From contig NZ_SIJH01000015.1 in the NCBI RefSeq assembly GCF_004762095.1, positions 1 to 64,000 of the forward strand: DNA of 64,000 nucleotides, in the 5' to 3' direction. This document shows, one piece after another, positions 1 through 64,000 of the stretch (the first letter of the stretch is position 1; each line of letters begins with the position of its first letter). This stretch comes from Tabrizicola caldifontis (GTDB taxonomy: Bacteria > Pseudomonadota > Alphaproteobacteria > Rhodobacterales > Rhodobacteraceae). Under the pieces are notes generated by a model that was not told the DNA's origin, ran no database searches, and was given only the letters and a program-made list of their open reading frames with translations. Both the position numbers and the translations under genes were made by a program.

Positions 1-122
1 TCAGCCAGAAGACCGCCTTCTTCCACCTCGGAAACCTGGTGGAATACGGCGATACAGCACAGATCTTCACCAACCCGAAAGACCCAAGGACCGAAGCCTA
101 CATCACCGGCCGCATCGGGTAA
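1..122 (+). CDS. pstB: PstB, phosphate ABC transporter ATPase (C-terminal end only)
   Basis: Partial gene cut by the left edge; the reading frame runs from base 3 to the TAA at 120-122. The visible 39 residues contain the typical PstB tail ([11 protein letters not shown], then [18 protein letters not shown]), which follows the ABC domain of the phosphate importer ATPase. PstB energises PstSCA at the inner membrane. phoU starts 13 bases downstream, the usual pst-phoU-phoB order. Identification rests on the tail and the context only. Confidence 0.88.
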
Positions 123-134
123 GGAGCCGAACAT

Positions 135-842
135 ATGAACACAGCCCATATCGTCACCTCTTTCGACCGCGATCTGGATTCGGCCCAGGCGCTGGTAATG
201 CGTATGGGGGGATTGGTCGAGGCCGCGCTGCTGGAAGCGGCCGAGGCGCTGGATACCCGCGACGAGGATCTGGCCGCACGGGTATGCGCGGGGGATGCCG
301 CCATCGACGCCCTGGAGGACCAGATAAACACCGAATGCGCGCGCCTGATCGCGCTGCGCGCACCGACTGCGGGCGACCTGCGGACGGTGCTGACGGTGAT
401 GAAGATCGCCGCCGCACTGGAGCGGGCAGGGGATTATGCCAAGAACCTGGCCAAGCGCACCTCGATCCTGTCGCAGATGCAGCAGGTTCCTGGCGCGACC
501 GGCGCGATCCGCAGGCTGGCCAAGGCCGTGGTGCAGATGCTGACCGATGCCCTGGATGCCTACATCCGCCGCGATCTCAGGCTGGCCGAGGACGTGCGAC
601 TGCGCGACCGCGAGATCGATCAGATGTACAACTCGATCTTTCGGGAATTCCTGACGCACATGATGGAGGACCCGCGCAACATCGGGCCCTGCATGCATCT
701 TCACTTCATCGCCAAGAACATTGAGCGGGTGGGTGACCACGCCACCGCAGTTGCCGAACAGGTGATCTATCTGGTCACCGGCGCACTGCCGGAAGACGCG
801 CGACCCAAGGTCGATTCCACCGGTGTTCCGATACGGGGGTAA
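135..842 (+). CDS. phoU: PhoU, phosphate signalling regulator
   Basis: 235 residues, normal PhoU length. PhoU is a cytoplasmic all-helical protein with two PhoU repeats (roughly residues 20-105 and 120-210) that links the Pst transporter to the PhoR/PhoB two-component system and damps Pho signalling when phosphate is plentiful. The second repeat keeps the family signature ERVGDHA near residue 200, matching the metal-binding ExxxD pattern. It lies between pstB and phoB, with two bases separating its stop from the phoB ATG, so the three are probably cotranscribed. Confidence 0.95.
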   Translation: MNTAHIVTSFDRDLDSAQALVMRMGGLVEAALLEAAEALDTRDEDLAARVCAGDAAIDALEDQINTECARLIALRAPTAGDLRTVLTVMKIAAALERAGDYAKNLAKRTSILSQMQQVPGATGAIRRLAKAVVQMLTDALDAYIRRDLRLAEDVRLRDREIDQMYNSIFREFLTHMMEDPRNIGPCMHLHFIAKNIERVGDHATAVAEQVIYLVTGALPEDARPKVDSTGVPIRG

Positions 843-844
843 GC

Positions 845-1537
845 ATGGCACGCAGCGGACAGCCCAAGGTGCTTCTGGTCGAGGACGAGCCGGCGCAGCG
901 CACCGTTCTGGCCTACAACCTGGAAGCGGAAGGCTTTGCCGTCACTCAGGCCGACAACGGCGAGGACGCCATGATGCTGGTCGACGAGGAAGAGCCGGAC
1001 ATCATCATCCTTGATTGGATGATGCCCAAGGTCTCGGGCATCGAGGTCTGCCGACGGCTGAAGATGCGGCCCGAAACACGATCGATCCCGATCATCATGC
1101 TGTCGGCACGCGCCGAGGAGGTCGACCGCATCCGGGGCCTTGAAACCGGGGCAGACGATTATGTGATCAAGCCCTATTCGGTGCTGGAACTCATGGCACG
1201 GGCGCGGGCGCAGTTGCGGCGGGTGCGGCCCTCGACGGCAGGCGTCGTGCTGGAGCATGAGGATATCAGGCTGGACCCCGAGAGCCACCGAGTCTATCGG
1301 GGCGACAAGGTGCTGAAACTGGGTCCGACCGAGTTCAAGCTTCTTGTCACGTTGATGGAGCGCCCGGGCCGGGTGTTCAGCCGCGAGCAGCTGCTGGATC
1401 TGGTCTGGGGCCGTGACATATACGTCGACACCCGCACGGTGGACGTGCATGTGGGCCGGCTGCGGAAAAGCCTGATGCAGTATGGCGGGTCCGACCCGGT
1501 TCGCACGGTGCGCGGCGCGGGATACGCGCTGGGCTGA
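845..1537 (+). CDS. phoB: PhoB, phosphate-regulon response regulator
   Basis: 230 residues: an N-terminal receiver domain (acidic pocket at residues 13-15, predicted phospho-acceptor Asp57 in IIILDWMMP, Lys109 in VIKPYS) and a C-terminal winged helix of the OmpR/PhoB type ending in DVHVGRLRKSL and VRTVRGAGYALG. It should activate pho-box promoters after phosphorylation by PhoR at low phosphate. No phoR is seen in the window. Its position directly after phoU distinguishes it from other OmpR-family regulators. Confidence 0.93.
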   Translation: MARSGQPKVLLVEDEPAQRTVLAYNLEAEGFAVTQADNGEDAMMLVDEEEPDIIILDWMMPKVSGIEVCRRLKMRPETRSIPIIMLSARAEEVDRIRGLETGADDYVIKPYSVLELMARARAQLRRVRPSTAGVVLEHEDIRLDPESHRVYRGDKVLKLGPTEFKLLVTLMERPGRVFSREQLLDLVWGRDIYVDTRTVDVHVGRLRKSLMQYGGSDPVRTVRGAGYALG

Positions 1538-1642
1538 TCCCCGGGCGGTGGCGCGGCCGGGCGCAGGCTGTCGACAGAATCTTCGTTCGGGTGGTTGCGT
1601 GGCGTGCTAACCTTCGCGGGGCACGACTCGGCGGAGGCTCGG

Positions 1643-2050
1643 ATGGCTTGGGGCGGGGAACATGACGCTGTGCGCGCGGTCGTGGTCGACTATCTGGAAG
1701 GAATGTGCTGGGGCGATGAGGCGAAGCTGCGGCGGGCGTTCCATCCCGGCGCTCTTCAGGTCGGCCATTTCGCCGAGACCTACGAGTTCTTCCCGCTGGA
1801 AGAGTTCATCGACTGGGTGAAGAGCGAGGAAACGGCACCCGAAGGCTCGCCGATCATCGCGGAGCTTCTGTCGATCGAGGTGACCGGCACGGTCGCGGTG
1901 GCCAAGCTGACGGACACCTGTTTCGGGACAGACTTTACCGATTACCTGGTGATGGTGAAAGACCGGCCCGATACGCAGGGCAAGTGGCAGATTGTGACAA
2001 AGGCCTATCACGTCCATGCCGGGCGCGGATTTCCCCCCGGCGCGGCCTAG
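1643..2050 (+). CDS. NTF2-like / putative lumazine-binding family protein
   Basis: 135 residues. The fold and sequence pattern (long N-terminal helix with LRRAFHPGA, then strands with VAVAKLTDTCFGTDFTDYLVMVK and a final WQIVTKAYHVH) match the nuclear transport factor 2-like superfamily, close to the putative lumazine-binding group. Many members have no known substrate. I chose the ATG at 1643 because a GGAGG at 1633-1637 lies five bases upstream; an in-frame start at 1595 lacks such a site. It is convergent with the aminotransferase-fold gene downstream, overlapping its stop by four bases. Function unknown. Confidence 0.75.
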   Translation: MAWGGEHDAVRAVVVDYLEGMCWGDEAKLRRAFHPGALQVGHFAETYEFFPLEEFIDWVKSEETAPEGSPIIAELLSIEVTGTVAVAKLTDTCFGTDFTDYLVMVKDRPDTQGKWQIVTKAYHVHAGRGFPPGAA

Positions 2051-3360
2051 AGGGTCGGCAGGAGCCGGTCGAGCGTGCTCAGAACCTGATCCACGTTGGA
2101 CAGGCCGAACGGCAGCGGCGGGCGGATCTTCAGGCTGTCGCCAAGGGACCCGGTCGAGCTGATCAGGATACGGTTCTCGCGCAGGGCGTTCACAAGGCGC
2201 GCGGTGCGCGCCGGGTCGGGCCGGCCGTCGGTCAGGATGGTCTGGCCGAGGAACAGGCCGGCGGCGCGGGTCTCGCCAAGGGCTTCGTGACGTTGTGCAA
2301 GGCTGCGCAAGCCTTCGGCAAAAGCGGCGCCTACGCTGGCCGCATTCTGTTGCAGGTTTTCGTCCCTGATCACGTCAAGCACGGCCAGCCCGACGGCCGC
2401 AGCGACGGCGTTGCCACCGAAGGTGTTGAAATAGCGCGCCCTTGCACCGAACTCGGCAACGATTTCAGGCTTCAGCACAAGACCCGCCAAGGGATATCCG
2501 TTGCCCATGGGCTTGCCCATGGACACCATGTCGGGCGTGATGCCGTGGCGCTGGAAGCCCCAGAAATGGCTGCCGGTGCGGCCGAAGCCAGGCTGTACCT
2601 CATCTGCCAGGAAAAGGCCGCCCCTTGCACGGACCGCAGCAGCGGCAGGGGCAAGGAAGCCCGCCGGATCGGGGTATACGCCATCGGAAGAGAAGATCGT
2701 GTCAACGATCAGAAGGGCCGGCCGGATCCCCTGTGCCTGCATCTTGTCGCAGGCCGCGCCGACGGCCTGCGCGAAACCCTGGGCGATGCCCTGCGGATAA
2801 TTGGCGGCGCAGGGTGCCGGGATCGGAAAGACCGTCGGGCCAGGGGCTACTGCGGGGCCAATGGACATCGACATCTCGGCGGTGGCCAGCGTAACGCCAT
2901 GGTAGGCATTGTCGGTGACGATGACCCCGGTTCCGCCGGTCGCGGCGCGGGCGATACGCAGCGCCAGGTCATTTGCCTCGGACCCGGTGCAGGTGAACAT
3001 GACGTGGCACAATTCGGGCGGGAAGAGGGCGAGCAGGCGTTCCGCATAGTCCAGGATAGCTTCATGCAGATAGCGCGTGTGGGTGGCCAGGGTGGCGGCC
3101 TGCTTCGCCAGCGCCTCTACCACGCGCGGGTGGCAGTGCCCGACGGATGCGACGTTGTTGTAGCAATCCAGATAGGCGGTACCGTCAGCATCATGCAGCC
3201 AGACCCCTTCTCCCCGGATCGGATGCACGGGGGTTTCATAGAACAGCCGGTACGCTGGGCCCAGAAGCCTTGCCCGGCGATCGGCAAGCGCCTGATCCTG
3301 CGGCGAAAGCTTCCCTGCGCCGGGGGTGTAGGCGTTCAGCATCGTGGTCTGGCGGATCAT
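2047..3360 (-). CDS. Class III aminotransferase-fold PLP enzyme, possible phospho-lyase
   Basis: 437 residues, PLP-dependent class III fold: Asp253 in FLADEVQPGFGR and the predicted Schiff-base Lys283 in MGKPMGNGYP. The N-terminal pattern (Asp-rich start, YLDCYNNVASVGHCHPRV) resembles the ethanolamine-phosphate and 5-phosphohydroxylysine phospho-lyases more than ordinary omega-transaminases. The ATG overlaps the stop of the upstream kinase gene (ATGA), so the two are translationally coupled. Known family: human AGXT2L1/AGXT2L2 eliminate phosphate from phospho-amines. Inference: the upstream kinase supplies the phosphorylated substrate. A plain transaminase remains possible. Confidence 0.8.
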   Translation of the reverse strand: MIRQTTMLNAYTPGAGKLSPQDQALADRRARLLGPAYRLFYETPVHPIRGEGVWLHDADGTAYLDCYNNVASVGHCHPRVVEALAKQAATLATHTRYLHEAILDYAERLLALFPPELCHVMFTCTGSEANDLALRIARAATGGTGVIVTDNAYHGVTLATAEMSMSIGPAVAPGPTVFPIPAPCAANYPQGIAQGFAQAVGAACDKMQAQGIRPALLIVDTIFSSDGVYPDPAGFLAPAAAAVRARGGLFLADEVQPGFGRTGSHFWGFQRHGITPDMVSMGKPMGNGYPLAGLVLKPEIVAEFGARARYFNTFGGNAVAAAVGLAVLDVIRDENLQQNAASVGAAFAEGLRSLAQRHEALGETRAAGLFLGQTILTDGRPDPARTARLVNALRENRILISSTGSLGDSLKIRPPLPFGLSNVDQVLSTLDRLLPTL

Positions 3361-4388
3361 GGGGCAGCTCTTTCGCAGGCAGTTTGCAGGTGGTCGGCAA
3401 TGGCCCGGCTGTCCCGCGATGCCAATGCCTCGAACCCTGCACGCGAAGCCGGGACATTGCGCAGGATGTAGGCAGCATTTTCGGGGTAGCGCATGGCACG
3501 CCAGGCGGTGATGGCAAGCGTCGTGGCCAGCCGCGCGGTGATCAGGTCAGGAAGGAGACGGAGTTCTTCCTCGCCCAGCGGGGCAGATGCCCGGTAGGCG
3601 GCGGTCAGCGGAACAAGCAGCGATAGCGGATCCGAAGGCTCGATCAGGTATGAGGCTGCGACGGCAAGATCGCAGATGCGGTGCGACAGCGTCATGTCGC
3701 CGAAGTCCAGGATGCCGGCAAGCCGGGTTGGATCGGCCGGGTCGGCAAGCAGGTTGTGAGGATTGAAATCGCCGTGGATGACCTGACGCGGCAACCGCGC
3801 CAGGGCCGGGGCAACCTGGGCGCGAAAGCGGTCCAGGAAGGTCTCGATCCGCGGGCGCAGGTCGTCGGAGAGCGCTGGCAGAAGTGGTGCGAGGTCGGCC
3901 GCGTTGCGGATATCCCAAAGAAGGTGGTGATCGGCGGCCGGGTGGGTGAACCCGGCAAGGGCCGTGTCGAGCCTGCCAAGGGCCCGGCCGATCGCGGCCG
4001 AGAGCGCGGGGATGCGTGGAACATGCGCGAGCGGAGTGCCGGGCAACCACGTCAGAAGCCGCAGGGCGCCGTGCGCGGTGGGGATTACAAGGCGCCCATC
4101 GCAGGCCGGAATGACCCGCGGCGTCGGCAGGTCGGGGGCCTCGCGCGCGGTGTGGACAAGGGCAAGTGTCTGGAACTCTGTCAGATCAAGGGGCTCTGAC
4201 GGATTGGCAAGTTTCAGGGTGAAACTGCCACCGCGCGTTTCAAGGCGATGGTTCTGATCCCGCTCGGATGTCAGGGGATGCAGTATTCCGTTCATGCCCC
4301 AATGGGTTTCGGCAAGGGCGGCAAGCTCCTGTGCCGGAACACGGGGCGGGGGCATCGAAAGCAGCGATCCGGCAGGGTCTTGCGTCAT
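3357..4388 (-). CDS. APH-family phosphotransferase, hydroxylysine-kinase-like
   Basis: 343 residues from the ATG at 4388; a TTG at 4409 would add seven residues but has no better ribosome site. Aminoglycoside phosphotransferase/choline kinase fold: nucleotide-binding Lys59 (FTLKLAN), Brenner motif HGDFNPHNLL with catalytic Asp207, and metal-binding DFGD at 228-231. The gene order kinase then class III PLP enzyme, with overlapping ends, mirrors the hydroxylysine kinase (HYKK/AGPHD1) and phospho-lyase pair. Substrate inferred, not shown; a choline, ethanolamine or homoserine-type kinase is the alternative. Confidence 0.78.
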   Translation of the reverse strand: MTQDPAGSLLSMPPPRVPAQELAALAETHWGMNGILHPLTSERDQNHRLETRGGSFTLKLANPSEPLDLTEFQTLALVHTAREAPDLPTPRVIPACDGRLVIPTAHGALRLLTWLPGTPLAHVPRIPALSAAIGRALGRLDTALAGFTHPAADHHLLWDIRNAADLAPLLPALSDDLRPRIETFLDRFRAQVAPALARLPRQVIHGDFNPHNLLADPADPTRLAGILDFGDMTLSHRICDLAVAASYLIEPSDPLSLLVPLTAAYRASAPLGEEELRLLPDLITARLATTLAITAWRAMRYPENAAYILRNVPASRAGFEALASRDSRAIADHLQTACERAAP

Positions 4389-4458
4389 GGGTCTTGTCCT
4401 GGCCGGCAAGATAGCGGCTGCGGCGCTGGGGGCCAGTGGAATGTGGGATTGACATTTA

Positions 4459-4473
4459 TGACTCTTTTACTCA
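4459..4473 (+). promoter_or_regulatory. Candidate iron-responsive operator (TGA-N9-TCA)
   Basis: The 15-mer TGACTCTTTTACTCA fits the TGA-N9-TCA iron-responsive operator described for RirA/Iron-Rhodo regulation in alphaproteobacteria. It sits 57 bases before a small ORF and 188 bases before hemP. A TTGACA at 4449-4454 overlaps its left side and could be a -35 element, although no convincing -10 follows at standard spacing. Confidence 0.55.
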
Positions 4474-4529
4474 GGTTAAGCATGAAAGCCTAGCCAACCC
4501 TCACGGGTCCGCCCGGTGTCGTTCAGCAG

Positions 4530-4664
4530 ATGGAGTTCGCCATGCACAAGACCGGCGCGGCCCTTTCGGGCGATGTCCCGGACCTGATCCTTTCCGCGGC
4601 ACGGGGCGTCTTTCCCGGCACCGCACTGGAGGCACTGATCGCGCGGATGGAGACGGCGAAATGA
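4530..4664 (+). CDS. Small ORF (44 aa) coupled to hemP
   Basis: ATG at 4530, with an alternative at 4542. The predicted peptide is 44 residues with a mostly helical middle (DLILSAARGVFPGTALEALI) and no signal peptide or membrane segment. Its TGA at 4662-4664 overlaps the hemP ATG at 4661 (ATGA), which suggests translational coupling. Third-position GC is high, as in real genes nearby. I do not recognise the family. It could be a short regulator or a translation-coupling leader for hemP. Confidence 0.5.
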   Translation: MEFAMHKTGAALSGDVPDLILSAARGVFPGTALEALIARMETAK

Positions 4665-4819
4665 ACGCCCGGGTCGATCTCTGGCTGACGAAGGATGCCA
4701 CGCCAGTGCATGATGCCCGGGCGCTGACCGAAGGCGGGAGCCTCGCGCGGATCGTGCTGGACGGACAGGTCTACACTCTGCGGATCACCCGGGCAGGGAA
4801 GCTGATCCTGACCAAGTGA
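4661..4819 (+). CDS. hemP: HemP, hemin uptake family protein
   Basis: 52 residues. The C-terminal half (LTEGGSLARIVLDGQVYTLRIT, ending GKLILTK) is the conserved HemP domain. HemP proteins are small cytoplasmic proteins tied to iron and haem uptake; in several bacteria they act as regulators or activators of haem-uptake genes. No haem receptor or ABC transporter is adjacent, so it stands alone here. The candidate iron box upstream fits iron-repressed expression. Start chosen at the ATG overlapping the preceding 44-residue ORF. Confidence 0.85.
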   Translation: MNARVDLWLTKDATPVHDARALTEGGSLARIVLDGQVYTLRITRAGKLILTK

Positions 4820-5285
4820 GGGGGGCACCGCGCACGGTCAAGGCGGCGTTACGCTTGCGTGCCGCAACGCAGCGCACATCTGGACGCTGCATTGCGGCAT
4901 GATATTGGGAACGTGGGATTAATCGGCTGAAGGTCGGGGAAGACGCCGTCTATTTTCCGTCTTCCTTGCGTCTTGCTTCCGTCTCTATGCGCGGGTGGAT
5001 TGCGGGGCGTTAACCTTGTCCAGCGAAACGGACCCGGAGCGGCGTGGCGATCTTGATGGTGGGGCGACGGTTCGCCCCCCCACTCCCGTCCCCTCCCACG
5101 AGGGGGAGGGGAAGTGCCTTGACCCGGTCGCGTCGCAGGATGCCTGACGAACCAGATAGAGCGCCCTTCCAGGCGCAAGCCTGTGTTGTCTCGCCTCTGA
5201 TGGCAAGGCGCTCAACCGGCTCGTGTGAGCCTGCGGCTGGGATGTTTGGGCAGACAGGAATGGGCCGGGCGAAGTGACCTTGCAG
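4820..5285. other. Intergenic region between hemP and ppsA
   Basis: 466 bases with no convincing gene on either strand. It holds a GC-rich palindrome (5089-5112) of a family seen again at 47.4 kb and 55.1 kb, and at 5176-5223 a segment about 80 percent alike by eye to 55267-55311. hemP and ppsA are convergent here, so the palindrome may also serve as a terminator. Confidence 0.7.
5089..5112. repeat. GC-rich palindromic repeat, copy 1
   Basis: CCCCTCCC (5090-5097) pairs with GGGAGGGG (5104-5111), plus a T-A pair outside, around a six-base loop ACGAGG. The flanking C-run pattern resembles 47425-47463 and 55089-55129, so it is probably a REP-like dispersed element. Confidence 0.65.
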
Positions 5286-7700
5286 TCAGCGTTTCTTCCC
5301 TTTCTTTGTCTTGTGTGGGCCGCTTTCCGCATCCGCCACGTTGCGTTTCACCGCGATGAAGCTATCCGGTGTGACAGAGATCGAATCGATTCCGGCATCG
5401 ACCAGCAGCTTGGCGAAGGCCGGGTTGTTAGATGGCGCCTGGCCGCAGAGACCGACCTTGGCCCCGGCCTTGTGAGCACGGGTGATCAGGCTTTCGATCA
5501 TCCACAGGACTGCGGGGTTCGATTCGTCGAACAGCTCCGCCAACGCCTCGGAGTCGCGGTCGATGCCGAGGGTAAGCTGGGTCAGGTCGTTCGAGCCGAT
5601 CGAGAACCCGTCGAAGCGGCTGGCGAAGGCCTCGGCCAGAATGACGTTGGCCGGAATTTCGCCCATGACATAGACCTGAAGCCCGTCCTTGCCACGTTTC
5701 AGTCCGTGGCGGGCCATGCTGGCGAGCACGCGGTCGGCTTCATCCGGGCTGCGGCAGAAGGGGATCATCACGACGACATTGTCGAAACCCATGTCCTTCC
5801 GCAGCCGGTGGATCGCCTTGCATTCCAGCGCGAAGCCCGCCTCATACCGCGGCGAGTAATAGCGGGACGCTCCGCGGAACCCGATCATCGGGTTTTCCTC
5901 CTTCGGCTCGAACTCTGCCCCGCCAAGAAGGTCGGCATATTCGTTGGTCTTGAAATCGCTCATCCGCACGATGACGGGCCGCGGGTAGGCCACGGCGGCA
6001 ATTTGCGACAGACCCCGCGCGAGGCCGTCAACAAAGTATTCGGTCTTGTCGGCAAAGCCCCTGGTCAGTTCCGCGATCCGGGCCTTGGCCGTTTCGTCCT
6101 TCAGGCTGTCGAAATGGACCAGCGCCATGGGATGCACCTTTAGTGCGTTCATGATCACGAATTCCATCCGTGCAAGGCCCACGCCATCGGCCGGTAGCCG
6201 CCACCAGCGGAAGGCGGCGGAAGGGTTGGCCATGTTCAGCATGACCTGAGTTCTTGTCTTTGGCAGATCGTCCAGCCGCAGGATTTCGGAGGTGAATTCG
6301 GCGATGCCTTCGTGGACCACGCCTTCATCGCCGCCGGTGCAGGAGACGGTGACTTCCTGCTCGTCATGCAGGACATGGGTCGCATTGCCGGTGCCGACGA
6401 TGGCAGGCAACCCCAGCTCGCGGCTGACGATGGCGGCGTGGCTGGTGCGCCCCCCGTGGTCGGTGACGATGGCCGAGGCGCGTTTCATGATCGGCACCCA
6501 GTCAGGGTCGGTCGTGCCGGTGACAAGGATCGAGCCGTCGATGAACTTGTCGATGTCCTTCGCGCTTTCGAGGATCGAGACGCGGCCCGTTGCAACGGCC
6601 GAACCTACGGAAAGACCGGTGACCAGCGGTCTTCCGGCCTTCTTCACCGTGTAAGACCGGATTTCGCCGGCAGCAGCGCGCGACTGAACCGTTTCGGGCC
6701 GTGCCTGGACGATGAAGAGTTCCCCCGTCTCGCCGTCGCGGGCCCATTCCATGTCCATCGGCAGGCCGTAATGCGCCTCGATTGTGGCGGCCATGCGGGC
6801 AAGGTCGAGGATTTCGGCGTCGGACAGGACGAAGGCGGCGCGTTCGGCCTTCGAGGTCGGAACATTCTTCGTCGCCGCGCCCTGCCCGCCGGCATAGACC
6901 ATCTTGATCGCCTTCTCGCCCAGCGACTTCTTCAGGATCGGTTTCAGTTTCCTGTTTGCAAGGAAAGGCTTGTACACCACGTATTCGTCGGGGTTGACCG
7001 CGCCCTGTACCACGTTTTCGCCAAGGCCCCAGGCAGCGGTGATCAGCGCCACCTTGTCGAAACCGCTTTCGGTGTCGATCGAGAACATCACCCCCGACCC
7101 GCCGGTATCGGCGCGAACCATGCGCTGGACACCCACGGAAAGGGCGACCTTGGTGTGATCGAAGCCCTTCAACTGCCGGTAGGTCATCGCCCTGTCGGTG
7201 AAAAGCGAGGCATAGCAGCGCCGGCAGGCCGCCAGAACTTCTGCCTCGCCCCGGACGTTCAGGTAGGTTTCCTGCTGTCCGGCGAAGCTGGCATCCGGCA
7301 GATCCTCGGCCGTGGCGGAAGATCGGACGGCAACAGGCAGATCCCTCGTGCCGGCCCGACGCGAGAGCTCACGATAGCTTTCGATGATGTCATCCCGGAT
7401 GTCCTTCGGCCAGTCGCCTTGAAGGACCATCGCGCGGATCTGCTGGCCGGCTTCCTGCAGCGTGATGCGGTGATCCTGCCAGCGCGCCACCACGGCACCG
7501 ATCCGGTCTTCCAGATCGTTTGCCTTCAGATAGGCGCGATAGGCATCCGCAGTGGTGGCAAAGCCGCCGGGAACCCGGATTCCCTTCTTGCCCAGTTGCC
7601 GGACCATTTCGCCCAGTGAACTGTTCTTGCCCCCGACCATTGCGACATCGCCGCGCGTGAGGTCCTCGAACCACATGACGTTGACGGACTTTTGCGGCAT
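5286..7700 (-). CDS. ppsA: Phosphoenolpyruvate synthase
   Basis: 804 residues from the ATG at 7700, chosen because GGAG lies eight bases upstream; a TTG four codons earlier is less likely. PpsA converts pyruvate, ATP and water to PEP, AMP and phosphate for gluconeogenesis. Visible parts: the N-terminal ATP-grasp-like PEP/pyruvate-binding domain (MVGGKNSSLGEM near residue 25, RSSATAEDLPDASFAGQQ near 130), the swivelling phosphohistidine domain with His421 in GGRTSHAAIVSR, and the C-terminal TIM barrel with GLCGQAPSNNP. A short C-terminal tail is lysine-rich. Complete. Confidence 0.95.
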   Translation of the reverse strand: MPQKSVNVMWFEDLTRGDVAMVGGKNSSLGEMVRQLGKKGIRVPGGFATTADAYRAYLKANDLEDRIGAVVARWQDHRITLQEAGQQIRAMVLQGDWPKDIRDDIIESYRELSRRAGTRDLPVAVRSSATAEDLPDASFAGQQETYLNVRGEAEVLAACRRCYASLFTDRAMTYRQLKGFDHTKVALSVGVQRMVRADTGGSGVMFSIDTESGFDKVALITAAWGLGENVVQGAVNPDEYVVYKPFLANRKLKPILKKSLGEKAIKMVYAGGQGAATKNVPTSKAERAAFVLSDAEILDLARMAATIEAHYGLPMDMEWARDGETGELFIVQARPETVQSRAAAGEIRSYTVKKAGRPLVTGLSVGSAVATGRVSILESAKDIDKFIDGSILVTGTTDPDWVPIMKRASAIVTDHGGRTSHAAIVSRELGLPAIVGTGNATHVLHDEQEVTVSCTGGDEGVVHEGIAEFTSEILRLDDLPKTRTQVMLNMANPSAAFRWWRLPADGVGLARMEFVIMNALKVHPMALVHFDSLKDETAKARIAELTRGFADKTEYFVDGLARGLSQIAAVAYPRPVIVRMSDFKTNEYADLLGGAEFEPKEENPMIGFRGASRYYSPRYEAGFALECKAIHRLRKDMGFDNVVVMIPFCRSPDEADRVLASMARHGLKRGKDGLQVYVMGEIPANVILAEAFASRFDGFSIGSNDLTQLTLGIDRDSEALAELFDESNPAVLWMIESLITRAHKAGAKVGLCGQAPSNNPAFAKLLVDAGIDSISVTPDSFIAVKRNVADAESGPHKTKKGKKR

Positions 7701-7835
7701 CGTGCGCTCCAACCAGGTGACAGGAATTCAGGTGAGAGCATGCGCCCGTATTTCGCCGCGCGTCTTGATACGGATCAAGGTGGGCATGCCGGCCGGCATG
7801 TCCTATGTTCGGGAAATGAGGAAAGAGGGCGCAGG

Positions 7836-8198
7836 ATGAGCAAGAGCGAAATTCGGCAATTGAGGCGGCGGTTGCAGGGTGCCTCGGCCTTGGGGGTGGA
7901 AGAATTCGACCGCGCTGCCGTTCTGCTACGTCGGGTGTTTCCGAAGATGCCGGAACCTGCGCCGGGCAGGGGTGACCTGATCGGGCAGCTTCTGCATGCA
8001 GTGGACCTGTGCCTGCCGGGGTGGTCGATCCAGCTTACCGGCAAGGCGACCGAGCCGGACGGGCACTGGCGCTGTTCCCTCCGCGAGACGCGCGGCAGCG
8101 ACGAGATCGAGGGCATCGGTCTGGGGACCGGCCGCGTGGTGGAACTGGCACTGCTTGAGGCGCTGCTGGACGTGGCGGAACAGCGGGCGCTGGTCTGA
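7836..8198 (+). CDS. Hypothetical protein, 120 aa
   Basis: ATG at 7836 after a purine-rich GAGGGCGCAGG. Soluble and mixed alpha/beta, with an arginine-rich first helix and no signal or membrane segment. The end (VELALLEALLDVAEQRALV) is helical. It is divergent from ppsA. I do not recognise the family. Codon use and high third-position GC match its neighbours, so it is probably a real gene of the lineage. Confidence 0.6.
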   Translation: MSKSEIRQLRRRLQGASALGVEEFDRAAVLLRRVFPKMPEPAPGRGDLIGQLLHAVDLCLPGWSIQLTGKATEPDGHWRCSLRETRGSDEIEGIGLGTGRVVELALLEALLDVAEQRALV

Positions 8199-8273
8199 CG
8201 GCTGGTTGATGATTTCGGCGCTGCTCTTCGGCTGTGATCCCGTAGGGCGGCGCGGTCGAAACAGCAGGGCCGG

Positions 8274-9287
8274 TCAGCCGCCGGTATGGCTCATGTGGCG
8301 GGTGATCTGACCGGTGACCTTCTGGCGGGAATAGTCGAAGTCGTGGCCCCTGGGCTTGCGGGCGATGGCCGCGCGGATGGCCTGTTCTACCAGTGCATCA
8401 TCGGTGCTGGCGCGCAGGGGTGCGCGCAGGTCAGCCATGTCCTCCTGGCCGAGGCACATGTAGAGCTGCCCCGTGCAGGTCAGACGAACGCGGTTGCAGC
8501 TTTCGCAGAAATTGTGGGTGAGCGGCGTGATGAAGCCGACCTTCTGGCCGGTTTCCTCAACGCGCACATATCGGGCGGGGCCGCCGCTGCGTTCGGCTAG
8601 ATCGGTCAGGCTGAACCGTTCGGCCAGCCGGGCGCGGAGGTCCTTGAGCGGCCAGTACTGGTCAAGGCGAAGGGGGGACATGTCCTCGCCCATCGGCATG
8701 ACCTCGATGAAGGTCAGGTCATGGCCTTCGGTCGCGCACCAGTCAAGAAGAGGGAAAAGTTCATCCTCGTTGAAGCCCTTAAGCGCGACGGCGTTGATCT
8801 TGACGCGCAGGCCGGCAGTCTTGGCCGCCTCGATCCCCTCCAGCACCTGGGGCAGGCGGCCCCAGCGGGTGATCCGGGCGAACTTGTCGGGGTCCAGCGT
8901 GTCGAGCGAGACATTGACACGGCGAACCCCAAGGTCGGCAAGGGGCCGGGCAAAGCGGGCAAGCTGGCTGCCGTTGGTGGTCAGCGTCAGTTCCTTCAGT
9001 GCGCCCGTACCCAGATGCCGTGCCATTGCCTCGAAGAAGGTCAGGATGCCCTTGCGCACCAGCGGCTCGCCCCCGGTGATACGCAGTTTCTGCACGCCGA
9101 GACGGACGAAGGCCGAGCAGAGGCGGTCCAGCTCCTCGAGGCTCAGCAGTTCGGCCTTGGGCAGGAAGGTCATGTTTTCCGACATGCAGTAGGTGCAGCG
9201 GAAATCGCAGCGGTCGGTGACCGAGACCCGAAGATAGCTGATCGGCCGGGCAAAGGGATCGACAAGGGGTGGCGCCGGGAAGGTCAT
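8274..9287 (-). CDS. moaA: MoaA, GTP 3',8-cyclase (molybdenum cofactor)
   Basis: 337 residues. Radical SAM enzyme that starts molybdopterin synthesis by converting GTP to 3',8-cyclo-GTP. The SAM-binding cluster cysteines are Cys27, Cys31 and Cys34 (CDFRCTYC); the second cluster cysteines are in [13 protein letters not shown] near residues 265-280. The chain ends in Gly-Gly (MSHTGG), needed for activity in characterised MoaA. No other moa genes are adjacent. Complete and of normal length. Confidence 0.95.
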
Positions 9288-9373
9288 GCCGGAAAGCTAG
9301 GTCAGCTTGACGGGCCACACAAGTGCGCGAACGACAATTGCAGGGCGGGATGCGGCGGGCTAGGCTCTTAACC

Positions 9374-9856
9374 ATGAGATACCTTGCCCTTTTCCCGGTT
9401 CTGGCCATTGTGCTGTCGGGCTGCGCCCTGTTTCGGCAAGAGGCTGCGGATGCCCGCCCCGGCCCGGTGACCGGACCTTCCGAGGCACAGCCAGCGACCG
9501 AAATCGCCCCTGCCGTAGCCACCACGGTGCTGGGCGCGCGGGCCGTCAGCGCGGCGGCACTGGACCGGACCACGCCCGAGGAAAAGGCTGCGGCCCTGTC
9601 CGCCCGGGCAACGGGCGGCGAAAGGCAGCTGGGCAGGGTTGTGGTCGCGCTGGGCCCGCCAGCCGAGCAGGGACTGTGGCTGTCCACCGCGCTGGTCAAG
9701 GAGGTGACGCAGGGCCGGATCACGACGGCAGACGGCAAGAGCATAGCGGTCGAGCTGCGGCCGGGCACGGGCGCGGCGCTTCTGTCGCTGGCTGCCTATC
9801 AGGCGCTGGGCCTGCCGCTGACCAGCTTGCCCGAGGTGACGATCTTCGCGCTCTGA
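9374..9856 (+). CDS. Predicted lipoprotein, 160 aa
   Basis: ATG at 9374. The N-terminus is a lipoprotein signal (MRYLALFPVLAIVLSGC; lipobox LSGC, lipidated Cys at residue 17). After a low-complexity Ala/Pro linker, the mature part has a compact domain with LGRVVVALGPPAEQGLWLSTALV and RPGTGAALLSLAAYQALGL, which suggests a periplasmic beta-rich fold. I do not recognise a named family. A strong hairpin begins 25 bases after its stop. Confidence 0.65.
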   Translation: MRYLALFPVLAIVLSGCALFRQEAADARPGPVTGPSEAQPATEIAPAVATTVLGARAVSAAALDRTTPEEKAAALSARATGGERQLGRVVVALGPPAEQGLWLSTALVKEVTQGRITTADGKSIAVELRPGTGAALLSLAAYQALGLPLTSLPEVTIFAL

Positions 9857-9881
9857 TCGGCGTCGTGCCCGACCCTGGCCA

Positions 9882-9929
9882 CCGGGGGGCAGCCCCCGGA
9901 CCGCCGAAGTATTTCCGCAAGGAGCAAAT
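9882..9929. repeat. Dispersed hairpin repeat, copy A (also likely terminator)
   Basis: Hairpin CCGGGGG (9882-9888) with CCCCCGG (9893-9899), loop GCAG, followed by GTATTT (9909-9914) and AAGGAGCAAAT. The same arrangement recurs at 18.6, 38.5, 45.07 and 55.3 kb. It lies between two convergent genes and could terminate transcription from both sides. Confidence 0.7.
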
Positions 9930-9940
9930 GCAGGCGGGCC

Positions 9941-10612
9941 TCAGTCCGTCAGGTGACGCGCGGCCTCTTTCCGGGCAAAGGATTTCAGCCGGGCGCCATG
10001 GTCGGCAAGGAAGCTACGCGTGCGCCCGGCATCATGTTTCGACAGATCGCGCAGCCACCAGGCCACGGCCTTCTGGATGAACCAGTCGGGATCTTCCGCA
10101 AGGCTGGCGCACCAGCCAAGCACGCGGTCGCGGATTGCAAGGTCGGCCGCTTTCGGAAAGTTCTGTCTGGTCCAGGGCAGCGTCATCACAAGCGCCGCGC
10201 GGCGGGTCCACATGTGGGGGCTGACAATCCAGGCCTCGACCACATCAAGCCGCGAGGGGTCGGCCACCAGCCGCTTCTGCCCGGCAATGCTGGCGTGATC
10301 GGCAATGGCCCAGGCGTCGAAATCGGGCACCCACGAAACGATCAGCGCCCAGGAGGCCTCATCCGGTCGGATGCGGGCCTGGGTCAGAAGCCTTGCGGCG
10401 GCGATGCGGGCCTCGTGGATGTTGGTGCGCCAGAGGTCGGCGGCAAGTGCAATGCGGTCTTCAAGCGTACGCTCGGAGCGCCAGCGATCGGCCAGGGTTG
10501 CGATCGCAGCTGCCGAGACACCCAGGTAGGGCCGAGGTGCCTTGTGATAGGCCAGCATTTCGGCTGCCCGGGCCGGGTCGGCAAGTGCCTGAAGTTCGGC
10601 AAGTGGTGTCAT
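9941..10612 (-). CDS. DNA alkylation repair protein (AlkD-like)
   Basis: 223 residues, all-helical HEAT-repeat protein of the AlkC/AlkD DNA glycosylase superfamily; the pattern RWRSERTLEDRIALAADLW, MTLPWTRQNFP and DWFIQKAVAWWLRDLSKHDA matches this group. AlkD removes positively charged alkylated bases without flipping them. The enzymatic role here is inferred from the family. No operon partner; the start lies 66 bases from the DUF3833 gene. Confidence 0.8.
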   Translation of the reverse strand: MTPLAELQALADPARAAEMLAYHKAPRPYLGVSAAAIATLADRWRSERTLEDRIALAADLWRTNIHEARIAAARLLTQARIRPDEASWALIVSWVPDFDAWAIADHASIAGQKRLVADPSRLDVVEAWIVSPHMWTRRAALVMTLPWTRQNFPKAADLAIRDRVLGWCASLAEDPDWFIQKAVAWWLRDLSKHDAGRTRSFLADHGARLKSFARKEAARHLTD

Positions 10613-10680
10613 CTGGCGTATCCCGGGGCGTATCCTGCGCGGTCAGCCCCTACCTGCCAGTCCGCGTGCCCGGCGGCAAG

Positions 10681-11214
10681 TCAGCGCCGGATCACGAAGC
10701 GGACCGAGGCAACCGGGATGCCGGCCCGGCTGACCACGGCATCGTTGACCACCGTCCCGTCGGGACGGGAATAGATGATATCCTGAAAGCCCAGCCGGGT
10801 GATACCCGAGGGCGATCGGAAATCGGCGGTGTAGCTCAGGCGTATACGGCCGTCTTCCTCGATGACGGCGGCCTCGCCCACGGTGTCTTCGCGCTTGCCG
10901 GTCCAGCGGCCGGGCCCGGTTTCGCGGAAGATCCATGTCAGGCGGTCCTGCTGGCCGTCGTCGTAAACGAAATCTTCGACCACGGTCAGGGTCCGCGCAC
11001 CGCTCGGCCCGGTGACGCTGCCATTCAGCCGTGCGGTGAAGCGGCGTTCGTCGCCGGTCAGCCACACGCGGAAATGCCCGCGTCCGGTCGTGCGTCCGCG
11101 GAAGGCGGAGACAAGGGTGATCGGCGGGCCGGGTTCGCTGGGGATGGCCGGGGCAGAGGCGCAGGCCGCTAAGGGCAGGGTGGCAAGGGAAAGAAGCAGG
11201 GTTCTGCGCTGCAT
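10681..11214 (-). CDS. DUF3833-family lipoprotein
   Basis: 177 residues with a lipoprotein signal (MQRRTLLLSLATLPLAAC; lipobox LAAC, Cys at residue 18). The mature domain shows the DUF3833 pattern: FRGRTTGRGHFRVWLTG, FVYDDGQQDRLTWIFRE, GRWTGKREDTVGEA and a final IPVASVRFVI. A lipocalin-like beta barrel is likely. Function unknown. It lies downstream of glmS, separated by 90 bases. Confidence 0.75.
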   Translation of the reverse strand: MQRRTLLLSLATLPLAACASAPAIPSEPGPPITLVSAFRGRTTGRGHFRVWLTGDERRFTARLNGSVTGPSGARTLTVVEDFVYDDGQQDRLTWIFRETGPGRWTGKREDTVGEAAVIEEDGRIRLSYTADFRSPSGITRLGFQDIIYSRPDGTVVNDAVVSRAGIPVASVRFVIRR

Positions 11215-11303
11215 GGCGGACTCCGGTTTTGCAGGAATACGGACCGGAGACCTGGCCGGATCAGGCCGGGGCGTGTTCCGTGGGCGATGCCGGACCGGGG
11301 GTG

Positions 11304-13121
11304 CTATTCGACTGTCACGGATTTCGCCAGATTGCGCGGCTGGTCCACGTCGGTGCCCTTGGCGACGGCGGTATGGTAGGCCAGAAGCTGGGCCGGCACC
11401 GCATAGAGGATCGGCGCCCAGAGCGGATCGACCGTGGGCAGAGTGAGGGTCTTCCAGGTGCCGTGGCCGGCGGTTCTGATTCCTTCGGCATCCGACAACA
11501 GCAGCACCTTGCCGTTGCGGGCCATCACCTCCTGCATGTTCGACACCGTCTTGTCGAACAGCGCATCCTTGGGGGCCAGAACGATCACCGGCACGGCGGC
11601 ATCGATCAGGGCGATGGGGCCGTGCTTCAGCTCGCCCGAGGCGTAGCCTTCAGCGTGGATATAGCTGATTTCCTTAAGTTTCAGGGCGCCTTCCAGGGCC
11701 AGCGGGAACATCGGCCCACGGCCAAGGAACAGGACGTCCTGTGCGCGGGCCAGATCCTCGGCGATGCGGGCGATCGGTTCGGAAAGGCCAAAGGCGGCGT
11801 TCATCAGGCCGGGCACGGCGCGCAGGGCTTCGAGCCGGTCATTCAGCGTGGTGGCGTCTATCCGGCCACGATCCTGCGCCGCCTTCAGCGCCATCAGTGC
11901 AAGCACGGTCAGCTGGCAGGTGAAGGCCTTGGTCGAGGCTACGCCGACCTCAACTCCGGCGTGGATCGGCAGCGCGAGATCGCTTTCGCGCGCGATCGAG
12001 GAGGTGGGGACGTTGACCACCGCGACGACCCTTGCGACCTTCTCTTTCACATGGCGCAGTGCCGCAAGGGTGTCTGCGGTCTCGCCCGACTGGCTGACGA
12101 AGACGGCCATCGAGGCAGGGGACAGGACCGGATCGCGGTAGCGGAATTCGCTGGCGATATCGATGTCGGCGGGAAGGCCGGCGAGCTGCTCGAACCAGTA
12201 TTTGGCGACGTGACAGGCGTAGGAGGCCGTGCCGCAGGCAACCAGGGTCACGCGGTCTATGCCGGTGAAATCCAGATCTTGCGGCATTTCCAGCGTGCCG
12301 CGTGCCGAGGTGTAGCCCTTCAGCGCGTCGGCGATGACCACGGGCTGTTCGGCGATCTCCTTGGCCATGAAATGCTTGTGGCCGCACTTTTCGATCCGGG
12401 TGCTGTCCAGCCGGACACGGGTCTCTGCGCGGTTCGCCAGCCGGTCGGCAGCGTCGAAGATCTGCGCACCGTCACGGGTGATCACCGCCCAGTCGCCTTC
12501 CTCCAGATAGGTGATCCGGTCCGTCAGCGGGGCAAGTGCAATGGCGTCGGAGCCGACGAACATCTCGCCCTCGCCATGGCCTATGGCAAGCGGGCTGCCG
12601 CGCCGGGCGGCGATCAGCAGGTTCTCCTCGCCTTCAAAGAGGAAGCACAGCGCGAAGGCTCCTTCCAGCCGTTTCAGGGTGCTGCGCGCGGCTTCGACCG
12701 GTGTTGCGCCGCGGTCGATCGCGCGCCGGGCCAGCAGCGCGACGGTCTCGGTATCGGTGTCCGATTCCTGGGCATAGCCGTCAGCGGCAAGCTCCTCGCG
12801 CAGGGTGCGGAAGTTCTCGATGATGCCGTTGTGGACCACGGCGACCGACCCGGCACGGTGCGGATGGGCATTGGCGACAGTGGCCGCGCCATGGGTGGCC
12901 CAGCGGGTGTGGCCGATGCCTGCCTTGCCTGGCAGAGGGTGATGAACAAGTAGATCGGACAGGTTCACCAGCTTGCCCACCGCCCGGCGACGGTCGAGCC
13001 TGCCGGCATTCACCGTGGCGATGCCGGCGCTGTCATAGCCCCGGTATTCCAGCCGTTTCAGGGCCTCGACCAGCAGGGGGGCTGCCTCATGGTTACCCAA
13101 GACACCTACAATACCGCACAT
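11304..13121 (-). CDS. glmS: GlmS, glucosamine-6-phosphate synthase
   Basis: 605 residues. It makes glucosamine-6-phosphate from fructose-6-phosphate and glutamine, feeding peptidoglycan and LPS synthesis. The N-terminal Ntn glutaminase domain begins MCGIVG with nucleophile Cys2; the C-terminal half has two SIS domains (VACGTASYACHVAKYWFEQ; VSQSGETADTLAALR) and ends NLAKSVTVE as in the family. Two bases separate it from glmU, so they form an operon. No glmS ribozyme is visible; that element belongs to Gram-positives. Confidence 0.96.
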   Translation of the reverse strand: MCGIVGVLGNHEAAPLLVEALKRLEYRGYDSAGIATVNAGRLDRRRAVGKLVNLSDLLVHHPLPGKAGIGHTRWATHGAATVANAHPHRAGSVAVVHNGIIENFRTLREELAADGYAQESDTDTETVALLARRAIDRGATPVEAARSTLKRLEGAFALCFLFEGEENLLIAARRGSPLAIGHGEGEMFVGSDAIALAPLTDRITYLEEGDWAVITRDGAQIFDAADRLANRAETRVRLDSTRIEKCGHKHFMAKEIAEQPVVIADALKGYTSARGTLEMPQDLDFTGIDRVTLVACGTASYACHVAKYWFEQLAGLPADIDIASEFRYRDPVLSPASMAVFVSQSGETADTLAALRHVKEKVARVVAVVNVPTSSIARESDLALPIHAGVEVGVASTKAFTCQLTVLALMALKAAQDRGRIDATTLNDRLEALRAVPGLMNAAFGLSEPIARIAEDLARAQDVLFLGRGPMFPLALEGALKLKEISYIHAEGYASGELKHGPIALIDAAVPVIVLAPKDALFDKTVSNMQEVMARNGKVLLLSDAEGIRTAGHGTWKTLTLPTVDPLWAPILYAVPAQLLAYHTAVAKGTDVDQPRNLAKSVTVE

Positions 13122-13123
13122 TT

Positions 13124-14476
13124 CTAATGACCTTTCGCCTTCGCAGCCTTGATGGCCTTCAACTTTTCGAACATCCGGGTGGCAAGGCCGGGTTTTGTGA
13201 CCTGTCGGGCGCGGCCGATGGCAACCGCCTCGGGCGGCACGTCCTCGGTGATGACCGAGCCAGAGGCGGTCAGCGCCCCGTCGCCCACCTTCACCGGCGC
13301 GACCAGCATGGTGTCCGAGCCGATGAAGGCGCGCTTGCCGATGGTGGTGCGATGCTTCATCACCCCGTCGTAATTGCAGGTGACGGTGCCCGCGCCGATG
13401 TTGGTGTGTTCGCCGACATGGGCATCGCCGAGATAGGTCAGGTGGCCGACCTTCACGCCCTCTTCCAGGATGGCGTTCTTGATTTCCACGAAATTGCCGA
13501 CGTGCACGTCCTCGGCCAGTTCCGCGCCGGGGCGGAGGCGGGCGAAGGGGCCGACGCTGGCGCCGCGGCTGATGTGGCAGCCTTCGAGATGGCAGAAGCC
13601 CTTGATCTCAGCGCCGGATTCCACTGTGACGCCGAGACCGAAGATCACGTTCGGGCCGATCACCGCATCGCGACCGACCCAGGTGTCCAGCGCGAAGAAC
13701 ACGGTATCCGGCGCGGTCAGGGTAACACCGTTGTCCAGCGCAGCGGTGCGCGCGCGCGCCTGGAAGGCGGCCTCGGCCTCGGCCAGCTGCGCGCGGGTGT
13801 TGACCCCGAGCGTTTCGGATTCGTCGCAGATGACCACACCCGCCGACAGGCCGCGGCGGCGGGCCAGTTCGACCACATCGGTCAGATAGTATTCCTTTGC
13901 GGCATTGTCGTTCCGCACCTCGGCGACCAGCGAAAGAAGCAGATGCACATTTGCGCAGATCACGCCAGAATTGCAAAGGGTTATGGCGCGTTCCTCAAGG
14001 CTGGCGTCCTTGAATTCGCGGATAGCCAGCACTTCGTCACCTTCGGTGATCAGGCGCCCGTAGCGCCCCGGATCCCTTGCGTGAAAGCCCAGCACGACGA
14101 CGGCATGGCGCGACCGGGCGGCCAGCATGGTGCGCAGGGTTTCCTCGCGTATCAGGGGGGTATCGCCGTACAGAACGATGGCTTCGCCTGTGGCGTCGGC
14201 CAGCCGGGGGGCCGCCTGGGCCACGGCATGGGCCGTGCCCAGCTGGGGATCCTGGACGACGGTTTCGACCGCCTCTGACCAGTCGCGCGCTGCAGCCACG
14301 ACCGCTTCGCCGCCGTGGCCGGTGACCACGACAAGGCGCTCTGGCTCCAGCGCCTGGGCCGTGGCCAGCGCATGGTGCAGCAGCGGCGCGCCGGCCATGC
14401 GGTGCAGCACCTTGGGCAGGTCGGAGTTCATTCGCGTGCCCTGACCGGCGGCCAATACGATGACGGATACCTGCAT
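13124..14476 (-). CDS. glmU: GlmU, bifunctional acetyltransferase/uridyltransferase
   Basis: 450 residues. The N-terminal pyrophosphorylase domain has the nucleotide loop LAAGQGTRMNSDLPKVLH; the C-terminal left-handed beta-helix (hexapeptide repeats from about residue 250, e.g. GAGTVTCNYDGVMKHRT) acetylates GlcN-1-P. Together they make UDP-GlcNAc. It is first in the glmU-glmS pair and divergent from gph, with a 92-base shared promoter region. Confidence 0.96.
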   Translation of the reverse strand: MQVSVIVLAAGQGTRMNSDLPKVLHRMAGAPLLHHALATAQALEPERLVVVTGHGGEAVVAAARDWSEAVETVVQDPQLGTAHAVAQAAPRLADATGEAIVLYGDTPLIREETLRTMLAARSRHAVVVLGFHARDPGRYGRLITEGDEVLAIREFKDASLEERAITLCNSGVICANVHLLLSLVAEVRNDNAAKEYYLTDVVELARRRGLSAGVVICDESETLGVNTRAQLAEAEAAFQARARTAALDNGVTLTAPDTVFFALDTWVGRDAVIGPNVIFGLGVTVESGAEIKGFCHLEGCHISRGASVGPFARLRPGAELAEDVHVGNFVEIKNAILEEGVKVGHLTYLGDAHVGEHTNIGAGTVTCNYDGVMKHRTTIGKRAFIGSDTMLVAPVKVGDGALTASGSVITEDVPPEAVAIGRARQVTKPGLATRMFEKLKAIKAAKAKGH

Positions 14477-14568
14477 TCTGCCCCTTCCCTTGTCGTTGCG
14501 CCCGTTTTACCCCCCGCCGACAGGGAGACAAGGGGGCGGGGCCTCACGTCAGGTTACAGGATGCTGCA

Positions 14569-15219
14569 ATGCGCTGCGTGGTTTTCGATCTGGACGGAAC
14601 GCTGGCCGACACTTCGGCCGATCTTCTGGCGGCGGCCAATGCCAGCCTGCCCGCCCCGGTTCTGGGGCCGCAGGACGCGCTGACAGCCTTTCACGGCGGC
14701 CGGGCGATGCTGCGGCTGGGTTTTTCGCGGTTGGGAATGGCGTGGTCCGAGGCCGATGTCGAGGCGGCCTATCCCGCGCTTCTGGATGCCTATGCGAAAG
14801 GGATCGCGGTGCATACGCAGCTTTATCCCGGCGCGATGGCGGCGGTCGAGGCGCTGAAGGGGGCGGGCTTTGCGGTGTCGGTCTGCACCAACAAGCCCGA
14901 GGCCCTGGCCGAGCAGCTCTTGCGCGCGCTTGGGGTGCGGGAGGCATTCGGGGCTCTGGTCGGCGCGGACACCTTTCCGGTGCGCAAGCCCGACCCGCTG
15001 CCCTATCGCGCCGCCGTCGAGCGGGCCGGGGGTGTGGTCGGGCGCTCGATGCTGGTCGGGGATACCGAGACCGACGCCAAGACCGGCGTCGCGGCTGGGG
15101 TGCCGGTGGCCTTGGTGACCTTCGGGCCGGAAGGCGCGGGGGTGGGGCGGTTCGCCCCGGCGGCGCTTCTGGACCGTTACGAGGATCTGCCGGGACTGGC
15201 CGAGCGTCTGCTGGGGTAG
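14569..15219 (+). CDS. gph: HAD-family phosphatase, phosphoglycolate phosphatase-like
   Basis: 216 residues. HAD motif I is FDLDGTLADT with nucleophile Asp7 and Asp9; motif II is in SVCTNKP, motif III Lys in RKPDPLP, motif IV in LVGDTETDA. Normal length for bacterial Gph, which dephosphorylates 2-phosphoglycolate from oxygenase side reactions or DNA repair. HAD substrate specificity is hard to read from sequence, so another sugar-phosphate substrate is possible. Confidence 0.82.
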   Translation: MRCVVFDLDGTLADTSADLLAAANASLPAPVLGPQDALTAFHGGRAMLRLGFSRLGMAWSEADVEAAYPALLDAYAKGIAVHTQLYPGAMAAVEALKGAGFAVSVCTNKPEALAEQLLRALGVREAFGALVGADTFPVRKPDPLPYRAAVERAGGVVGRSMLVGDTETDAKTGVAAGVPVALVTFGPEGAGVGRFAPAALLDRYEDLPGLAERLLG

Positions 15220-15237
15220 CGTCCGGGGAAAGAGCGG

Positions 15238-15272
15238 CGCCAGAGCATTTCGAATATTCAAAACCTCTGGCG
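15238..15272. repeat. Inverted repeat after gph
   Basis: CGCCAGAG (15238-15245) and CTCTGGCG (15265-15272) are perfect 8-base arms around a 19-base AT-richer spacer that itself contains the palindrome GAATATTC (15252-15259). It starts 18 bases after the gph stop and lies about 100 bases before the exporter start, so it may be a terminator or an operator. Confidence 0.5.
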
Positions 15273-15372
15273 GGACATGGCCGGAAGGGACAGGATGCGT
15301 CGGCGTCCGCCCTCTGGCTGGGCCGCTTGTCCCGTTTGACAGTTTGCGTGGGCCCCCATACCGTCCGCGGCC

Positions 15373-16614
15373 ATGAGCCTTGCCGCAGAAGCACCCCCGG
15401 GTCCGCAGGTCAGCCGCCATGCGGTGACCTTCGTGCTGATCACCGTGTTTCTGGACATGGTGGGTTTCGGGATCATCATGCCGGTGGTGCCCAAGCTGAT
15501 CGAGGACGTGGGCCATGTCACGATCGACCGAGCCGCGGTGATCGGCGGTTGGATGTTCGCGGCCTTCAGCCTGTCGCAGTTCGTCTTTGCGCCCTTCATG
15601 GGCAACCTGGCCGACCGGTTCGGGCGCCGGCCGCTTCTGCTGCTAGCGATCTTCGGGCTGGGGATGGACTTCATCCTGATGGCGCTGGCGCCGTCACTGG
15701 CCTGGCTGTTCGCGGGCCGGATCATTGCCGGCATCTGCGGTGCCAGCTGGATCATCGCGTCGGCCTTCATCGCCGACGTGACCGCGCCCGAGGACCGGGC
15801 GCGCGTCTATGGCTACATGGGGGCGGCTTTCGGGGTGGGGTTTGTCATCGGACCTGCGATCGGGGGCCTTCTGGGCGAGTTCGGGCCGCGGGTGCCGTTC
15901 TGGGTGGCGGCGGGGATCTCGCTCTTGAATTTCGTCTATGGCCTGCTGGTTCTGCCAGAGTCGCTTGCCCCGGCCAACCGGCGGAAGTTCGAACTGTGGC
16001 GCGCCAACCCCTTCGGTGCATTCCGGGTTTTTGCCAGCTACCCCGGCGTGCTGCCGATGGTGCTGGTCATGGGGCTGTTCTTCTTTTCGACCGCCGTCTA
16101 CCCGGCAATCTGGACCTTCTGGGGCATCGCCAAGTTCGGTTGGTCCGAGGCGATGGTGGGCTTGACTCTGGCGATCTTCGGATTGATCGCGGGGGGCTTT
16201 CAGGGGTTTCTCACCGGCCCGGCTGCGGCGCGGTTCGGCGAATGGCGGGTGGCCATGTTCGGGCTGGTCTGCGCGACGCTGGTGGTGCTGGGCTACGGTT
16301 TCGTCGGAACGGTCCTTGGCGTCTTTGCGCTCATGATCCTGCACGGACCGGAAGGGTTCGTGCATCCCCTGATGACGGCGATGCTGACGAAACGCGTGCC
16401 CGAGGATGCGCAAGGCGAGCTGCAGGGCGGCATCTCGGCGGTGACCAATGTGGCAATGCTGTTCGGCACGGTGTTCTTCGCCTTCCTTTTCGGGCATTTC
16501 TGGGCTGAAGAACGGGCCTGGCGCTCGACCGATGTTGCCTATTGGGTAGCGGCTGGGTTCATGGCGGCGACGACCGTGTTGTTTGCACTGTTGAAACGGG
16601 CAGAGAAGGCATGA
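15373..16614 (+). CDS. MFS efflux transporter, TetA-like
   Basis: 413 residues with about 12 membrane helices. Motif A lies between helices 2 and 3 ([13 protein letters not shown]), and [20 protein letters not shown] in helix 1 is typical of the TetA(class A-C)/multidrug DHA1 family, drug:proton antiporters of the inner membrane. Chromosomal relatives often have no known drug. The stop overlaps the ATG of the following aminotransferase gene (ATGA). A TTGACA occurs at 15336-15341, but promoter assignment is weak. Confidence 0.85.
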
Positions 16615-17843
16615 GCGAGCGGTTCAGCGGAAGCTTCACGCAGCAGGAGCCGATCCCCGAGGCGGGGATCGAAGCGGCCTTGGCGGTGCTGCGGCATGGG
16701 CGGCTGCACCGCTACAACACGGTGGCCGGCGAGGTGGCCGAGACGGCAGCACTGGAACAGGACTTCGCGGCCTATGTCGGCGCGCGCTATTGTCTGGCGC
16801 TGGCTTCCGGCGGGGCGGCGATGGCCTGTGCGTTGCGGGCATGTCAGGTGAAACCGGGGGATCCGGTGCTGTCAAATGCCTTCACGCTTGCCCCGGTGCC
16901 GGGTGCGATTGCCAGTCTCGGCGCGCGGCCCGTCTTCGTGGAGGTGACCGAGAATCTGACCATCGATCTTGGACATCTGGAGGCGCAGGCGAAGGCCAGT
17001 GGCGCAAGGATCCTGCTTCTGTCGCACATGCGCGGCCATGTCTGCGACATGGATTCGCTGGTGGCACTTTGCGATCGGTTGGGTGTGCGGGTGATCGAGG
17101 ATTGCGCGCACACGATGGGAGCGAAGTGGCGCGGCGTGCCCTCAGGGCGGCACGGCGCGATCGGATGCTATTCGACGCAGACCTACAAGCACATGAATTC
17201 TGGCGAGGGCGGCCTGCTTGTCACGGACGATGCCGAGCTTGCCGCGCGGGCGGTGCTGCTGTCGGGCTCCTACATGCTTTACGCTCGTCACCGCGCCGCA
17301 CCCCCGCCCGAGGTGTTCGAGTCGCTGAAGCTCGAGGTTCCCAACGTCTCAAGCCGGATGGACAACCTGCGTGCGGCGATCCTGCGACCGCAGATTGCGC
17401 TGCTGGACGATCGACGGGCACGGTGGCGGGTGCTCTACCAGGGGATGGAAAAGGGCCTTGCCGGCGTGGCGGAGATCAGGCTGATCCCGCGACCGCAGCA
17501 TGAGGATTATGTCGGCTCGTCCTTCCAGTTTCTGCTGCCGGGCTGGGATCCGGCGCGGGTGGCCGCCTTTGTCGCGGGTGCGGCGGCCCGGGGGGTCGAA
17601 TTGAAATGGTTCGGCGCAGCCGATCCGAAGGGCTTCACCAGCCGTTATGCCCACTGGCGCTATGCCGCGCCCGAGACCTTGCCGCAGACCGACCGTGTAC
17701 TGGCCGGCCTGATCGACATGCGCCTGCCCTTGACCTTTACGCCTGACGATGTGGCCCAGATCGCCCGCATCATCGGCGAAGAGGTGGCGCGCGCGGCACG
17801 GGCCGAGCGGCTTGATACCCTGGCTGCTCCGGCCGCGGACTAG
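16611..17843 (+). CDS. DegT/DnrJ/EryC1/StrS-family aminotransferase
   Basis: 410 residues. PLP fold type I sugar aminotransferase family: GGAAMACALRAC in the cofactor phosphate loop, IEDCAHTMGAKWRG with the PLP-ring Asp, and the predicted Schiff-base Lys in TQTYKHMNSGEGG. Family members transaminate nucleotide-linked keto sugars, though some act on other substrates. It overlaps the exporter stop by four bases, so the two are coupled, an unusual pairing without sugar-nucleotide genes nearby. The stop abuts the end of an IS remnant. Confidence 0.8.
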   Translation: MSERFSGSFTQQEPIPEAGIEAALAVLRHGRLHRYNTVAGEVAETAALEQDFAAYVGARYCLALASGGAAMACALRACQVKPGDPVLSNAFTLAPVPGAIASLGARPVFVEVTENLTIDLGHLEAQAKASGARILLLSHMRGHVCDMDSLVALCDRLGVRVIEDCAHTMGAKWRGVPSGRHGAIGCYSTQTYKHMNSGEGGLLVTDDAELAARAVLLSGSYMLYARHRAAPPPEVFESLKLEVPNVSSRMDNLRAAILRPQIALLDDRRARWRVLYQGMEKGLAGVAEIRLIPRPQHEDYVGSSFQFLLPGWDPARVAAFVAGAAARGVELKWFGAADPKGFTSRYAHWRYAAPETLPQTDRVLAGLIDMRLPLTFTPDDVAQIARIIGEEVARAARAERLDTLAAPAAD

Positions 17844-18468
17844 GATGCAGCCTCATGATATCGGGCCCAGAGCCTTGCGCAGGCCACGAGGACGGCGGCG
17901 AGGTCGTTTCGCCCTGACTTTTCGTGACGTTTGGCTATCTTGCCGAAGTGCTTGGGCTTGTTGAAGAAGCGGTCGACGAGGTTACGCTGGCGGCAAAGAC
18001 CGGGATCGACCGGCCGTCGCACCTTTCGGTTACGCTAGACGGGGATGCGACCGCGCCCTCTGCGTGCGGCGATCAGGTCTGCAACCGCTGTCTTGTCGGA
18101 GGGCCTCGCCGTCGTCAGACCGAGGGGCGGGCCTCGTCCCTTCTTGGGGGCTGCGGCCCATTGATGGGCACGGATGATTGATGGGCACGGATGATCGAGT
18201 CGGCGATGACCTGCATGCTGTCGGGGTGTCTATCGGCCAGCGTTTCAAAGGCCTGAACCCAGACCCCCGCAATGGCCCACCGCTTGAAGCGTTTATGGAT
18301 GGTTGTGCGGAGAGCATTGCGCTGCGACAGATCGCGCCACGACGCGCCGGTTCTCAAAACCCGGGAGATGCCGCCGAGTACCCTGCGCATCCACCCGACA
18401 CGCGCGGCTTGTCTGGAAGGAGGGAATGGATCAGAGGGCAGGCCTTCCACCCGGTGACCCGCCGCCAT
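17840..18468 (-). mobile_element. Decayed IS5-family transposase remnant
   Basis: Minus-strand pieces in different frames match an IS5/IS427-type DDE transposase. The N-terminal part (18468 to about 18200) contains VLRTGASWRDL, HKRFKRWAIAGVW and VIADSIIRAHQ; the C-terminal part (18022-17840) has LCRQRNLVDRFFNKPKHFGKIAKRHEK. The segment expected between RAHQ and NRKV, including the second catalytic Asp region, is largely deleted. A 17-base tandem duplication at 18161-18194 shifts the frame. About 630 bases remain and no terminal inverted repeats could be defined. Not active. Confidence 0.85.
18161..18194. repeat. 17-base tandem duplication inside IS remnant
   Basis: TTGATGGGCACGGATGA occurs twice head to tail (18161-18177, 18178-18194). 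The added 17 bases break the transposase frame just after the RAHQ motif. Confidence 0.9.
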
Positions 18469-19121
18469 TCAAACGCGCGGCTTGCGCCGCAACTCCTTCG
18501 GCTCGTCATCGGCATTCGCCTCCTCCGCGTCGATTGGAGGCATTCTGACCCCACCCCCCCGGGGAATATTTTGCAAGGAGCAATTGGATTTGCTTCTTCT
18601 CAAATACACTGGGGGTCCGGGGGTGGAACCCCCGGCGCTCCAGCCGGTTGGCCGGCGGCCCGCAGGAGGTGTCGGACAGGATCTGACCGTGGCGCGGCTT
18701 TCCGTTGGCGATGCGCGATTCGATTGCAGCGGGGGCCATGGCCCGGTGGCGGCTGTCAGGGGCGTCGCGGCCGCGGCAGCAATGGGCAGGTGCAGGGCGC
18801 ATCGGCGAAATCGTCGTCCGGTAGCCCAAGTCCGCGACAAGGCAAGTCCGCGACAAGGGCGGCCCGCTCTTGCGCTGAGGGTCGGGAGCTGGCCCCCTGC
18901 GCGGCCTCAGCCTTGCCGCGCGGGCCCGACAAGGCGGCGGATGCGTTGCAGAATTTCCGAGAATAATGCTATGGCTTCCGGAAATTTCTGCATCTGCAAA
19001 GGCCGGAATCCCCACCGGGTTCGGTTGACCCCGCCGGGGGGGCGGAGTAAACGGACCGTGAGACGAAGCGGGCCATCAGAGTCCGCGCTGCTCGCGTGTC
19101 GCCAGCATCAAGGAGCCCCTC
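18469..19121. other. Intergenic region upstream of nuoA
   Basis: 653 bases with no gene I can support. It holds two dispersed-repeat copies in opposite orientation (18555-18635) and a 16-base tandem duplication (CAAGTCCGCGACAAGG at 18827-18842 and 18843-18858). The nuo promoter should lie in the right-hand half, but I see no clear -35/-10 pair. Confidence 0.65.
18555..18635. repeat. Dispersed hairpin repeat, copies B1 and B2 (inverted pair)
   Basis: B1 (plus) is CCCCGGGGAATATTTTGCAAGG followed by AGCAAT, ending near 18585. B2 (minus orientation, 18590-18635) has the hairpin CCGGGGG (18617-18623) with CCCCCGG (18629-18635) and the reverse of GTATTTGAGAAGAAGCAAAT. The two face each other across about five bases. 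Confidence 0.65.
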
Positions 19122-20011
<890 letters not shown>

Positions 20012-20013
20012 TC

Positions 20014-20619
20014 ATGAACGAAGCCCTTCAGGAACTGGCCGGGATCATCGAGCTGAAGCAGCCCGAGGCGGTGATGTCCCATACCATCGCTCATGGCGAG
20101 CTTACCGTCGTTGCGAACCTGGCCAATCTGGAATCGCTGGTGGAGTTCCTGCGCGACGATCCGGCTTGCCGGTTCTCGACGCTGGTCGACATCACTGCCG
20201 TCGATCACCCCGAACGGGTTCAGCGGTTCGATGTGGTCTATCATTTCCTGTCAATGTATCGGAACCACCGCATCCGGTTGAAGGTGGCAGTGCGCGAAGA
20301 CGGGATGGTACCTTCGATCACCGAACTGCACCCCAGCGCCAACTGGTTCGAGCGCGAGGTGTTCGACATGTTCGGCATCCTCTTCTCGGGCCACCCCGAC
20401 TTGCGCCGCATCCTGACCGACTACGGCTTCCGCGGCTATCCGCTGCGCAAGGACTTTCCGACCACGGGCTACACCGAGGTTCGCTATGACGAGGCGCTGA
20501 AACGTGTCGTCTACGAGCCCGTGAAGCTGGTTCAGGAATACCGGCAGTTCGATTTCATGTCGCCCTGGGAAGGGGCTGAATACATCCTTCCCGGCGACCA
20601 GAAGGCCGAGGCGAAATGA
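20014..20619 (+). CDS. nuoC: NuoC, complex I 30 kDa subunit
   Basis: 201 residues. The 30 kDa-subunit signature [26 protein letters not shown] occurs near residues 105-130, followed by [14 protein letters not shown]. Separate from nuoD here, unlike the NuoCD fusion of enterics. Peripheral-arm subunit without cofactors. Its TGA overlaps the ATG of a thioesterase-fold gene inserted before nuoD. Confidence 0.96.
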
Positions 20620-21050
20620 AACCGGGCCTTGCCATCGGCGACCGGGCAGAGTTCCGCCACCGGATCGGTGCCGGCCACACGGTGCCGGCCCTTTACCCGG
20701 AGTCGGCGTTTTTCCGGGCGATGCCGGGCGTCTTTGCCACGGGCTACATGGTGGGCCTGATGGAATGGGCCTGCATCGAGCAGCTTGCCCCCCATTACGA
20801 AGAGGGCGAGGGCTCGCTGGGAACGTATGTCGATGTCAGTCACGTTGCGCCCACGCCTCCTGGCCTGACGGTGAAGGTCGAGACCGAAGTGACGGCCGTC
20901 GAGGGCAGGTTCGTGTGGTTCAGGGTTCGCGCCCATGACGGGGTGGACATGATCGGCGAGGGGCGGCATCAGCGCGCTCTGGTGCGCTGGGATAAATTCG
21001 TGCCGAAGGCCATGGCGAAGGCCGGGACCGGGGCAGAGGAGACGGTTTGA
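20616..21050 (+). CDS. Hotdog-fold thioesterase, FlK-like, inside nuo operon
   Basis: 144 residues. Single hotdog domain resembling fluoroacetyl-CoA thioesterase Fl[21 protein letters not shown] places Thr42 and Glu50, and [11 protein letters not shown] places His76, matching the FlK catalytic triad positions as I recall them. Overlaps nuoC and nuoD by four and one bases, so it is translated with them. No known role in complex I. It may hydrolyse an acyl-CoA or be a binding protein; the substrate is unknown. Confidence 0.75.
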
Positions 21051-22291
21051 TGGACGGCGATATCCGCAAGACGGTCTATGACGATGGCTCGACCGATTTC
21101 GAGACCGGCGAGCAGCGCATCCGCAACTTCAACATCAACTTCGGACCCCAGCACCCGGCGGCGCACGGCGTGCTGCGGCTGGTGCTGGAGCTGGACGGCG
21201 AGATCGTCGAACGCTGCGACCCGCATATCGGTCTGCTGCACCGCGGCACCGAAAAGCTGATGGAAAGCCGCACCTATCTGCAGAACCTGCCCTATTTCGA
21301 CCGGCTGGACTATGTGGCGCCGATGAACCAGGAACATGCCTGGTGCCTGGCGATCGAGCGGCTGACCGGCACGGTGGTGCCGCGCCGCGCAAGTCTGATC
21401 CGGGTTCTCTATTCCGAGATCGGGCGCATCCTGAACCATCTTCTGAATGTGACCACCCAGGCGATGGACGTAGGCGCGCTGACCCCGCCGCTCTGGGGCT
21501 TCGAGGAACGCGAGAAGCTGATGGTTTTCTACGAACGCGCCTGCGGCGCCCGGTTGCACGCGGCCTATTTCCGCCCAGGCGGAGTGCATCAGGATCTGCC
21601 GCCGCAGTTGATCGACGACATCGAGGCCTGGGCCGAGGCCTTCCCCAAGGTGCTGGACGACATCGACGGCCTGCTGACGGAAAACCGCATCTTCAAGCAG
21701 CGCAATGCCGATATCGGCGTGGTCACGGAAAAGGACATCCAGCAGTGGGGCTATTCCGGTGTGATGGTGCGCGGTTCGGGTCTGGCCTGGGACCTGCGCC
21801 GCGCCCAGCCCTACGAATGCTACGACGAGTTCGACTTCAAGATCCCCGTCGGCAAGAACGGCGACTGCTATGACCGCTATCTCTGCCGCATGGCGGAAAT
21901 GCGCGAGTCGACGAAGATCATCCGTCAGGCCATCGCCAAGCTGCGCGAGCCGGCCGCACAGACCGACGTGCTGGCCCGCGGCAAGATCACGCCCCCGAAG
22001 CGGGGCGACATGAAGACCTCGATGGAGGCCCTCATCCATCACTTCAAGCTTTACACCGAGGGCTTCCACGTCCCCGCCGGTGAGGTCTATGCCGCAGTCG
22101 AGGCGCCGAAGGGCGAGTTCGGGGTATATCTTGTCGCCGACGGCACCAACCGTCCCTATCGCGCCAAGATCCGTGCGCCGGGCTATCCGCATCTGCAATC
22201 GCTGGACTGGCTGTGCCGCGGCCACCAGCTGGCCGATGTCAGCGCGATCATCGGGACGCTGGACATCGTTTTCGGCGAGATCGACCGCTGA
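21050..22291 (+). CDS. nuoD: NuoD, complex I 49 kDa subunit
   Basis: 413 residues from the ATG at 21050. NiFe-hydrogenase-like 49 kDa subunit that lines the quinone pocket with Nuo[15 protein letters not shown] with the conserved His pair near residue 37, [13 protein letters not shown], and the C-terminal [34 protein letters not shown] typical of the family. Its TGA overlaps the ATG of a 52-residue membrane protein. Confidence 0.96.
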
Positions 22292-22449
22292 TGCCGGACG
22301 TGACGATCAATCTGTGGGCCCTGATCCTGGGCGCGGCCTCGGGCCTCGCCGGGGTGATCGGTTCACGCTACGGCCACAAGCTGGTCATGGGCGCCGTCTC
22401 GGGCGCCGTGGCCGCCGTGGTCCTGACCTTCGCCAGGGGATATTTCTGA
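22291..22449 (+). CDS. Small membrane protein (52 aa) in nuo operon
   Basis: 52 residues with two short hydrophobic segments (WALILGAASGLAGVIGS and LVMGAVSGAVAAVVLTF) linked by a basic loop RYGHK; possibly a helical hairpin in the inner membrane. ATG overlaps the nuoD stop, and it ends three bases before nuoE. I know no named family. Position suggests a complex I-associated or assembly peptide; this is inference only. Confidence 0.6.
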   Translation: MPDVTINLWALILGAASGLAGVIGSRYGHKLVMGAVSGAVAAVVLTFARGYF

Positions 22450-22452
22450 GCC

Positions 22453-23517
22453 ATGCTGCGCCGCCTTCACCATACCCAGCCCGAAAGCTTCGCCTTCACC
22501 CCGGCGAATCTGGAATGGGCAAAAGGCCAGATCACCAAATACCCCGAGGGCCGGCAGGCATCGGCGATCATTCCGCTTCTGTGGCGCGCGCAGGAGCAGG
22601 AAGGCTGGCTTTCCCGTCCTGCCATCGAATATGTCGCGGACATGCTGGGCATGCCCTACATCCGGGCGCTTGAGGTGGCGACGTTCTACTTCATGTTCCA
22701 GTTGCAGCCGGTGGGCAGCGTGGCCCACATCCAGATCTGTGGCACCACGAGCTGCATGATCTGCGGTGCCGAGGATCTGATCGCGGTCTGCAAGGAACTG
22801 ATCGCGCCGACACCCCACACGCTGAGTGCGGACGGCAAGTTCAGTTGGGAAGAGGTCGAATGCCTGGGTGCCTGTGCCAATGCACCCATGGCCCAGATCG
22901 GCAAGGATTACTACGAGGATCTCACCGCCGGGAAACTGCGCGAGCTGATCGCGCGTTTCTCGGTCGGAGAGGTTCCGGTGCCCGGTTCGCAGATCGGGCG
23001 CTATGCGGCGGAACCCGCGGCGGGGCTGACCAGCCTGACCGAGTTCGAGAGCGGCCGGACACAATACAACGCCAGTGTGCAGCTGGCGGTGGATATCGGC
23101 GACACGGTGAAGCGGATCGACGGAACGGAAGTGCCGCTTTCGATGCCGTGGCTCGGCAAGTCTGCCAAGGCGGCTAGGCCTGCTGCAAAGGCCAAGGCGC
23201 CGGCTGGTGCTGCGGCCCCGGATACCCCTGCGGCCGCAGGGGTAAAGCCTGCGACGCTTGCCGAGCCGCGCGATGGCAAGGGCGATGACCTGACAATGAT
23301 CAGCGGTGTCGGGCCGAAATTGCAGGCGCTGTGTCAGAAACTTGGCTTCTGGCATTTCGACCAGATCGCTGCCTGGACGCCGGCCGAAGTGGCCTGGGTC
23401 GATGCCAATCTGGAAGGGTTCAAGGGCCGAGTCACCCGCGATAACTGGGTGGCGCAGGCGAAGGTTCTGGCTGCGGGCGGTTCGGTCGAGGACGCCCACC
23501 GCGCAGCGAAGGTGTAA
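22453..23517 (+). CDS. nuoE: NuoE, complex I 24 kDa subunit with C-terminal HhH extension
   Basis: 354 residues, about twice the usual length. Residues 1-165 are the thioredoxin-like [2Fe-2S] domain with cluster cysteines Cys96, Cys101, Cys137 and Cys141 (CGTTSC; CLGAC). An Ala/Pro-rich linker (about 225-270) leads to a helix-hairpin-helix domain (about 277-343: [14 protein letters not shown], then [10 protein letters not shown]). NuoE binds the NuoF/FMN module. The extension resembles the domain in the next gene and, from memory, the C-terminal extension of ribosomal protein L21 in related bacteria. Confidence 0.94.
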
Positions 23518-23574
23518 GGGAAGGACGAGAAGACTGACACAGCCCGCAACGGGCACCACAGAGAGGGACGGCAG

Positions 23575-24165
23575 ATGCGCAAGGCTGAGAATTTGAATGC
23601 CCCGAATCTCGGGGGGTGGGCGATCGGAGCGGCGGCAGGCCTTGTGGCCTTTGGTGCCCTGGTTGTCGTCGGCAAGTTCGATCTGTTTCCGGCAGCCTTC
23701 CTTGGCGGTGTCCTTGCCGTTCTTGTAGGGTTGATCCTGGGCATGCCCTGGGGCGCAACCGCCCCTGCCCAGCCCGGCCCGCGCGTTCGCAAGATCGTGC
23801 CGGCCCCCGAAGCATCAGCCGCCGTCGCGTCGATGCAGCCGGTGACCGCGCCCGCAGCCCCCTTGGCTGCTGCCGCCGCGCCCGTCGGGCCGCAACGGCT
23901 GCAAGCGCCGCGCAATGGCAGGGCTGACGACCTGAAGGAGATCGAGGGAATCGGTCCCGCACTGGAAAAGCTGCTGAATTCCCTTGGTTTCTATCACTTC
24001 GACCAGATCGCAGGCTGGAGCGATGATGATATCGTTCTGGTCGATGCCGAAATGGAGAATTTCAAGGGCCGCATCGTCCGAGACCGCTGGGTGGTGCAGG
24101 CGAAGATCATCGTGAGCGAGGGGCTGGAAGCCTTTCGCGAACGCGCGAAGACCAACAATTACTAG
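23575..24165 (+). CDS. Membrane-anchored HhH-domain protein, NuoE-tail paralogue
   Basis: 196 residues. Two membrane helices (about 13-33 and 38-58), an Ala/Pro linker, then a helix-hairpin-helix domain (about 117-177) that aligns closely with the NuoE tail: DDLKEIEGIGPALEKL, LGFYHFDQIAGW, VDAEMENFKGR, VRDRWVVQAKI. It starts 57 bases after nuoE. The arrangement suggests a membrane tether or assembly factor for the NuoE/F module, which is inference; an unrelated nucleic-acid-binding role is possible because HhH domains usually bind DNA or RNA. Confidence 0.7.
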   Translation: MRKAENLNAPNLGGWAIGAAAGLVAFGALVVVGKFDLFPAAFLGGVLAVLVGLILGMPWGATAPAQPGPRVRKIVPAPEASAAVASMQPVTAPAAPLAAAAAPVGPQRLQAPRNGRADDLKEIEGIGPALEKLLNSLGFYHFDQIAGWSDDDIVLVDAEMENFKGRIVRDRWVVQAKIIVSEGLEAFRERAKTNNY

Positions 24166-24173
24166 GGCCACCA

Positions 24174-24395
24174 ATGAATCGCCCCGATCCCCAGGACCTA
24201 AAGCGGGCAGCCCAGGCGCGGCTGGTCGGCATCGTGCTGGCGGTGACGATGCTTCTGTGGATGGGGGTGCAATGGCTGGGCGGCCGCTTGGGGTGGGAGA
24301 CGCGCTACGTCTTCCTGTTCGATTTTGCCGCACTGGCCGCGTTTCTATGGGCCCTTGTGGTGACGTATCAGATCTGGCGGGGACGCCGGGGTTAG
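24174..24395 (+). CDS. DUF5337-family small membrane protein
   Basis: 73 residues with two membrane helices ([40 protein letters not shown]). The N-terminus [19 protein letters not shown] fits the DUF5337 family, which I know from nuo loci of Rhodobacteraceae. Function unknown. It lies between the HhH protein and nuoF, with gaps of eight and ten bases. Confidence 0.7.
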
Positions 24396-24405
24396 GAAGG
24401 CTGCA

Positions 24406-25701
24406 ATGCTACGCGATCAGGACCGTATCTTCACAAACCTTTACGGGATGCACGACCGCAGCCTGAAGGGCGCTATGAAGCGCGGCCATTGGGACGGCAC
24501 TGCCGAAATCATCAAGCGCGGCCGCGACACGATCATCGAGCAGGTCAAGGCATCCGGCCTGCGCGGGCGCGGGGGGGCTGGTTTCCCGACGGGATTGAAA
24601 TGGTCCTTCATGCCCAAGCAGTCGGACGGACGGCCCTCCTACCTGGTGATCAATGCCGACGAGTCGGAGCCCGGCACCTGCAAGGACCGCGAAATCATGC
24701 GGCATGACCCCCACACGCTGATCGAGGGGGCGCTGATCGCGTCCTTCGCGATGGGGGCACACACCTGCTATATCTACATCCGCGGCGAATACATCCGCGA
24801 GCGCGAGGTGCTGCAGGCCGCGATCGACGAATGCTATGACGCGGGCCTCCTGGGCAAGAACGCGGCCAAGTCGGGCTGGGATTTCGACCTTTACCTGCAC
24901 CATGGCGCCGGGGCCTACATCTGCGGCGAGGAAACGGCACTGCTCGAAAGCCTGGAAGGCAAGAAGGGCATGCCCCGGATGAAGCCGCCCTTCCCGGCCG
25001 GGTCCGGTCTTTATGGCTGCCCGACCACGGTGAACAACGTGGAAAGCATCGCAGTCGTGCCCACGATCCTGCGCCGGGGGCCGGAATGGTTTGCGGGCTT
25101 TGGGCGGCCGAACAATGCCGGCACTAAGCTGTTCGCCATCTCGGGACATGTGAACTATCCCTGCGTCGTCGAAGAGGCGATGTCGATTCCCCTGAAGCAG
25201 CTTCTGGAGGAACACTGCGGCGGCGTGCGCGGTGGGTGGAAGAACCTGAAGGCGGTCATTCCGGGCGGCTCGTCGGTTCCGCTGCTGACCCAGTCGCAAT
25301 GCGACGATGCGATCATGGATTTCGACTGGCTGCGCGAGCAGCGGTCCGGCCTCGGGACGGCGGCAGTGATCGTCATGGACCAGTCCACCGATGTCATCAA
25401 GGCGATCTGGCGCCTGTCGAAGTTCTACAAGCATGAATCCTGCGGCCAGTGCACCCCATGCCGGGAAGGCACGGGCTGGATGATGCGGGTCATGGACCGG
25501 CTGGTGCGCGGCGAGGCGGAGATCGAGGAGATCGACATGCTTCTGTCGGTGACCAAGCAGGTCGAGGGGCACACGATCTGCGCCCTTGGCGATGCGGCGG
25601 CCTGGCCGATCCAGGGCCTGATCCGCGCCTTCCGCGACGAAATCGAGGACCGCATCAAGGCCCGCAAGACCGGGCGCATCTCGGCCGTTGCGGCGGAGTG
25701 A
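24406..25701 (+). CDS. nuoF: NuoF, complex I NADH-binding subunit
   Basis: 431 residues. FMN and NADH site of complex [14 protein letters not shown] (about 53-65) and the FMN loop [16 protein letters not shown]; the [4Fe-4S] cluster N3 ligands are in [12 protein letters not shown] (about 345-356) and a distal Cys in [13 protein letters not shown]. It takes hydride from NADH and passes electrons to NuoE and NuoG. Its TGA overlaps the next ATG. Confidence 0.97.
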
Positions 25702-25955
25702 TGCGGATGGCGCTGGCCCTTTCGCTGATGATGGCTCAGGCTGCCTGCGTGGCGACGGCACCGCAGACGGTGCCGGTTGCCGCAAGCGGCCCGGTGCGCG
25801 TCACGAAGAACGGCCAGCCCTTCGCCATGTGGGAAGGGGCCGTCGCGCGGAAGTTTGCAGATGCCCAGTGCGGACCGCGGGGTGTGCGGTCCACGATCTA
25901 TGACCGCTACGATCGCGTGACGGGGGAATGGGTCTATCCGGGGGGCTTTGCATGA
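25701..25955 (+). CDS. Small predicted lipoprotein in nuo operon, 84 aa
   Basis: 84 residues. The N-terminus [16 protein letters not shown] looks like an export signal with a loose lipobox (AQAAC). The mature part contains RVTKNGQPFAMWEGAVARKFADAQC and ends GEWVYPGGFA. ATG overlaps the nuoF stop. No family recognised. Export means it would face the periplasmic side, away from the NADH arm, so a structural role in the peripheral arm is unlikely. Confidence 0.55.
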   Translation: MRMALALSLMMAQAACVATAPQTVPVAASGPVRVTKNGQPFAMWEGAVARKFADAQCGPRGVRSTIYDRYDRVTGEWVYPGGFA

Positions 25956-26062
25956 CTGGCGCGGTCTTCACGGATCACAAACCGCTGAGAAAAGCGGTCT
26001 GTCATGGCATATCAGGGGGCGTCGCCTCCATCTCTGCGGCACGAGCAGCCAAGGAGACACTC

Positions 26063-26467
26063 ATGCGCCCGTTCAGGATTCTGACCCTTTGCGCCACCCT
26101 CGCCGCAACGCCGGCGCTGGCGCTGGTGCCGATCAACGAAGAACCCTACATCAACGAAACCCTGCTTCAGGGTTTCATCGGTGATGCCATCGCCGACAAC
26201 TGCCCGACCATCGAGCCGCGAAAGTTGCGCGCGCTGAACGAACTGGCCAAGCTGCGCGACTATGCGCTGAAGAAGGGCTATTCCGCCAAGGAAATCCGCG
26301 CCTTCGTGACCTCGAAGGAGGAAAAGGCGCGCGGCAAGGCGCTGGCGGCCGCGATCCTGAAGGAGCGTGGGGCCGAGCCGGGCAAGACCGACGTCTATTG
26401 CGCCATCGGCGAAGAAGAGATCGCCAAGGGCAGCCTGGTCGGCCAGCTTCTGAGGTCGACGAAATGA
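26063..26467 (+). CDS. DUF5333-family secreted protein in nuo operon
   Basis: 134 residues. The ATG at 26063 has AAGGAG at 26051-26056; longer in-frame starts upstream are less likely. Signal peptide [20 protein letters not shown], then a helical domain with [36 protein letters not shown] and a second Cys in [12 protein letters not shown] that could pair with the first in the periplasm. DUF5333 by pattern. Function unknown; position between nuoF and nuoG is the only clue. Confidence 0.7.
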
Positions 26468-26667
26468 TGACCATGGCCCCCGTCATGCCCGAATGCCCGT
26501 GGGGCGCCAGCCCCGGTGTCGTCGCGGCTGGGCCGGGGGCGCAATGGATTTATCCCGGCATCATGGAATGGCCACGGCTGCCATGCCTGCGCCGGGGACG
26601 AACAGAACGAACTGCTGCCGCAAGGAGACTGCGGGTGCACAGAAGGGACGGCGGAGCAAGGCCATGA
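26464..26667 (+). CDS. Doubtful small ORF between DUF5333 gene and nuoG
   Basis: 67 codons from the ATG overlapping the DUF5333 stop to a TGA that overlaps the nuoG ATG. The first 40 codons have gene-like third-position GC and contain [11 protein letters not shown], faintly echoing the end of the lipoprotein at 25701 (GEWVYPGGFA). The last 25 codons look non-coding and Arg-rich. It may be a decayed or shortened gene. Confidence 0.3.
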
Positions 26668-28697
26668 CCAATCTCAGGAAAATCAACATCGACGGGATCG
26701 AGGTCGAGGTCGATGGCGCGATGACCATCATCCAGGCGGCCGAGGTCGCAGGGGTGGAGATCCCGCGCTTTTGCTACCATGAACGCCTGTCGATCGCGGG
26801 CAACTGCCGGATGTGCCTGGTCGAGGTGGTGGGCGGCCCGCCGAAGCCCGCAGCCAGCTGCGCGATGCAGGTGCGCGATCTGCGGCCGGGTCCGAACGGC
26901 GAGGCGCCGGTGGTCAAGACCAAGTCGCCAATGGTGAAGAAGGCGCGGGAAGGGGTGATGGAGTTCCTGCTCATCAATCACCCGCTTGACTGCCCTATCT
27001 GCGACCAGGGCGGCGAGTGCGACCTGCAGGATCAGGCCATGGCCTATGGCGTGGACTTCAGCCGCTATCGGGAACCCAAGAGGGCGTCAGAGGATCTGGA
27101 TCTGGGCCCGCTGGTCAAGACGGCGATGACCCGCTGCATCAGTTGCACCCGCTGCGTGCGCTTCACCACCGAGGTTGCCGGCATCACCCAGATGGGCCAG
27201 ACCGGCCGCGGCGAAGATGCCGAGATCACCAGCTATCTGAACATGACGCTGGATTCGAACCTGCAGGGCAACATCATCGACCTTTGCCCGGTCGGCGCGC
27301 TGACCTCCAAGCCCTATGCCTTCACCGCCCGGCCCTGGGAGCTGACCAAGACCGAGACCGTGGACGTGATGGACGCGCTGGGGTCCAACATTCGGGTCGA
27401 CACCAAGGGCCGCGAGGTCATGCGTATCCTGCCGCGCAACCATGACGGCGTGAACGAGGAATGGATCAGTGACAAGACCCGCTTCGTCTGGGACGGGCTG
27501 CGCCGCCAGCGGCTGGACGTGCCTTACGTTCGCGAAAACGGCAAGCTGCGGAAGGCGACATGGGCCGAGGCCCTGGCCAAGGCGGCCGAGGCGATGAAAG
27601 GCAAGAAGGTCGCCGCGCTGGTTGGCGATCTGGCCCCGGTCGAGGCGATCTATTCGCTGAAGCAGCTGATCGAGGGTTTGGGTGGGCGCGTCGAATGCCG
27701 CACCGACGGCGCGAAGCTGCCCGCCGGCAACCGTTCGGGCTATGTCGGTACCGCGAAGATCGAGGATATCGACGGCGCAAGGGCGATCTGGCTGATCGGA
27801 ACGAACCCGCGCGTGGAAGCCGCCGTTCTGAATGCCCGAATCCGCAAGGCCTGGCTGGCCGGCGCGACTGTCAGGCTGGTCGGTGAAGCGGCCGATCTGA
27901 CCTATGACTACGACCACATCGGTACTGACCGCGCTGCGTTGGAAAGGCTGGCATCGCAGGCGTTCGCCGACGAGACGAAGGCCAAGCCCAGCCTGGTCAT
28001 CGTCGGCCAGGGCGCGATCAACGAGGCCGATGGCGAGGCGGTTCTGGCCCATGCGATGAAGCTGGCCGAGAATTCCAAGTCGAAGCTTCTGATCCTGCAT
28101 ACGGCGGCGTCGCGCGTGGGCGCGATGGATGTGGGCGCGGTGACGGATGGCGGGCTTTCGATGGCGGTGAACGGGGCCGAGGTGATCTACAACCTCGGCG
28201 CCGACGAGGTGGAAATCACCCGCGACGGGACCAATGCGCCCTTCGTCATCTATCAGGGCAGCCACGGCGACCGTGGTGCGAACCGGGCGGACATCATCCT
28301 GCCGGGCGCGGCCTGGACGGAGGAGAACGGCCTGTTCGTCAACACCGAGGGGCGGCCGCAGCTTGCGTTCCGCGCCGGCTTTGCCCCGGGCGAGGCAAAG
28401 GAGAACTGGGCCATCCTGCGGGCGCTCTCGGCGGAGCTGGGGGCGACGCTGCCTTGGGACAGCCTGGCGCAGTTGCGTAGTGCGCTGATCACGGCGCACC
28501 CGCTTCTGGGGCGGATAGACGAGGTGGCCGAGAACGCCTGGCAGCCGCTTGAACTGAAACCCATGGCCAAGGCCACGTTCCGCAATGCGATCCGCGACTT
28601 CTACCTGACGAACCCTATCGCGCGGGCCTCCTCGGTCATGGCGGAACTCTCGGCGATGGCCAAGGCACGGGCGGCTGCGCCGATGGCGGCGGAGTAA
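26664..28697 (+). CDS. nuoG: NuoG, complex I iron-sulfur subunit
   Basis: 677 residues; the ATG at 26664 follows GGAG at 26653-26656. N-terminal ferredoxin domain with [2Fe-2S] ligands in [20 protein letters not shown], then His/Cys ligands of N5 in [19 protein letters not shown] and N4 in [10 protein letters not shown] and LCPVGALT; the rest is a molybdopterin-oxidoreductase-like domain without the cofactor. It carries electrons from NuoF/E toward NuoI. Typical length for the alphaproteobacterial form. Confidence 0.96.
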
Positions 28698-28700
28698 GCC

Positions 28701-29105
28701 ATGCAGCACCCGCTGACCCTGATCGCCACCCTCGGCACCGCGACTGCGGCGCTGGGGGCTTGCGCGCCCGCGGCGGAGGTGTCAGAGGGACGCGGCCAGC
28801 CGGTCTATGAGGGGGTTCAGGCGACCCCCTTGACCGACGACCTGGTCAGTCTGACCGTCGCCATGCGTGGCCCGGCAGGCAGGGCAGAGGTCGAGGCCTA
28901 TGGCCGCTGTGCGGCGGCGCAATATGCGCTGGATCGGGGATACGGGTTCGCGCGGCAGGTGCGAACCATAGTCAGAAGGGAAGGGCGGTCATGGGTCGGG
29001 GATGCGGTCTATCTCATCTCGCCCGGGCAGCCGCAGGGCCTGCGGACCATCGACGCGGCGGTGGCGGTGGCAGAATGCGCAGAGCTTGGAATACCGACGG
29101 TTTGA
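28701..29105 (+). CDS. Predicted lipoprotein in nuo operon, 134 aa
   Basis: 134 residues. Signal with lipobox LGAC (MQHPLTLIATLGTATAALGAC, Cys at residue 21). The mature domain includes TPLTDDLVSLTVAMRGP, a two-Cys pattern (YGRCAAAQYALDRGYGF and AVAECAELGIP) and RRGRSW-like basic stretches. No family recognised. It starts three bases after nuoG and ends 15 bases before nuoH. The third exported small protein in the operon. Confidence 0.6.
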   Translation: MQHPLTLIATLGTATAALGACAPAAEVSEGRGQPVYEGVQATPLTDDLVSLTVAMRGPAGRAEVEAYGRCAAAQYALDRGYGFARQVRTIVRREGRSWVGDAVYLISPGQPQGLRTIDAAVAVAECAELGIPTV

Positions 29106-29120
29106 GGATGAGGGGCTGAA

Positions 29121-30158
29121 ATGTCGGAGTTTCTTTCCACGGGGTTCGGAACGGCGGTGCTGATTGCGGCACAAAGCCTTCTGATCGTGGCATTCGTGAT
29201 GATCAGCCTGCTGTTCCTGGTCTATGCCGACCGCAAGGTCTGGGCCGCCGTGCAGATGCGTCGCGGCCCCAACGTGGTGGGGCCCTTCGGATTGCTGCAG
29301 TCGGTAGCCGACGCACTGAAATATGTGGTGAAGGAGATCGTGATTCCCGCCGGGGTGGACCGCCCGGTGTTCTTCCTGGCGCCGATGCTGTCCTTTGTCC
29401 TGGCGATGCTGGGCTGGGCGGTGATCCCGTTCGATGACGGCTGGGTGCTGGCCAACATCAACGTTGCGATCCTGTTCGTCTTTGCCGTGTCGTCGCTAGA
29501 GGTCTATGGCGTCATCATGGGCGGCTGGGCCTCGAACTCGAAATACGCCTTCCTCGGCAGTCTCCGCTCTGCGGCGCAGATGATTTCCTACGAGGTCTCG
29601 CTGGGCCTCATCATCATTGGTGTCATCATCTCGACCGGGGCCATGAACTTCAGCGCCATCGTCGCGGCCCAGGATACCGGCTATGGCCTGTTCGGTTGGT
29701 ACTGGCTGCCGCACCTGCCGATGGTGTTCCTGTTCTTCATCTCGGCGCTGGCGGAAACCAACCGTCCGCCCTTCGACCTGCCGGAAGCGGAATCGGAACT
29801 CGTGGCAGGCTTCATGGTCGAATATTCTTCGACGCCGTATCTGCTGTTCATGGCCGGCGAATACATCGCCATCTTCCTGATGTGCGCGCTGATCAGCCTT
29901 CTGTTCTTTGGCGGCTGGCTCTCGCCCATCCCGGGCCTTGCCGATGGCTGGTGGTGGATGGTGGCGAAGATGTGGTTCTTCTTCTTCATGTTCGCCATGG
30001 TGAAGGCGATCGTGCCCCGCTACCGCTATGACCAGCTGATGCGGATCGGCTGGAAGGTGTTCCTGCCAATGTCGCTGGCTTGGGTGGTGATCGTGGCCTT
30101 CCTCGCGAAGTTCGAAGTGCTCGGCGGCTTCTGGGCCCGCTGGACGATTGGAGGCTGA
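29121..30158 (+). CDS. nuoH: NuoH, complex I membrane subunit
   Basis: 345 residues, about eight membrane helices. ND1 homologue at the foot of the quinone tunnel: [22 protein letters not shown] and the charged loop [29 protein letters not shown] are family signatures. It couples quinone reduction to the proton-pumping arm. Confidence 0.97.
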
Positions 30159-30160
30159 CG

Positions 30161-30655
30161 ATGGCGAACATCGACTGGAATCGCGCGACCCGCTATTTCC
30201 TTCTGACCGACTTCATCAAGGGCTTCGCCCTGGGCCTGAAGTATTTCTTCGCCCCCAAGGCCACCGTGAACTACCCGCACGAAAAGGGGCCGCTGTCGCC
30301 CCGCTTCCGCGGCGAACATGCGCTGCGCCGCTACCCGAACGGCGAGGAACGCTGCATTGCCTGCAAGCTGTGCGAAGCCGTCTGCCCGGCGCAGGCCATC
30401 ACCATCGACGCCGAACCGCGCGAAGACGGTAGCCGCCGCACCACGCGCTATGACATCGACATGACCAAGTGCATCTACTGCGGCTTCTGCCAGGAAGCCT
30501 GCCCCGTCGATGCCATCGTCGAAGGCCCGAACTTCGAATTCTCGACCGAGACCCGCGAAGAGCTGTTCTACACCAAGGAAAAACTCCTTGCGAACGGCGA
30601 GCGCTGGGAAGCCGAGATCGCCCGAAACCTGGAAATCGACGCCCCGTACCGCTGA
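30161..30655 (+). CDS. nuoI: NuoI, complex I ferredoxin-like subunit
   Basis: 164 residues; ATG at 30161 after GGAGG. Two [4Fe-4S] motifs, [12 protein letters not shown] and [12 protein letters not shown], hold clusters N6a and N6b (TYKY homologue), bridging NuoG and NuoB. The N-terminal amphipathic helix ([19 protein letters not shown]) packs against the membrane. Directly follows nuoH. Confidence 0.97.
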
Positions 30656-30667
30656 GGCCCTTGGGTG

Positions 30668-31087
30668 ATGACCGACGATTTCGCCAAGATGTTCGCTGCC
30701 TGGATGGAGCAGGGCCAGAAGATGGCCCAGGCCTTCATGCCGGGCATGGAGAACTTCGACCCGAAGTCGTTTGAAAAGTTCTTTCCCGCCATGCCCAGAG
30801 AGCTTCTGGAGATGTGGTTCGGAAAGACCTTCAACCCGGAAGGGCTGGATGCCCGCACCCGGTTTCTGATAACCATCGCTGCCCTGACCGTGCTTGGCCC
30901 GGCGGGCGAGCCGCAGTTGCGGATGACGATCCGCAACGCCCTTGCCGCCGGGGCCACCAAGCGCGAGATCGCGGAAGTGATCTGGCAGATGTCGATGTTC
31001 GGCGGCCTGCCCGCCATGCAGAAGGCGCTTGAGATTGCGCAAGCCGTCTTTGCCGAGACTGACGAACCTGAGGAGAAAGACGCATGA
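30668..31087 (+). CDS. Carboxymuconolactone-decarboxylase-fold protein in nuo operon
   Basis: 139 residues. N-terminal Met-rich helical lead ([23 protein letters not shown]) and a CMD-fold domain ([48 protein letters not shown]). It has no CxxC, so AhpD-like peroxidase activity is unlikely; the Met-rich lead recalls phasin-like proteins. Its TGA overlaps the nuoJ ATG, showing coupling. Role in complex I unknown. Confidence 0.65.
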
Positions 31088-31698
31088 CCGTCTTCGATTT
31101 CGCCTTTTACGCCTTTGCCGCGACGACGGTGACGGCCGGCCTGATGGTCACGCTGAGCCGCAATCCGGTGCATTCGGTGCTGTGGCTGATCCTTGCCTTC
31201 CTTTCGACGTCGGGCCTGTTCGTGCTGCTTGGGGCCGAGTTCGTGGCGATGCTTCTGGTAATCGTCTACGTCGGCGCGGTGGCGGTTCTTTTCCTGTTCG
31301 TCGTGATGATGCTGGACATCGACTTCGCCGCGCTGAAGGGCGAACTTGCGCGCTACATGCCGCTGGGCTTGCTGATCGGTGTTGTCCTGCTGATGCAGGT
31401 GGCAATCGGCGTCGGCGTCTGGCAGGTCGCGGACCAGGCCGAGGCGCTGCGCAAGGCCGTCGCGCCTTCTGCCACCGAGGTAGAGAATACCCGTGCGCTG
31501 GGCCTTATCCTTTACGACCGCTATTTCCTGCTGTTCCAGCTGGCCGGCCTGATCCTTCTGGTGGCGATGATCGGGGCGATCCTGCTGACGCTGCGGCACC
31601 GCAAGGACATTAAGCGGCAGAACGTTCTGGCCCAGATGTGGCGCGACCCGGCCAAGGCGATGGAGCTGAAGGACGTCAAACCGGGGCAGGGGTTGTGA
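31084..31698 (+). CDS. nuoJ: NuoJ, complex I membrane subunit
   Basis: 204 residues, five membrane helices, ND6 homologue. The N-terminal region ([56 protein letters not shown]) includes the pi-bulge helix and the conserved Glu. The C-terminal tail ([27 protein letters not shown]) is cytoplasmic. TGA overlaps the next ATG. Confidence 0.95.
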
Positions 31699-32111
31699 TG
31701 AACGCTGCTGCTCCCCTTGTTCTGACCGCAGCGCTGGTCGCGCCCGCCGGAGCGCGGACGCCCGACCTGCAAGGTCTGCCTGTCTGCGAGGACGAAGCTG
31801 GCCGCGTCGTCGAGCTGCAGGATCAGGGGGCGCGCGGGGATTGGGTGCTGTTCTGGACGGCATCCGACCGCGACGCTGCGGGCGAGATGGTGCTGGCAAG
31901 CTGCCGGTCGGGGCGCGCCTTGCGCGTGAATCCGGGTGCGGCCGAGGGCACCCTGGCCGGCGCCGCGGCCATCATGCGCGGCGCGATGTGGGATGAGGAA
32001 GCGCAGACGCTGGGCGACATTCAGGCCAGCCTGCGGGCCAGCGGATACCGGGCCAGCCGGGTCAGAATCCCGCTGACCCACTGCGCCTGCGATCTGGCCG
32101 GGCAGGCCTGA
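31698..32111 (+). CDS. Predicted secreted protein in nuo operon, 137 aa
   Basis: 137 residues from the ATG overlapping the nuoJ stop. Weak signal peptide ([19 protein letters not shown]) and four cysteines (LPVCEDEAG, LASCRSG, THCACDLAGQ), suggesting disulfides after export. No family recognised. nuoK starts 51 bases later. The fourth exported accessory protein in the operon; function unknown. Confidence 0.55.
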   Translation: MNAAAPLVLTAALVAPAGARTPDLQGLPVCEDEAGRVVELQDQGARGDWVLFWTASDRDAAGEMVLASCRSGRALRVNPGAAEGTLAGAAAIMRGAMWDEEAQTLGDIQASLRASGYRASRVRIPLTHCACDLAGQA

Positions 32112-32162
32112 CGCAACGAACGACGGAACGACAACGGGCTTCAGACCCGGAGGGAACGAGAG

Positions 32163-32468
32163 ATGGTGGGACTTGAACATTACCTGACAGTGGCCGCGGC
32201 CCTGTTCGTGATCGGGATCTTCGGGATCTTCCTGAACCGGAAGAACGTGATCGTCATCCTGATGTCGATCGAACTGATGCTTCTGGCGGTCAACATCAAC
32301 CTTGTCGCCTTCTCCTCCTATTCCGGCGATCTGGTAGGGCAGGTCTTCACCATGTTCGTCCTGACCGTCGCCGCCGCCGAGGCCGCCATCGGCCTTGCGA
32401 TCCTTGTCGTCTTCTTCCGCAACCGCGGCACCATCGAGGTGGAAGACGTGAACGTGATGAAGGGCTAA
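32163..32468 (+). CDS. nuoK: NuoK, complex I membrane subunit
   Basis: 101 residues, three membrane helices, ND4L homologue; [18 protein letters not shown] and [24 protein letters not shown] carry the two conserved membrane glutamates of the proton path. Starts after a GGAGGG at about 32149. Confidence 0.97.
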
Positions 32469-32472
32469 GGAC

Positions 32473-34710
32473 ATGGCAACGATCATCCTCTTCGCTCCCC
32501 TGATCGGGGCCATCATCTGCGGCTTCGGCTGGCGCCTCATCGGCGAAAAGGCCGGGCAGGTCATCACCACCTCGCTGGTGTTCCTGGCCGCCGCACTGTC
32601 CTGGTGGATCTTCCTGACCTTCGACGGCGAGACTCAGCGTATCGTCATCCTCCGCTGGATCGAAAGCGGCACGCTGGGCAGCGAATGGGCCATCCGTCTT
32701 GACCGGCTTACCGCGATCATGCTGGTCGTGGTGAACTCGGTTTCTGCGCTCGTCCATCTCTACTCGTTCGGCTACATGGCGCATGACGAGAACTGGCACG
32801 AGGGCGAGCATTACAAGGCCCGCTTCTTTGCCTATCTGTCGTTCTTCACCTTCGCCATGCTGACGCTGGTGACGGCGGACAACCTTGTGCAGATGTTCTT
32901 CGGCTGGGAGGGCGTGGGCGTCGCCTCCTACCTGCTGATCGGCTTCTACTATCGCAAGCCCAGTGCCAATGCCGCTGCGATCAAGGCCTTCGTGGTCAAC
33001 CGGGTCGGCGACTTCGGCTTTGCGCTGGGAATCATGGCGCTGTTCTTCCTGACCGACTCGATCCGCTTCGACGACGTGTTCGCTGCCGCTCCGTCACTGG
33101 CAGAGACCAACCTGACCTTCCTGTGGTCAGAGTGGAACGCGGCGAACCTGGTGGGCGTCCTGCTGTTCATCGGGGCGATGGGGAAATCGGCGCAGCTGAT
33201 CCTGCACACCTGGCTGCCCGACGCGATGGAAGGCCCGACGCCGGTTTCCGCGCTGATTCACGCCGCGACCATGGTGACGGCAGGGGTCTTCCTGGTCTGC
33301 CGGATGTCGCCGCTTTACGAATACGCGCCGCAGGCGACAGCCTTCATTACCGTGCTGGGGGCGACGACCGCCTTCTTCGCGGCGACCGTGGGTTTGGTGC
33401 AGAACGACATCAAGCGCGTGATCGCCTATTCGACCTGCTCGCAGCTGGGCTACATGTTCGTGGCCGCAGGCGTGGGGGTCTATCCGGTGGCGATGTTCCA
33501 CCTGTTCACCCATGCCTTCTTCAAGGCGATGCTGTTCCTGGGTGCCGGGTCGGTGATCCATGCCACGCACCACGAACAGGACATGCGCAATTATGGCGGC
33601 CTTCGGAAGAAGATCCCGCTGACCTTCTGGGCGATGATGATCGGGACGCTGGCGATTACTGGCGTTGGCATCCCGCTGACCCATTACGGCTTTGCCGGCT
33701 TCCTGTCGAAGGATGCGGTCATTGAATCGGCCTATGTCGGCTCGTCCTATGCCTTCTGGCTGCTGGTCATCGCCGCCTGCTTCACCAGCTTCTATTCCTG
33801 GCGGCTGATGTTCATGACCTTCTACGGTGAAAGCCGCGCGCATGGTCATGCCCAGGACCACCACAACGGCGCGGTGCATGAGACCCATGGTCACGACGAC
33901 CACCACCACGAGCCGCACGAAAGCCCGCTGGTCATGCTGATCCCGCTTGGGGTTCTGGCACTGGGGGCGGTCTTCTCGGGCATGATCTGGTACAAGGTCT
34001 TCTTCGGCGACGAGACTGCGCTGCGGAACTGGTTCGGAATGGAAGTTGCCGCGCATGGCGACACTGCCGCCCATGGGGCGGAAGCCCCGGCCGAAGCCCA
34101 TGGCGATGCGGCCGCCGCAGACACCGAAGGCGGTACCATGCCCGCAACCGACCATGGCGCAGCAGCGCACGGCATTGCTGCGGCGCCGAAAGGGGCGCTG
34201 CTCATGCTGCCCTTCACACCGGAGGAACAGGCGCTCGTCGACAGCCGGCTGGATGCAGCCAAGGTCGCCAAGGCCGAACATGCGCCGACCACCATGATCA
34301 ATGCGGCGCACCTTGTGCCCGCTTGGGTCAAGGTCTCGCCCTTTGTTGCCATGTTGATCGGCTTTGCCGTGGCCTGGCTGTTCTACATTCGCCGTCCAGA
34401 CCTGCCAGGCCGTCTGGCCGCCCAGCAGCGCCCGCTGTACCTGTTCCTGTTGAACAAGTGGTATTTCGACGAACTTTACGACTGGGTGTTCGTTCGACCG
34501 GCGAAATGGCTGGGTAGCTTCCTGTGGAGAAGGGGCGACGGTGCGGTCATCGACGGCACCATCAACGGGGTGGCCATGGGGATCATTCCCTTCTTCACCC
34601 GCCTCGCAGGCCGTGCTCAGTCCGGCTATCTGTTCCACTACGCCTTCGCGATGGTGCTGGGGATCGTGATCCTTGTCACCTGGATGACGCTGTTCGGCGG
34701 CGCGAAGTAA
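32473..34710 (+). CDS. nuoL: NuoL, complex I antiporter-like subunit with His-rich insert
   Basis: 745 residues, longer than the usual 610-700. Antiporter-like ND5 homologue at the distal end of the membrane arm; conserved Glu in [19 protein letters not shown], Lys in [36 protein letters not shown]. Residues 457-482 hold eleven histidines, and 523-574 is an Ala/His-rich low-complexity stretch; both account for the extra length and lie between late membrane helices. Four bases after nuoK. Confidence 0.95.
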
Positions 34711-34722
34711 GGGCGCGGGATC

Positions 34723-36261
34723 ATGGAAAACCAGCTTCTCTCGATCATCACCTTCCTGCCGCTGGTCGCGGCATTGATCCTTGCACTGTTCCTGCGTGGC
34801 GACGACGTGGCGGCACGGAACGGGGCCAAGTGGCTTGCGCTTTTCACCACCAGCGCGACCTTCGTGATCTCGCTGTTCGTGCTGCTGCGCTTCGACCCGT
34901 CGAACACCGGCTTCCAGTTCGTCGAGGAACGCCAGTGGATTCTGGGCCTGACCTACAAGATGGGGGTGGACGGCATCTCGATCCTTTTCGTCATGCTGAC
35001 CACGTTCCTGATGCCGATCACCATCTGGTCGTGCTGGAACGTCGAGCACCGGGTGAAGGAATACATGATCGCCTTCCTGGTGCTTGAGACGCTGATGCTG
35101 GGCGTCTTCATGGCGCTGGACCTGGTGCTGTTCTACCTGTTCTTCGAGGCGGGCCTGATCCCGATGTTCCTGATCATCGGGATCTGGGGCGGCAAGGACC
35201 GGATCTACGCGGCCTTCAAGTTCTTCCTCTACACGTTCCTCGGCTCGGTCCTGATGCTGGTCGCGATGATCGCGATGTACATGGACGCAGGCACGACTGA
35301 CATCGTGAAACTTCTGACCCACAACTTCGGGTCGGAGACGTTCAGCCTGCTCGGCATTCATGTCGTGGGCGGGTTGCAGACCCTGCTGTTCCTGGCCTTC
35401 TTCGCCAGCTTCGCGGTGAAGATGCCGATGTGGCCGGTGCACACCTGGTTGCCGGATGCCCACGTTCAGGCGCCGACCGCCGGATCGGTGGTGCTGGCCG
35501 CGATCCTTCTGAAGATGGGCGGCTACGGCTTCCTGCGCTTCAGCCTGCCGATGTTCCCGGTGGGGTCGGACGTGATGGCGCCGCTGGTGCTGTGGCTTTC
35601 GGCCATCGCCATCGTCTACACCTCGCTGGTGGCGCTGGCGCAGACCGACATGAAGAAGCTGATCGCCTATTCCTCGGTCGCGCACATGGGCTATGTGACC
35701 ATGGGCATCTTCGCCGCGAACCAGCAGGGCGTGGATGGAGCGATCTTCCAGATGCTGAGCCACGGCTTCATCTCGGGAGCCCTGTTCCTTTGCGTGGGCG
35801 TGATCTACGACCGGATGCACACCCGAGAGATTGACGCCTACGGCGGGCTCGTGAACCGGATGCCGGCCTATGCGCTGGTCTTCATGTTCTTCACCATGGC
35901 GAACGTGGGCCTGCCCGGCACCTCGGGCTTCATCGGCGAGTTCCTGACCCTGGTCGGCGTCTTTCAGGTCAACACCTGGGTCGCGGCGGTGGCCACCACG
36001 GGGGTGATCCTGTCGGCAGCCTATGCGCTGTGGCTTTACCGCCGGGTCGTCTTCGGCGACCTGATCAAGGAGGCGCTGAAGTCGATCACCGACATGGACC
36101 GCCGCGAGAAGGCGATCTTCGCCCCCCTGATCGCCATGACCCTGATCCTGGGCGTGTATCCTAGCCTTGTGACCGACATCATCGGCCCCTCGGTCGCCGC
36201 CCTCGTCTCCGACTATCACGCCGCGCTGCCTGCCGATCCGGCGGCGCTGGCCATGCACTAG
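34723..36261 (+). CDS. nuoM: NuoM, complex I antiporter-like subunit
   Basis: 512 residues, about 14 membrane helices, ND4 homologue. [31 protein letters not shown] includes the key membrane Glu; [38 protein letters not shown] the family signature and Lys. One of three proton-pumping modules. Starts 12 bases after nuoL. Confidence 0.97.
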
Positions 36262-36271
36262 GAAGCCCGAC

Positions 36272-37708
36272 ATGACCTCTGCAGATTTCCGCATCCTTCT
36301 GCCCGAGATCCTTCTGTCGGGCTATGCGATGGCCGCGCTGATGGTGGCGGTCTATTCCACCAGGGACCGGCTGGCCCCGACGCTGGTATGGGCGACGGCC
36401 GGGCTGTTCGTGGCGCTGGCCCTCTATATCGGTTTCGCCGGCACCGGCGAGCGCACGGTGTTCAACGGGCTGTTCATCGACGATCCCTTTGCCCGGTTCG
36501 CCAAGGTCACGATCCTGCTTTCGGCGGCGGCAGTGCTGGTGATGAGCCAGGACTACATGACCCGCCGCGATCTTCTGCGCTTCGAATACCCGATACTCGT
36601 TACCTTGGCGGTGGTGGGGATGATGGTCATGGTCTCATCCGCCGACCTGATCACGCTCTACATGGGGCTCGAGCTGCAGTCGCTGTCGCTCTATGTCGTG
36701 GCTGCGATGCGGCGTGACAGCGTGAAATCGTCGGAAGCGGGCCTGAAATACTTCACTCTGGGCGCCCTCTCCTCGGGCCTTCTGCTTTACGGTGCCTCGC
36801 TGGTCTATGGCTATGCCGGCACCACGCAGTTCGCGGGTATCCTGTCCACGGTGAAGGACGGCGTGCCCCTGGGCTTGCTCTTCGGGCTGGTTTTCATGCT
36901 GTCAGGCTTGGCCTTCAAGGTCAGTGCCGTGCCCTTCCACATGTGGACGCCCGACGTCTATGAAGGCTCGCCCACGCCAGTCACCGCCTTCTTCGCAACC
37001 GCGCCGAAGGTGGCAGCCATGGCGCTGATCGCTCGCCTGGCGCAGGACGCCTTCGGCAGCATCCCGACGCAGTGGGGCCAGGTGCTTGCGGGCCTTGCAG
37101 TCGCGTCGATGTTCCTTGGCGCCGTGGCGGCGATTGGCCAGCGCGACATCAAGCGGCTTATGGCCTATTCCTCGATCGCCCATATGGGTTATGCGTTGAT
37201 CGGCCTCGCGGTCGGCACGGCCTATGGCGTGCAGGCCACGCTGATCTACATGGCGATCTACGTCACGATGAACGTGGGCACCTTCGCCTTCATCCTGTCG
37301 ATGGAACGCGACGGACGCCCCGTTTCGGATATCGCCGGCCTGAACCAGTTCGCGAAGAAAGAGCCGTTGAAGGCCCTGGCGATGCTGGTGTTGCTGTTCT
37401 CGCTTGCCGGCGTTCCGCCGATGGTGGGCTTTTTCGGCAAGTTCTATGTGCTGAAGGCGGCCGTCGATGCGGGCATGGTCTGGCTGGCCGTGGCCGGCGC
37501 CATCGCAAGCGTGATCGGGGCCTTCTACTACCTGCGCCTTGTCTATTACATGTACTTCGGTGCCGAACAGGATCCGGTGGACAGCCGCATGGCCCCGGTG
37601 CAATGGGCCATGCTGGTCGCCGTGGCCGCGATCATGCTTCTGGGCGTCATCAATCTGTTCGGGATCGAGGGTCCGGCGGCGCTGGCCGCCGAAGCGCTTG
37701 TCCGCTGA
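36272..37708 (+). CDS. nuoN: NuoN, complex I antiporter-like subunit
   Basis: 478 residues, ND2 homologue; [20 protein letters not shown] has the conserved Glu, and [33 protein letters not shown] the channel Lys and signature. Ends the nuo set; the birA frame starts inside its last codons. Confidence 0.97.
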
Positions 37709-38444
37709 AGGCGGGGCAGGGCGCATCGTCCTGCCCGAAATCGACAGCACCAATGCCGAGGGCTTCCGTCGCGCCCCTGGACTGTCGCGCCCGACCTGGA
37801 TCCTCGCCGGAATCCAGACGGCCGGTCGCGGCCGCAGGGCGCGCCCCTGGGCAAGCCCGCGGGGCAATTTTCACGGCTCACTGGTGCTGAAACCGGCAGA
37901 ACGCGCCGAGACCGTGGCATTGCGGTCTTTCGTTGCCGCGTTGGCCCTGCGAGATGCATTGGTGCGGTTGACAGGCCTTCCGGGCAGCTTCGCGCTGAAG
38001 TGGCCGAATGACGTGCTGTGCAACGGGGGAAAGATCGCTGGCATCCTGCTGGAAAGCCAGGGCCTTGGCAGCCGTGATCCCGTGCTCTGCATCGGGATCG
38101 GCGTGAACCTGATCGCCGCCCCAGACCCAAGTATGGTCGAACCCGGCGCGGTGCCGCCGGTTTCGCTCTTGCAGGAGACAGGCCTGCGAATCCTGCCGGA
38201 AACCCTGCTTGATGCGCTCGCCCCCGCCTTTGCCGCCTGGGAAGAGACCCTGCAGACGCAGGGTTTCGCCCCGCTTCGCACCGCATGGCTGGCACATGCC
38301 GCCCGCCTTGGCGAAACGATCCGTGCCCGTACCGGGTCAGAGACGCGCGAAGGGCGGTTCGAGACCATTGATGAAAACGGCAACCTGATCCTGCGGATGA
38401 AGGATGGCCCTGTTGCCATCCCCGCGGCGGAGGTGTTCTTTTGA
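37698..38444 (+). CDS. birA: BirA, biotin-[acetyl-CoA-carboxylase] ligase (no HTH)
   Basis: 248 residues from a TTG at 37698, 11 bases inside nuoN; no ATG or GTG is available before the conserved [14 protein letters not shown], so TTG is the best start. Catalytic motifs: [15 protein letters not shown] (biotinyl-AMP loop) and [21 protein letters not shown]. It lacks the N-terminal winged helix of bifunctional BirA, so it is a group I ligase that only attaches biotin to carboxylases. Confidence 0.9.
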
Positions 38445-38455
38445 ACGACCTTGGG

Positions 38456-38506
38456 CTTGCTCCTTGCAAGATACTCTACGGCGGACCGGGGGTGTGAAAC
38501 CCCCGA
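38456..38506. repeat. Dispersed hairpin repeat, copy C
   Basis: Minus orientation: hairpin CGGGGG (38488-38493) with CCCCCG (38501-38506), then the reverse of GAGTATCTTGCAAGGAGCAAGC. It sits between birA and coaX and may terminate or attenuate birA transcription. Confidence 0.7.
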
Positions 38507-38534
38507 TCCGCTGCCAAAGCGAAAGACGCCCCCC

Positions 38535-39308
38535 ATGCTTCTTGCCATCGACTGCGGCAACACCAACACTGTCTTCTCGATCTGGGACGGCGCGCGCTTC
38601 ATCGCCACCTGGCGGATCGCCACCGATCACAAGCGGACGGCGGACGAATACTATGTCTGGCTCTGTTCGCTGATGACCATGACCGGAACAAAGGCTACCA
38701 TTACGGAAGCGATCATTTCGTCGACCGTGCCGCGCGTGGTCTTCAACTTGCGCGTCCTCTGCGACCGCTATTTCAACTGCCGCCCGCTGGTGGTCGGCAA
38801 GCCCGACTGCAAGCTGCCGGTGGCGCCGCGTGTCGATCAGGGCACGACGGTCGGCCCCGACCGGCTGGTGAACACGGTTGCAGGCCACGACCGGCACGGC
38901 GGCGACCTGATCGTGGTGGATTTCGGCACCGCCACCACCTTCGACGTGGTGGACACCGACGGCGCCTATGTCGGCGGAGTGATCGCCCCCGGCGTGAACC
39001 TGTCGCTCGAGGCCCTGCACATGGCCGCAGCAGCCCTCCCCCATATTGATGTCGCGAAGCCGGCCCGGGCCATCGGCACGAATACGGTGGCCTGCATGCA
39101 ATCTGGCGTGTATTGGGGCTATGTGGGCCTGGTCGAGGGCATCGTGCGTGAGGTGCGGCGCGAGCGCGAGAGGCCGATGAAAGTGATTGCGACAGGTGGT
39201 CTCGCTTCCCTGTTCGCGCAAGGAACCGACCTGTTTGATGCGATCGAGGACGACCTGACCATCCATGGCCTTGTCCTGATCAATGCCTACAACAAGGATA
39301 CCCAATGA
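38535..39308 (+). CDS. coaX: CoaX, type III pantothenate kinase
   Basis: 257 residues. ASKHA fold: phosphate 1 motif LLAIDCGNTNTVFSIWD at the N-terminus, GPDRLVNTVAG in the middle and VDFGTATTFDVVD. It phosphorylates pantothenate, the first step of coenzyme A synthesis; type III enzymes need a monovalent cation and are not inhibited by CoA. Stop overlaps the rnj ATG. birA-coaX-rnj after nuoN is a common alphaproteobacterial order. Confidence 0.95.
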   Translation: MLLAIDCGNTNTVFSIWDGARFIATWRIATDHKRTADEYYVWLCSLMTMTGTKATITEAIISSTVPRVVFNLRVLCDRYFNCRPLVVGKPDCKLPVAPRVDQGTTVGPDRLVNTVAGHDRHGGDLIVVDFGTATTFDVVDTDGAYVGGVIAPGVNLSLEALHMAAAALPHIDVAKPARAIGTNTVACMQSGVYWGYVGLVEGIVREVRRERERPMKVIATGGLASLFAQGTDLFDAIEDDLTIHGLVLINAYNKDTQ

Positions 39309-40981
39309 CTGCAAACCGGCTGATCTATCTTCCCCTTGGCGGTGCCGGGGAGATCGGCATGAATTGCTACGTGTATGGCTACGGTCCGATCGGCAGGGAA
39401 CGGTTGATCCTTGTCGATCTGGGCGTGGCCTTCCCCGACATGGACACGTCGCCCGGTGTCGATCTGATCATGCCCGATATCTCGTGGCTGCACGACAAGC
39501 TGGACCGGCTTGAGGCGATCTTCATCACCCATGCGCACGAGGATCATATCGGCGCCTTGGGTCACCATTGGCCCCGGTTGCAGAAGAAGGTCTATGCGCG
39601 CCGCTTCACAGCGACCATAGGGCGGCTGAAATTTGAAGAGGCCGGCCTTCCCATCGACCAGATCGTGACCGTTGATGCGCGGCCGGCGGCAGTCGAGGCG
39701 GGGCCCTTCAGGGTGCAGTTCGTGCCCGTGTCGCATTCGATTCCGGAAAGCTCGGCCCTGGTGATCGACACGCCAGCGGGACGCGTCTTCCATTCGGCCG
39801 ACTTCAAGATAGACCATAGCCCGGTGGTGGGCGAACCCTGGGACGACGCACGTCTGGCCGAGATCGTGGCAGAGCGCCCGGTCAAGGCGATGACCTGCGA
39901 TTCCACCAATGTCTTTTCCACCCATCCCGGCCGGTCGGAATCCACCCTGGCCGAACCTCTGACCGAGCTGATCCGCAATGCCTCGGGCATGGTGGTGGCG
40001 ACGACCTTCGGCTCGAACGTCGCGCGGCTGAAGACCCTTGCCGAGGCCGCCCGCACCGCCGACCGCACGATCTGTGTGTTGGGTCGGTCGATGAAGCGGA
40101 TGCTGACGGCGGCAGAGGAGGCCGGGGTTCTTTCGGGCTTTCCAAGGACCGTCACCCCGGAAGAGGCGGCCGAGATCCCGCGGCGGAACCTGATGCTTCT
40201 GGTCACCGGCAGCCAGGGCGAACGCCGGGCGGCCAGCGCCCAGCTGTCGCGCGGCAAGTATCTGGGGCTCGAGATGAAGGAGGGCGACACCTTCCTGTTT
40301 TCGTCCAAGACCATCCCCGGCAATGAACGCGACGTGCTGCGGGTCTGGAATGCGTTTTCCGAGAAAGGCGTGATCGTGGTCGATGACCAGGGCGGGCGGT
40401 ATCATGTTTCTGGCCATGCCAACCGGCCGGATCTGGAACATGTCCACAGGCTGATCCTGCCCGACATGCTGATCCCGATGCACGGCGAACATCGTCATCT
40501 GGTCGAGCATGTGCGCATTGCCACCGAAAGCGGCATTGCTGCGGCAGTGGCGGTGAACGGAACGATGCTGGACCTGACCGGTGACGTGCCGGTAGTGGCA
40601 GAATACGTCGAGACCGGCCGGGTCTATCTGGACGGCAACGCGCTGATCGGGGCCCTGGACGGTGTGGTGCGTGACCGCATCCGCATGGCCCTGAACGGTC
40701 ATGTTCTGGTGACGGTGATTCTGGACGAAACCGACGAGCCGATGGGCGAACCCTGGGTCGAGCTGATGGGGCTGCCGGCCACCGGGCGGGGCAACCGGCC
40801 GCTTGCCGAGACGATGGAAGCGGACCTTGCCCATTTCACCGATCGGGCGGGCCGGAAGCTATTGAAGGATGACGCCAAGCTGGAAGAGGAAATCCGCAGG
40901 CTGGTGCGCCAGGTTGCAATGGAAGAGATCGGGAAGAAGCCAGAAGTGACCGTGGTCATCAGCCGGCTGATGGCCGAGTAG
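39305..40981 (+). CDS. rnj: Ribonuclease J
   Basis: 558 residues. Metallo-beta-lactamase/beta-CASP nuclease: zinc motif THAHEDH (His76, His78, Asp80, His81), beta-CASP region with SRGEL-like GSQGERRAASAQLSRGKY, and the late motif IPMHGEHRHL. RNase J combines 5'-3' exo- and endonuclease activity in RNA decay and rRNA maturation. Overlaps coaX by four bases. Convergent with rhlE, 101 bases apart. Confidence 0.93.
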   Translation: MTANRLIYLPLGGAGEIGMNCYVYGYGPIGRERLILVDLGVAFPDMDTSPGVDLIMPDISWLHDKLDRLEAIFITHAHEDHIGALGHHWPRLQKKVYARRFTATIGRLKFEEAGLPIDQIVTVDARPAAVEAGPFRVQFVPVSHSIPESSALVIDTPAGRVFHSADFKIDHSPVVGEPWDDARLAEIVAERPVKAMTCDSTNVFSTHPGRSESTLAEPLTELIRNASGMVVATTFGSNVARLKTLAEAARTADRTICVLGRSMKRMLTAAEEAGVLSGFPRTVTPEEAAEIPRRNLMLLVTGSQGERRAASAQLSRGKYLGLEMKEGDTFLFSSKTIPGNERDVLRVWNAFSEKGVIVVDDQGGRYHVSGHANRPDLEHVHRLILPDMLIPMHGEHRHLVEHVRIATESGIAAAVAVNGTMLDLTGDVPVVAEYVETGRVYLDGNALIGALDGVVRDRIRMALNGHVLVTVILDETDEPMGEPWVELMGLPATGRGNRPLAETMEADLAHFTDRAGRKLLKDDAKLEEEIRRLVRQVAMEEIGKKPEVTVVISRLMAE

Positions 40982-41082
40982 TCAGCCGCCAGACCGATTG
41001 TCGAGGACACCGTCACTCCTTGCGGGCTTCCAGCCGGCAGGAAGTCGAAACCGACGAGGTAAGGGGGCCTGTGCGCCTGCCC

Positions 41083-42672
41083 TCAGCCCTGGGTGCCCGT
41101 TGCCGTGTCGTCTGTCTCTTCGGCGGGTGCGGGCTTCAGCGCAAAGCTGCGAAGGATGAAGTCTGGCACATGGTCGCCCATGCCGACGACGGCAGGCCCA
41201 AGGTCGCGGTCGCGGCGGTAGTCGCGCCGATCCTCGCGCGGCTCGCGGCGGTCTTCCCTGCGTTCGGGCCGGTCCTCCCGGCGCCGGTCGCCGCGCGGTT
41301 CGCGCCGGTCCTCGCGGCGTTCTGCTCGGCGGGGCTCGGCCGGCTCGACTGCCTCGACTGCCTCGGGCTTCGGTGCGGCGACAAGCGGTTCCATCGGCGC
41401 CACCTCGTCATGCGGTTTCACCGGGCGTTCCCGTTCCCGGCCGCGGGTGCCGCGGTCGCGGCCGCGGGAGCCGCGATCCTCGCGCGGGCGGTCCGGCCGG
41501 CCATCGTCTGCGCTGGGGGTGAAGCCTTCGGGCAGTGGCCCGCGCGGAATTTCGGCCTTGATCAGGCTTTCGATGGCCTTGATGTATTTCTCGTCCGAGG
41601 GCACGGCGATCGTGAAGGCCTTGCCCAGACGTCCGGCCCGTCCGGTACGACCGATGCGGTGGACATAGTCTTCGGGGTGCGATGGCACGTCGAAGTTGAA
41701 CACATGGCTGACCGCCGGAATGTCGAGCCCGCGCGCCGCCACGTCCGAGGCGACCAGCAGGTGCAGCGTGCCGTCGCGGAAGGCGTCAAGCGTCTTCATC
41801 CGCTGCGACTGGTCAAGGTCGCCATGGATGGGTGCTGCGTTGAAGCCATGCGCCTTCAGCGACTTGGCCACCACATCCACATCCATCTTGCGATTACAGA
41901 AGATGATCGCATTGGTGCAGGAATCGCCTTCTGCCTTGATCAGCGCGCGCAGCACGGCCCGCTTGTCGGCAAAGGCGCGATCCTTCCGCGCCGGTGTCAC
42001 CTCGATCAGGCTTTGCGTGATCGTGGTCGAGGTCGTCGCCTGACGCGCCACCTCGATCCGGGCCGGATTGGTCAGGAAGGTGTTGGTGATCCGCTCGATC
42101 TCGGGCGCCATGGTGGCGCTGAAGAACAGGGTCTGGCGGGTGAAGGGGGTAAGCTGGAAGATGCGCTCGATATCGGGAATGAAGCCCATGTCAAGCATCC
42201 GGTCGGCTTCATCCACCACCATGATCTGCACGCCGGTCAGAAGAAGCTTGCCACGCTCGAAATGGTCCAAGAGGCGGCCGGGGGTGGCGATCAGCACATC
42301 GACGCCACGGTCGATCAGCTTGTCCTGTTCGCCAAAGGCAACGCCGCCAATCAGGAGCGCCTTGGTCAGCTTGGTGTGCTTGGCGTAGATGTCGAAGTTT
42401 TCGGCGACCTGGGCGGCCAGTTCGCGCGTAGGTGCAAGGACCAGGCTGCGCGGCATCCGGGCGCGGGCGCGGCCCTGGCCCAGCAGCGTGATCATCGGCA
42501 GGGTGAAACTTGCCGTCTTGCCGGTGCCGGTCTGGGCGATGCCAAGAACATCGCGCCCTTTCAGCGCCTCGGGGATGGCCTGGGCCTGAATGGGCGTGGG
42601 GGTTTCGTAGCCAGCTTCGCTGATGGCCTGAAGCACGCGCGGGTCAAGCGCGAGGTCGGAGAATTTGGTCAT
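41083..42672 (-). CDS. rhlE: RhlE-type DEAD-box RNA helicase
   Basis: 529 residues from the ATG at 42672. Motifs in order: Q motif (GYETPTPIQAQAIP), Walker A AQTGTGKTAS, DEAD as VVDEADRMLDMGF, SAT in FFSATM, and HRIGRTGRAGR. The last 130 residues are a disordered Arg/Glu/Asp-rich tail of repeating REDRREP-like units, probably for RNA binding. It unwinds RNA in ribosome assembly or RNA decay. RNase J is its convergent neighbour. Confidence 0.92.
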   Translation of the reverse strand: MTKFSDLALDPRVLQAISEAGYETPTPIQAQAIPEALKGRDVLGIAQTGTGKTASFTLPMITLLGQGRARARMPRSLVLAPTRELAAQVAENFDIYAKHTKLTKALLIGGVAFGEQDKLIDRGVDVLIATPGRLLDHFERGKLLLTGVQIMVVDEADRMLDMGFIPDIERIFQLTPFTRQTLFFSATMAPEIERITNTFLTNPARIEVARQATTSTTITQSLIEVTPARKDRAFADKRAVLRALIKAEGDSCTNAIIFCNRKMDVDVVAKSLKAHGFNAAPIHGDLDQSQRMKTLDAFRDGTLHLLVASDVAARGLDIPAVSHVFNFDVPSHPEDYVHRIGRTGRAGRLGKAFTIAVPSDEKYIKAIESLIKAEIPRGPLPEGFTPSADDGRPDRPREDRGSRGRDRGTRGRERERPVKPHDEVAPMEPLVAAPKPEAVEAVEPAEPRRAERREDRREPRGDRRREDRPERREDRREPREDRRDYRRDRDLGPAVVGMGDHVPDFILRSFALKPAPAEETDDTATGTQG

Positions 42673-42915
42673 GTGCGTCCTGTGAATGCGGCATCGGGCC
42701 GCATGAGTTCTGGGACGCAAGTTTCCGGGCGCCCCGGCGTCGTGACCCCTGTGGCCACCGGATGCCCTTAGCCGAAACTTGTCCAAGGGTCAAGGCAAAC
42801 GGGGCCCCTCTGGTCAGACGGCCCGGTCTGTGGATTTTTTGAAAATTCGCCGACCAGACTACATCTGAACTGCGTTCTGCGACTCCTTTTTTGTGTCAGG
42901 CACATTACGAGAACC

Positions 42916-43327
42916 TTGCTTCGAATTGCCGCCCTGCTGGCGGTGTTTTCCATGCCCTTGTCTTCCGATCCGAACGGCTGCGACCTGCAGGGTTGCCGCG
43001 CCGAAGTTTCGTTCGGCCTCCACCTCTGACTTTGGCAGCTATGGAATCCTGATCGTCGCGCCAGACAGCGGCTGCGGGCGGCTCCGGTTCCGCGTCGAAG
43101 GCCCGTCCGGCGACTTCCCGGGCCATACACCACCTCTGGATCCCGGTCAGCTTGCCGTGGTGCGGATAGGGCAGAGGTTTCCTGTGGGCGAGTATTTGCT
43201 GATAATCGTGGCCGAGGGCTGCGCGACCATACCGGCCCGCGCCCGCAAGGTGGCGCTGTCCAAGCTGTCACCCGATCATGGCTGGCGGGCCGCAATCATG
43301 GCGCAGGTTTCAAGTCCGGTGGGCTAG
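42916..43327 (+). pseudogene. Frameshifted small secreted-protein gene
   Basis: Frame 1 from a TTG at 42916 gives a signal-peptide-like start (LLRIAALLAVFSMPLSSD) and a cysteine-containing stretch, then hits TGA at 43027-43029. The rest (TSDFGSYGILIVAPDSGCGRLRFRVEG to the TAG at 43325-43327) is in the next frame. A GTG at 42893 keeps one frame open throughout but yields an implausible Cys/Pro-rich N-terminus. A one-base shift near 43015-43027 or a sequencing error would explain it. Stop overlaps that of prfC. Confidence 0.5.
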
Positions 43328-44919
43328 ACCATCATCTCCTTGGTCGCAGTCAGCTTCACCCCCGGATAGTCGCGCAGCACGCGGTCGATGTCCCATTGCA
43401 GGCGCGTCAGGAACACCAGGTCCCCGTCGCTGTCATGCGCGATATGGCCCTTGTTGACGTTGACCAGCTTTTCGATTGCCGCCTTGTCGCCGGAAATCCA
43501 GCGGGCCGAGGTGAAGTTCGACCCCTCGAACCGGACGGGCAGCGAGTATTCCTGCTCGATCCGGGATGCCAGCACGTCGAATTGCAAGGCCCCCACGACG
43601 CCGACGATATAGCCCGAGCCGATCATCGGCTTGAACACCTTGGCCGCGCCTTCCTCGGCGAACTGCATCAGCGCCTTCTCCAGGTGCTTGGCCTTCATCG
43701 GATCGGTCGCGCGGATCGTTTGCAGGAGTTCCGGCGCAAAGCTCGGGATGCCGGTGAAGCGGAGGGATTCGCCTTCCGTCAGCGCATCGCCGATGCGCAG
43801 TTGCCCGTGGTTCGGGATGCCGATGATGTCGCCGGCCCAGGCTTCCTCGGCCAGTTCTCGGTCGGCGGCCAGGAACAGGACCGGGTTGGTGATCGACATG
43901 GGCTTCTTCGAGCGCACATGGAACAGCTTCATGCCGCGTTCGAAATGCCCCGAGGCGAGGCGGACGAAGGCCACCCGGTCGCGGTGTTTCGGGTCCATGT
44001 TCGCCTGGACCTTGAAGACGAAGCCGGTGACGGCGGGCTCGGACGGGTCGATCTGGCGTTCGGCGGCCTTCTGCGGCTGAGGCTCGGGCCCGTATTCGCC
44101 GATGCCGTCCATCAGTTCCTTCACCCCGAAGGAGTTGATGGCCGAGCCGAACCAGATCGGGGTCAGCGAGCCGTTGAGGAAGGCCGCGCGGTCGAAGGCG
44201 GGCAAAAGCTCGCGCGCCATTTCCAGTTCCTCGTGGAACTTCGCCAGCAGGTCGGCGGGGATGTGTTCGGCAAGCTTGGGGTCGTCCACCCCGCTGATCT
44301 TGATCGATTCCGCTACCCGGTTGCGGTCGGCGCGGTCCATGATCTCCAGCCGGTCGTGGAGGAGGTCGTAGGCGCCGATGAAGTCGCGTCCCATGCCGAT
44401 CGGCCAGGAGGCCGGGGTCACGTCGATGGCCAGGTTATCCTGGATCTCGTCGATGATGGCGAAGGTGTCGCGGCTTTCGCGGTCCATCTTGTTGCAGAAG
44501 GTCAGGATGGGCAGGTCGCGCAGCCGGCAGACCTCGAACAGCTTGCGGGTCTGGGATTCCACGCCCTTGGCCCCGTCGATCACCATGATTGCGGCGTCAA
44601 CGGCGGTCAGCGTGCGGTAGGTGTCTTCGGAAAAGTCGCTGTGGCCGGGGGTATCGACCAGATTGAAGCGGAAATCGCGGTAGTCGAACGACATGGCCGA
44701 GGCCGAGACGGAGATTCCGCGCTCCTGTTCCAGCTTCATGAAATCCGACCGCGTGCGCCGCGCATCGCCCTTGGCGCGGACCTGGCCTGCCATCTGGATC
44801 GCCCCACCGAACAGCAGGAACTTTTCGGTCAGCGTCGTCTTGCCGGCGTCGGGGTGCGAGATGATCGCAAAGGTCCGGCGGCGGGCGATTTCGGGCGGAA
44901 GGGGGGCACGGTTCGACAT
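43324..44919 (-). CDS. prfC: PrfC, peptide chain release factor 3
   Basis: 531 residues from the ATG at 44919. Translational GTPase that recycles RF1/RF2: G1 SHPDAGKTTLTEK, switch region with RGISVSASAMSFDY, G3 DTPGHSDFSEDTYR, G4 CNKMDR. It differs from EF-G by its length and the RF3 C-terminal domain (FKVQANMDPKHRDRVAF, FASRIEQEYSLPV). A longer frame runs upstream but lacks family sequence. Its promoter region holds a dispersed-repeat copy. Confidence 0.95.
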   Translation of the reverse strand: MSNRAPLPPEIARRRTFAIISHPDAGKTTLTEKFLLFGGAIQMAGQVRAKGDARRTRSDFMKLEQERGISVSASAMSFDYRDFRFNLVDTPGHSDFSEDTYRTLTAVDAAIMVIDGAKGVESQTRKLFEVCRLRDLPILTFCNKMDRESRDTFAIIDEIQDNLAIDVTPASWPIGMGRDFIGAYDLLHDRLEIMDRADRNRVAESIKISGVDDPKLAEHIPADLLAKFHEELEMARELLPAFDRAAFLNGSLTPIWFGSAINSFGVKELMDGIGEYGPEPQPQKAAERQIDPSEPAVTGFVFKVQANMDPKHRDRVAFVRLASGHFERGMKLFHVRSKKPMSITNPVLFLAADRELAEEAWAGDIIGIPNHGQLRIGDALTEGESLRFTGIPSFAPELLQTIRATDPMKAKHLEKALMQFAEEGAAKVFKPMIGSGYIVGVVGALQFDVLASRIEQEYSLPVRFEGSNFTSARWISGDKAAIEKLVNVNKGHIAHDSDGDLVFLTRLQWDIDRVLRDYPGVKLTATKEMMV

Positions 44920-45065
44920 GGGCGCCCGTATAGGGGTTGTGCGCCCGTCCCGCAAGGAAGCTGCCGGGGGGCCTTTGACCGGAGCGGCCATGGCCGCAAG
45001 GCTTTTGCTTCGTCGTCGGGCTTCGCCTCCTTCTCGGGCGTTGGGGGCGCTTAGCCCGCCAATCG

Positions 45066-45093
45066 CGCCGAGAGTATTTAGGAAGGAGCAAAT
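45066..45093. repeat. Dispersed repeat, copy D
   Basis: GCCGAGAGTATTTAGGAAGG followed by AGCAAAT, matching the single-strand part of the family. Its upstream hairpin is weak (GGGC/GCCC around 45040-45058). It lies between the divergent prfC and SDR genes. Confidence 0.6.
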
Positions 45094-45157
45094 CGGCTTG
45101 GGGTTCTTGTCCTTGTCCCGGCGGATGCTAGGGTCCGCAAGGCAGGGAGGATCGGTC

Positions 45158-45934
45158 ATGGATCTGGGGATCAGGGGAAAGCGGGCGCTGGTTTGTGCAT
45201 CGTCCAGGGGCTTGGGGCGGGGCTGTGCCGAGGCTTTGGCCGAGGCCGGAGTGGATCTGGTGATGAACGCGCGGGGCGTGGAGGCGCTGGACGCAGCAGC
45301 GGCAGAGATCCGGGCGCGCCATCAGGTGAATGTTGTCGCCGTTGCGGGTGACATCACCACGGAAGGTGGCCGGGCGGCGGTGCTGGCCGAGGGGCCGTTC
45401 GACATTCTGGTGACGAATGCGGGCGGACCGCCGCCGGGCAAGTGGTCGGACTGGGGGCGCGAGGATTTCATCCGTGCGCTCGACGCCAACATGCTGACGC
45501 CGATCGCGTTGATGCAGGCGGTGTTGCCGGGGATGATGGACCGGGGCTGGGGGCGTGTGGTGAACATCACCAGCGTCTCGGTCAAGGCACCGGTGGCGGT
45601 TCTGGGCCTGTCGAACTCGGCCAGGGCGGGACTGACCGGTTTCGTTGCAGGCACGTCACGTCAGGTGGCAGGCAGCGGCGTCACGATCAACAATCTGCTG
45701 CCGGGCATCCACGCCACTGACCGCGCGGTTGCGCTGGATGCGGCGGTGGCCAAGGCGCGGGGGATCAGCATGGAGCAGGCAATTGCCGAACGGGCGGCCA
45801 CCATTCCGGTCGGGCGCTATGGCACTCCGGCCGAATTCGGGGCGGCCTGTGCCTTTCTGTGCTCTCAGCACGCCGGTTTCATTGTGGGGCAGAACATCCT
45901 GCTGGATGGCGGGGCGACCAACACGACGCTGTAG
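45158..45934 (+). CDS. Atypical short-chain dehydrogenase/reductase
   Basis: 258 residues; ATG at 45158 after GGGAGG. Rossmann fold with the cofactor loop ASSRGLGRGCAEAL (a TGxxxGxG variant), NAGGPP, and catalytic-loop Ser in NITSVSVK. The usual YxxxK is missing: the corresponding segment is LGLSNSARAGLTGF, i.e. Ser and Arg at those places by my alignment. This LSNxxRxG pattern occurs in a known FabG-like subgroup. Activity is uncertain; it may use other residues or bind without catalysis. Confidence 0.8.
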   Translation: MDLGIRGKRALVCASSRGLGRGCAEALAEAGVDLVMNARGVEALDAAAAEIRARHQVNVVAVAGDITTEGGRAAVLAEGPFDILVTNAGGPPPGKWSDWGREDFIRALDANMLTPIALMQAVLPGMMDRGWGRVVNITSVSVKAPVAVLGLSNSARAGLTGFVAGTSRQVAGSGVTINNLLPGIHATDRAVALDAAVAKARGISMEQAIAERAATIPVGRYGTPAEFGAACAFLCSQHAGFIVGQNILLDGGATNTTL

Positions 45935-46045
45935 CCGGTTGCGGTCGAGGCCGGCCACGCTGCGCGCTGCCGATCCGGGTCTTGTCTTGATCAGGGCGGG
46001 TGGTCGAAGTGTTCGCTTGCCTCGGGTGCAAGCCATGTGCGGTCG

Positions 46046-46057
46046 CCCCCCCCCCCC
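46046..46057. repeat. C12 homopolymer tract
   Basis: Twelve consecutive cytosines in a non-coding gap between the SDR gene and the ABC ATPase gene, 105 bases before the ATPase ATG. Such tracts slip during replication and can also be assembly errors. Confidence 0.8.
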
Positions 46058-46162
46058 ATGTGGATGCAGCTGTAGCCGGCGGCCAGGGCGCGGCGGGTTT
46101 GCTGTCGCTTGTGGTGGGGGCAGGGCGCTGATATGAAAATCTGACGAAAATTCTTGGACTAC

Positions 46163-47245
46163 ATGCCGGACAAAGCCCCCCTTCGCCTGGAAGTTTCGCA
46201 TCTGACCCGTGCCTTCGGTGGAAGACCCGTGGTCGAAGATGTTTCGCTGACCGTGGCTGCCGGGCAGGTGACCTGCCTGCTGGGCCCGTCGGGATGCGGC
46301 AAATCGACCACGCTGCGGATCATCGCGGGTGTCGAGCGGGCCGACAGCGGCGAAGTCAGGATCGACGGTCGTCTGGTCGAGGGGGCTGGAGTGCATGTGC
46401 CGCCCGAGGCTCGATCGGTCGGTCTGATGTTCCAGGACTTTGCGCTGTTTCCGCATCTGACGGTGGCCGAAAATGTCGGGTTCGGGCTGCGGATCGACAA
46501 GGCCGAAAAGGCGCGGCGGGTGGGTGAACTGCTGGAAAAGGTCAATCTTTCCGGCTTTGGTCAGAAGCATCCGCACCAGCTTTCCGGCGGCGAACAGCAG
46601 CGGGTGGCGCTGGCACGTGCGCTTGCGCCGCGCCCCCGTGTGATGCTGATGGACGAGCCGTTTTCGGGCCTGGACAACCGGCTGCGCGACGGCATCCGCG
46701 ACCGGACACTGGACCTGCTGAAAGAGGAACAGACGGCGGTTCTGCTGGTCACGCACGAACCCGATGAGGCGATGCGGATGGCCGACGAAATCGCGTTGAT
46801 GCGGGCAGGGCAGATCGTGCAGAAGGGGGCGCCCTACAATGTCTACAATGCGCCGGTGGACAAGGCGGCGGCGGCTTTCTTCAGTGATATCAATGTCATC
46901 CGCGGTGTATCGAAGGGTGCGCTGACCGAGACGCCCTTTGGCGCCTTCCTCACGCCGGGGCACAGGGACGGGGCCGAGGTCGAGATCGTGATCCGCCCGC
47001 AGCACCTGCGCATCGACTTCGACCGCGGCGGCAAGGGGCCGAATCCGACGCCGCAGGATGGCACGGCGGCGCGGGGCACAGTCATCAGAAGCCGCTATCT
47101 GGGGCGCGAGAGCCTGGTCGACTTCGCGATGGATTTCGAGGGGGCGCGGCTGACGGCCAGCGTCCCGGGGGTATTCCTGCCCAAACCGGGAACCGTTCTT
47201 TGGCTGATGATCCGGCGCGATCGGTGCTTCGTGTTCGGTGTTTGA
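46163..47245 (+). CDS. Orphan ABC ATPase, Fe(3+)/FbpC-like
   Basis: 360 residues from the ATG at 46163. Walker A GPSGCGKST, Q-loop FQDFALFPHLTV, signature LSGGEQQRVALARAL, Walker B VMLMDEPFSGLD, H-loop LVTHEPDEAM; a C-terminal TOBE-like domain (about 240-360: IRPQHLRIDF, GRESLVDFAMDFEG). It resembles ferric-iron transporter ATPase FbpC or other CUT1/POT-type ATPases. No permease or binding protein is adjacent, so the partners must be elsewhere and the substrate is inferred. Confidence 0.75.
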   Translation: MPDKAPLRLEVSHLTRAFGGRPVVEDVSLTVAAGQVTCLLGPSGCGKSTTLRIIAGVERADSGEVRIDGRLVEGAGVHVPPEARSVGLMFQDFALFPHLTVAENVGFGLRIDKAEKARRVGELLEKVNLSGFGQKHPHQLSGGEQQRVALARALAPRPRVMLMDEPFSGLDNRLRDGIRDRTLDLLKEEQTAVLLVTHEPDEAMRMADEIALMRAGQIVQKGAPYNVYNAPVDKAAAAFFSDINVIRGVSKGALTETPFGAFLTPGHRDGAEVEIVIRPQHLRIDFDRGGKGPNPTPQDGTAARGTVIRSRYLGRESLVDFAMDFEGARLTASVPGVFLPKPGTVLWLMIRRDRCFVFGV

Positions 47246-47424
47246 CGCATCAGCCGGGAATGCGGTGTCGTTCCAGTGGCCTGGACAGGGTGCAAGCCCT
47301 CCTTCCTGTGTCGTCCTTCCCTCTGCGCGCCCTTGCTGCGTTGTGTCTGTTCTATATCCACATGTGGCCCGGCAAGCTCCGGCCGGGCCGTCGCCGCGTT
47401 CGCCGCAGTCGCACCGGCGGGATG

Positions 47425-47463
47425 CCCCCACACCCATCCCTCACCAACGAGGGGGAGGCACCC
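47425..47463. repeat. GC-rich palindromic repeat, copy 2
   Basis: CCCCCACACCCATCCCTCACC then AACGAGGGGGAGG: the same C-run, CACCxACGA and GGGGGAGG order as the palindrome at 5089, with a weaker stem. Confidence 0.5.
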
Positions 47464-47507
47464 AGGGCTGCAGGCTGGACATGGGCCGGTGGGATTGCTG
47501 TCCATGT

Positions 47508-47861
47508 TCAGCCCTCGGTCTCGATCCCCGACTGCGGCAGCAGCGTGGCGACCTTGTAGAGAAGACTGCGCGCCGCCTTTGCGCGGGGGTTGCCGTCCTG
47601 GCCGACGTGGCGAAGCCCCTCGACCAGCGCCTCGAGTTCCTCTGGCGTAAGCATGGTGGGCGGCAGCATCAGGGGCGAGCGCAGGATATAGCCCAGGCCG
47701 CGTTCGCCGGTGACCGGCAGGCCGGTGGCGGCCAGCATCTCCATGTCGCGCCAGATCGTTCGGGTGGACACGCCAAGCCGCTGCGCCAGTTCGGCCGCCG
47801 TATGCAGCCGCCCGTCACGCAGGGCCTGGACGATGTCGTAAAGGCGGGCGTCGCGTTTCAT
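47508..47861 (-). CDS. Short HTH regulator, YafY/DeoR-like, without WYL domain
   Basis: 117 residues from the ATG at 47861. The N-terminal winged helix (TAAELAQRLGVSTRTIWRDMEMLAATGLPV) and the start of the linker (ELEALVEGLRHVGQ, ARSLLYKVATLLP) match YafY-type regulators, which normally continue into a WYL effector domain of about 110 residues. Here the frame ends after the linker and no WYL sequence is visible downstream. A perfect palindrome lies 32 bases upstream, probably its operator. Divergent from tatA. Confidence 0.7.
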   Translation of the reverse strand: MKRDARLYDIVQALRDGRLHTAAELAQRLGVSTRTIWRDMEMLAATGLPVTGERGLGYILRSPLMLPPTMLTPEELEALVEGLRHVGQDGNPRAKAARSLLYKVATLLPQSGIETEG

Positions 47862-47892
47862 GGGCCATTTCGCCGGGGTATCGGTCCGACTT

Positions 47893-47912
47893 ACTGACAA
47901 AATACTGTCAGT
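47893..47912. promoter_or_regulatory. Palindromic operator candidate ACTGACA-N6-TGTCAGT
   Basis: Perfect 7-base inverted repeat (47893-47899 and 47906-47912) with spacer AAATAC. It lies 32 bases before the HTH gene and 111 bases before tatA, so it could regulate one or both. The short AT-rich spacer and symmetry fit a dimeric HTH binding site. Confidence 0.6.
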
Positions 47913-48023
47913 TGACTGCGGGGCGCAAGCGGCTTGGGTCTTGGAAGCGGCGGGATCGGGGGCGTAATTGGGGGCAGTGACGGAATCCGCCCCGGCTTCG
48001 GGGCCTGCATGGAGGGGGTTCAC

Positions 48024-48236
48024 ATGCTCAACAACATCGGCCTTCCCGGCCTTCTGCTGATTGCGGTCGTGCTGCTGGTTCTGTTCGGCAAGGGCAAGGT
48101 GTCCAGCCTGATGGGCGAGGTCGGCAAGGGGATCACGGCCTTCAAGAAGGGTGTGGCCGACGGCACCAAGGAAATCGAGGATGCCAAGGCGGAAGCGGCC
48201 AAGGACGTGACGCCGGCCGAGAAGGACAAGGCCTGA
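48024..48236 (+). CDS. tatA: TatA, twin-arginine translocase pore subunit
   Basis: 70 residues; ATG at 48024 after GGAGGGGG. One N-terminal membrane helix (IGLPGLLLIAVVLLVLFG) followed by the hinge FGKGKV and an amphipathic helix (LMGEVGKGITAFKKGV), then a charged tail. TatA oligomers let folded proteins cross the inner membrane. First gene of tatABC. Confidence 0.95.
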   Translation: MLNNIGLPGLLLIAVVLLVLFGKGKVSSLMGEVGKGITAFKKGVADGTKEIEDAKAEAAKDVTPAEKDKA

Positions 48237-48263
48237 GCTTCGGGCCTTTTCGGGGGATAGCCC

Positions 48264-48827
48264 ATGGATTTCAGCTGGTCCGAGCTTCTGGTCATCGGGA
48301 TCGTTGCGCTGATCTTCATCGGTCCGAAGGACTTGCCCGGTATGTTCCAGCAGTTCGGCCGTTTCATGGCCAAGGTGCGGGCCATGGGGCGCGAGTTCAG
48401 TCGGGCGATGGAAGAGGCAGCAAAGGAGACCGGCGTCAAGGAGGTGGCGGCGGATCTGAAGAAGGTCGCCAATCCCAAGTCAATGGGGCTGGACGCGGTC
48501 AAGTCGGCTGCGGACAAGTTCGAGAAGTGGGATCCGCTGAAGCCTGCGGCGAAGCCGGCAGCGACCGGCACCGCACCGCTGACCCCACCACCGATGCCGG
48601 CCGCTGCGGCCGCTGTCGCTTCGGCTGCTGCTGCGGCGGCGCCGGGATCTGCGACGGCAGCCTTGGCCGAGACGGTGGCGGCGAAGAAGGCGGCGGCGGC
48701 AGAAAAGGCGGCGGCCATCCGCGCGGCGCGCGAGGCCCCGGTTTCCGCAGCAGCCGAGCCGCCGACGCCAAAGCGGGGCGGCCGGGTGCGCAAGAAGGCC
48801 GAAAGCGGCACGGGTGAGGGCGCATGA
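48264..48827 (+). CDS. tatB: TatB, twin-arginine translocase receptor subunit
   Basis: 187 residues. N-terminal membrane helix with the conserved Glu (MDFSWSELLVIGIVALIFIGPKDLP), amphipathic helix (FGRFMAKVRAMGREFSRAMEEAAKE), and a long Ala/Pro/Lys-rich disordered C-terminal tail. With TatC it forms the receptor for RR signal peptides. Stop overlaps tatC. Confidence 0.94.
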   Translation: MDFSWSELLVIGIVALIFIGPKDLPGMFQQFGRFMAKVRAMGREFSRAMEEAAKETGVKEVAADLKKVANPKSMGLDAVKSAADKFEKWDPLKPAAKPAATGTAPLTPPPMPAAAAAVASAAAAAAPGSATAALAETVAAKKAAAAEKAAAIRAAREAPVSAAAEPPTPKRGGRVRKKAESGTGEGA

Positions 48828-49720
48828 GCGCGAAGGACGAGATTGACGACAGCTCGGCCCCGCTGGTCGAGCATCTGGCGGAACTGCGCAACCGGCTGAT
48901 CTGGTCGGTTTCGGCGTTCATCGTGGCGATGCTGGCCTGTTTCATCGTGGCCGACCCGATCCTTGATTTCCTGCTGCGCCCGATCGAGCAGGCGATGCGC
49001 GATCTGGGCAACCCGAACCCGGTGATGCAATACACCGCCCCACAGGAGTATTTCTTCACGCTGGTCCACATCTCGGTCGTGGCCGGGCTGATGGTCAGCT
49101 TTCCGGTCATTGCCTACCAGCTGTGGCGGTTCGTCGCACCAGGGCTTTACCGCAGCGAGAAGCAGGCATTCCTGCCGTTCCTGATCGCCTCGCCCGCGTT
49201 GTTCCTGCTGGGCGCGACTTTTGCGCATTATGTGGTCACGCCCATCGCGATGCGGTTCTTCCTGGGGTTCGCGGACAGCGCCTCGCTTCTGTCGGTGCTG
49301 GCACCGCTGGTCATCGACACCCAGGCCGATGTGCCGGTGGCTGTGCCGAGCGAGGGGATCGAGATCGTCTTCCAGGGCAAGGTGAACGAGACGCTGGACA
49401 TCAGCCTGAAGCTGATCATCGCCTTCGGTCTGTGTTTCCAGCTGCCGGTGCTTCTGACGCTGATGGGCAAGGCGGGGCTGGCTACTTCCGCAGGGCTGGC
49501 GGGGATGCGGAAATATGCGATCGTGCTGATCCTCGTTGTGGCCGCGCTGGTCACCCCCCCCGATGTGATGAGCCAGCTGATCCTGTTCTTCGCGGTCTAC
49601 CCGCTCTATGAGGTGTCTATCTTCATGATCCGCCGCATCGAGAAGAAGCGTGAGGCGGAACTGCGCGCCGAGGGTCTGTGGGACGAGGACGAGGCAGACG
49701 AGACGGAGAAGCAGGCGTGA
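48824..49720 (+). CDS. tatC: TatC, twin-arginine translocase core subunit
   Basis: 298 residues, six membrane helices. The N-terminal signature LVEHLAELRNRLIWSV, and FYxxLxxP-like PQEYFFTLVHISVVAG. A periplasmic insertion (about 165-190) is longer than in E. coli TatC. The C-terminal tail is Glu-rich (EADETEKQA). GTGA overlap with the DUF815 gene. Confidence 0.95.
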   Translation: MSAKDEIDDSSAPLVEHLAELRNRLIWSVSAFIVAMLACFIVADPILDFLLRPIEQAMRDLGNPNPVMQYTAPQEYFFTLVHISVVAGLMVSFPVIAYQLWRFVAPGLYRSEKQAFLPFLIASPALFLLGATFAHYVVTPIAMRFFLGFADSASLLSVLAPLVIDTQADVPVAVPSEGIEIVFQGKVNETLDISLKLIIAFGLCFQLPVLLTLMGKAGLATSAGLAGMRKYAIVLILVVAALVTPPDVMSQLILFFAVYPLYEVSIFMIRRIEKKREAELRAEGLWDEDEADETEKQA

Positions 49721-50556
49721 CTGACGCACTGGAACGGATTGCCGCCGCGTTGGAGCGGCTGGCGCCGGCGCCGATGCCCGCGCCGGATTTCGCCGCCGAG
49801 GCCTTCGTCTGGCATACAGGCCCCGACCGTCTGGAGCCTGTGAAGCGCGTCGCACGGGTGGATCTGTCTTTGCTTGTGGGTGTCAACCGGTCGCGCGATA
49901 CCCTGCTGGAAAACACCCGGCATTTCGCCGCCGGATTGCCTGCGAACAATGCGCTGCTCTGGGGTGCGCGGGGGATGGGCAAGTCAAGCCTCGTGAAGGC
50001 CGTGCATGCGAAGGTGCGTTCGGAAGGGCACGACCTGAAGATTGTGGAACTGAGCCGCGAGGATCTGCCCAGCGTCCAGCGGCTTCTGGCGCATCTGCGC
50101 GAAGCGCCATACCAGTTCCTGCTGTTCTGCGACGACCTGTCCTTCAGTCATGATGATCAGCACTACAAGAGCCTGAAGGCGGTACTTGACGGCGGGATCG
50201 AGGGGCGGCCGGAGAACGTTTTGTTCTACGCGACCTCGAACCGCCGCCACCTGATGCCCCGCGACATGATCGAGAACGAACGCTCCACCGCGATCAACCC
50301 TTCGGAGGCGGTGGAAGAGAAGGTTTCCCTCAGCGACCGCTTCGGCCTGTGGCTGGGTTTCCATCCCTGCAGCCAGGACGAATACCTGGAGATGATCCGC
50401 GGCTACTGCGCCGCCCATGGGGTGCGCGTGCCGGAGGAAAGGCTGCACGCCGAGGCGGTGGAATGGCAGGCCACGCGGGGCGCAAGGTCTGGCCGGGTGG
50501 CATGGCAGTTCTTCTGTGACCTCGCGGCGCGTGAAGGCGTGCGGGTCGCGGTCTGA
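49717..50556 (+). CDS. DUF815-family AAA ATPase
   Basis: 279 residues from a GTG overlapping the tatC stop. P-loop GARGMGKSSLVKAV (about 87-100), Walker B LFCDDLSF, sensor-like FYATSNRRHLMP, and VSLSDRFGLWLGFHPCSQDEYL are the DUF815 pattern. These AAA+ proteins often follow tat genes or stand alone in alphaproteobacteria; function unknown. Possible partner protein not visible. Confidence 0.8.
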   Translation: MTDALERIAAALERLAPAPMPAPDFAAEAFVWHTGPDRLEPVKRVARVDLSLLVGVNRSRDTLLENTRHFAAGLPANNALLWGARGMGKSSLVKAVHAKVRSEGHDLKIVELSREDLPSVQRLLAHLREAPYQFLLFCDDLSFSHDDQHYKSLKAVLDGGIEGRPENVLFYATSNRRHLMPRDMIENERSTAINPSEAVEEKVSLSDRFGLWLGFHPCSQDEYLEMIRGYCAAHGVRVPEERLHAEAVEWQATRGARSGRVAWQFFCDLAAREGVRVAV

Positions 50557-50677
50557 TCCCCGCCAGGCATTCCGGCGCAGATCCCCTTCTTGCGGCTTCG
50601 TCTGTTCGTCGTGCGGCCGCCTCGTGTGACCGCGCCGAGATAAGTTACGAACTCATCGACGAGCGTTTCGCGCCGGA

Positions 50678-51841
50678 CTATCGCAGGTACGTCATCGGGT
50701 CGATGCTGTCCACGCCCTTCCTGATCTCGAAATGCAGGAAGGCAGGATCAGCCTTGCGCACCACGCCGATGGCCTGCCCGCGGCTGACCGTATCGCCCTT
50801 TTTCACCTTCAGCGCGTCAAGGCCGGCATAAACGGTAAGCAGTCCGCCATCGTGCCGTATCACCACGATCGGCACCTGATCGGTGTCGCGGGTAACGGCG
50901 GCGACGGTGCCGGCGGCTGCGGCCACAACAGGGGTTCCGGCGGGGGCGGCGATGTCGATGCCCTGGTTCGTGCGCTTGTCGTAGCCGCGGATGATCTTGC
51001 CCTGCACAGGCATGCCGAATTTCGAGGCCGAGGCCGCAGTGGCCTGTGCGCCAAGGTCGGGCGAGGGCGGCGTCTCCTTGGGTTTTGCCGCCGCAGGGGT
51101 GGTCTTTTCGTCCGGCAGGGGCTTGGCAGCCGAGGGCGGCTCGGGCGTCGGGCTGCCGGCGCCGGGCGGAGTGGGCACAGGTTCGGGGTTCGGGGCGGGC
51201 CCGGTGGCGATGGGGATGATCAGGGTTTGGCCCTCGCGCACGGCCATGTCGGGGCCCAGCTGGTTCCAGTCGGCCAGCGCCTTGGCCGAGACATTGTAGG
51301 TGCGCGCGATGGTGAAGGCGGTTTCGCCCCGCGCGACGCGGTGGGTTGCAGGCTGGTTCGGGATCGGTTTCGAGGCCGATGGTGCTGGCGTGGCCGGGCC
51401 GACCGAGTCCAGCGCTGTGGTTGCGATGGCCGAGATGTCAACGCCGCCGCTGACGGGTGCGCTGCCGCCTATGGTCGCGGGCTGGGGTGTGGCGGCGACG
51501 CGGCGGGGCAGCAACAGCAGCTCGCCCTCGCGCAGCGGATCGGTTGGCCGCAACGCGTTGGTCTGGGCAAGTTCGGTTGCGTTCAGGCCCAGACGACCGG
51601 CCATGGACACCACGGTTTCACCGCGCCGGGCCTTGGCAAGCTGGTAGTCGGGGTAGGAAAGGATGCCATTGGAGTCCGGGGTCGGCGCCCGTGCCGTGGC
51701 CTGACGTGCGGCGTCTGCGGTGCTGCCGCCGTTCCCCCGCAGATCCCAGTCCATCTCGCCGGTGTTCACGCAGGCCGAAAGCGCAAGCGCGCTGGCCCCC
51801 AGCACGAGTGTCGTCCGCAGGGTTCTGCCGATGGTGCGCAT
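50678..51841 (-). CDS. nlpD: NlpD-like lipoprotein: two LysM domains and degenerate LytM (M23)
   Basis: 387 residues from the ATG at 51841; ATGs at 51856 and 51895 are alternatives. Lipoprotein signal with lipobox LSAC. Two LysM domains (QLAKARRGETVVSMAGRLG; HRVARGETAFTIARTYNVS), a Pro/Ala linker, and a C-terminal LytM domain (GKIIRGYDKRTNQGIDIAAPAGTPV). The HxxxD zinc ligand is Asn (NQGID) and the HxH is FLH, so it should be inactive and act as an amidase activator in cell division. Third in surE-pcm-nlpD. Confidence 0.88.
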   Translation of the reverse strand: MRTIGRTLRTTLVLGASALALSACVNTGEMDWDLRGNGGSTADAARQATARAPTPDSNGILSYPDYQLAKARRGETVVSMAGRLGLNATELAQTNALRPTDPLREGELLLLPRRVAATPQPATIGGSAPVSGGVDISAIATTALDSVGPATPAPSASKPIPNQPATHRVARGETAFTIARTYNVSAKALADWNQLGPDMAVREGQTLIIPIATGPAPNPEPVPTPPGAGSPTPEPPSAAKPLPDEKTTPAAAKPKETPPSPDLGAQATAASASKFGMPVQGKIIRGYDKRTNQGIDIAAPAGTPVVAAAAGTVAAVTRDTDQVPIVVIRHDGGLLTVYAGLDALKVKKGDTVSRGQAIGVVRKADPAFLHFEIRKGVDSIDPMTYLR

Positions 51842-51896
51842 TCCGTCCCGCCTCATTGCTCGACTGCTTCCGGGTTTGCCCGGCTGGTCTGCCATA

Positions 51897-52565
51897 CTAC
51901 TCGGACCCCAGCCCCTCTACCAGTGGCACAAAGCGCACCGGGCGGAGTTCCTCGTAATCAAACCCGCGTGAGGTGCGGGTGACCTTGATCAGGCTTTGCA
52001 CCGTATCCGACTGGCCTACGGGCAGAACCATGATGCCGCCGGGCTTGAGCTGTTCCAAAAGCGGGCCGGGCGGGTCTTCGGCGGCGGCGGTCACGAGGAT
52101 GCGGTCGAAGGGCGCCTGCTCCGGCAGACCGAACGAGCCGTCGGCCGCGATGGCGGTGATGTTGGTGATGTCCAGCTGACGGAACAGATCGGTCGCCTCG
52201 CGTACCAGACGACGGTAGCGGTCAACCGTATAGACCCTGCGGGCGAGCTGCGCCAGGATCGCGGCCTGGTAGCCCGAGCCGGTGCCGACCTCCAGCACGG
52301 TGTCGCGGGGAGTGACGTTCAGCGCCTGGGTCATCAGTCCCACCACCGAAGGCTGGCTGATCGTCTGACCGCAGGCGATGGGAAGGGGCATGTCCTCGTA
52401 GGCGCGCCCGGCAAAGATGCCGCGGACGAAAAGACCGCGGTCAACCATTTCCATCGCGGTCAGCACGCGGGTGTCGGTCACGCCGCGTGATCGGAGGGCA
52501 AAGAGGAAGCGCATCTTGCGTTCTGCAAGCGTTTCGGAGGGGTTGTCGTCCTCCGTCCCTGTCAT
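51897..52565 (-). CDS. pcm: Pcm, protein-L-isoaspartate O-methyltransferase
   Basis: 222 residues. SAM-dependent methyltransferase that marks isoaspartate for repair: motif [19 protein letters not shown], the preceding [17 protein letters not shown] typical of PIMT, and [24 protein letters not shown]. Overlaps surE by four bases (ATGA). Confidence 0.94.
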
Positions 52566-53350
52566 GAGGCAAGCCGCCGTTCCAGATCGGCCAGCAGGTC
52601 ATGCGCGGTCAGGTCGGCGCGCATCGGCGTGACCGAAATCCAGCCGTCAAGATTCACCGCCGCGTCCGAGCCGGGCAGCGTGGGCGTGTGCTGGTGGCCC
52701 CCCTTGATCCACAGGAACTTGCGGCCCGATGGCGAAAGATGAGGTTCCACCGAAAACGAAGTGTCGCGGCGGAACCCCTGGGGGGCGACCCTGGTTCCGC
52801 GCGTCGCGCTGGCGGGAAGGGGCGGAAAGTTGATGTTGTAGAACACGCGGTAGTCGTCCTGCGTCCAGACCCCCTTGTCCAGCAACGCACGGATCACCGC
52901 GGCACCGTGGACGCGGGCGCTTTCGAACGGATCGGCCAGCACCACGTTCTCCGGTCCGAAGAACTGCGACAGCGCAATGGCAGGAACCCCTTGCAGCGCG
53001 GCTTCCATCGCCCCGCCGATGGTGCCGGAGTAAAGCACGTTCTCGGCCGCGTTGTTGCCGCGGTTCACGCCCGAAAGCACGAGGTCGGGCTTCGCCCCGT
53101 CCAGCACGTCATAGATCGCGGCCAGCACGCAGTCGGCCGGGCTGCCTTCAGCGGCAAAGCGGCGGGGGCCAAGCTCGGCGATCATCATCGGATGGGTGTA
53201 GCTGATGCAATGCGCGACGCCCGATTGCTCGAAGGCGGGGGCAACGGTCCAGACCTCGCCCCCTGGCCCGGCGATTTCTGTGGCAATTGCGGTCAAGACC
53301 TCAAGGCCGGGTGCGTTGATGCCGTCGTCGTTGGTGATCAGGATGCGCAT
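52562..53350 (-). CDS. surE: SurE, 5'/3'-nucleotidase
   Basis: 262 residues; ATG at 53350 after GGGGGA. Metal site NDDGINAPG at residues 6-14, Ser in [12 protein letters not shown], and [25 protein letters not shown]. Stationary-phase survival phosphatase acting on nucleoside monophosphates. First gene of surE-pcm-nlpD, the same order as in enterics. Confidence 0.95.
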
Positions 53351-53483
53351 GGGTCCCCCGTGATCCCCCCTGATTAGACGACAGGCGCCCACCCTTCAAG
53401 GCGCCATGCCGGGCCAGCATTCACGCAGGAAAGACTTGCACGAGGCCGAATTGCACGCTCAGATAACAATAACAGGGGGGCGC

Positions 53484-54254
53484 ATGGCAGAGACATCGGC
53501 AAGGCCCGAGGCGATCCGGGTCGAGGACCTGCACAAGAGCTTTGGCGCGCATGAGGTGCTGAAGGGCGTGTCGCTGACTGCGCGCGAGGGTGACGTGGTG
53601 GCGATCATTGGCGGCTCGGGTTCGGGCAAGTCCACGATGCTGCGCTGCATCAACTTTCTGGAAACGCCGTCGTCGGGCCGGATCACCGTCGCCGGGGAGC
53701 CGGTGGCGATGCGGGCGGACGGAAGCCCCGCCGACCGGCGGCAGATCGAGCGGATCCGCCAGTCGCTGGGGATGGTGTTCCAGTCCTTCAACCTGTGGAC
53801 CCACCGCACCGTTCTGGAGAACCTGATCGAGGTGCCGGTGCATGTTCTGAAGACCCCGAAGGAGGAGGCAGTGGAGCGTGCCCGCAAGCTTCTGGCGCGG
53901 GTCGGGCTGGCCGAGAAGGAGGCGGCCTATCCCGCCTTCATGTCGGGCGGCCAGCAGCAGCGCGCCGCCATAGCGCGGGCGCTGTGCATGGAGCCCAAGG
54001 CGATGCTGTTCGACGAGCCGACCAGCGCCCTGGACCCCGAGCTTGTGGGCGAGGTCCTGCAGGTGATCCGGGGGCTGGCCGACGAGGGCCGGACGATGAT
54101 CCTAGTCACGCACGAGATGAAATTCGCCCGCGAGGTCGCCGACCATGTGATCTATCTGCACAACGGCCGGATCGAGGAGGAAGGGCCGCCCGATGCGCTG
54201 TTCGGGGCGCCCAGATCCGAGCGGCTGAAACAGTTTCTCAAATCCGTCGCATGA
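53484..54254 (+). CDS. Polar amino acid ABC transporter ATPase
   Basis: 256 residues. PAAT-family ATPase close to HisP/OccP: Walker A GGSGSGKSTMLRC, insertion RADGSPADRRQIERIRQSLGMVFQSFNLW typical of HisP, signature MSGGQQQRAAIARAL, Walker B AMLFDEPTSALD, H-loop LVTHEMKFA. First of four genes for a binding-protein-dependent importer; likely substrates are basic amino acids or opines by family resemblance. Confidence 0.9.
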   Translation: MAETSARPEAIRVEDLHKSFGAHEVLKGVSLTAREGDVVAIIGGSGSGKSTMLRCINFLETPSSGRITVAGEPVAMRADGSPADRRQIERIRQSLGMVFQSFNLWTHRTVLENLIEVPVHVLKTPKEEAVERARKLLARVGLAEKEAAYPAFMSGGQQQRAAIARALCMEPKAMLFDEPTSALDPELVGEVLQVIRGLADEGRTMILVTHEMKFAREVADHVIYLHNGRIEEEGPPDALFGAPRSERLKQFLKSVA

Positions 54255-54285
54255 GACGGCGGAACCAACCAGCAAGGAGACATCA

Positions 54286-55053
54286 ATGAAGATCAGAACC
54301 CTCGCCGCTGCGCTGCTGCTGATGGCCGCCCCAGTCGCCGCGCAGGACGTGAAGGTCGGCATCGCGGCCGAACCCTATCCGCCCTTCGCAAGCCCCGATG
54401 CCTCCGGCAACTGGGTCGGCTGGGAGGTCGAGATCATCAATGCGGTCTGTGCCGCTGCCGAGATGAACTGCGTCATCACGCCGGTGGCCTGGGACGGGAT
54501 CATCCCTTCGCTGACCTCGGGCCAGATCGATGCGATCATGGCCTCGATGTCGATCACTGAAGAGCGGATGAAGACCATCGACTTCAGCGACAAGTATTAC
54601 AACACGCCCACGGTGATCGCGGCCGCCAAGGGATCGGGCATCACGCCGACGCCCGAGGGGCTTGCCGGAAAGGTCATCGGCGTCCAGGTGGCCACGATCC
54701 ACGAGGCCTATGTGAACAAGCACTTCGCCGGCTCGGCGGCCGAGATCAAGGTCTATCAGACCCAGGACGAGGCGAACCAGGATCTTGCGGCGGGCCGGAT
54801 AGATGCGACACAGGCCGACAGCATCGCGCTTGATGCCTTCATTGCCTCGGACATCGGGGCGGCCTGCTGCGAGATCGTGGGCGCGGTGGCCGACGACCCA
54901 GAGGTTCTGGGTCTTGGCGTGGGCGTGGGCTTGCGCAAGGGCGAGGACGAACTGAAGGCGAAGTTCAACGCCGGTATCGCCAAGATCCGCGAGGACGGGA
55001 CCTACGACAAGATCACGGCGCAGTATTTCGCCTCGTCGATCTACGGCGAATGA
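54286..55053 (+). CDS. Polar amino acid ABC transporter, periplasmic binding protein
   Basis: 255 residues. Sec signal peptide (MKIRTLAAALLLMAAPVAAQ), then a family 3 solute-binding fold: VGIAAEPYPPFASPDASG, GWEVEIINAVCAAAEMNC, and DGIIPSLTSGQIDAIMASMSITEERMKTIDFSDKYY. Two cysteines (CAAAEMNC) may pair, as in HisJ/LAO proteins. Starts 31 bases after the ATPase with AAGGAG. Substrate not readable beyond polar or basic amino acid. Confidence 0.9.
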   Translation: MKIRTLAAALLLMAAPVAAQDVKVGIAAEPYPPFASPDASGNWVGWEVEIINAVCAAAEMNCVITPVAWDGIIPSLTSGQIDAIMASMSITEERMKTIDFSDKYYNTPTVIAAAKGSGITPTPEGLAGKVIGVQVATIHEAYVNKHFAGSAAEIKVYQTQDEANQDLAAGRIDATQADSIALDAFIASDIGAACCEIVGAVADDPEVLGLGVGVGLRKGEDELKAKFNAGIAKIREDGTYDKITAQYFASSIYGE

Positions 55054-55088
55054 GGCAGGCGCGGGCGTGCGGCTGATGCCGCGACGGA

Positions 55089-55129
55089 TCCCCCACCCCC
55101 ATCCTTTCCCCACGCGGGGGAAGGGAGGC
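55089..55129. repeat. GC-rich palindromic repeat, copy 3
   Basis: CCTTTCCCC (55103-55111) pairs with GGGGGAAGG (55116-55124, one T-G) around loop ACGC, preceded by C-runs as in the copy at 5.1 kb. Confidence 0.6.
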
Positions 55130-55167
55130 GCGCCGACCGGTCGGATGCGCCGGCAAACGGGTGCGGC

Positions 55168-55208
55168 GCTTCCCTCCCCCTGCGTGAGGGAGGGAGAGGG
55201 AGGGGGGG
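55168..55208. repeat. GC-rich palindromic repeat, copy 4 (inverted)
   Basis: CCCTCCC (55172-55178) pairs with GGGAGGG (55188-55194). Read on the minus strand it matches copy 3, so copies 3 and 4 form an inverted pair. Confidence 0.55.
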
Positions 55209-55315
55209 CTGCCGGCCCCCGCGGCGCGCGGGGCGGCCGGCCAGCGGCATTGAGCGCGTGGCGGGGCAAGCCTTGTGTCTCGCCTCTGCGCGCAGGCGCG
55301 CAACCGGCTCGGGCG

Positions 55316-55374
55316 GCGGGGGTTTCCCACCCCCGCATCCCCGTGGACCATTTGCAAGAAGCAAGCTCGGGGGC
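55316..55374. repeat. Dispersed hairpin repeat, copy E
   Basis: Hairpin GCGGGGG (55316-55322) with CCCCCGC (55330-55336), then CATCCCCGTGGACCATTTGC and AAGAAGCAAGC. Plus orientation, directly before the permease start. Confidence 0.65.
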
Positions 55375-55383
55375 GGGCGGGCG

Positions 55384-56115
55384 ATGAGCGGGGCGCTGCT
55401 GTCCTCGACGCTGGAGCTTCTGGCGCTGAACCCGCCGGGCTGGGGGGCGGTGCTTCTCTGGGGCCTCTGGCATTCGGTGCTGATCGCGGCGGGGGCCTTC
55501 GCGCTGGGCCTTGGGATCGGGGTCCTGGGCGCCTATGGCAAGATCTATGGCGGGCCGGTGACGAAGGATCTGCTGGCGGTCTATACTACGGTGGTCCGGG
55601 CCGTGCCGGAGCTGATCCTGATCCTGATCCTGTATTTCGCGGTCACTGATGCGCTGAACCAGATCCTGGTCGCCTTGGGGCGCGAGAAGGTGCAGATCTC
55701 CGGTGTTGCGGCGGGGATCCTGGTCCTGGGCGTGGTGCAGGGGGCCTATGCGACCGAGGTGCTGCGAGGAGCGATCCTGTCGGTGCCGGCGGGGCAGATC
55801 GAGGCCGCTCGCGCCATGGGCATGCCGCCGGTGATGCTGGCGCGACGGGTGACGCTGCCCCTGATGCTGGCGCTGGCCCTGCCGGGGTTGGCGAACCTGT
55901 GGCTGATTGCGACCAAGGACACCGCACTTCTGGCTGTAGTCGGGTTTGCGGAACTGACGCAGGCGACCCGGCAGGCCGCATCGACCACCAAGGCCTTCTT
56001 CACCTTCTACGCGGCGGCCGGCGTGCTGTATCTGGCGGTCTCGCTTGCCTCTACTCTGATCTTCTCGGTGCTGGAACGGCGCGCGCGGCGTGGGCAGAGG
56101 CCGGTGCAGGGATGA
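55384..56115 (+). CDS. Polar amino acid ABC transporter permease 1
   Basis: 243 residues, about five membrane helices, HisQ-like. The EAA loop is GQIEAARAMGMPPVMLARRVTLPLML (about 139-164). TVVRAVPELILILILYF is the typical PAAT N-terminal motif. ATG at 55384. Stop overlaps the second permease ATG, so both are made together as a heterodimer. Confidence 0.9.
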   Translation: MSGALLSSTLELLALNPPGWGAVLLWGLWHSVLIAAGAFALGLGIGVLGAYGKIYGGPVTKDLLAVYTTVVRAVPELILILILYFAVTDALNQILVALGREKVQISGVAAGILVLGVVQGAYATEVLRGAILSVPAGQIEAARAMGMPPVMLARRVTLPLMLALALPGLANLWLIATKDTALLAVVGFAELTQATRQAASTTKAFFTFYAAAGVLYLAVSLASTLIFSVLERRARRGQRPVQG

Positions 56116-56891
56116 TCCGGTCGCTGTTGATCCCCCGGCGGCTGGTGATGCTGGCGATCCTGGCGGTGATGGCCGGGCTGGTCGTGGCCTATGGCCGGTG
56201 GGAGTGGCTGGGCAATCCGAAGTATCAGGCACTGATCGTGCGGGGGATCGGCAACACGCTGATCCTGCTGGTGCTGACCATGGCGATCGGCATGGCGCTG
56301 GCGATCCCGCTGGGCCTGGCGCAGGCGGTGGGACCCTGGTATCTGGCGGTGCCGGCGCGGGTGTTCTGTTCGGTGATCCGGGGTACGCCGCTGCTTCTGC
56401 AGCTGTTTCTGCTGTATTACGGGATCGGAAGCCTGTTCCCCGGCATCCCCGGCATCCGCGACAGCTGGGCATGGCCGATCCTGCGTGATGCCTGGTATTA
56501 TGCCGTGGTCGGTCTGTCGCTGTCGGTCGCGGGTTATGAGGGCGAGGTGATGCGCGGCGCCTTCAAGGCGGTTCCGCACGGCCAGCTTGAGGCCGCGCGG
56601 GCGATGGGAATGCCGCGTTTGACCATCTTTCGCCGCATCTGGCTGCCGCAGGCGCTGCACCGCGTGCTGCCGACCCTGGGCGGCGAGACGGTGTTGCAGC
56701 TGAAGGCGACGCCACTGGTGGCGATGATCACGGTGGTCGATATCTACGCCGTCGCCAGCCGGGTTCGGTCGGAGACACTGATCACCTATGAGCCGCTTCT
56801 GCTGCTTGCGGTCGTGTATCTTGGCATCACCGGGGTGATCGTGACGCTGTTCCGCTGGTTCGAGGGGCGGGTGCCGCAGAGGGTGGCCTGA
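56112..56891 (+). CDS. Polar amino acid ABC transporter permease 2
   Basis: 259 residues, HisM-like. Motif VIRGTPLLLQLFLLYYGIG and EAA loop GQLEAARAMGMPRLTIFRRIWLPQAL. Overlaps permease 1 by four bases. Last gene of the transporter set. Confidence 0.9.
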   Translation: MIRSLLIPRRLVMLAILAVMAGLVVAYGRWEWLGNPKYQALIVRGIGNTLILLVLTMAIGMALAIPLGLAQAVGPWYLAVPARVFCSVIRGTPLLLQLFLLYYGIGSLFPGIPGIRDSWAWPILRDAWYYAVVGLSLSVAGYEGEVMRGAFKAVPHGQLEAARAMGMPRLTIFRRIWLPQALHRVLPTLGGETVLQLKATPLVAMITVVDIYAVASRVRSETLITYEPLLLLAVVYLGITGVIVTLFRWFEGRVPQRVA

Positions 56892-56985
56892 GGCCACGGC
56901 ATTCGGCTGCTTTTGCAGAAGCGGGGCTGGCCGCCCATACGGCAATATCCTGATGGTCGGACTGGTCCGCAGGCAGCAGAGTCAG

Positions 56986-57031
56986 CGGTTGTCGCGGGGG
57001 ATGCCGCAAACAACGGCTGCGACGACAACCG
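56986..57031. repeat. Nested inverted repeat
   Basis: CGGTTGTCG (56986-56994) and CGACAACCG (57023-57031) enclose a second stem, GCCG (57003-57006) with CGGC (57014-57017). It could fold as a branched RNA hairpin or bind a regulator. Confidence 0.45.
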
Positions 57032-57059
57032 TTTACAGCCGCAAACCAGTTCACAGGAT

Positions 57060-57079
57060 TGCCATGAAACTGCATGGCA
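57060..57079. promoter_or_regulatory. Palindrome TGCCATG-N6-CATGGCA
   Basis: Perfect 7-base arms (57060-57066, 57073-57079) with spacer AAACTG, 80 bases before the ATG of a small ORF. The symmetry suits a dimeric regulator site; which gene it serves is unclear. Confidence 0.45.
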
Positions 57080-57159
57080 CTGTCCCGCCCAGGTCATATT
57101 CGGCACAACTTTAGCGGTCATCCTGTGCATGCGGAAAAACCCTGGGGAGGTCTCTGGTC

Positions 57160-57315
57160 ATGGCTTATCTACTTCGATTCTGGATGGTGGCATCCGGCAA
57201 GGCAGAGGATCGGCGACTGCGCCGGATCGCTTTGATCGGGAAGCATCGCCTTGCAGCGGGTAATCCGGCGGTCAGGGTCTTTTCGGCAAGGGCTGGACGG
57301 CCGGGAGCGGCTTGA
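57160..57315 (+). CDS. Possible small ORF, 51 aa
   Basis: ATG at 57160 with a good GGGGAGG at 57144-57150. The peptide is basic (many Arg/Lys) with a short hydrophobic start (MAYLLRFWMVASG). No family recognised, and codon use is only moderately gene-like. The strong ribosome site and the palindrome upstream are the reasons to list it. Confidence 0.25.
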   Translation: MAYLLRFWMVASGKAEDRRLRRIALIGKHRLAAGNPAVRVFSARAGRPGAA

Positions 57316-57369
57316 CCGCAGCCAGAGGCCCACAGTGCTTCTGGCGGCCTGGGCCGTGGCGTGATGGGA

Positions 57370-58176
57370 TCAGGCGTCCCTTTGCGCAATCCAGTCGTGG
57401 TCGGGATCGTTCTGGAAGCGCCACTTGCGCAGGGGGCCGGCCATGACGTTGAGGTAATACATCTCGTAGCCGTAGGGCGCACCGCAAGGGTGGTGGCCCT
57501 TCGGCACAAGCACGACATCATGGTTCTTCACCGCCATCGTCTCGTCCAGCGTGCCGTCTTCGGTATAGACTCGCTGGATGCCGAAACCCTGGGCGGGGTT
57601 CAGGCGGTGGTAATAGGTTTCCTCCAGGTAGGTCATGCGGGGGAAGGCGTCCTCGTCATGCCTGTGGCTGGGGTAGCTCGACCAATGGCCGTCAGGGGTG
57701 AAGACTTCGGTCACCAGCAGGCTGTCGGCGACCTCGCGGCTTTCCATGGCGATGTTGTTGACATAGCGGGTATTGGTCCCCTTGCCGCGGGGGGTCAGCG
57801 TGATCCCCTCGGGGCCAAGGCGCTGCGCCCTGTGCCCCCCCCTGCCCGGCGCCTTGCAGACGCCGATGGTGCAAGGCGTGGTGGCCACGGCCTTCCAGCT
57901 TTGCCCGTTCGGGACGTAAAGGCAATGCGGCGGGGTCTTTTCGAACACATCCATCCGGTCGCCCATCTCGCCCCAGTCCTGACCGGCGGCTTGGACCCTG
58001 GCCTTGCCCTCGACGATGACGAGGATGACCTCGCGGTCCCCCGTCGCCTCTTCGGCCATGTCGCCCGGTTCCAGCCGGTAGAGCGTAAAGCCCACATAGC
58101 CCCAGCCGGCGTTTTCGGGAGTGATCTCATGCACCTTGCCGCGGGTGCCGGTCGGATGGCGGAGGAGGTGGGGCAT
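57370..58176 (-). CDS. iolB: IolB, 5-deoxy-glucuronate isomerase
   Basis: 268 residues. Bicupin that converts 5-deoxy-D-glucuronate to 2-deoxy-5-keto-gluconate in myo-inositol breakdown. Metal site and signature: YPSHRHDEDAFPRMTYLEETYYHRLNPAQGFGIQRVY and VLVPKGHHPCGAPYGYEMYYLNVMAGP. Twelve bases after iolE, last visible gene of the iol set. Confidence 0.94.
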   Translation of the reverse strand: MPHLLRHPTGTRGKVHEITPENAGWGYVGFTLYRLEPGDMAEEATGDREVILVIVEGKARVQAAGQDWGEMGDRMDVFEKTPPHCLYVPNGQSWKAVATTPCTIGVCKAPGRGGHRAQRLGPEGITLTPRGKGTNTRYVNNIAMESREVADSLLVTEVFTPDGHWSSYPSHRHDEDAFPRMTYLEETYYHRLNPAQGFGIQRVYTEDGTLDETMAVKNHDVVLVPKGHHPCGAPYGYEMYYLNVMAGPLRKWRFQNDPDHDWIAQRDA

Positions 58177-58188
58177 GGTCCTGATCCT

Positions 58189-59100
58189 TCAGGAAGGGCG
58201 GCTGTGGTCGATCGTCAGGCCTGCCTTGGCGCAGACCTTCAGAATGTGGTCGTAGCCAAGTTTCGAATACTCGTAGGGTGGCGCCTTGGCCGGATCCTGT
58301 TCGGCCTCGACAACGATCCAGCCGGCATAATTCATTGCCTTCAGCCTGTCGGTCACGGCCTGAAAGTCGATGCAGCCGTCGCCCGGCACGGTAAAGGCAC
58401 CGGCGATCACGGCGTCGAGGAAGCTGCGGTTGTTCAGCCGCACGTCCCGGACGACGTCGGGACGGATATCCTTGAAATGCACATGGTGTACCCGGTCGGC
58501 CCAGCGGTCGAGAACGCGCAGGACATCGGCCCCGCCGAACAGAAGGTGGCCGGTGTCGAACAGCAGCTTCACTTCGGGTGCGGAACCTTCCATGAGCGCG
58601 TTCACGTCATCCTCGGATTCGATGAACGAGCCCATGTGATGGTGATAGGCAAGCGTCATGCCCTGATCCGCCATCCATTTCGCCAGTTCGGAAAGCTTCG
58701 CGCCATAGGCCTGCACGTCTTCGGCGGCGAATTTCGGGCGGTTATTGACCGGAACCGCGATGTCGCCCTGAACGGTGTTCGAACATTCCGCATAGACGAT
58801 GCAGGGGGCGCCCAGGGCCACGAACTGTTCCACCTGGGCGCGCACGGCCTCGATCTCGGTCTTCACGTCGTTGACCAGCAGGTTGCCGGAACACCAGCCC
58901 CCACAGAGGTAAAGCCCGTTGGCGTTCAGGTAGGACCGCAGGCCTTCTGTGTCCGCAGGCATGCGGCGGCCGCGTTCGACGCCGGTATAACCGATCTCGC
59001 GCGCCTCGCGGAGCGCCTGCTCCATCGTGTAGGCGGCAGTCAGGTCCGGCAGGTCGTCGTTCTGCCAGCAGATGGGAGAGATGCCGATCTTGACGCTCAT
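58189..59100 (-). CDS. iolE: IolE, inosose dehydratase
   Basis: 303 residues from the ATG at 59100 (GAAGG nine bases upstream); an ATG at 59127 would overlap iolD. TIM-barrel xylose-isomerase-like enzyme that dehydrates scyllo-inosose. Motifs: GISPICWQNDDLPDL, metal-binding YHHHMGSFIES, LLFDTGHLLFGG, VHFKDIRPDV and GCIDFQAV. Confidence 0.94.
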   Translation of the reverse strand: MSVKIGISPICWQNDDLPDLTAAYTMEQALREAREIGYTGVERGRRMPADTEGLRSYLNANGLYLCGGWCSGNLLVNDVKTEIEAVRAQVEQFVALGAPCIVYAECSNTVQGDIAVPVNNRPKFAAEDVQAYGAKLSELAKWMADQGMTLAYHHHMGSFIESEDDVNALMEGSAPEVKLLFDTGHLLFGGADVLRVLDRWADRVHHVHFKDIRPDVVRDVRLNNRSFLDAVIAGAFTVPGDGCIDFQAVTDRLKAMNYAGWIVVEAEQDPAKAPPYEYSKLGYDHILKVCAKAGLTIDHSRPS

Positions 59101-59111
59101 CGCGGGTGCCT

Positions 59112-60938
59112 TCAGTTCAACAGCCATTGGGCCTTGCGGGCCGCTTCATAGCCCTTGCGGGCCTCGTTCACTTCTGCCCGGTCCGAGACTTCGGGCACCG
59201 CCACTTCCCACCAGGTGCCGCCGGCGCCGGTGCCGGGGGCGGGGTCGGTGTCGATGACGATCACCGTGGGGATGGTGGCAGTCTTCGCGTCCTTCATGGC
59301 GGCCTCAAGCTCGGTGATTGAGCCCGCCTTCACAACGTTTGCCCCCATGGCGCGCGCATGGGCGGCAAAGTCGATTTCGGCAGGGTTCACATGATAGGCA
59401 TCCTGCAACAGGTTGTTGAAGGGCGCCCCGCCTGTGGCCTTCTGCAGCCGGTTGATGCAGCCGAAGCCGCGATTGTCTGTCAGGACCACGGTGAAGGGAA
59501 TGCCCATCATCACGGCGGTCGCAAGTTCAGAATTGGCCATCATGTAGCTGCCGTCACCAATCATGCAGACGACATGGCGATCGGGCCGGGCCATCTTGAT
59601 GCCCATTGCGCCGGCGATTTCGTAGCCCATGCAGGAAAAGCCGTATTCCATATGATAGCCGCCACGGGACGCCTTCCATAGGACATGCAGGACGCCCGGC
59701 ATCGAGCCCGAGGCGGACATGACGATGGCATCCTTTCCTGTGGTGCGCTGGACCGCGCCCACCACTTGCGCGTCGGAGGGAAGTGCATTGCTCGTCGGTG
59801 CGGCGGTCAAGGTGTCGGTGGTCTGGAACCAGCGGGCGCGCAGGGCGAAGTCGGGGTCGGGGAAGCGATGGTCACCCAGCGCCGCGGACAGCTTTTCCAG
59901 CGTCACCTTCGCATCGCCGACAAGGGGTTGGGCCGCGCGCTTGTGCGCGTCGTAGCCGTGGATGTTGATCGACAGAAGCTTGCGGCCGGGGCGCGAGAAC
60001 ACCGTCCAGCTGCCGGTCGTGAAGTCCTGGAAGCGCGTGCCGACACCGATCACCAGATCGGCCCCGGCCGCAAGTTCGTTGCCGCAACCGGTGCCTGTCA
60101 CGCCAGGAGAACCGAAGTTGAGCCGCTCCTCCCAGTCCACAGAGCCCTTTCCGGCCTGAGTTTCGACGATGGGGATGTTGTGGGCGCGCGCGAAGTCAAT
60201 CAGTGTCTGTTCGGCACCCGAATATATTACGCCGCCGCCGGCCACGATCAGCGGGGTGGTGGCAGCACGGATCGCGGCGACGGCAGCCTCAAGCTCGCGT
60301 TGGTCGGGTTCGGGGCGACGGATGTGCCATACGCGGGGCTCGAAGAACTCGGCCGGATAGTCGTATGCCTCGGCCTGGGTGTCCTGGCAGAAGGCCAGGC
60401 AGACGGGGCCGCAGTTCGCCGGGTCGGTCATTACCCGCAGCGCGCGGGGCAGCGCAGTCAGGATGTGTTCCGGCCGGCTGATCCGGTCGAAATAGCGCAC
60501 CACGGGGCGGAAGCAGTCGTTGGCCGAAACGGTCGCGTCATCGAAATCCTCGATCTGTTGCAGCACCGGATCGGGCGCACGGCTGGCAAAGACGTCGCCG
60601 GGGATGAACAGGACGGGCAGGCGGTTCACGTGGGCGACGGCGGCCGCCGTGACCATGTTGGTGGCGCCCGGCCCGATGGACGAAGTGACGGCCATCGCCT
60701 TCCGCCGACCCTGCGCCTTGGCATAGGCGACAGCGACATGGGCCATCGTCTGTTCATTGTGGCCGCGCCAGGTGGGCAGGGCATCGCGGTGGGCGTGCAG
60801 TGCCTCGCCCAGGCCGGCGACATTGCCGTGGCCGAAAATCGCCCACACGCCCTCGATGAAGCGCGAGCCGTCCTCGGCCTTCTGGGCCGAAAGCCAGCGC
60901 ACCATGGCTTGGGCGGCAGTCAGACGGATCGTGGTCAT
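59112..60938 (-). CDS. iolD: IolD, THcHDO (cyclohexane-1,2-dione) hydrolase
   Basis: 608 residues from the ATG at 60938. ThDP-dependent hydrolase opening the inositol ring: N-terminal IFGHGNVAGLGEAL with GHNEQTMAHVAVAYAKA, middle domain GGGVIYSGAEQTL, and ThDP/Mg motif GDGSYMMANSELATAVMMGIPF followed by GFGCINRLQ. Stop lies 12 bases before iolE; start overlaps the iolC stop. Confidence 0.95.
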   Translation of the reverse strand: MTTIRLTAAQAMVRWLSAQKAEDGSRFIEGVWAIFGHGNVAGLGEALHAHRDALPTWRGHNEQTMAHVAVAYAKAQGRRKAMAVTSSIGPGATNMVTAAAVAHVNRLPVLFIPGDVFASRAPDPVLQQIEDFDDATVSANDCFRPVVRYFDRISRPEHILTALPRALRVMTDPANCGPVCLAFCQDTQAEAYDYPAEFFEPRVWHIRRPEPDQRELEAAVAAIRAATTPLIVAGGGVIYSGAEQTLIDFARAHNIPIVETQAGKGSVDWEERLNFGSPGVTGTGCGNELAAGADLVIGVGTRFQDFTTGSWTVFSRPGRKLLSINIHGYDAHKRAAQPLVGDAKVTLEKLSAALGDHRFPDPDFALRARWFQTTDTLTAAPTSNALPSDAQVVGAVQRTTGKDAIVMSASGSMPGVLHVLWKASRGGYHMEYGFSCMGYEIAGAMGIKMARPDRHVVCMIGDGSYMMANSELATAVMMGIPFTVVLTDNRGFGCINRLQKATGGAPFNNLLQDAYHVNPAEIDFAAHARAMGANVVKAGSITELEAAMKDAKTATIPTVIVIDTDPAPGTGAGGTWWEVAVPEVSDRAEVNEARKGYEAARKAQWLLN

Positions 60939-62848
60939 TGCGTTCCTCCCTCGCGCGCCGCGTCCCAGACAGAGCACAGGCGCCTGTAGCGTTCGGTCAT
61001 CATCGCGACGGCCTGGGCATCCGTCATCTCGCCCTTCAGCCAGCCGCGGGCCGCATCGCCAAAGATCGTGCGACCGATGGCGAAACCCTTCACCAGGGGC
61101 TGCCGGGCGGCAAGCGTCAGCGCGGCGGCCAGTTCCGTCTCTGGGGCGTCCAGCCCAAGGACCACAACGCCACGGGTGTGCGGGTCGTTGCGGGTGATCG
61201 CCGAACAGGCCTGTTCCCAGGCGGCGTCGGTGGTGAAGGGCTCCAGCTTCCACCAGTCGGGGTAGATGCCAAGGTCGTAGAAGCGCTGGATCACCCTGGC
61301 CGAGGTGTCGTCAGTGACGGGGCCGACCTTCGAGGGGATGATTTCCAACAGCAGCTCAAGCCGATTGCGGCGCGCCGCGTGGAAAAGGCGGCGGACGGTC
61401 TCTTCCTGCGCGGCCTTCGTCGCGGCGTCGTCCTCGGGGTGATAGAAGCACAGCACCTTGACCACATGGGCCAGCGGCCATTCCTGCAGGCCGCCGAAAT
61501 CCGGGCCAAGCTCGGGCTCTAGCGTCAGTGGGCGTGATCCTGGCCATTCCACGGGCCGGCCGATCCAAAGGCCGGTTCCTGCTGCACGATACAGGGCGTC
61601 GCGCCCCAGGCGGCTGTCGCACAGGATGCCGTAGCCTGGCTGTCCATTGGCTGTGGCCAGGGCTGCTTGCAGGCAAAGTTCCTTAAACTGACCGATTCTG
61701 GCGGGCGTTGCGCCTTCCATCGTCTCAAGTTGCAGGCGATGATCAAAGGCAAAGACCCGCATCGTGGGCCAGTCGCCGTGCCGGTTGGTGGACCAGTGGA
61801 TCTGTTCCAGTTCGGCGTCCTTGCGAAGTGCTGGCGTGACGATCCCGCGGTGCAGGAAGAACTGCAACTCCTGCCAGCTTGGGTAGGCCGGGGTGCAGCC
61901 GTGGCGGGAAACGGCGAAGGCGCCGCAGGCATTGGCGTATTTCAGGGCGACTGGCCAGGGCTCGCCGTCCAGCCAGCCTTTCAGCAGGCCCGACATGAAC
62001 CCGTCCCCCGCGCCAAGGACGTTGAACACCTCTATCGGAAAGCCGGGGCCGGTTTCGCCGTCGTCCAGGCTGTCGGGGATGGCACCGGTGAAGGCGACTG
62101 CGCCCATTGGGCCGCGCTTGCAAACTAGGGTCGCCGCACTGACGGCCCGAACGGCGCGCAGCGCGGCGATCGTGTCGGTGCTGCCACCGGCGATGTGGAA
62201 TTCCTCTTCGGTGCCGACGATCAGGTCGAACAGGTGAAGGGTGGATTGCAGCTTTGCCGTGACCTGAGCGCTTTCGATAAACCGGCTTTCGCCGTCGCCA
62301 TGGCCAGCCAGGCCCCAGAGGTTCGGCCTGTAGTCGATGTCCAGCGCGGTTTGCGCCCCGTGCTTCCGTGCAAGGGCAAGGGCCTTCAGAACGGCAGCTT
62401 CGGTGCGCGGGTGGCTGAGGTGGGTTCCGGTGGCCACGACCGAACGCGCCTCGGCGATGAAGGCTTCGTCGATGTCGTCCTCGCAAAGCGCCATGTCGGC
62501 GCAGTTCTCCCGATAGAAGATCAGCGGAAACTGCCTGTCGTCGCGGATACCCAGAAGGACAAGCGCGGTCAGCCGTTCAGGGTCGGTCTTGACGCCGCGC
62601 ACGTCCACGCCTTCGCGGGCAAGCTCTTCCCGGATGAAACGGCCCATATGTTCGTCTCCGACCCGCGTTATGAGGGCGGATTTAAGGCCCAGGCGCGCGG
62701 TGCCGGCAGCCATGTTGGTGGGGCTGCCGCCGATGTATTTCTGGAACGAGCCCATGTCCTCCAGCCGGCCGCCGATCTGCGCGCCGTAAAGATCGACCGA
62801 GGACCGGCCGATCGTGATGACATCAAGGGTCTTTGCAGGCTGAGGCAT
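60935..62848 (-). CDS. iolC: IolC fused to DUF2090: 5-dehydro-2-deoxygluconokinase plus aldolase-like domain
   Basis: 637 residues from the ATG at 62848; the ATG at 62893 lies inside the operator and is unlikely. Residues 1-320 are a PfkB-family kinase (GGSPTNMAAGTARLGL; C-terminal VLGAGDGFMSGLL with catalytic Asp). Residues about 330-637 are DUF2090 (MRVFAFDHRLQLE, EIIPSKVGPV, YPDWWKLEPF, GVVVLGLDAPE, GFAIGRTIF), related to the IolJ-type aldolase. One protein may thus phosphorylate DKG and cleave DKGP. First gene after the operator. Confidence 0.93.
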   Translation of the reverse strand: MPQPAKTLDVITIGRSSVDLYGAQIGGRLEDMGSFQKYIGGSPTNMAAGTARLGLKSALITRVGDEHMGRFIREELAREGVDVRGVKTDPERLTALVLLGIRDDRQFPLIFYRENCADMALCEDDIDEAFIAEARSVVATGTHLSHPRTEAAVLKALALARKHGAQTALDIDYRPNLWGLAGHGDGESRFIESAQVTAKLQSTLHLFDLIVGTEEEFHIAGGSTDTIAALRAVRAVSAATLVCKRGPMGAVAFTGAIPDSLDDGETGPGFPIEVFNVLGAGDGFMSGLLKGWLDGEPWPVALKYANACGAFAVSRHGCTPAYPSWQELQFFLHRGIVTPALRKDAELEQIHWSTNRHGDWPTMRVFAFDHRLQLETMEGATPARIGQFKELCLQAALATANGQPGYGILCDSRLGRDALYRAAGTGLWIGRPVEWPGSRPLTLEPELGPDFGGLQEWPLAHVVKVLCFYHPEDDAATKAAQEETVRRLFHAARRNRLELLLEIIPSKVGPVTDDTSARVIQRFYDLGIYPDWWKLEPFTTDAAWEQACSAITRNDPHTRGVVVLGLDAPETELAAALTLAARQPLVKGFAIGRTIFGDAARGWLKGEMTDAQAVAMMTERYRRLCSVWDAAREGGTQ

Positions 62849-62874
62849 GGCGGGTTCCGGGCCTGAGTCGGGAT

Positions 62875-62894
62875 AATGGAATGAATATTCCATT
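62875..62894. promoter_or_regulatory. IolR operator, copy 1 (before iolC)
   Basis: AATGGAATGAATATTCCATT: 8-base arms with spacer GAAT; contains the GGAA-N6-TTCC motif (62878-62891) reported for the RpiR-type IolR of Sinorhizobium. It lies 27 bases before the iolC ATG. Confidence 0.85.
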
Positions 62895-62913
62895 CTGATG
62901 AAGCGGGGAAGCC

Positions 62914-63726
62914 CTAAACTTCGCGCCGGGCGGCCACGGCCAGGGCAAGCGCAAGGGCCAGGGCGATGGCCGCCGAGAGCGAGCGGAAGGCACCGAAATC
63001 GACCTCGGTCACGGTCAGGATGGCATCGGCCGTCGGGGCAAGCCTGGTCGCGGGCGGATCGGTCAGGATGACCACTGGCAGCCCCCGCGCGCGGGCCTCG
63101 CGTGCAATGGTCAGGGTTTCTTCGGAATAGGGGGCGAAGGTGATGGCCAGAAGCGCATCGCCCGGCCGCAGCGCCGAAAGCTGCCCAAGCCCCGCCACCC
63201 TGTCATGCAGAACCGTCGGAACCCCAAGCTTGTCAAAGACATAGGCAAGATAGGCGGCAACGGGAAAGGACCGGCGGAAGCCGGCCAGGTGGATCGCGTC
63301 AGCCCCGGAAAGCAGAGTAACGCATTGATCCAGCTTTGTTTCGTCTAGATCCTGCGCCAGACGTTCCATTGACTGTCGTCCCGCCTCGACAAATTCGGCC
63401 ACAAGGGCGGAGGGGCGGTCGGCGCCCCCGGCCTTCAATCTGGACAGACGGGTGGCATAATCCGGTGCCGGGCCAATCAGGGCAGCGCGAAAGAGGCGCT
63501 GCATTTCCGCATAACCCGAGAAGCCGAGCAGTTGGCAGAACCGCATCACGGCAGATGGCGGCACACCTGCCGCCGCCGCAACCTGCGCGACGGTCGATAG
63601 CGCAATGCTGTCGGGATGAGCGGCAATATGATCCGCACATTGTTGCAGGCGGCGCGGCAAGTTGCCGGACATCCGCGCCATCCGGTCCAGCAGTGCGGGG
63701 ATGGTGGCAGGCGGGCTGTCGGTCAT
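62914..63726 (-). CDS. iolR: IolR, RpiR-family repressor of inositol catabolism
   Basis: 270 residues from the ATG at 63726; an upstream in-frame ATG at 63780 overlaps the operator. N-terminal HTH_6 domain (ALSTVAQVAAAAGVPPSAVMRFCQLLGFSGYAEMQR) and a C-terminal SIS sugar-phosphate domain (about 120-240: IHLAGFRRSFPVAAYLAYVFDKLG, TFAPYSEETLTIAREA). Same direction as iolCDEB, 66 bases ahead. Expected to sense a pathway phosphate intermediate and release iol promoters. Confidence 0.88.
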   Translation of the reverse strand: MTDSPPATIPALLDRMARMSGNLPRRLQQCADHIAAHPDSIALSTVAQVAAAAGVPPSAVMRFCQLLGFSGYAEMQRLFRAALIGPAPDYATRLSRLKAGGADRPSALVAEFVEAGRQSMERLAQDLDETKLDQCVTLLSGADAIHLAGFRRSFPVAAYLAYVFDKLGVPTVLHDRVAGLGQLSALRPGDALLAITFAPYSEETLTIAREARARGLPVVILTDPPATRLAPTADAILTVTEVDFGAFRSLSAAIALALALALAVAARREV

Positions 63727-63763
63727 GGCTGGCTCGGGCTGACTGAACTGCGAGCATAACATA

Positions 63764-63779
63764 TGGAATGAATGTTCCA
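63764..63779. promoter_or_regulatory. IolR operator, copy 2 (before iolR)
   Basis: TGGAATGAATGTTCCA, one base different from the core of copy 1; GGAA-N6-TTCC at 63765-63778, 38 bases before the iolR ATG. Implies autoregulation. Confidence 0.85.
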
Positions 63780-63920
63780 AGATTATTCGCAGCGGTCAGC
63801 CAGGGCGCCGGCACCTGGTGGCGCCATGGTCGGCTGGGCAGGCTGCAACGCAGGTGCTGGCAACCCTGTCGCAGGGGCCGGGGGTACGGTCATCTCTGTC
63901 TGCCCTGGCCTAAAGGCAAA

Positions 63921-63948
63921 GGCCCCCACGCCTTGCAGCGCGAGGGCC
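63921..63948 (-). terminator. Intrinsic terminator for the gene at the right edge
   Basis: On the minus strand GGCCCTCGCG pairs with a G-rich GCGTGGGGGCC arm (G-T pairs included) around a short loop and is followed by TTTGCCTTT. It lies 22 bases beyond the stop of the partial gene. Confidence 0.75.
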
Positions 63949-63970
63949 GGAAGTCGGGCCGCAAAAGGCG

Positions 63971-64000
63971 CTACTGGCTGAGCTTGTTGTATTCAGCCAG
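63971..64000 (-). CDS. C-terminal end of an unknown gene
   Basis: Nine codons and a TAG on the minus strand, giving the tail LAEYNKLSQ. The high helical propensity and the terminator just after support a real gene end. Tails like this occur in periplasmic sugar-binding proteins, and an inositol transporter gene would fit next to iolR, but nine residues cannot decide. Confidence 0.45.
   Translation of the reverse strand: MAEYNKLSQ

Follow-up and report, generated by a model that had tools for sequence, protein, structure and literature searches.

A protein-O orthologue in the nuo operon and its neighbour NuoE end in copies of one NusA-AR2-like domain, with signs of exchange between the two

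Why should the NuoE subunit of complex I and the product of the gene directly behind it end in the same small domain? The question is raised by the nuo operon in the window (the whole stretch of DNA that was analysed, 64,000 nucleotides from Tabrizicola caldifontis), whose host is a phototroph of the Rhodobacteraceae/Paracoccaceae group. On the + strand, NuoE is followed by 57 nt, the ORF of a protein-O orthologue, a DUF5337 ORF and an ORF that we take to be nuoF from its position and sequence. The features are as follows.

22453-23517, + strand: NuoE, 354 aa
22453-23157, + strand: NuoE core, 2Fe-2S thioredoxin-like, residues 1-235 (PF01257, E=1.4e-51; residues 1-235 align with 8qby_E)
23158-23283, + strand: Ala/Lys/Pro-rich linker of NuoE, residues 236-277, read from the sequence (8qby_E stops upstream of it)
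23284-23514, + strand: NuoE C-terminal tail, a NusA-AR2-like (HhH)2 domain plus a 10-residue end (core 23284-23481, residues 278-343)
23518-23574, + strand: spacer of 57 nt, by its sequence in frame with both genes
23575-24165, + strand: protein-O orthologue, 196 aa, with membrane hairpin, linker and HhH domain (phmmer match to 8yy9_O, E=1.2e-28; hairpin profile match; nuoE-O-nuoF position as in Dinoroseobacter shibae)
23608-23742, + strand: membrane hairpin of protein-O, with its two helices at residues about 12-31 and 37-56 (AF2 helices; Foldseek match to 8yy9_O, prob 1.00)
23752-23925, + strand: flexible linker of protein-O, residues 60-117 (pLDDT <50 over construct residues 169-209)
23926-24162, + strand: protein-O C-terminal domain (CTD) and O-type end GLEAFRERAKTNNY (core 23926-24123, residues 118-183)
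24174-24395, + strand: small membrane ORF of the DUF5337 family, between protein-O and nuoF (PF17272, E=6.7e-32)
24406-25701, + strand: nuoF, the next core operon gene, from the ORF list; its translation anchored the survey described below

No match to a sigma-70-like promoter was obtained in 22300-24600. The same interval holds four terminator-like sites (1.6 expected), one of them within the protein-O gene and one within the DUF5337 ORF. Elsewhere in the operon, a fluoroacetyl-CoA thioesterase-like ORF (20616-21050; PF22636, E=3.4e-31) is flanked by ORFs that are presumably nuoC and nuoD, a small ORF at 25928-26467 matches DUF5333 (E=3e-33), and the small ORFs at 25731-25955 and 28701-29105 gave no Pfam match.

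The likeness between the two C-termini is real. BLASTP aligns them over 70 residues with no gaps, 36 of them identical (51%) and 49 similar (88.6 bits, E = 4e-30), and a whole-genome search of the host found exactly two copies of the domain, plus one chance-level match (E = 0.285). The original prediction had called it a helix-hairpin-helix (HhH) domain, a label that stands as a fold class but is weak by sequence, Pfam HHH_5 giving the CTD 17.7 bits (E = 0.005) and the NuoE tail 13.8 bits (E = 0.08), short of the curated cut-off of 27. NuoE and protein-O share one reading frame here and in other loci, and a natural read-through therefore provided a linked chain for folding. In both AF2 models, that of the window and a replicate from Roseovarius (L055), built on alignments of 16 and 15 rows, the pLDDT of the domains is mostly about 85-96. 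The nearest fold found by Foldseek is the acidic repeat AR2 of NusA, with probabilities of 0.72 and 0.66 for the window model and 0.90 and 0.93 for the replicate, and with TM-scores of 0.65-0.72 by target length but E values of 0.7-3.2. AR2, likewise an (HhH)2 domain, is described as a binder of SuhB and of the alpha-CTD of RNA polymerase (PMC6614801), and by analogy the domain studied here may serve in protein binding. Mean net charge is -2.2 for the tails; for O domains it is -2.0 among phototrophs and -0.8 among the rest. NuoE tail and CTD are thus two copies of a single acidic tail domain, of (HhH)2 type and NusA-AR2-like fold. A further Foldseek match of the AF2 models, with probabilities of up to 0.66, is chain BS in entries for the trypanosome mitoribosome; HHH_5 matches occur elsewhere in the host genome, and one PHROG match was seen at E=0.099.

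Alphaproteobacteria place this domain at the C-terminus of several unrelated proteins. NCBIfam models for NuoE (NF009040), L21 (NF008915/NF008916), S2 (NF008966) and the phasin PhaH (NF045508) match both the NuoE tail and the CTD. At the level of the class, the domain is rare outside the family (of 143 class genomes 16 have it, and three of those 16 belong to the family), and its heads there include NuoE, L21, S2, single- and multi-helix anchors and some long ORFs with no membrane helix. In other genomes this tail recurs, core motif included, on L21 (6 rows) and S2 (2 rows); the NuoE and O copies have invariant positions, and much of the core motif is common to the other heads. The L21 of the host is judged to be tail-less, since its match to the long L21 model (216 positions) covers positions 1-145 and no more.

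The protein behind NuoE is orthologous to protein-O, which cryo-EM shows as a hairpin wedged between the reaction centre (RC) and LH1 in D. shibae, the CTD being untraced (PMC12079452). The best matches of the ORF are from Tabrizicola and Rhodobacter. Among all PDB chains, phmmer with the whole ORF returned 8yy9_O, the 'Reaction center protein O chain' (E = 1.2e-28), and 9wqv_a (E = 1.6e-23), which are the sole strong sequence matches of both the CTD and the whole ORF. The similarity to residues 159-239 of 8yy9_O reaches 98 bits over ORF residues 103-191. The gene lies between nuoE and nuoF, as reported for D. shibae, where the CTD was also said to resemble the ends of NuoE and other proteins (PMC12079452). 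A single-sequence search of the hairpin against that of D. shibae gave a weak 7.9 bits; when profiles were compared by hhalign, the Rhodobacter-type and D. shibae-type hairpins matched with a score of 57.8 (E 6e-12, 97.5%), the controls reaching at most 22.2 in 30 block-shuffled profiles and 19.3 when reversed. A second hairpin type, present in some nuoE-nuoF gaps, is matched by the Rhodobacter-type profile (39.9) but not by the D. shibae-type one (20.7). By structure, Foldseek aligned the hairpin with three RC-LH1 entries: 8yy9_O (prob 1.00, rmsd 1.0 over 42 columns), 9lts_A (0.97) and 9wqv_a (0.89). The membrane-tethered architecture foreseen in the original prediction, two membrane helices and a flexible linker ahead of the domain, was borne out by the AF2 model as a hairpin of two hydrophobic helices, a low-confidence linker and the CTD.

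The Cys10-Cys59 disulfide of protein-O has no counterpart in the window protein, which is free of Cys. When O proteins were screened loosely for two Cys near the N-terminus at a distance of 39-57, 50 of 82 had such a pair, in phototrophs and non-phototrophs alike, and we therefore treat the Cys pair as variable and not as defining. In D. shibae the pair is reported on the cytoplasmic side, and both ends of the hairpin are therefore cytoplasmic (PMC12079452). Mean pairwise identity of the hairpins is 31.5% against 30.9% after shuffling; with conservation this slight there is no visible constraint on a precise RC-LH1 interface, and hairpin constraint did not differ significantly between phototrophs and others (p=0.118). 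The CTD is far better conserved, at about 65% identity. A C-terminal tyrosine (...NNY, ...GVY and similar) is present in 13 of 16 rows of the hairpin-protein alignment A2. In one surveyed genome (G028, locus L122) the protein-O of the nuoE-nuoF gap agrees by eye with 8yy9_O over the aligned residues, and this genome is probably D. shibae. The host genome of the window contains two Photo_RC genes of the pufL/M type and gave no match to CytoC_RC (pufC).

How regularly do the two elements occur together? The domain is carried by at least one protein in 276 of the 296 family genomes. Our survey covered 149 of the 296 (the even-numbered ones and G155); 147 had NuoE, and G086 was left out with a match at a contig edge. 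The 145 fetched regions and the window made 146, and 143 loci remained after G200, G118 and G150, where nuoF was out of reach, had been dropped. Absence of O means that none lies between nuoE and nuoF within the fetched stretch; a further set of loci, called the named loci below, overlaps with the survey genomes (some contigs have equal lengths) and is not independent of them. Tail and O are found together in 72 loci, the tail only in 47, O only in 10 and neither in 14; co-occurrence is not obligate, 57 of the 143 having exactly one of the two. O is present in 44 of 60 phototrophs versus 38 of 83 non-phototrophs (p=0.001 without tree correction), leaving 16 phototrophs whose nuoE-nuoF gap lacks O, and the presence of O in the 38 means that it is not reserved for photosynthesis.

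These counts were placed on a FastTree phylogeny of NuoE and NuoF with 141 rows. O did not hold up there as a marker of phototrophy, with 5.8 of 20 independent pairs going the same way and 2.4 the opposite way (median p 0.45). Tail and O showed no association on the tree, where 3.5 of 20 independent pairs went the same way and 2.9 the opposite way, and the tail tended to be absent in phototrophs (of 14 pairs, 0.9 went the same way and 6.3 the opposite way; median p 0.11). Parsimony requires 36 changes for O and 21 for the tail over the 141 tips. A tie between O and pufC among phototrophs was also rejected (O in 20 of 27 with and 24 of 33 without pufC, p=1.0), as was a relocation of O: in the 61 O-less survey genomes searched, none of the 20 HhH places outside nuo that we read by eye, including all those listed for the 16 O-less phototrophs, was protein-O-like. 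By eye, these places comprise L21, phasin-like and other heads, three single-helix anchors and one 975-aa ORF. Survey and tree together therefore describe O as a widespread nuo-operon gene, neither a strayed photosynthesis gene nor an obligate partner of the NuoE tail.

Some further arrangements deserve mention in their own right. The single-helix anchors (L267, L268, L269) have the same tail and, by eye, similar starts, and are encoded away from nuo; the 975-aa ORF (L279, 185-3109, + strand) contains three domain copies and two hydrophobic stretches. An extra gene in the nuoE-nuoF gap of L130, L132, L135, L207, L208 and four more loci encodes a protein with no membrane helix, phasin-like by eye and with the same HhH tail. 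In L014, L015, L016, L020, L021, L023 and L094, NuoE and protein-O are joined by a second hairpin protein (...TTIG...), which makes three HhH carriers in tandem.

Tail and O domain are more alike within genomes than between them. Over the 72 loci with both, same-genome identity is 70.5% versus 65.0% for tail-O comparisons between genomes, above all 5000 permutations; the window pair, at 51%, is below this same-genome mean, and between genomes tail-tail and O-O identities are 65.8% and 65.6%. The excess persists when the nearest relative on the tree is the reference (70.3% vs 66.6%, p=0.001, 70 loci). At positions with the same amino acid, codon identity is 59.8% versus 54.2% expected from the locus's own usage (72 loci), the between-genome control being 50.6 vs 49.5%. 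This codon excess is above z=2 in 13 of the 72 loci and below -2 in none, a pattern that points to gene conversion or recent duplication in a minority of loci.

The extreme ends of the two copies also tell them apart: in the window and near relatives, the last residues are ...AKTN(D/N)Y for protein-O and of the kind ...VEEAEAAARG for NuoE. NuoE bears an O-type end in 5 of the 47 tail-only survey loci and in 0 of the 72 with tail and O (p=0.008), and among the named loci in 7 of 13 with no second HhH ORF (six of the seven with nuoF in view) versus 0 of 56 with one. Most of these NuoE proteins combine a NuoE-like linker with an O-like domain start (IEGIG), and a FastTree phylogeny rooted at its midpoint suggests that, within the clade of the window, loci with fused, separate and O-only states are intermixed. 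The simplest reading is a deletion between the two repeats that would leave NuoE with the CTD of O; exchange in the reverse direction, by duplication, is possible.

Interchangeable CTDs favour a shared partner over a lock-and-key pair, and it is the shared-ligand alternative within the original prediction that we favour: most likely, both copies bind one cytoplasmic partner. The NuoE arm of complex I is cytoplasmic, and by analogy with D. shibae the ends of protein-O would be on the same side. With about 42 residues in NuoE and 58 in O, the linkers have the length that a loose tether would need. We propose that the hairpin lies in the membrane, probably in the RC-LH1 gap as in D. shibae, which would make protein-O a component of RC-LH1 in this genus as well, and that its CTD hangs in the cytoplasm on a flexible linker just under 60 residues long. 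The O CTD and the NuoE tail might bind the same soluble partner, in which case this partner, or complex I itself, would be held near the membrane hairpin. Such a role would be separable from photosynthesis; upon loss of the hairpin, NuoE could carry an O-type CTD instead, and recombination would keep the tandem copies alike.

The exchangeable copies and the protein-binding type of fold shared with NusA AR2 count in favour of the shared partner. Against the explanation stand the weak Foldseek E values, the barely conserved hairpin, the 16 of 60 phototrophs that do without O and the 14 of 143 loci with neither element, as well as the 59 of 72 loci with no codon excess above z=2 and the match of the Rhodobacter-type profile to the second hairpin type. 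In addition, the best PDB match to NuoE, 8qby_E (239 aa), ends before the tail, which speaks against complex I needing it; we take this chain to be NuoE of P. denitrificans. The extra subunits listed for P. denitrificans complex I are NDUFS4, NDUFS6, NDUFA12 and a methyltransferase, and this list names no protein-O-like subunit (PMC11522691). Taken as a whole, with copies of one tail domain, a protein-O orthologue, a hairpin tether, a shared partner and CTD exchange, the explanation comes close to being an even call, and we hold it tentatively.

Among the alternatives, protein-O could be a dedicated RC-LH1 assembly or quinone-channel subunit whose nuo position is incidental and whose CTD does little. 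Such a role is the suggestion of its discoverers, whose cryo-EM map of the D. shibae RC-LH1 has the hairpin in place (PMC12079452); the Rhodovulum entry 9wqv and the uncorrected excess of O in phototrophs agree with it. However, O is kept in nearly half of the non-phototrophs (38 of 83), its association with phototrophy is not significant on the tree, no link to pufC was seen among phototrophs, and conservation is far higher in the CTD than in the hairpin. We regard this alternative as unlikely.

In a bolder reading, which we consider quite improbable, protein-O would be a flexible link between complex I and the photosynthetic reaction centre, used for another membrane complex in non-phototrophs. 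If this were true, the hairpin would sit beside the RC-LH1 quinone path, the CTD and the NuoE tail would share a partner or touch, and the NADH arm of complex I would be brought near a source of quinol, for example for light-driven NAD+ reduction. It also seems rather improbable that the tail is a mobile and mostly dispensable add-on, spread and lost by repeat recombination and with no fixed job. The many changes of O and tail on the tree, the variety of heads and the fusions in the window's own clade would fit this, but the domain is retained by nearly every family genome (276 of 296), with invariant positions in the NuoE and O copies and a core motif largely common to the other heads.

The original prediction also suggested that the two domains may pair with each other, perhaps as an assembly clamp for NuoEF; in this reading the NuoE tail and the O CTD would keep the NuoEF module at the membrane while complex I is being assembled. 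The sole two copies found in the host genome are indeed adjacent, both are expected on the cytoplasmic side, and tail and O are more alike within than between genomes. Yet in the linked chains both domains fold well with a pTM of 0.34 (window) and 0.36 (Roseovarius replicate), which, as pTM values taken without PAE from alignments of 16 and 15 rows, are a weak negative for a fixed tail-CTD interface. Together with the 47 tail-only and 10 O-only loci among 143 and independent tree pairs that show no tail-O association, they speak against a fixed clamp, and we find this pairing very unlikely. The original prediction had itself named a missing interface, and species that have one domain but never the other alongside normal complex I, as grounds for giving it up; apart from the condition on complex I, both were observed. 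Very doubtful, too, is an RNA or ribosome link in which the tail binds rRNA, the ribosome or nascent chains during co-translational assembly: this nucleic-acid alternative of the original prediction draws on the same tail and core motif on L21 and S2 elsewhere and in NCBIfam models, but is weakened by the acidic domains and NusA AR2 fold, by the tail-less L21 of the host and by a search that found no third copy in its genome.

The location of O in the nuoE-nuoF gap across the family, in phototrophs and non-phototrophs, makes its use in RC-LH1 look like the recruitment of a respiratory-operon protein. The description of protein-O leaves open its role, that of its CTD and whether the gene is native or acquired, and our survey bears on the last of these questions (PMC12079452). 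The shared domain hints at a link between complex I and RC-LH1, which the exchangeable CTD makes directly testable, and strains that by nature lack O or the NuoE tail, or have a fused form, provide material for this purpose. Literature searches on protein-O, RC-LH1 and protein-U found PMC12079452 alone; they returned nothing on NuoE together with helix-hairpin-helix or on a D. shibae supercomplex, and no paper for the Rhodovulum LH1-RC (9wqv). For D. shibae, both the domain common to the two proteins and the position between nuoE and nuoF were in print before (PMC12079452). New are the family-wide, phototrophy-independent spread of O, the exchange of CTDs between tail and O, and their concerted evolution.

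Among known systems, the tail-matching NCBIfam models have names that are silent on the tail; NF009040 shares the NuoE head, whereas NF008915/NF008916, NF008966 and NF045508 have other heads. NusA AR2 (1wcn, 6ib8) resembles our domain in its (HhH)2 fold, C-terminal position and acidity, but is only 22-25% identical in the Foldseek alignments and has ligands of its own, SuhB or alpha-CTD; to our knowledge, it has no link to complex I. Protein-U/Y of the Rhodobacter sphaeroides RC-LH1 is similar to protein-O in hairpin and position, while its sequence is quite distinct by that paper's description (PMC12079452). The Rhodovulum sulfidophilum LH1-RC chain 9wqv_a is alike in its hairpin by Foldseek and in its CTD (residues 164-229) by sequence, but is a 229-aa chain titled 'NADH:ubiquinone oxidoreductase 41 kd complex i subunit'. 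The closest parallel is D. shibae protein-O (8yy9_O), which has the two-helix hairpin, the flexible linker, the same NuoE-like CTD and the nuoE-nuoF position (PMC12079452); the window protein differs from it in having no Cys pair, in a host genome with no pufC match and in a membership of RC-LH1 that is predicted.
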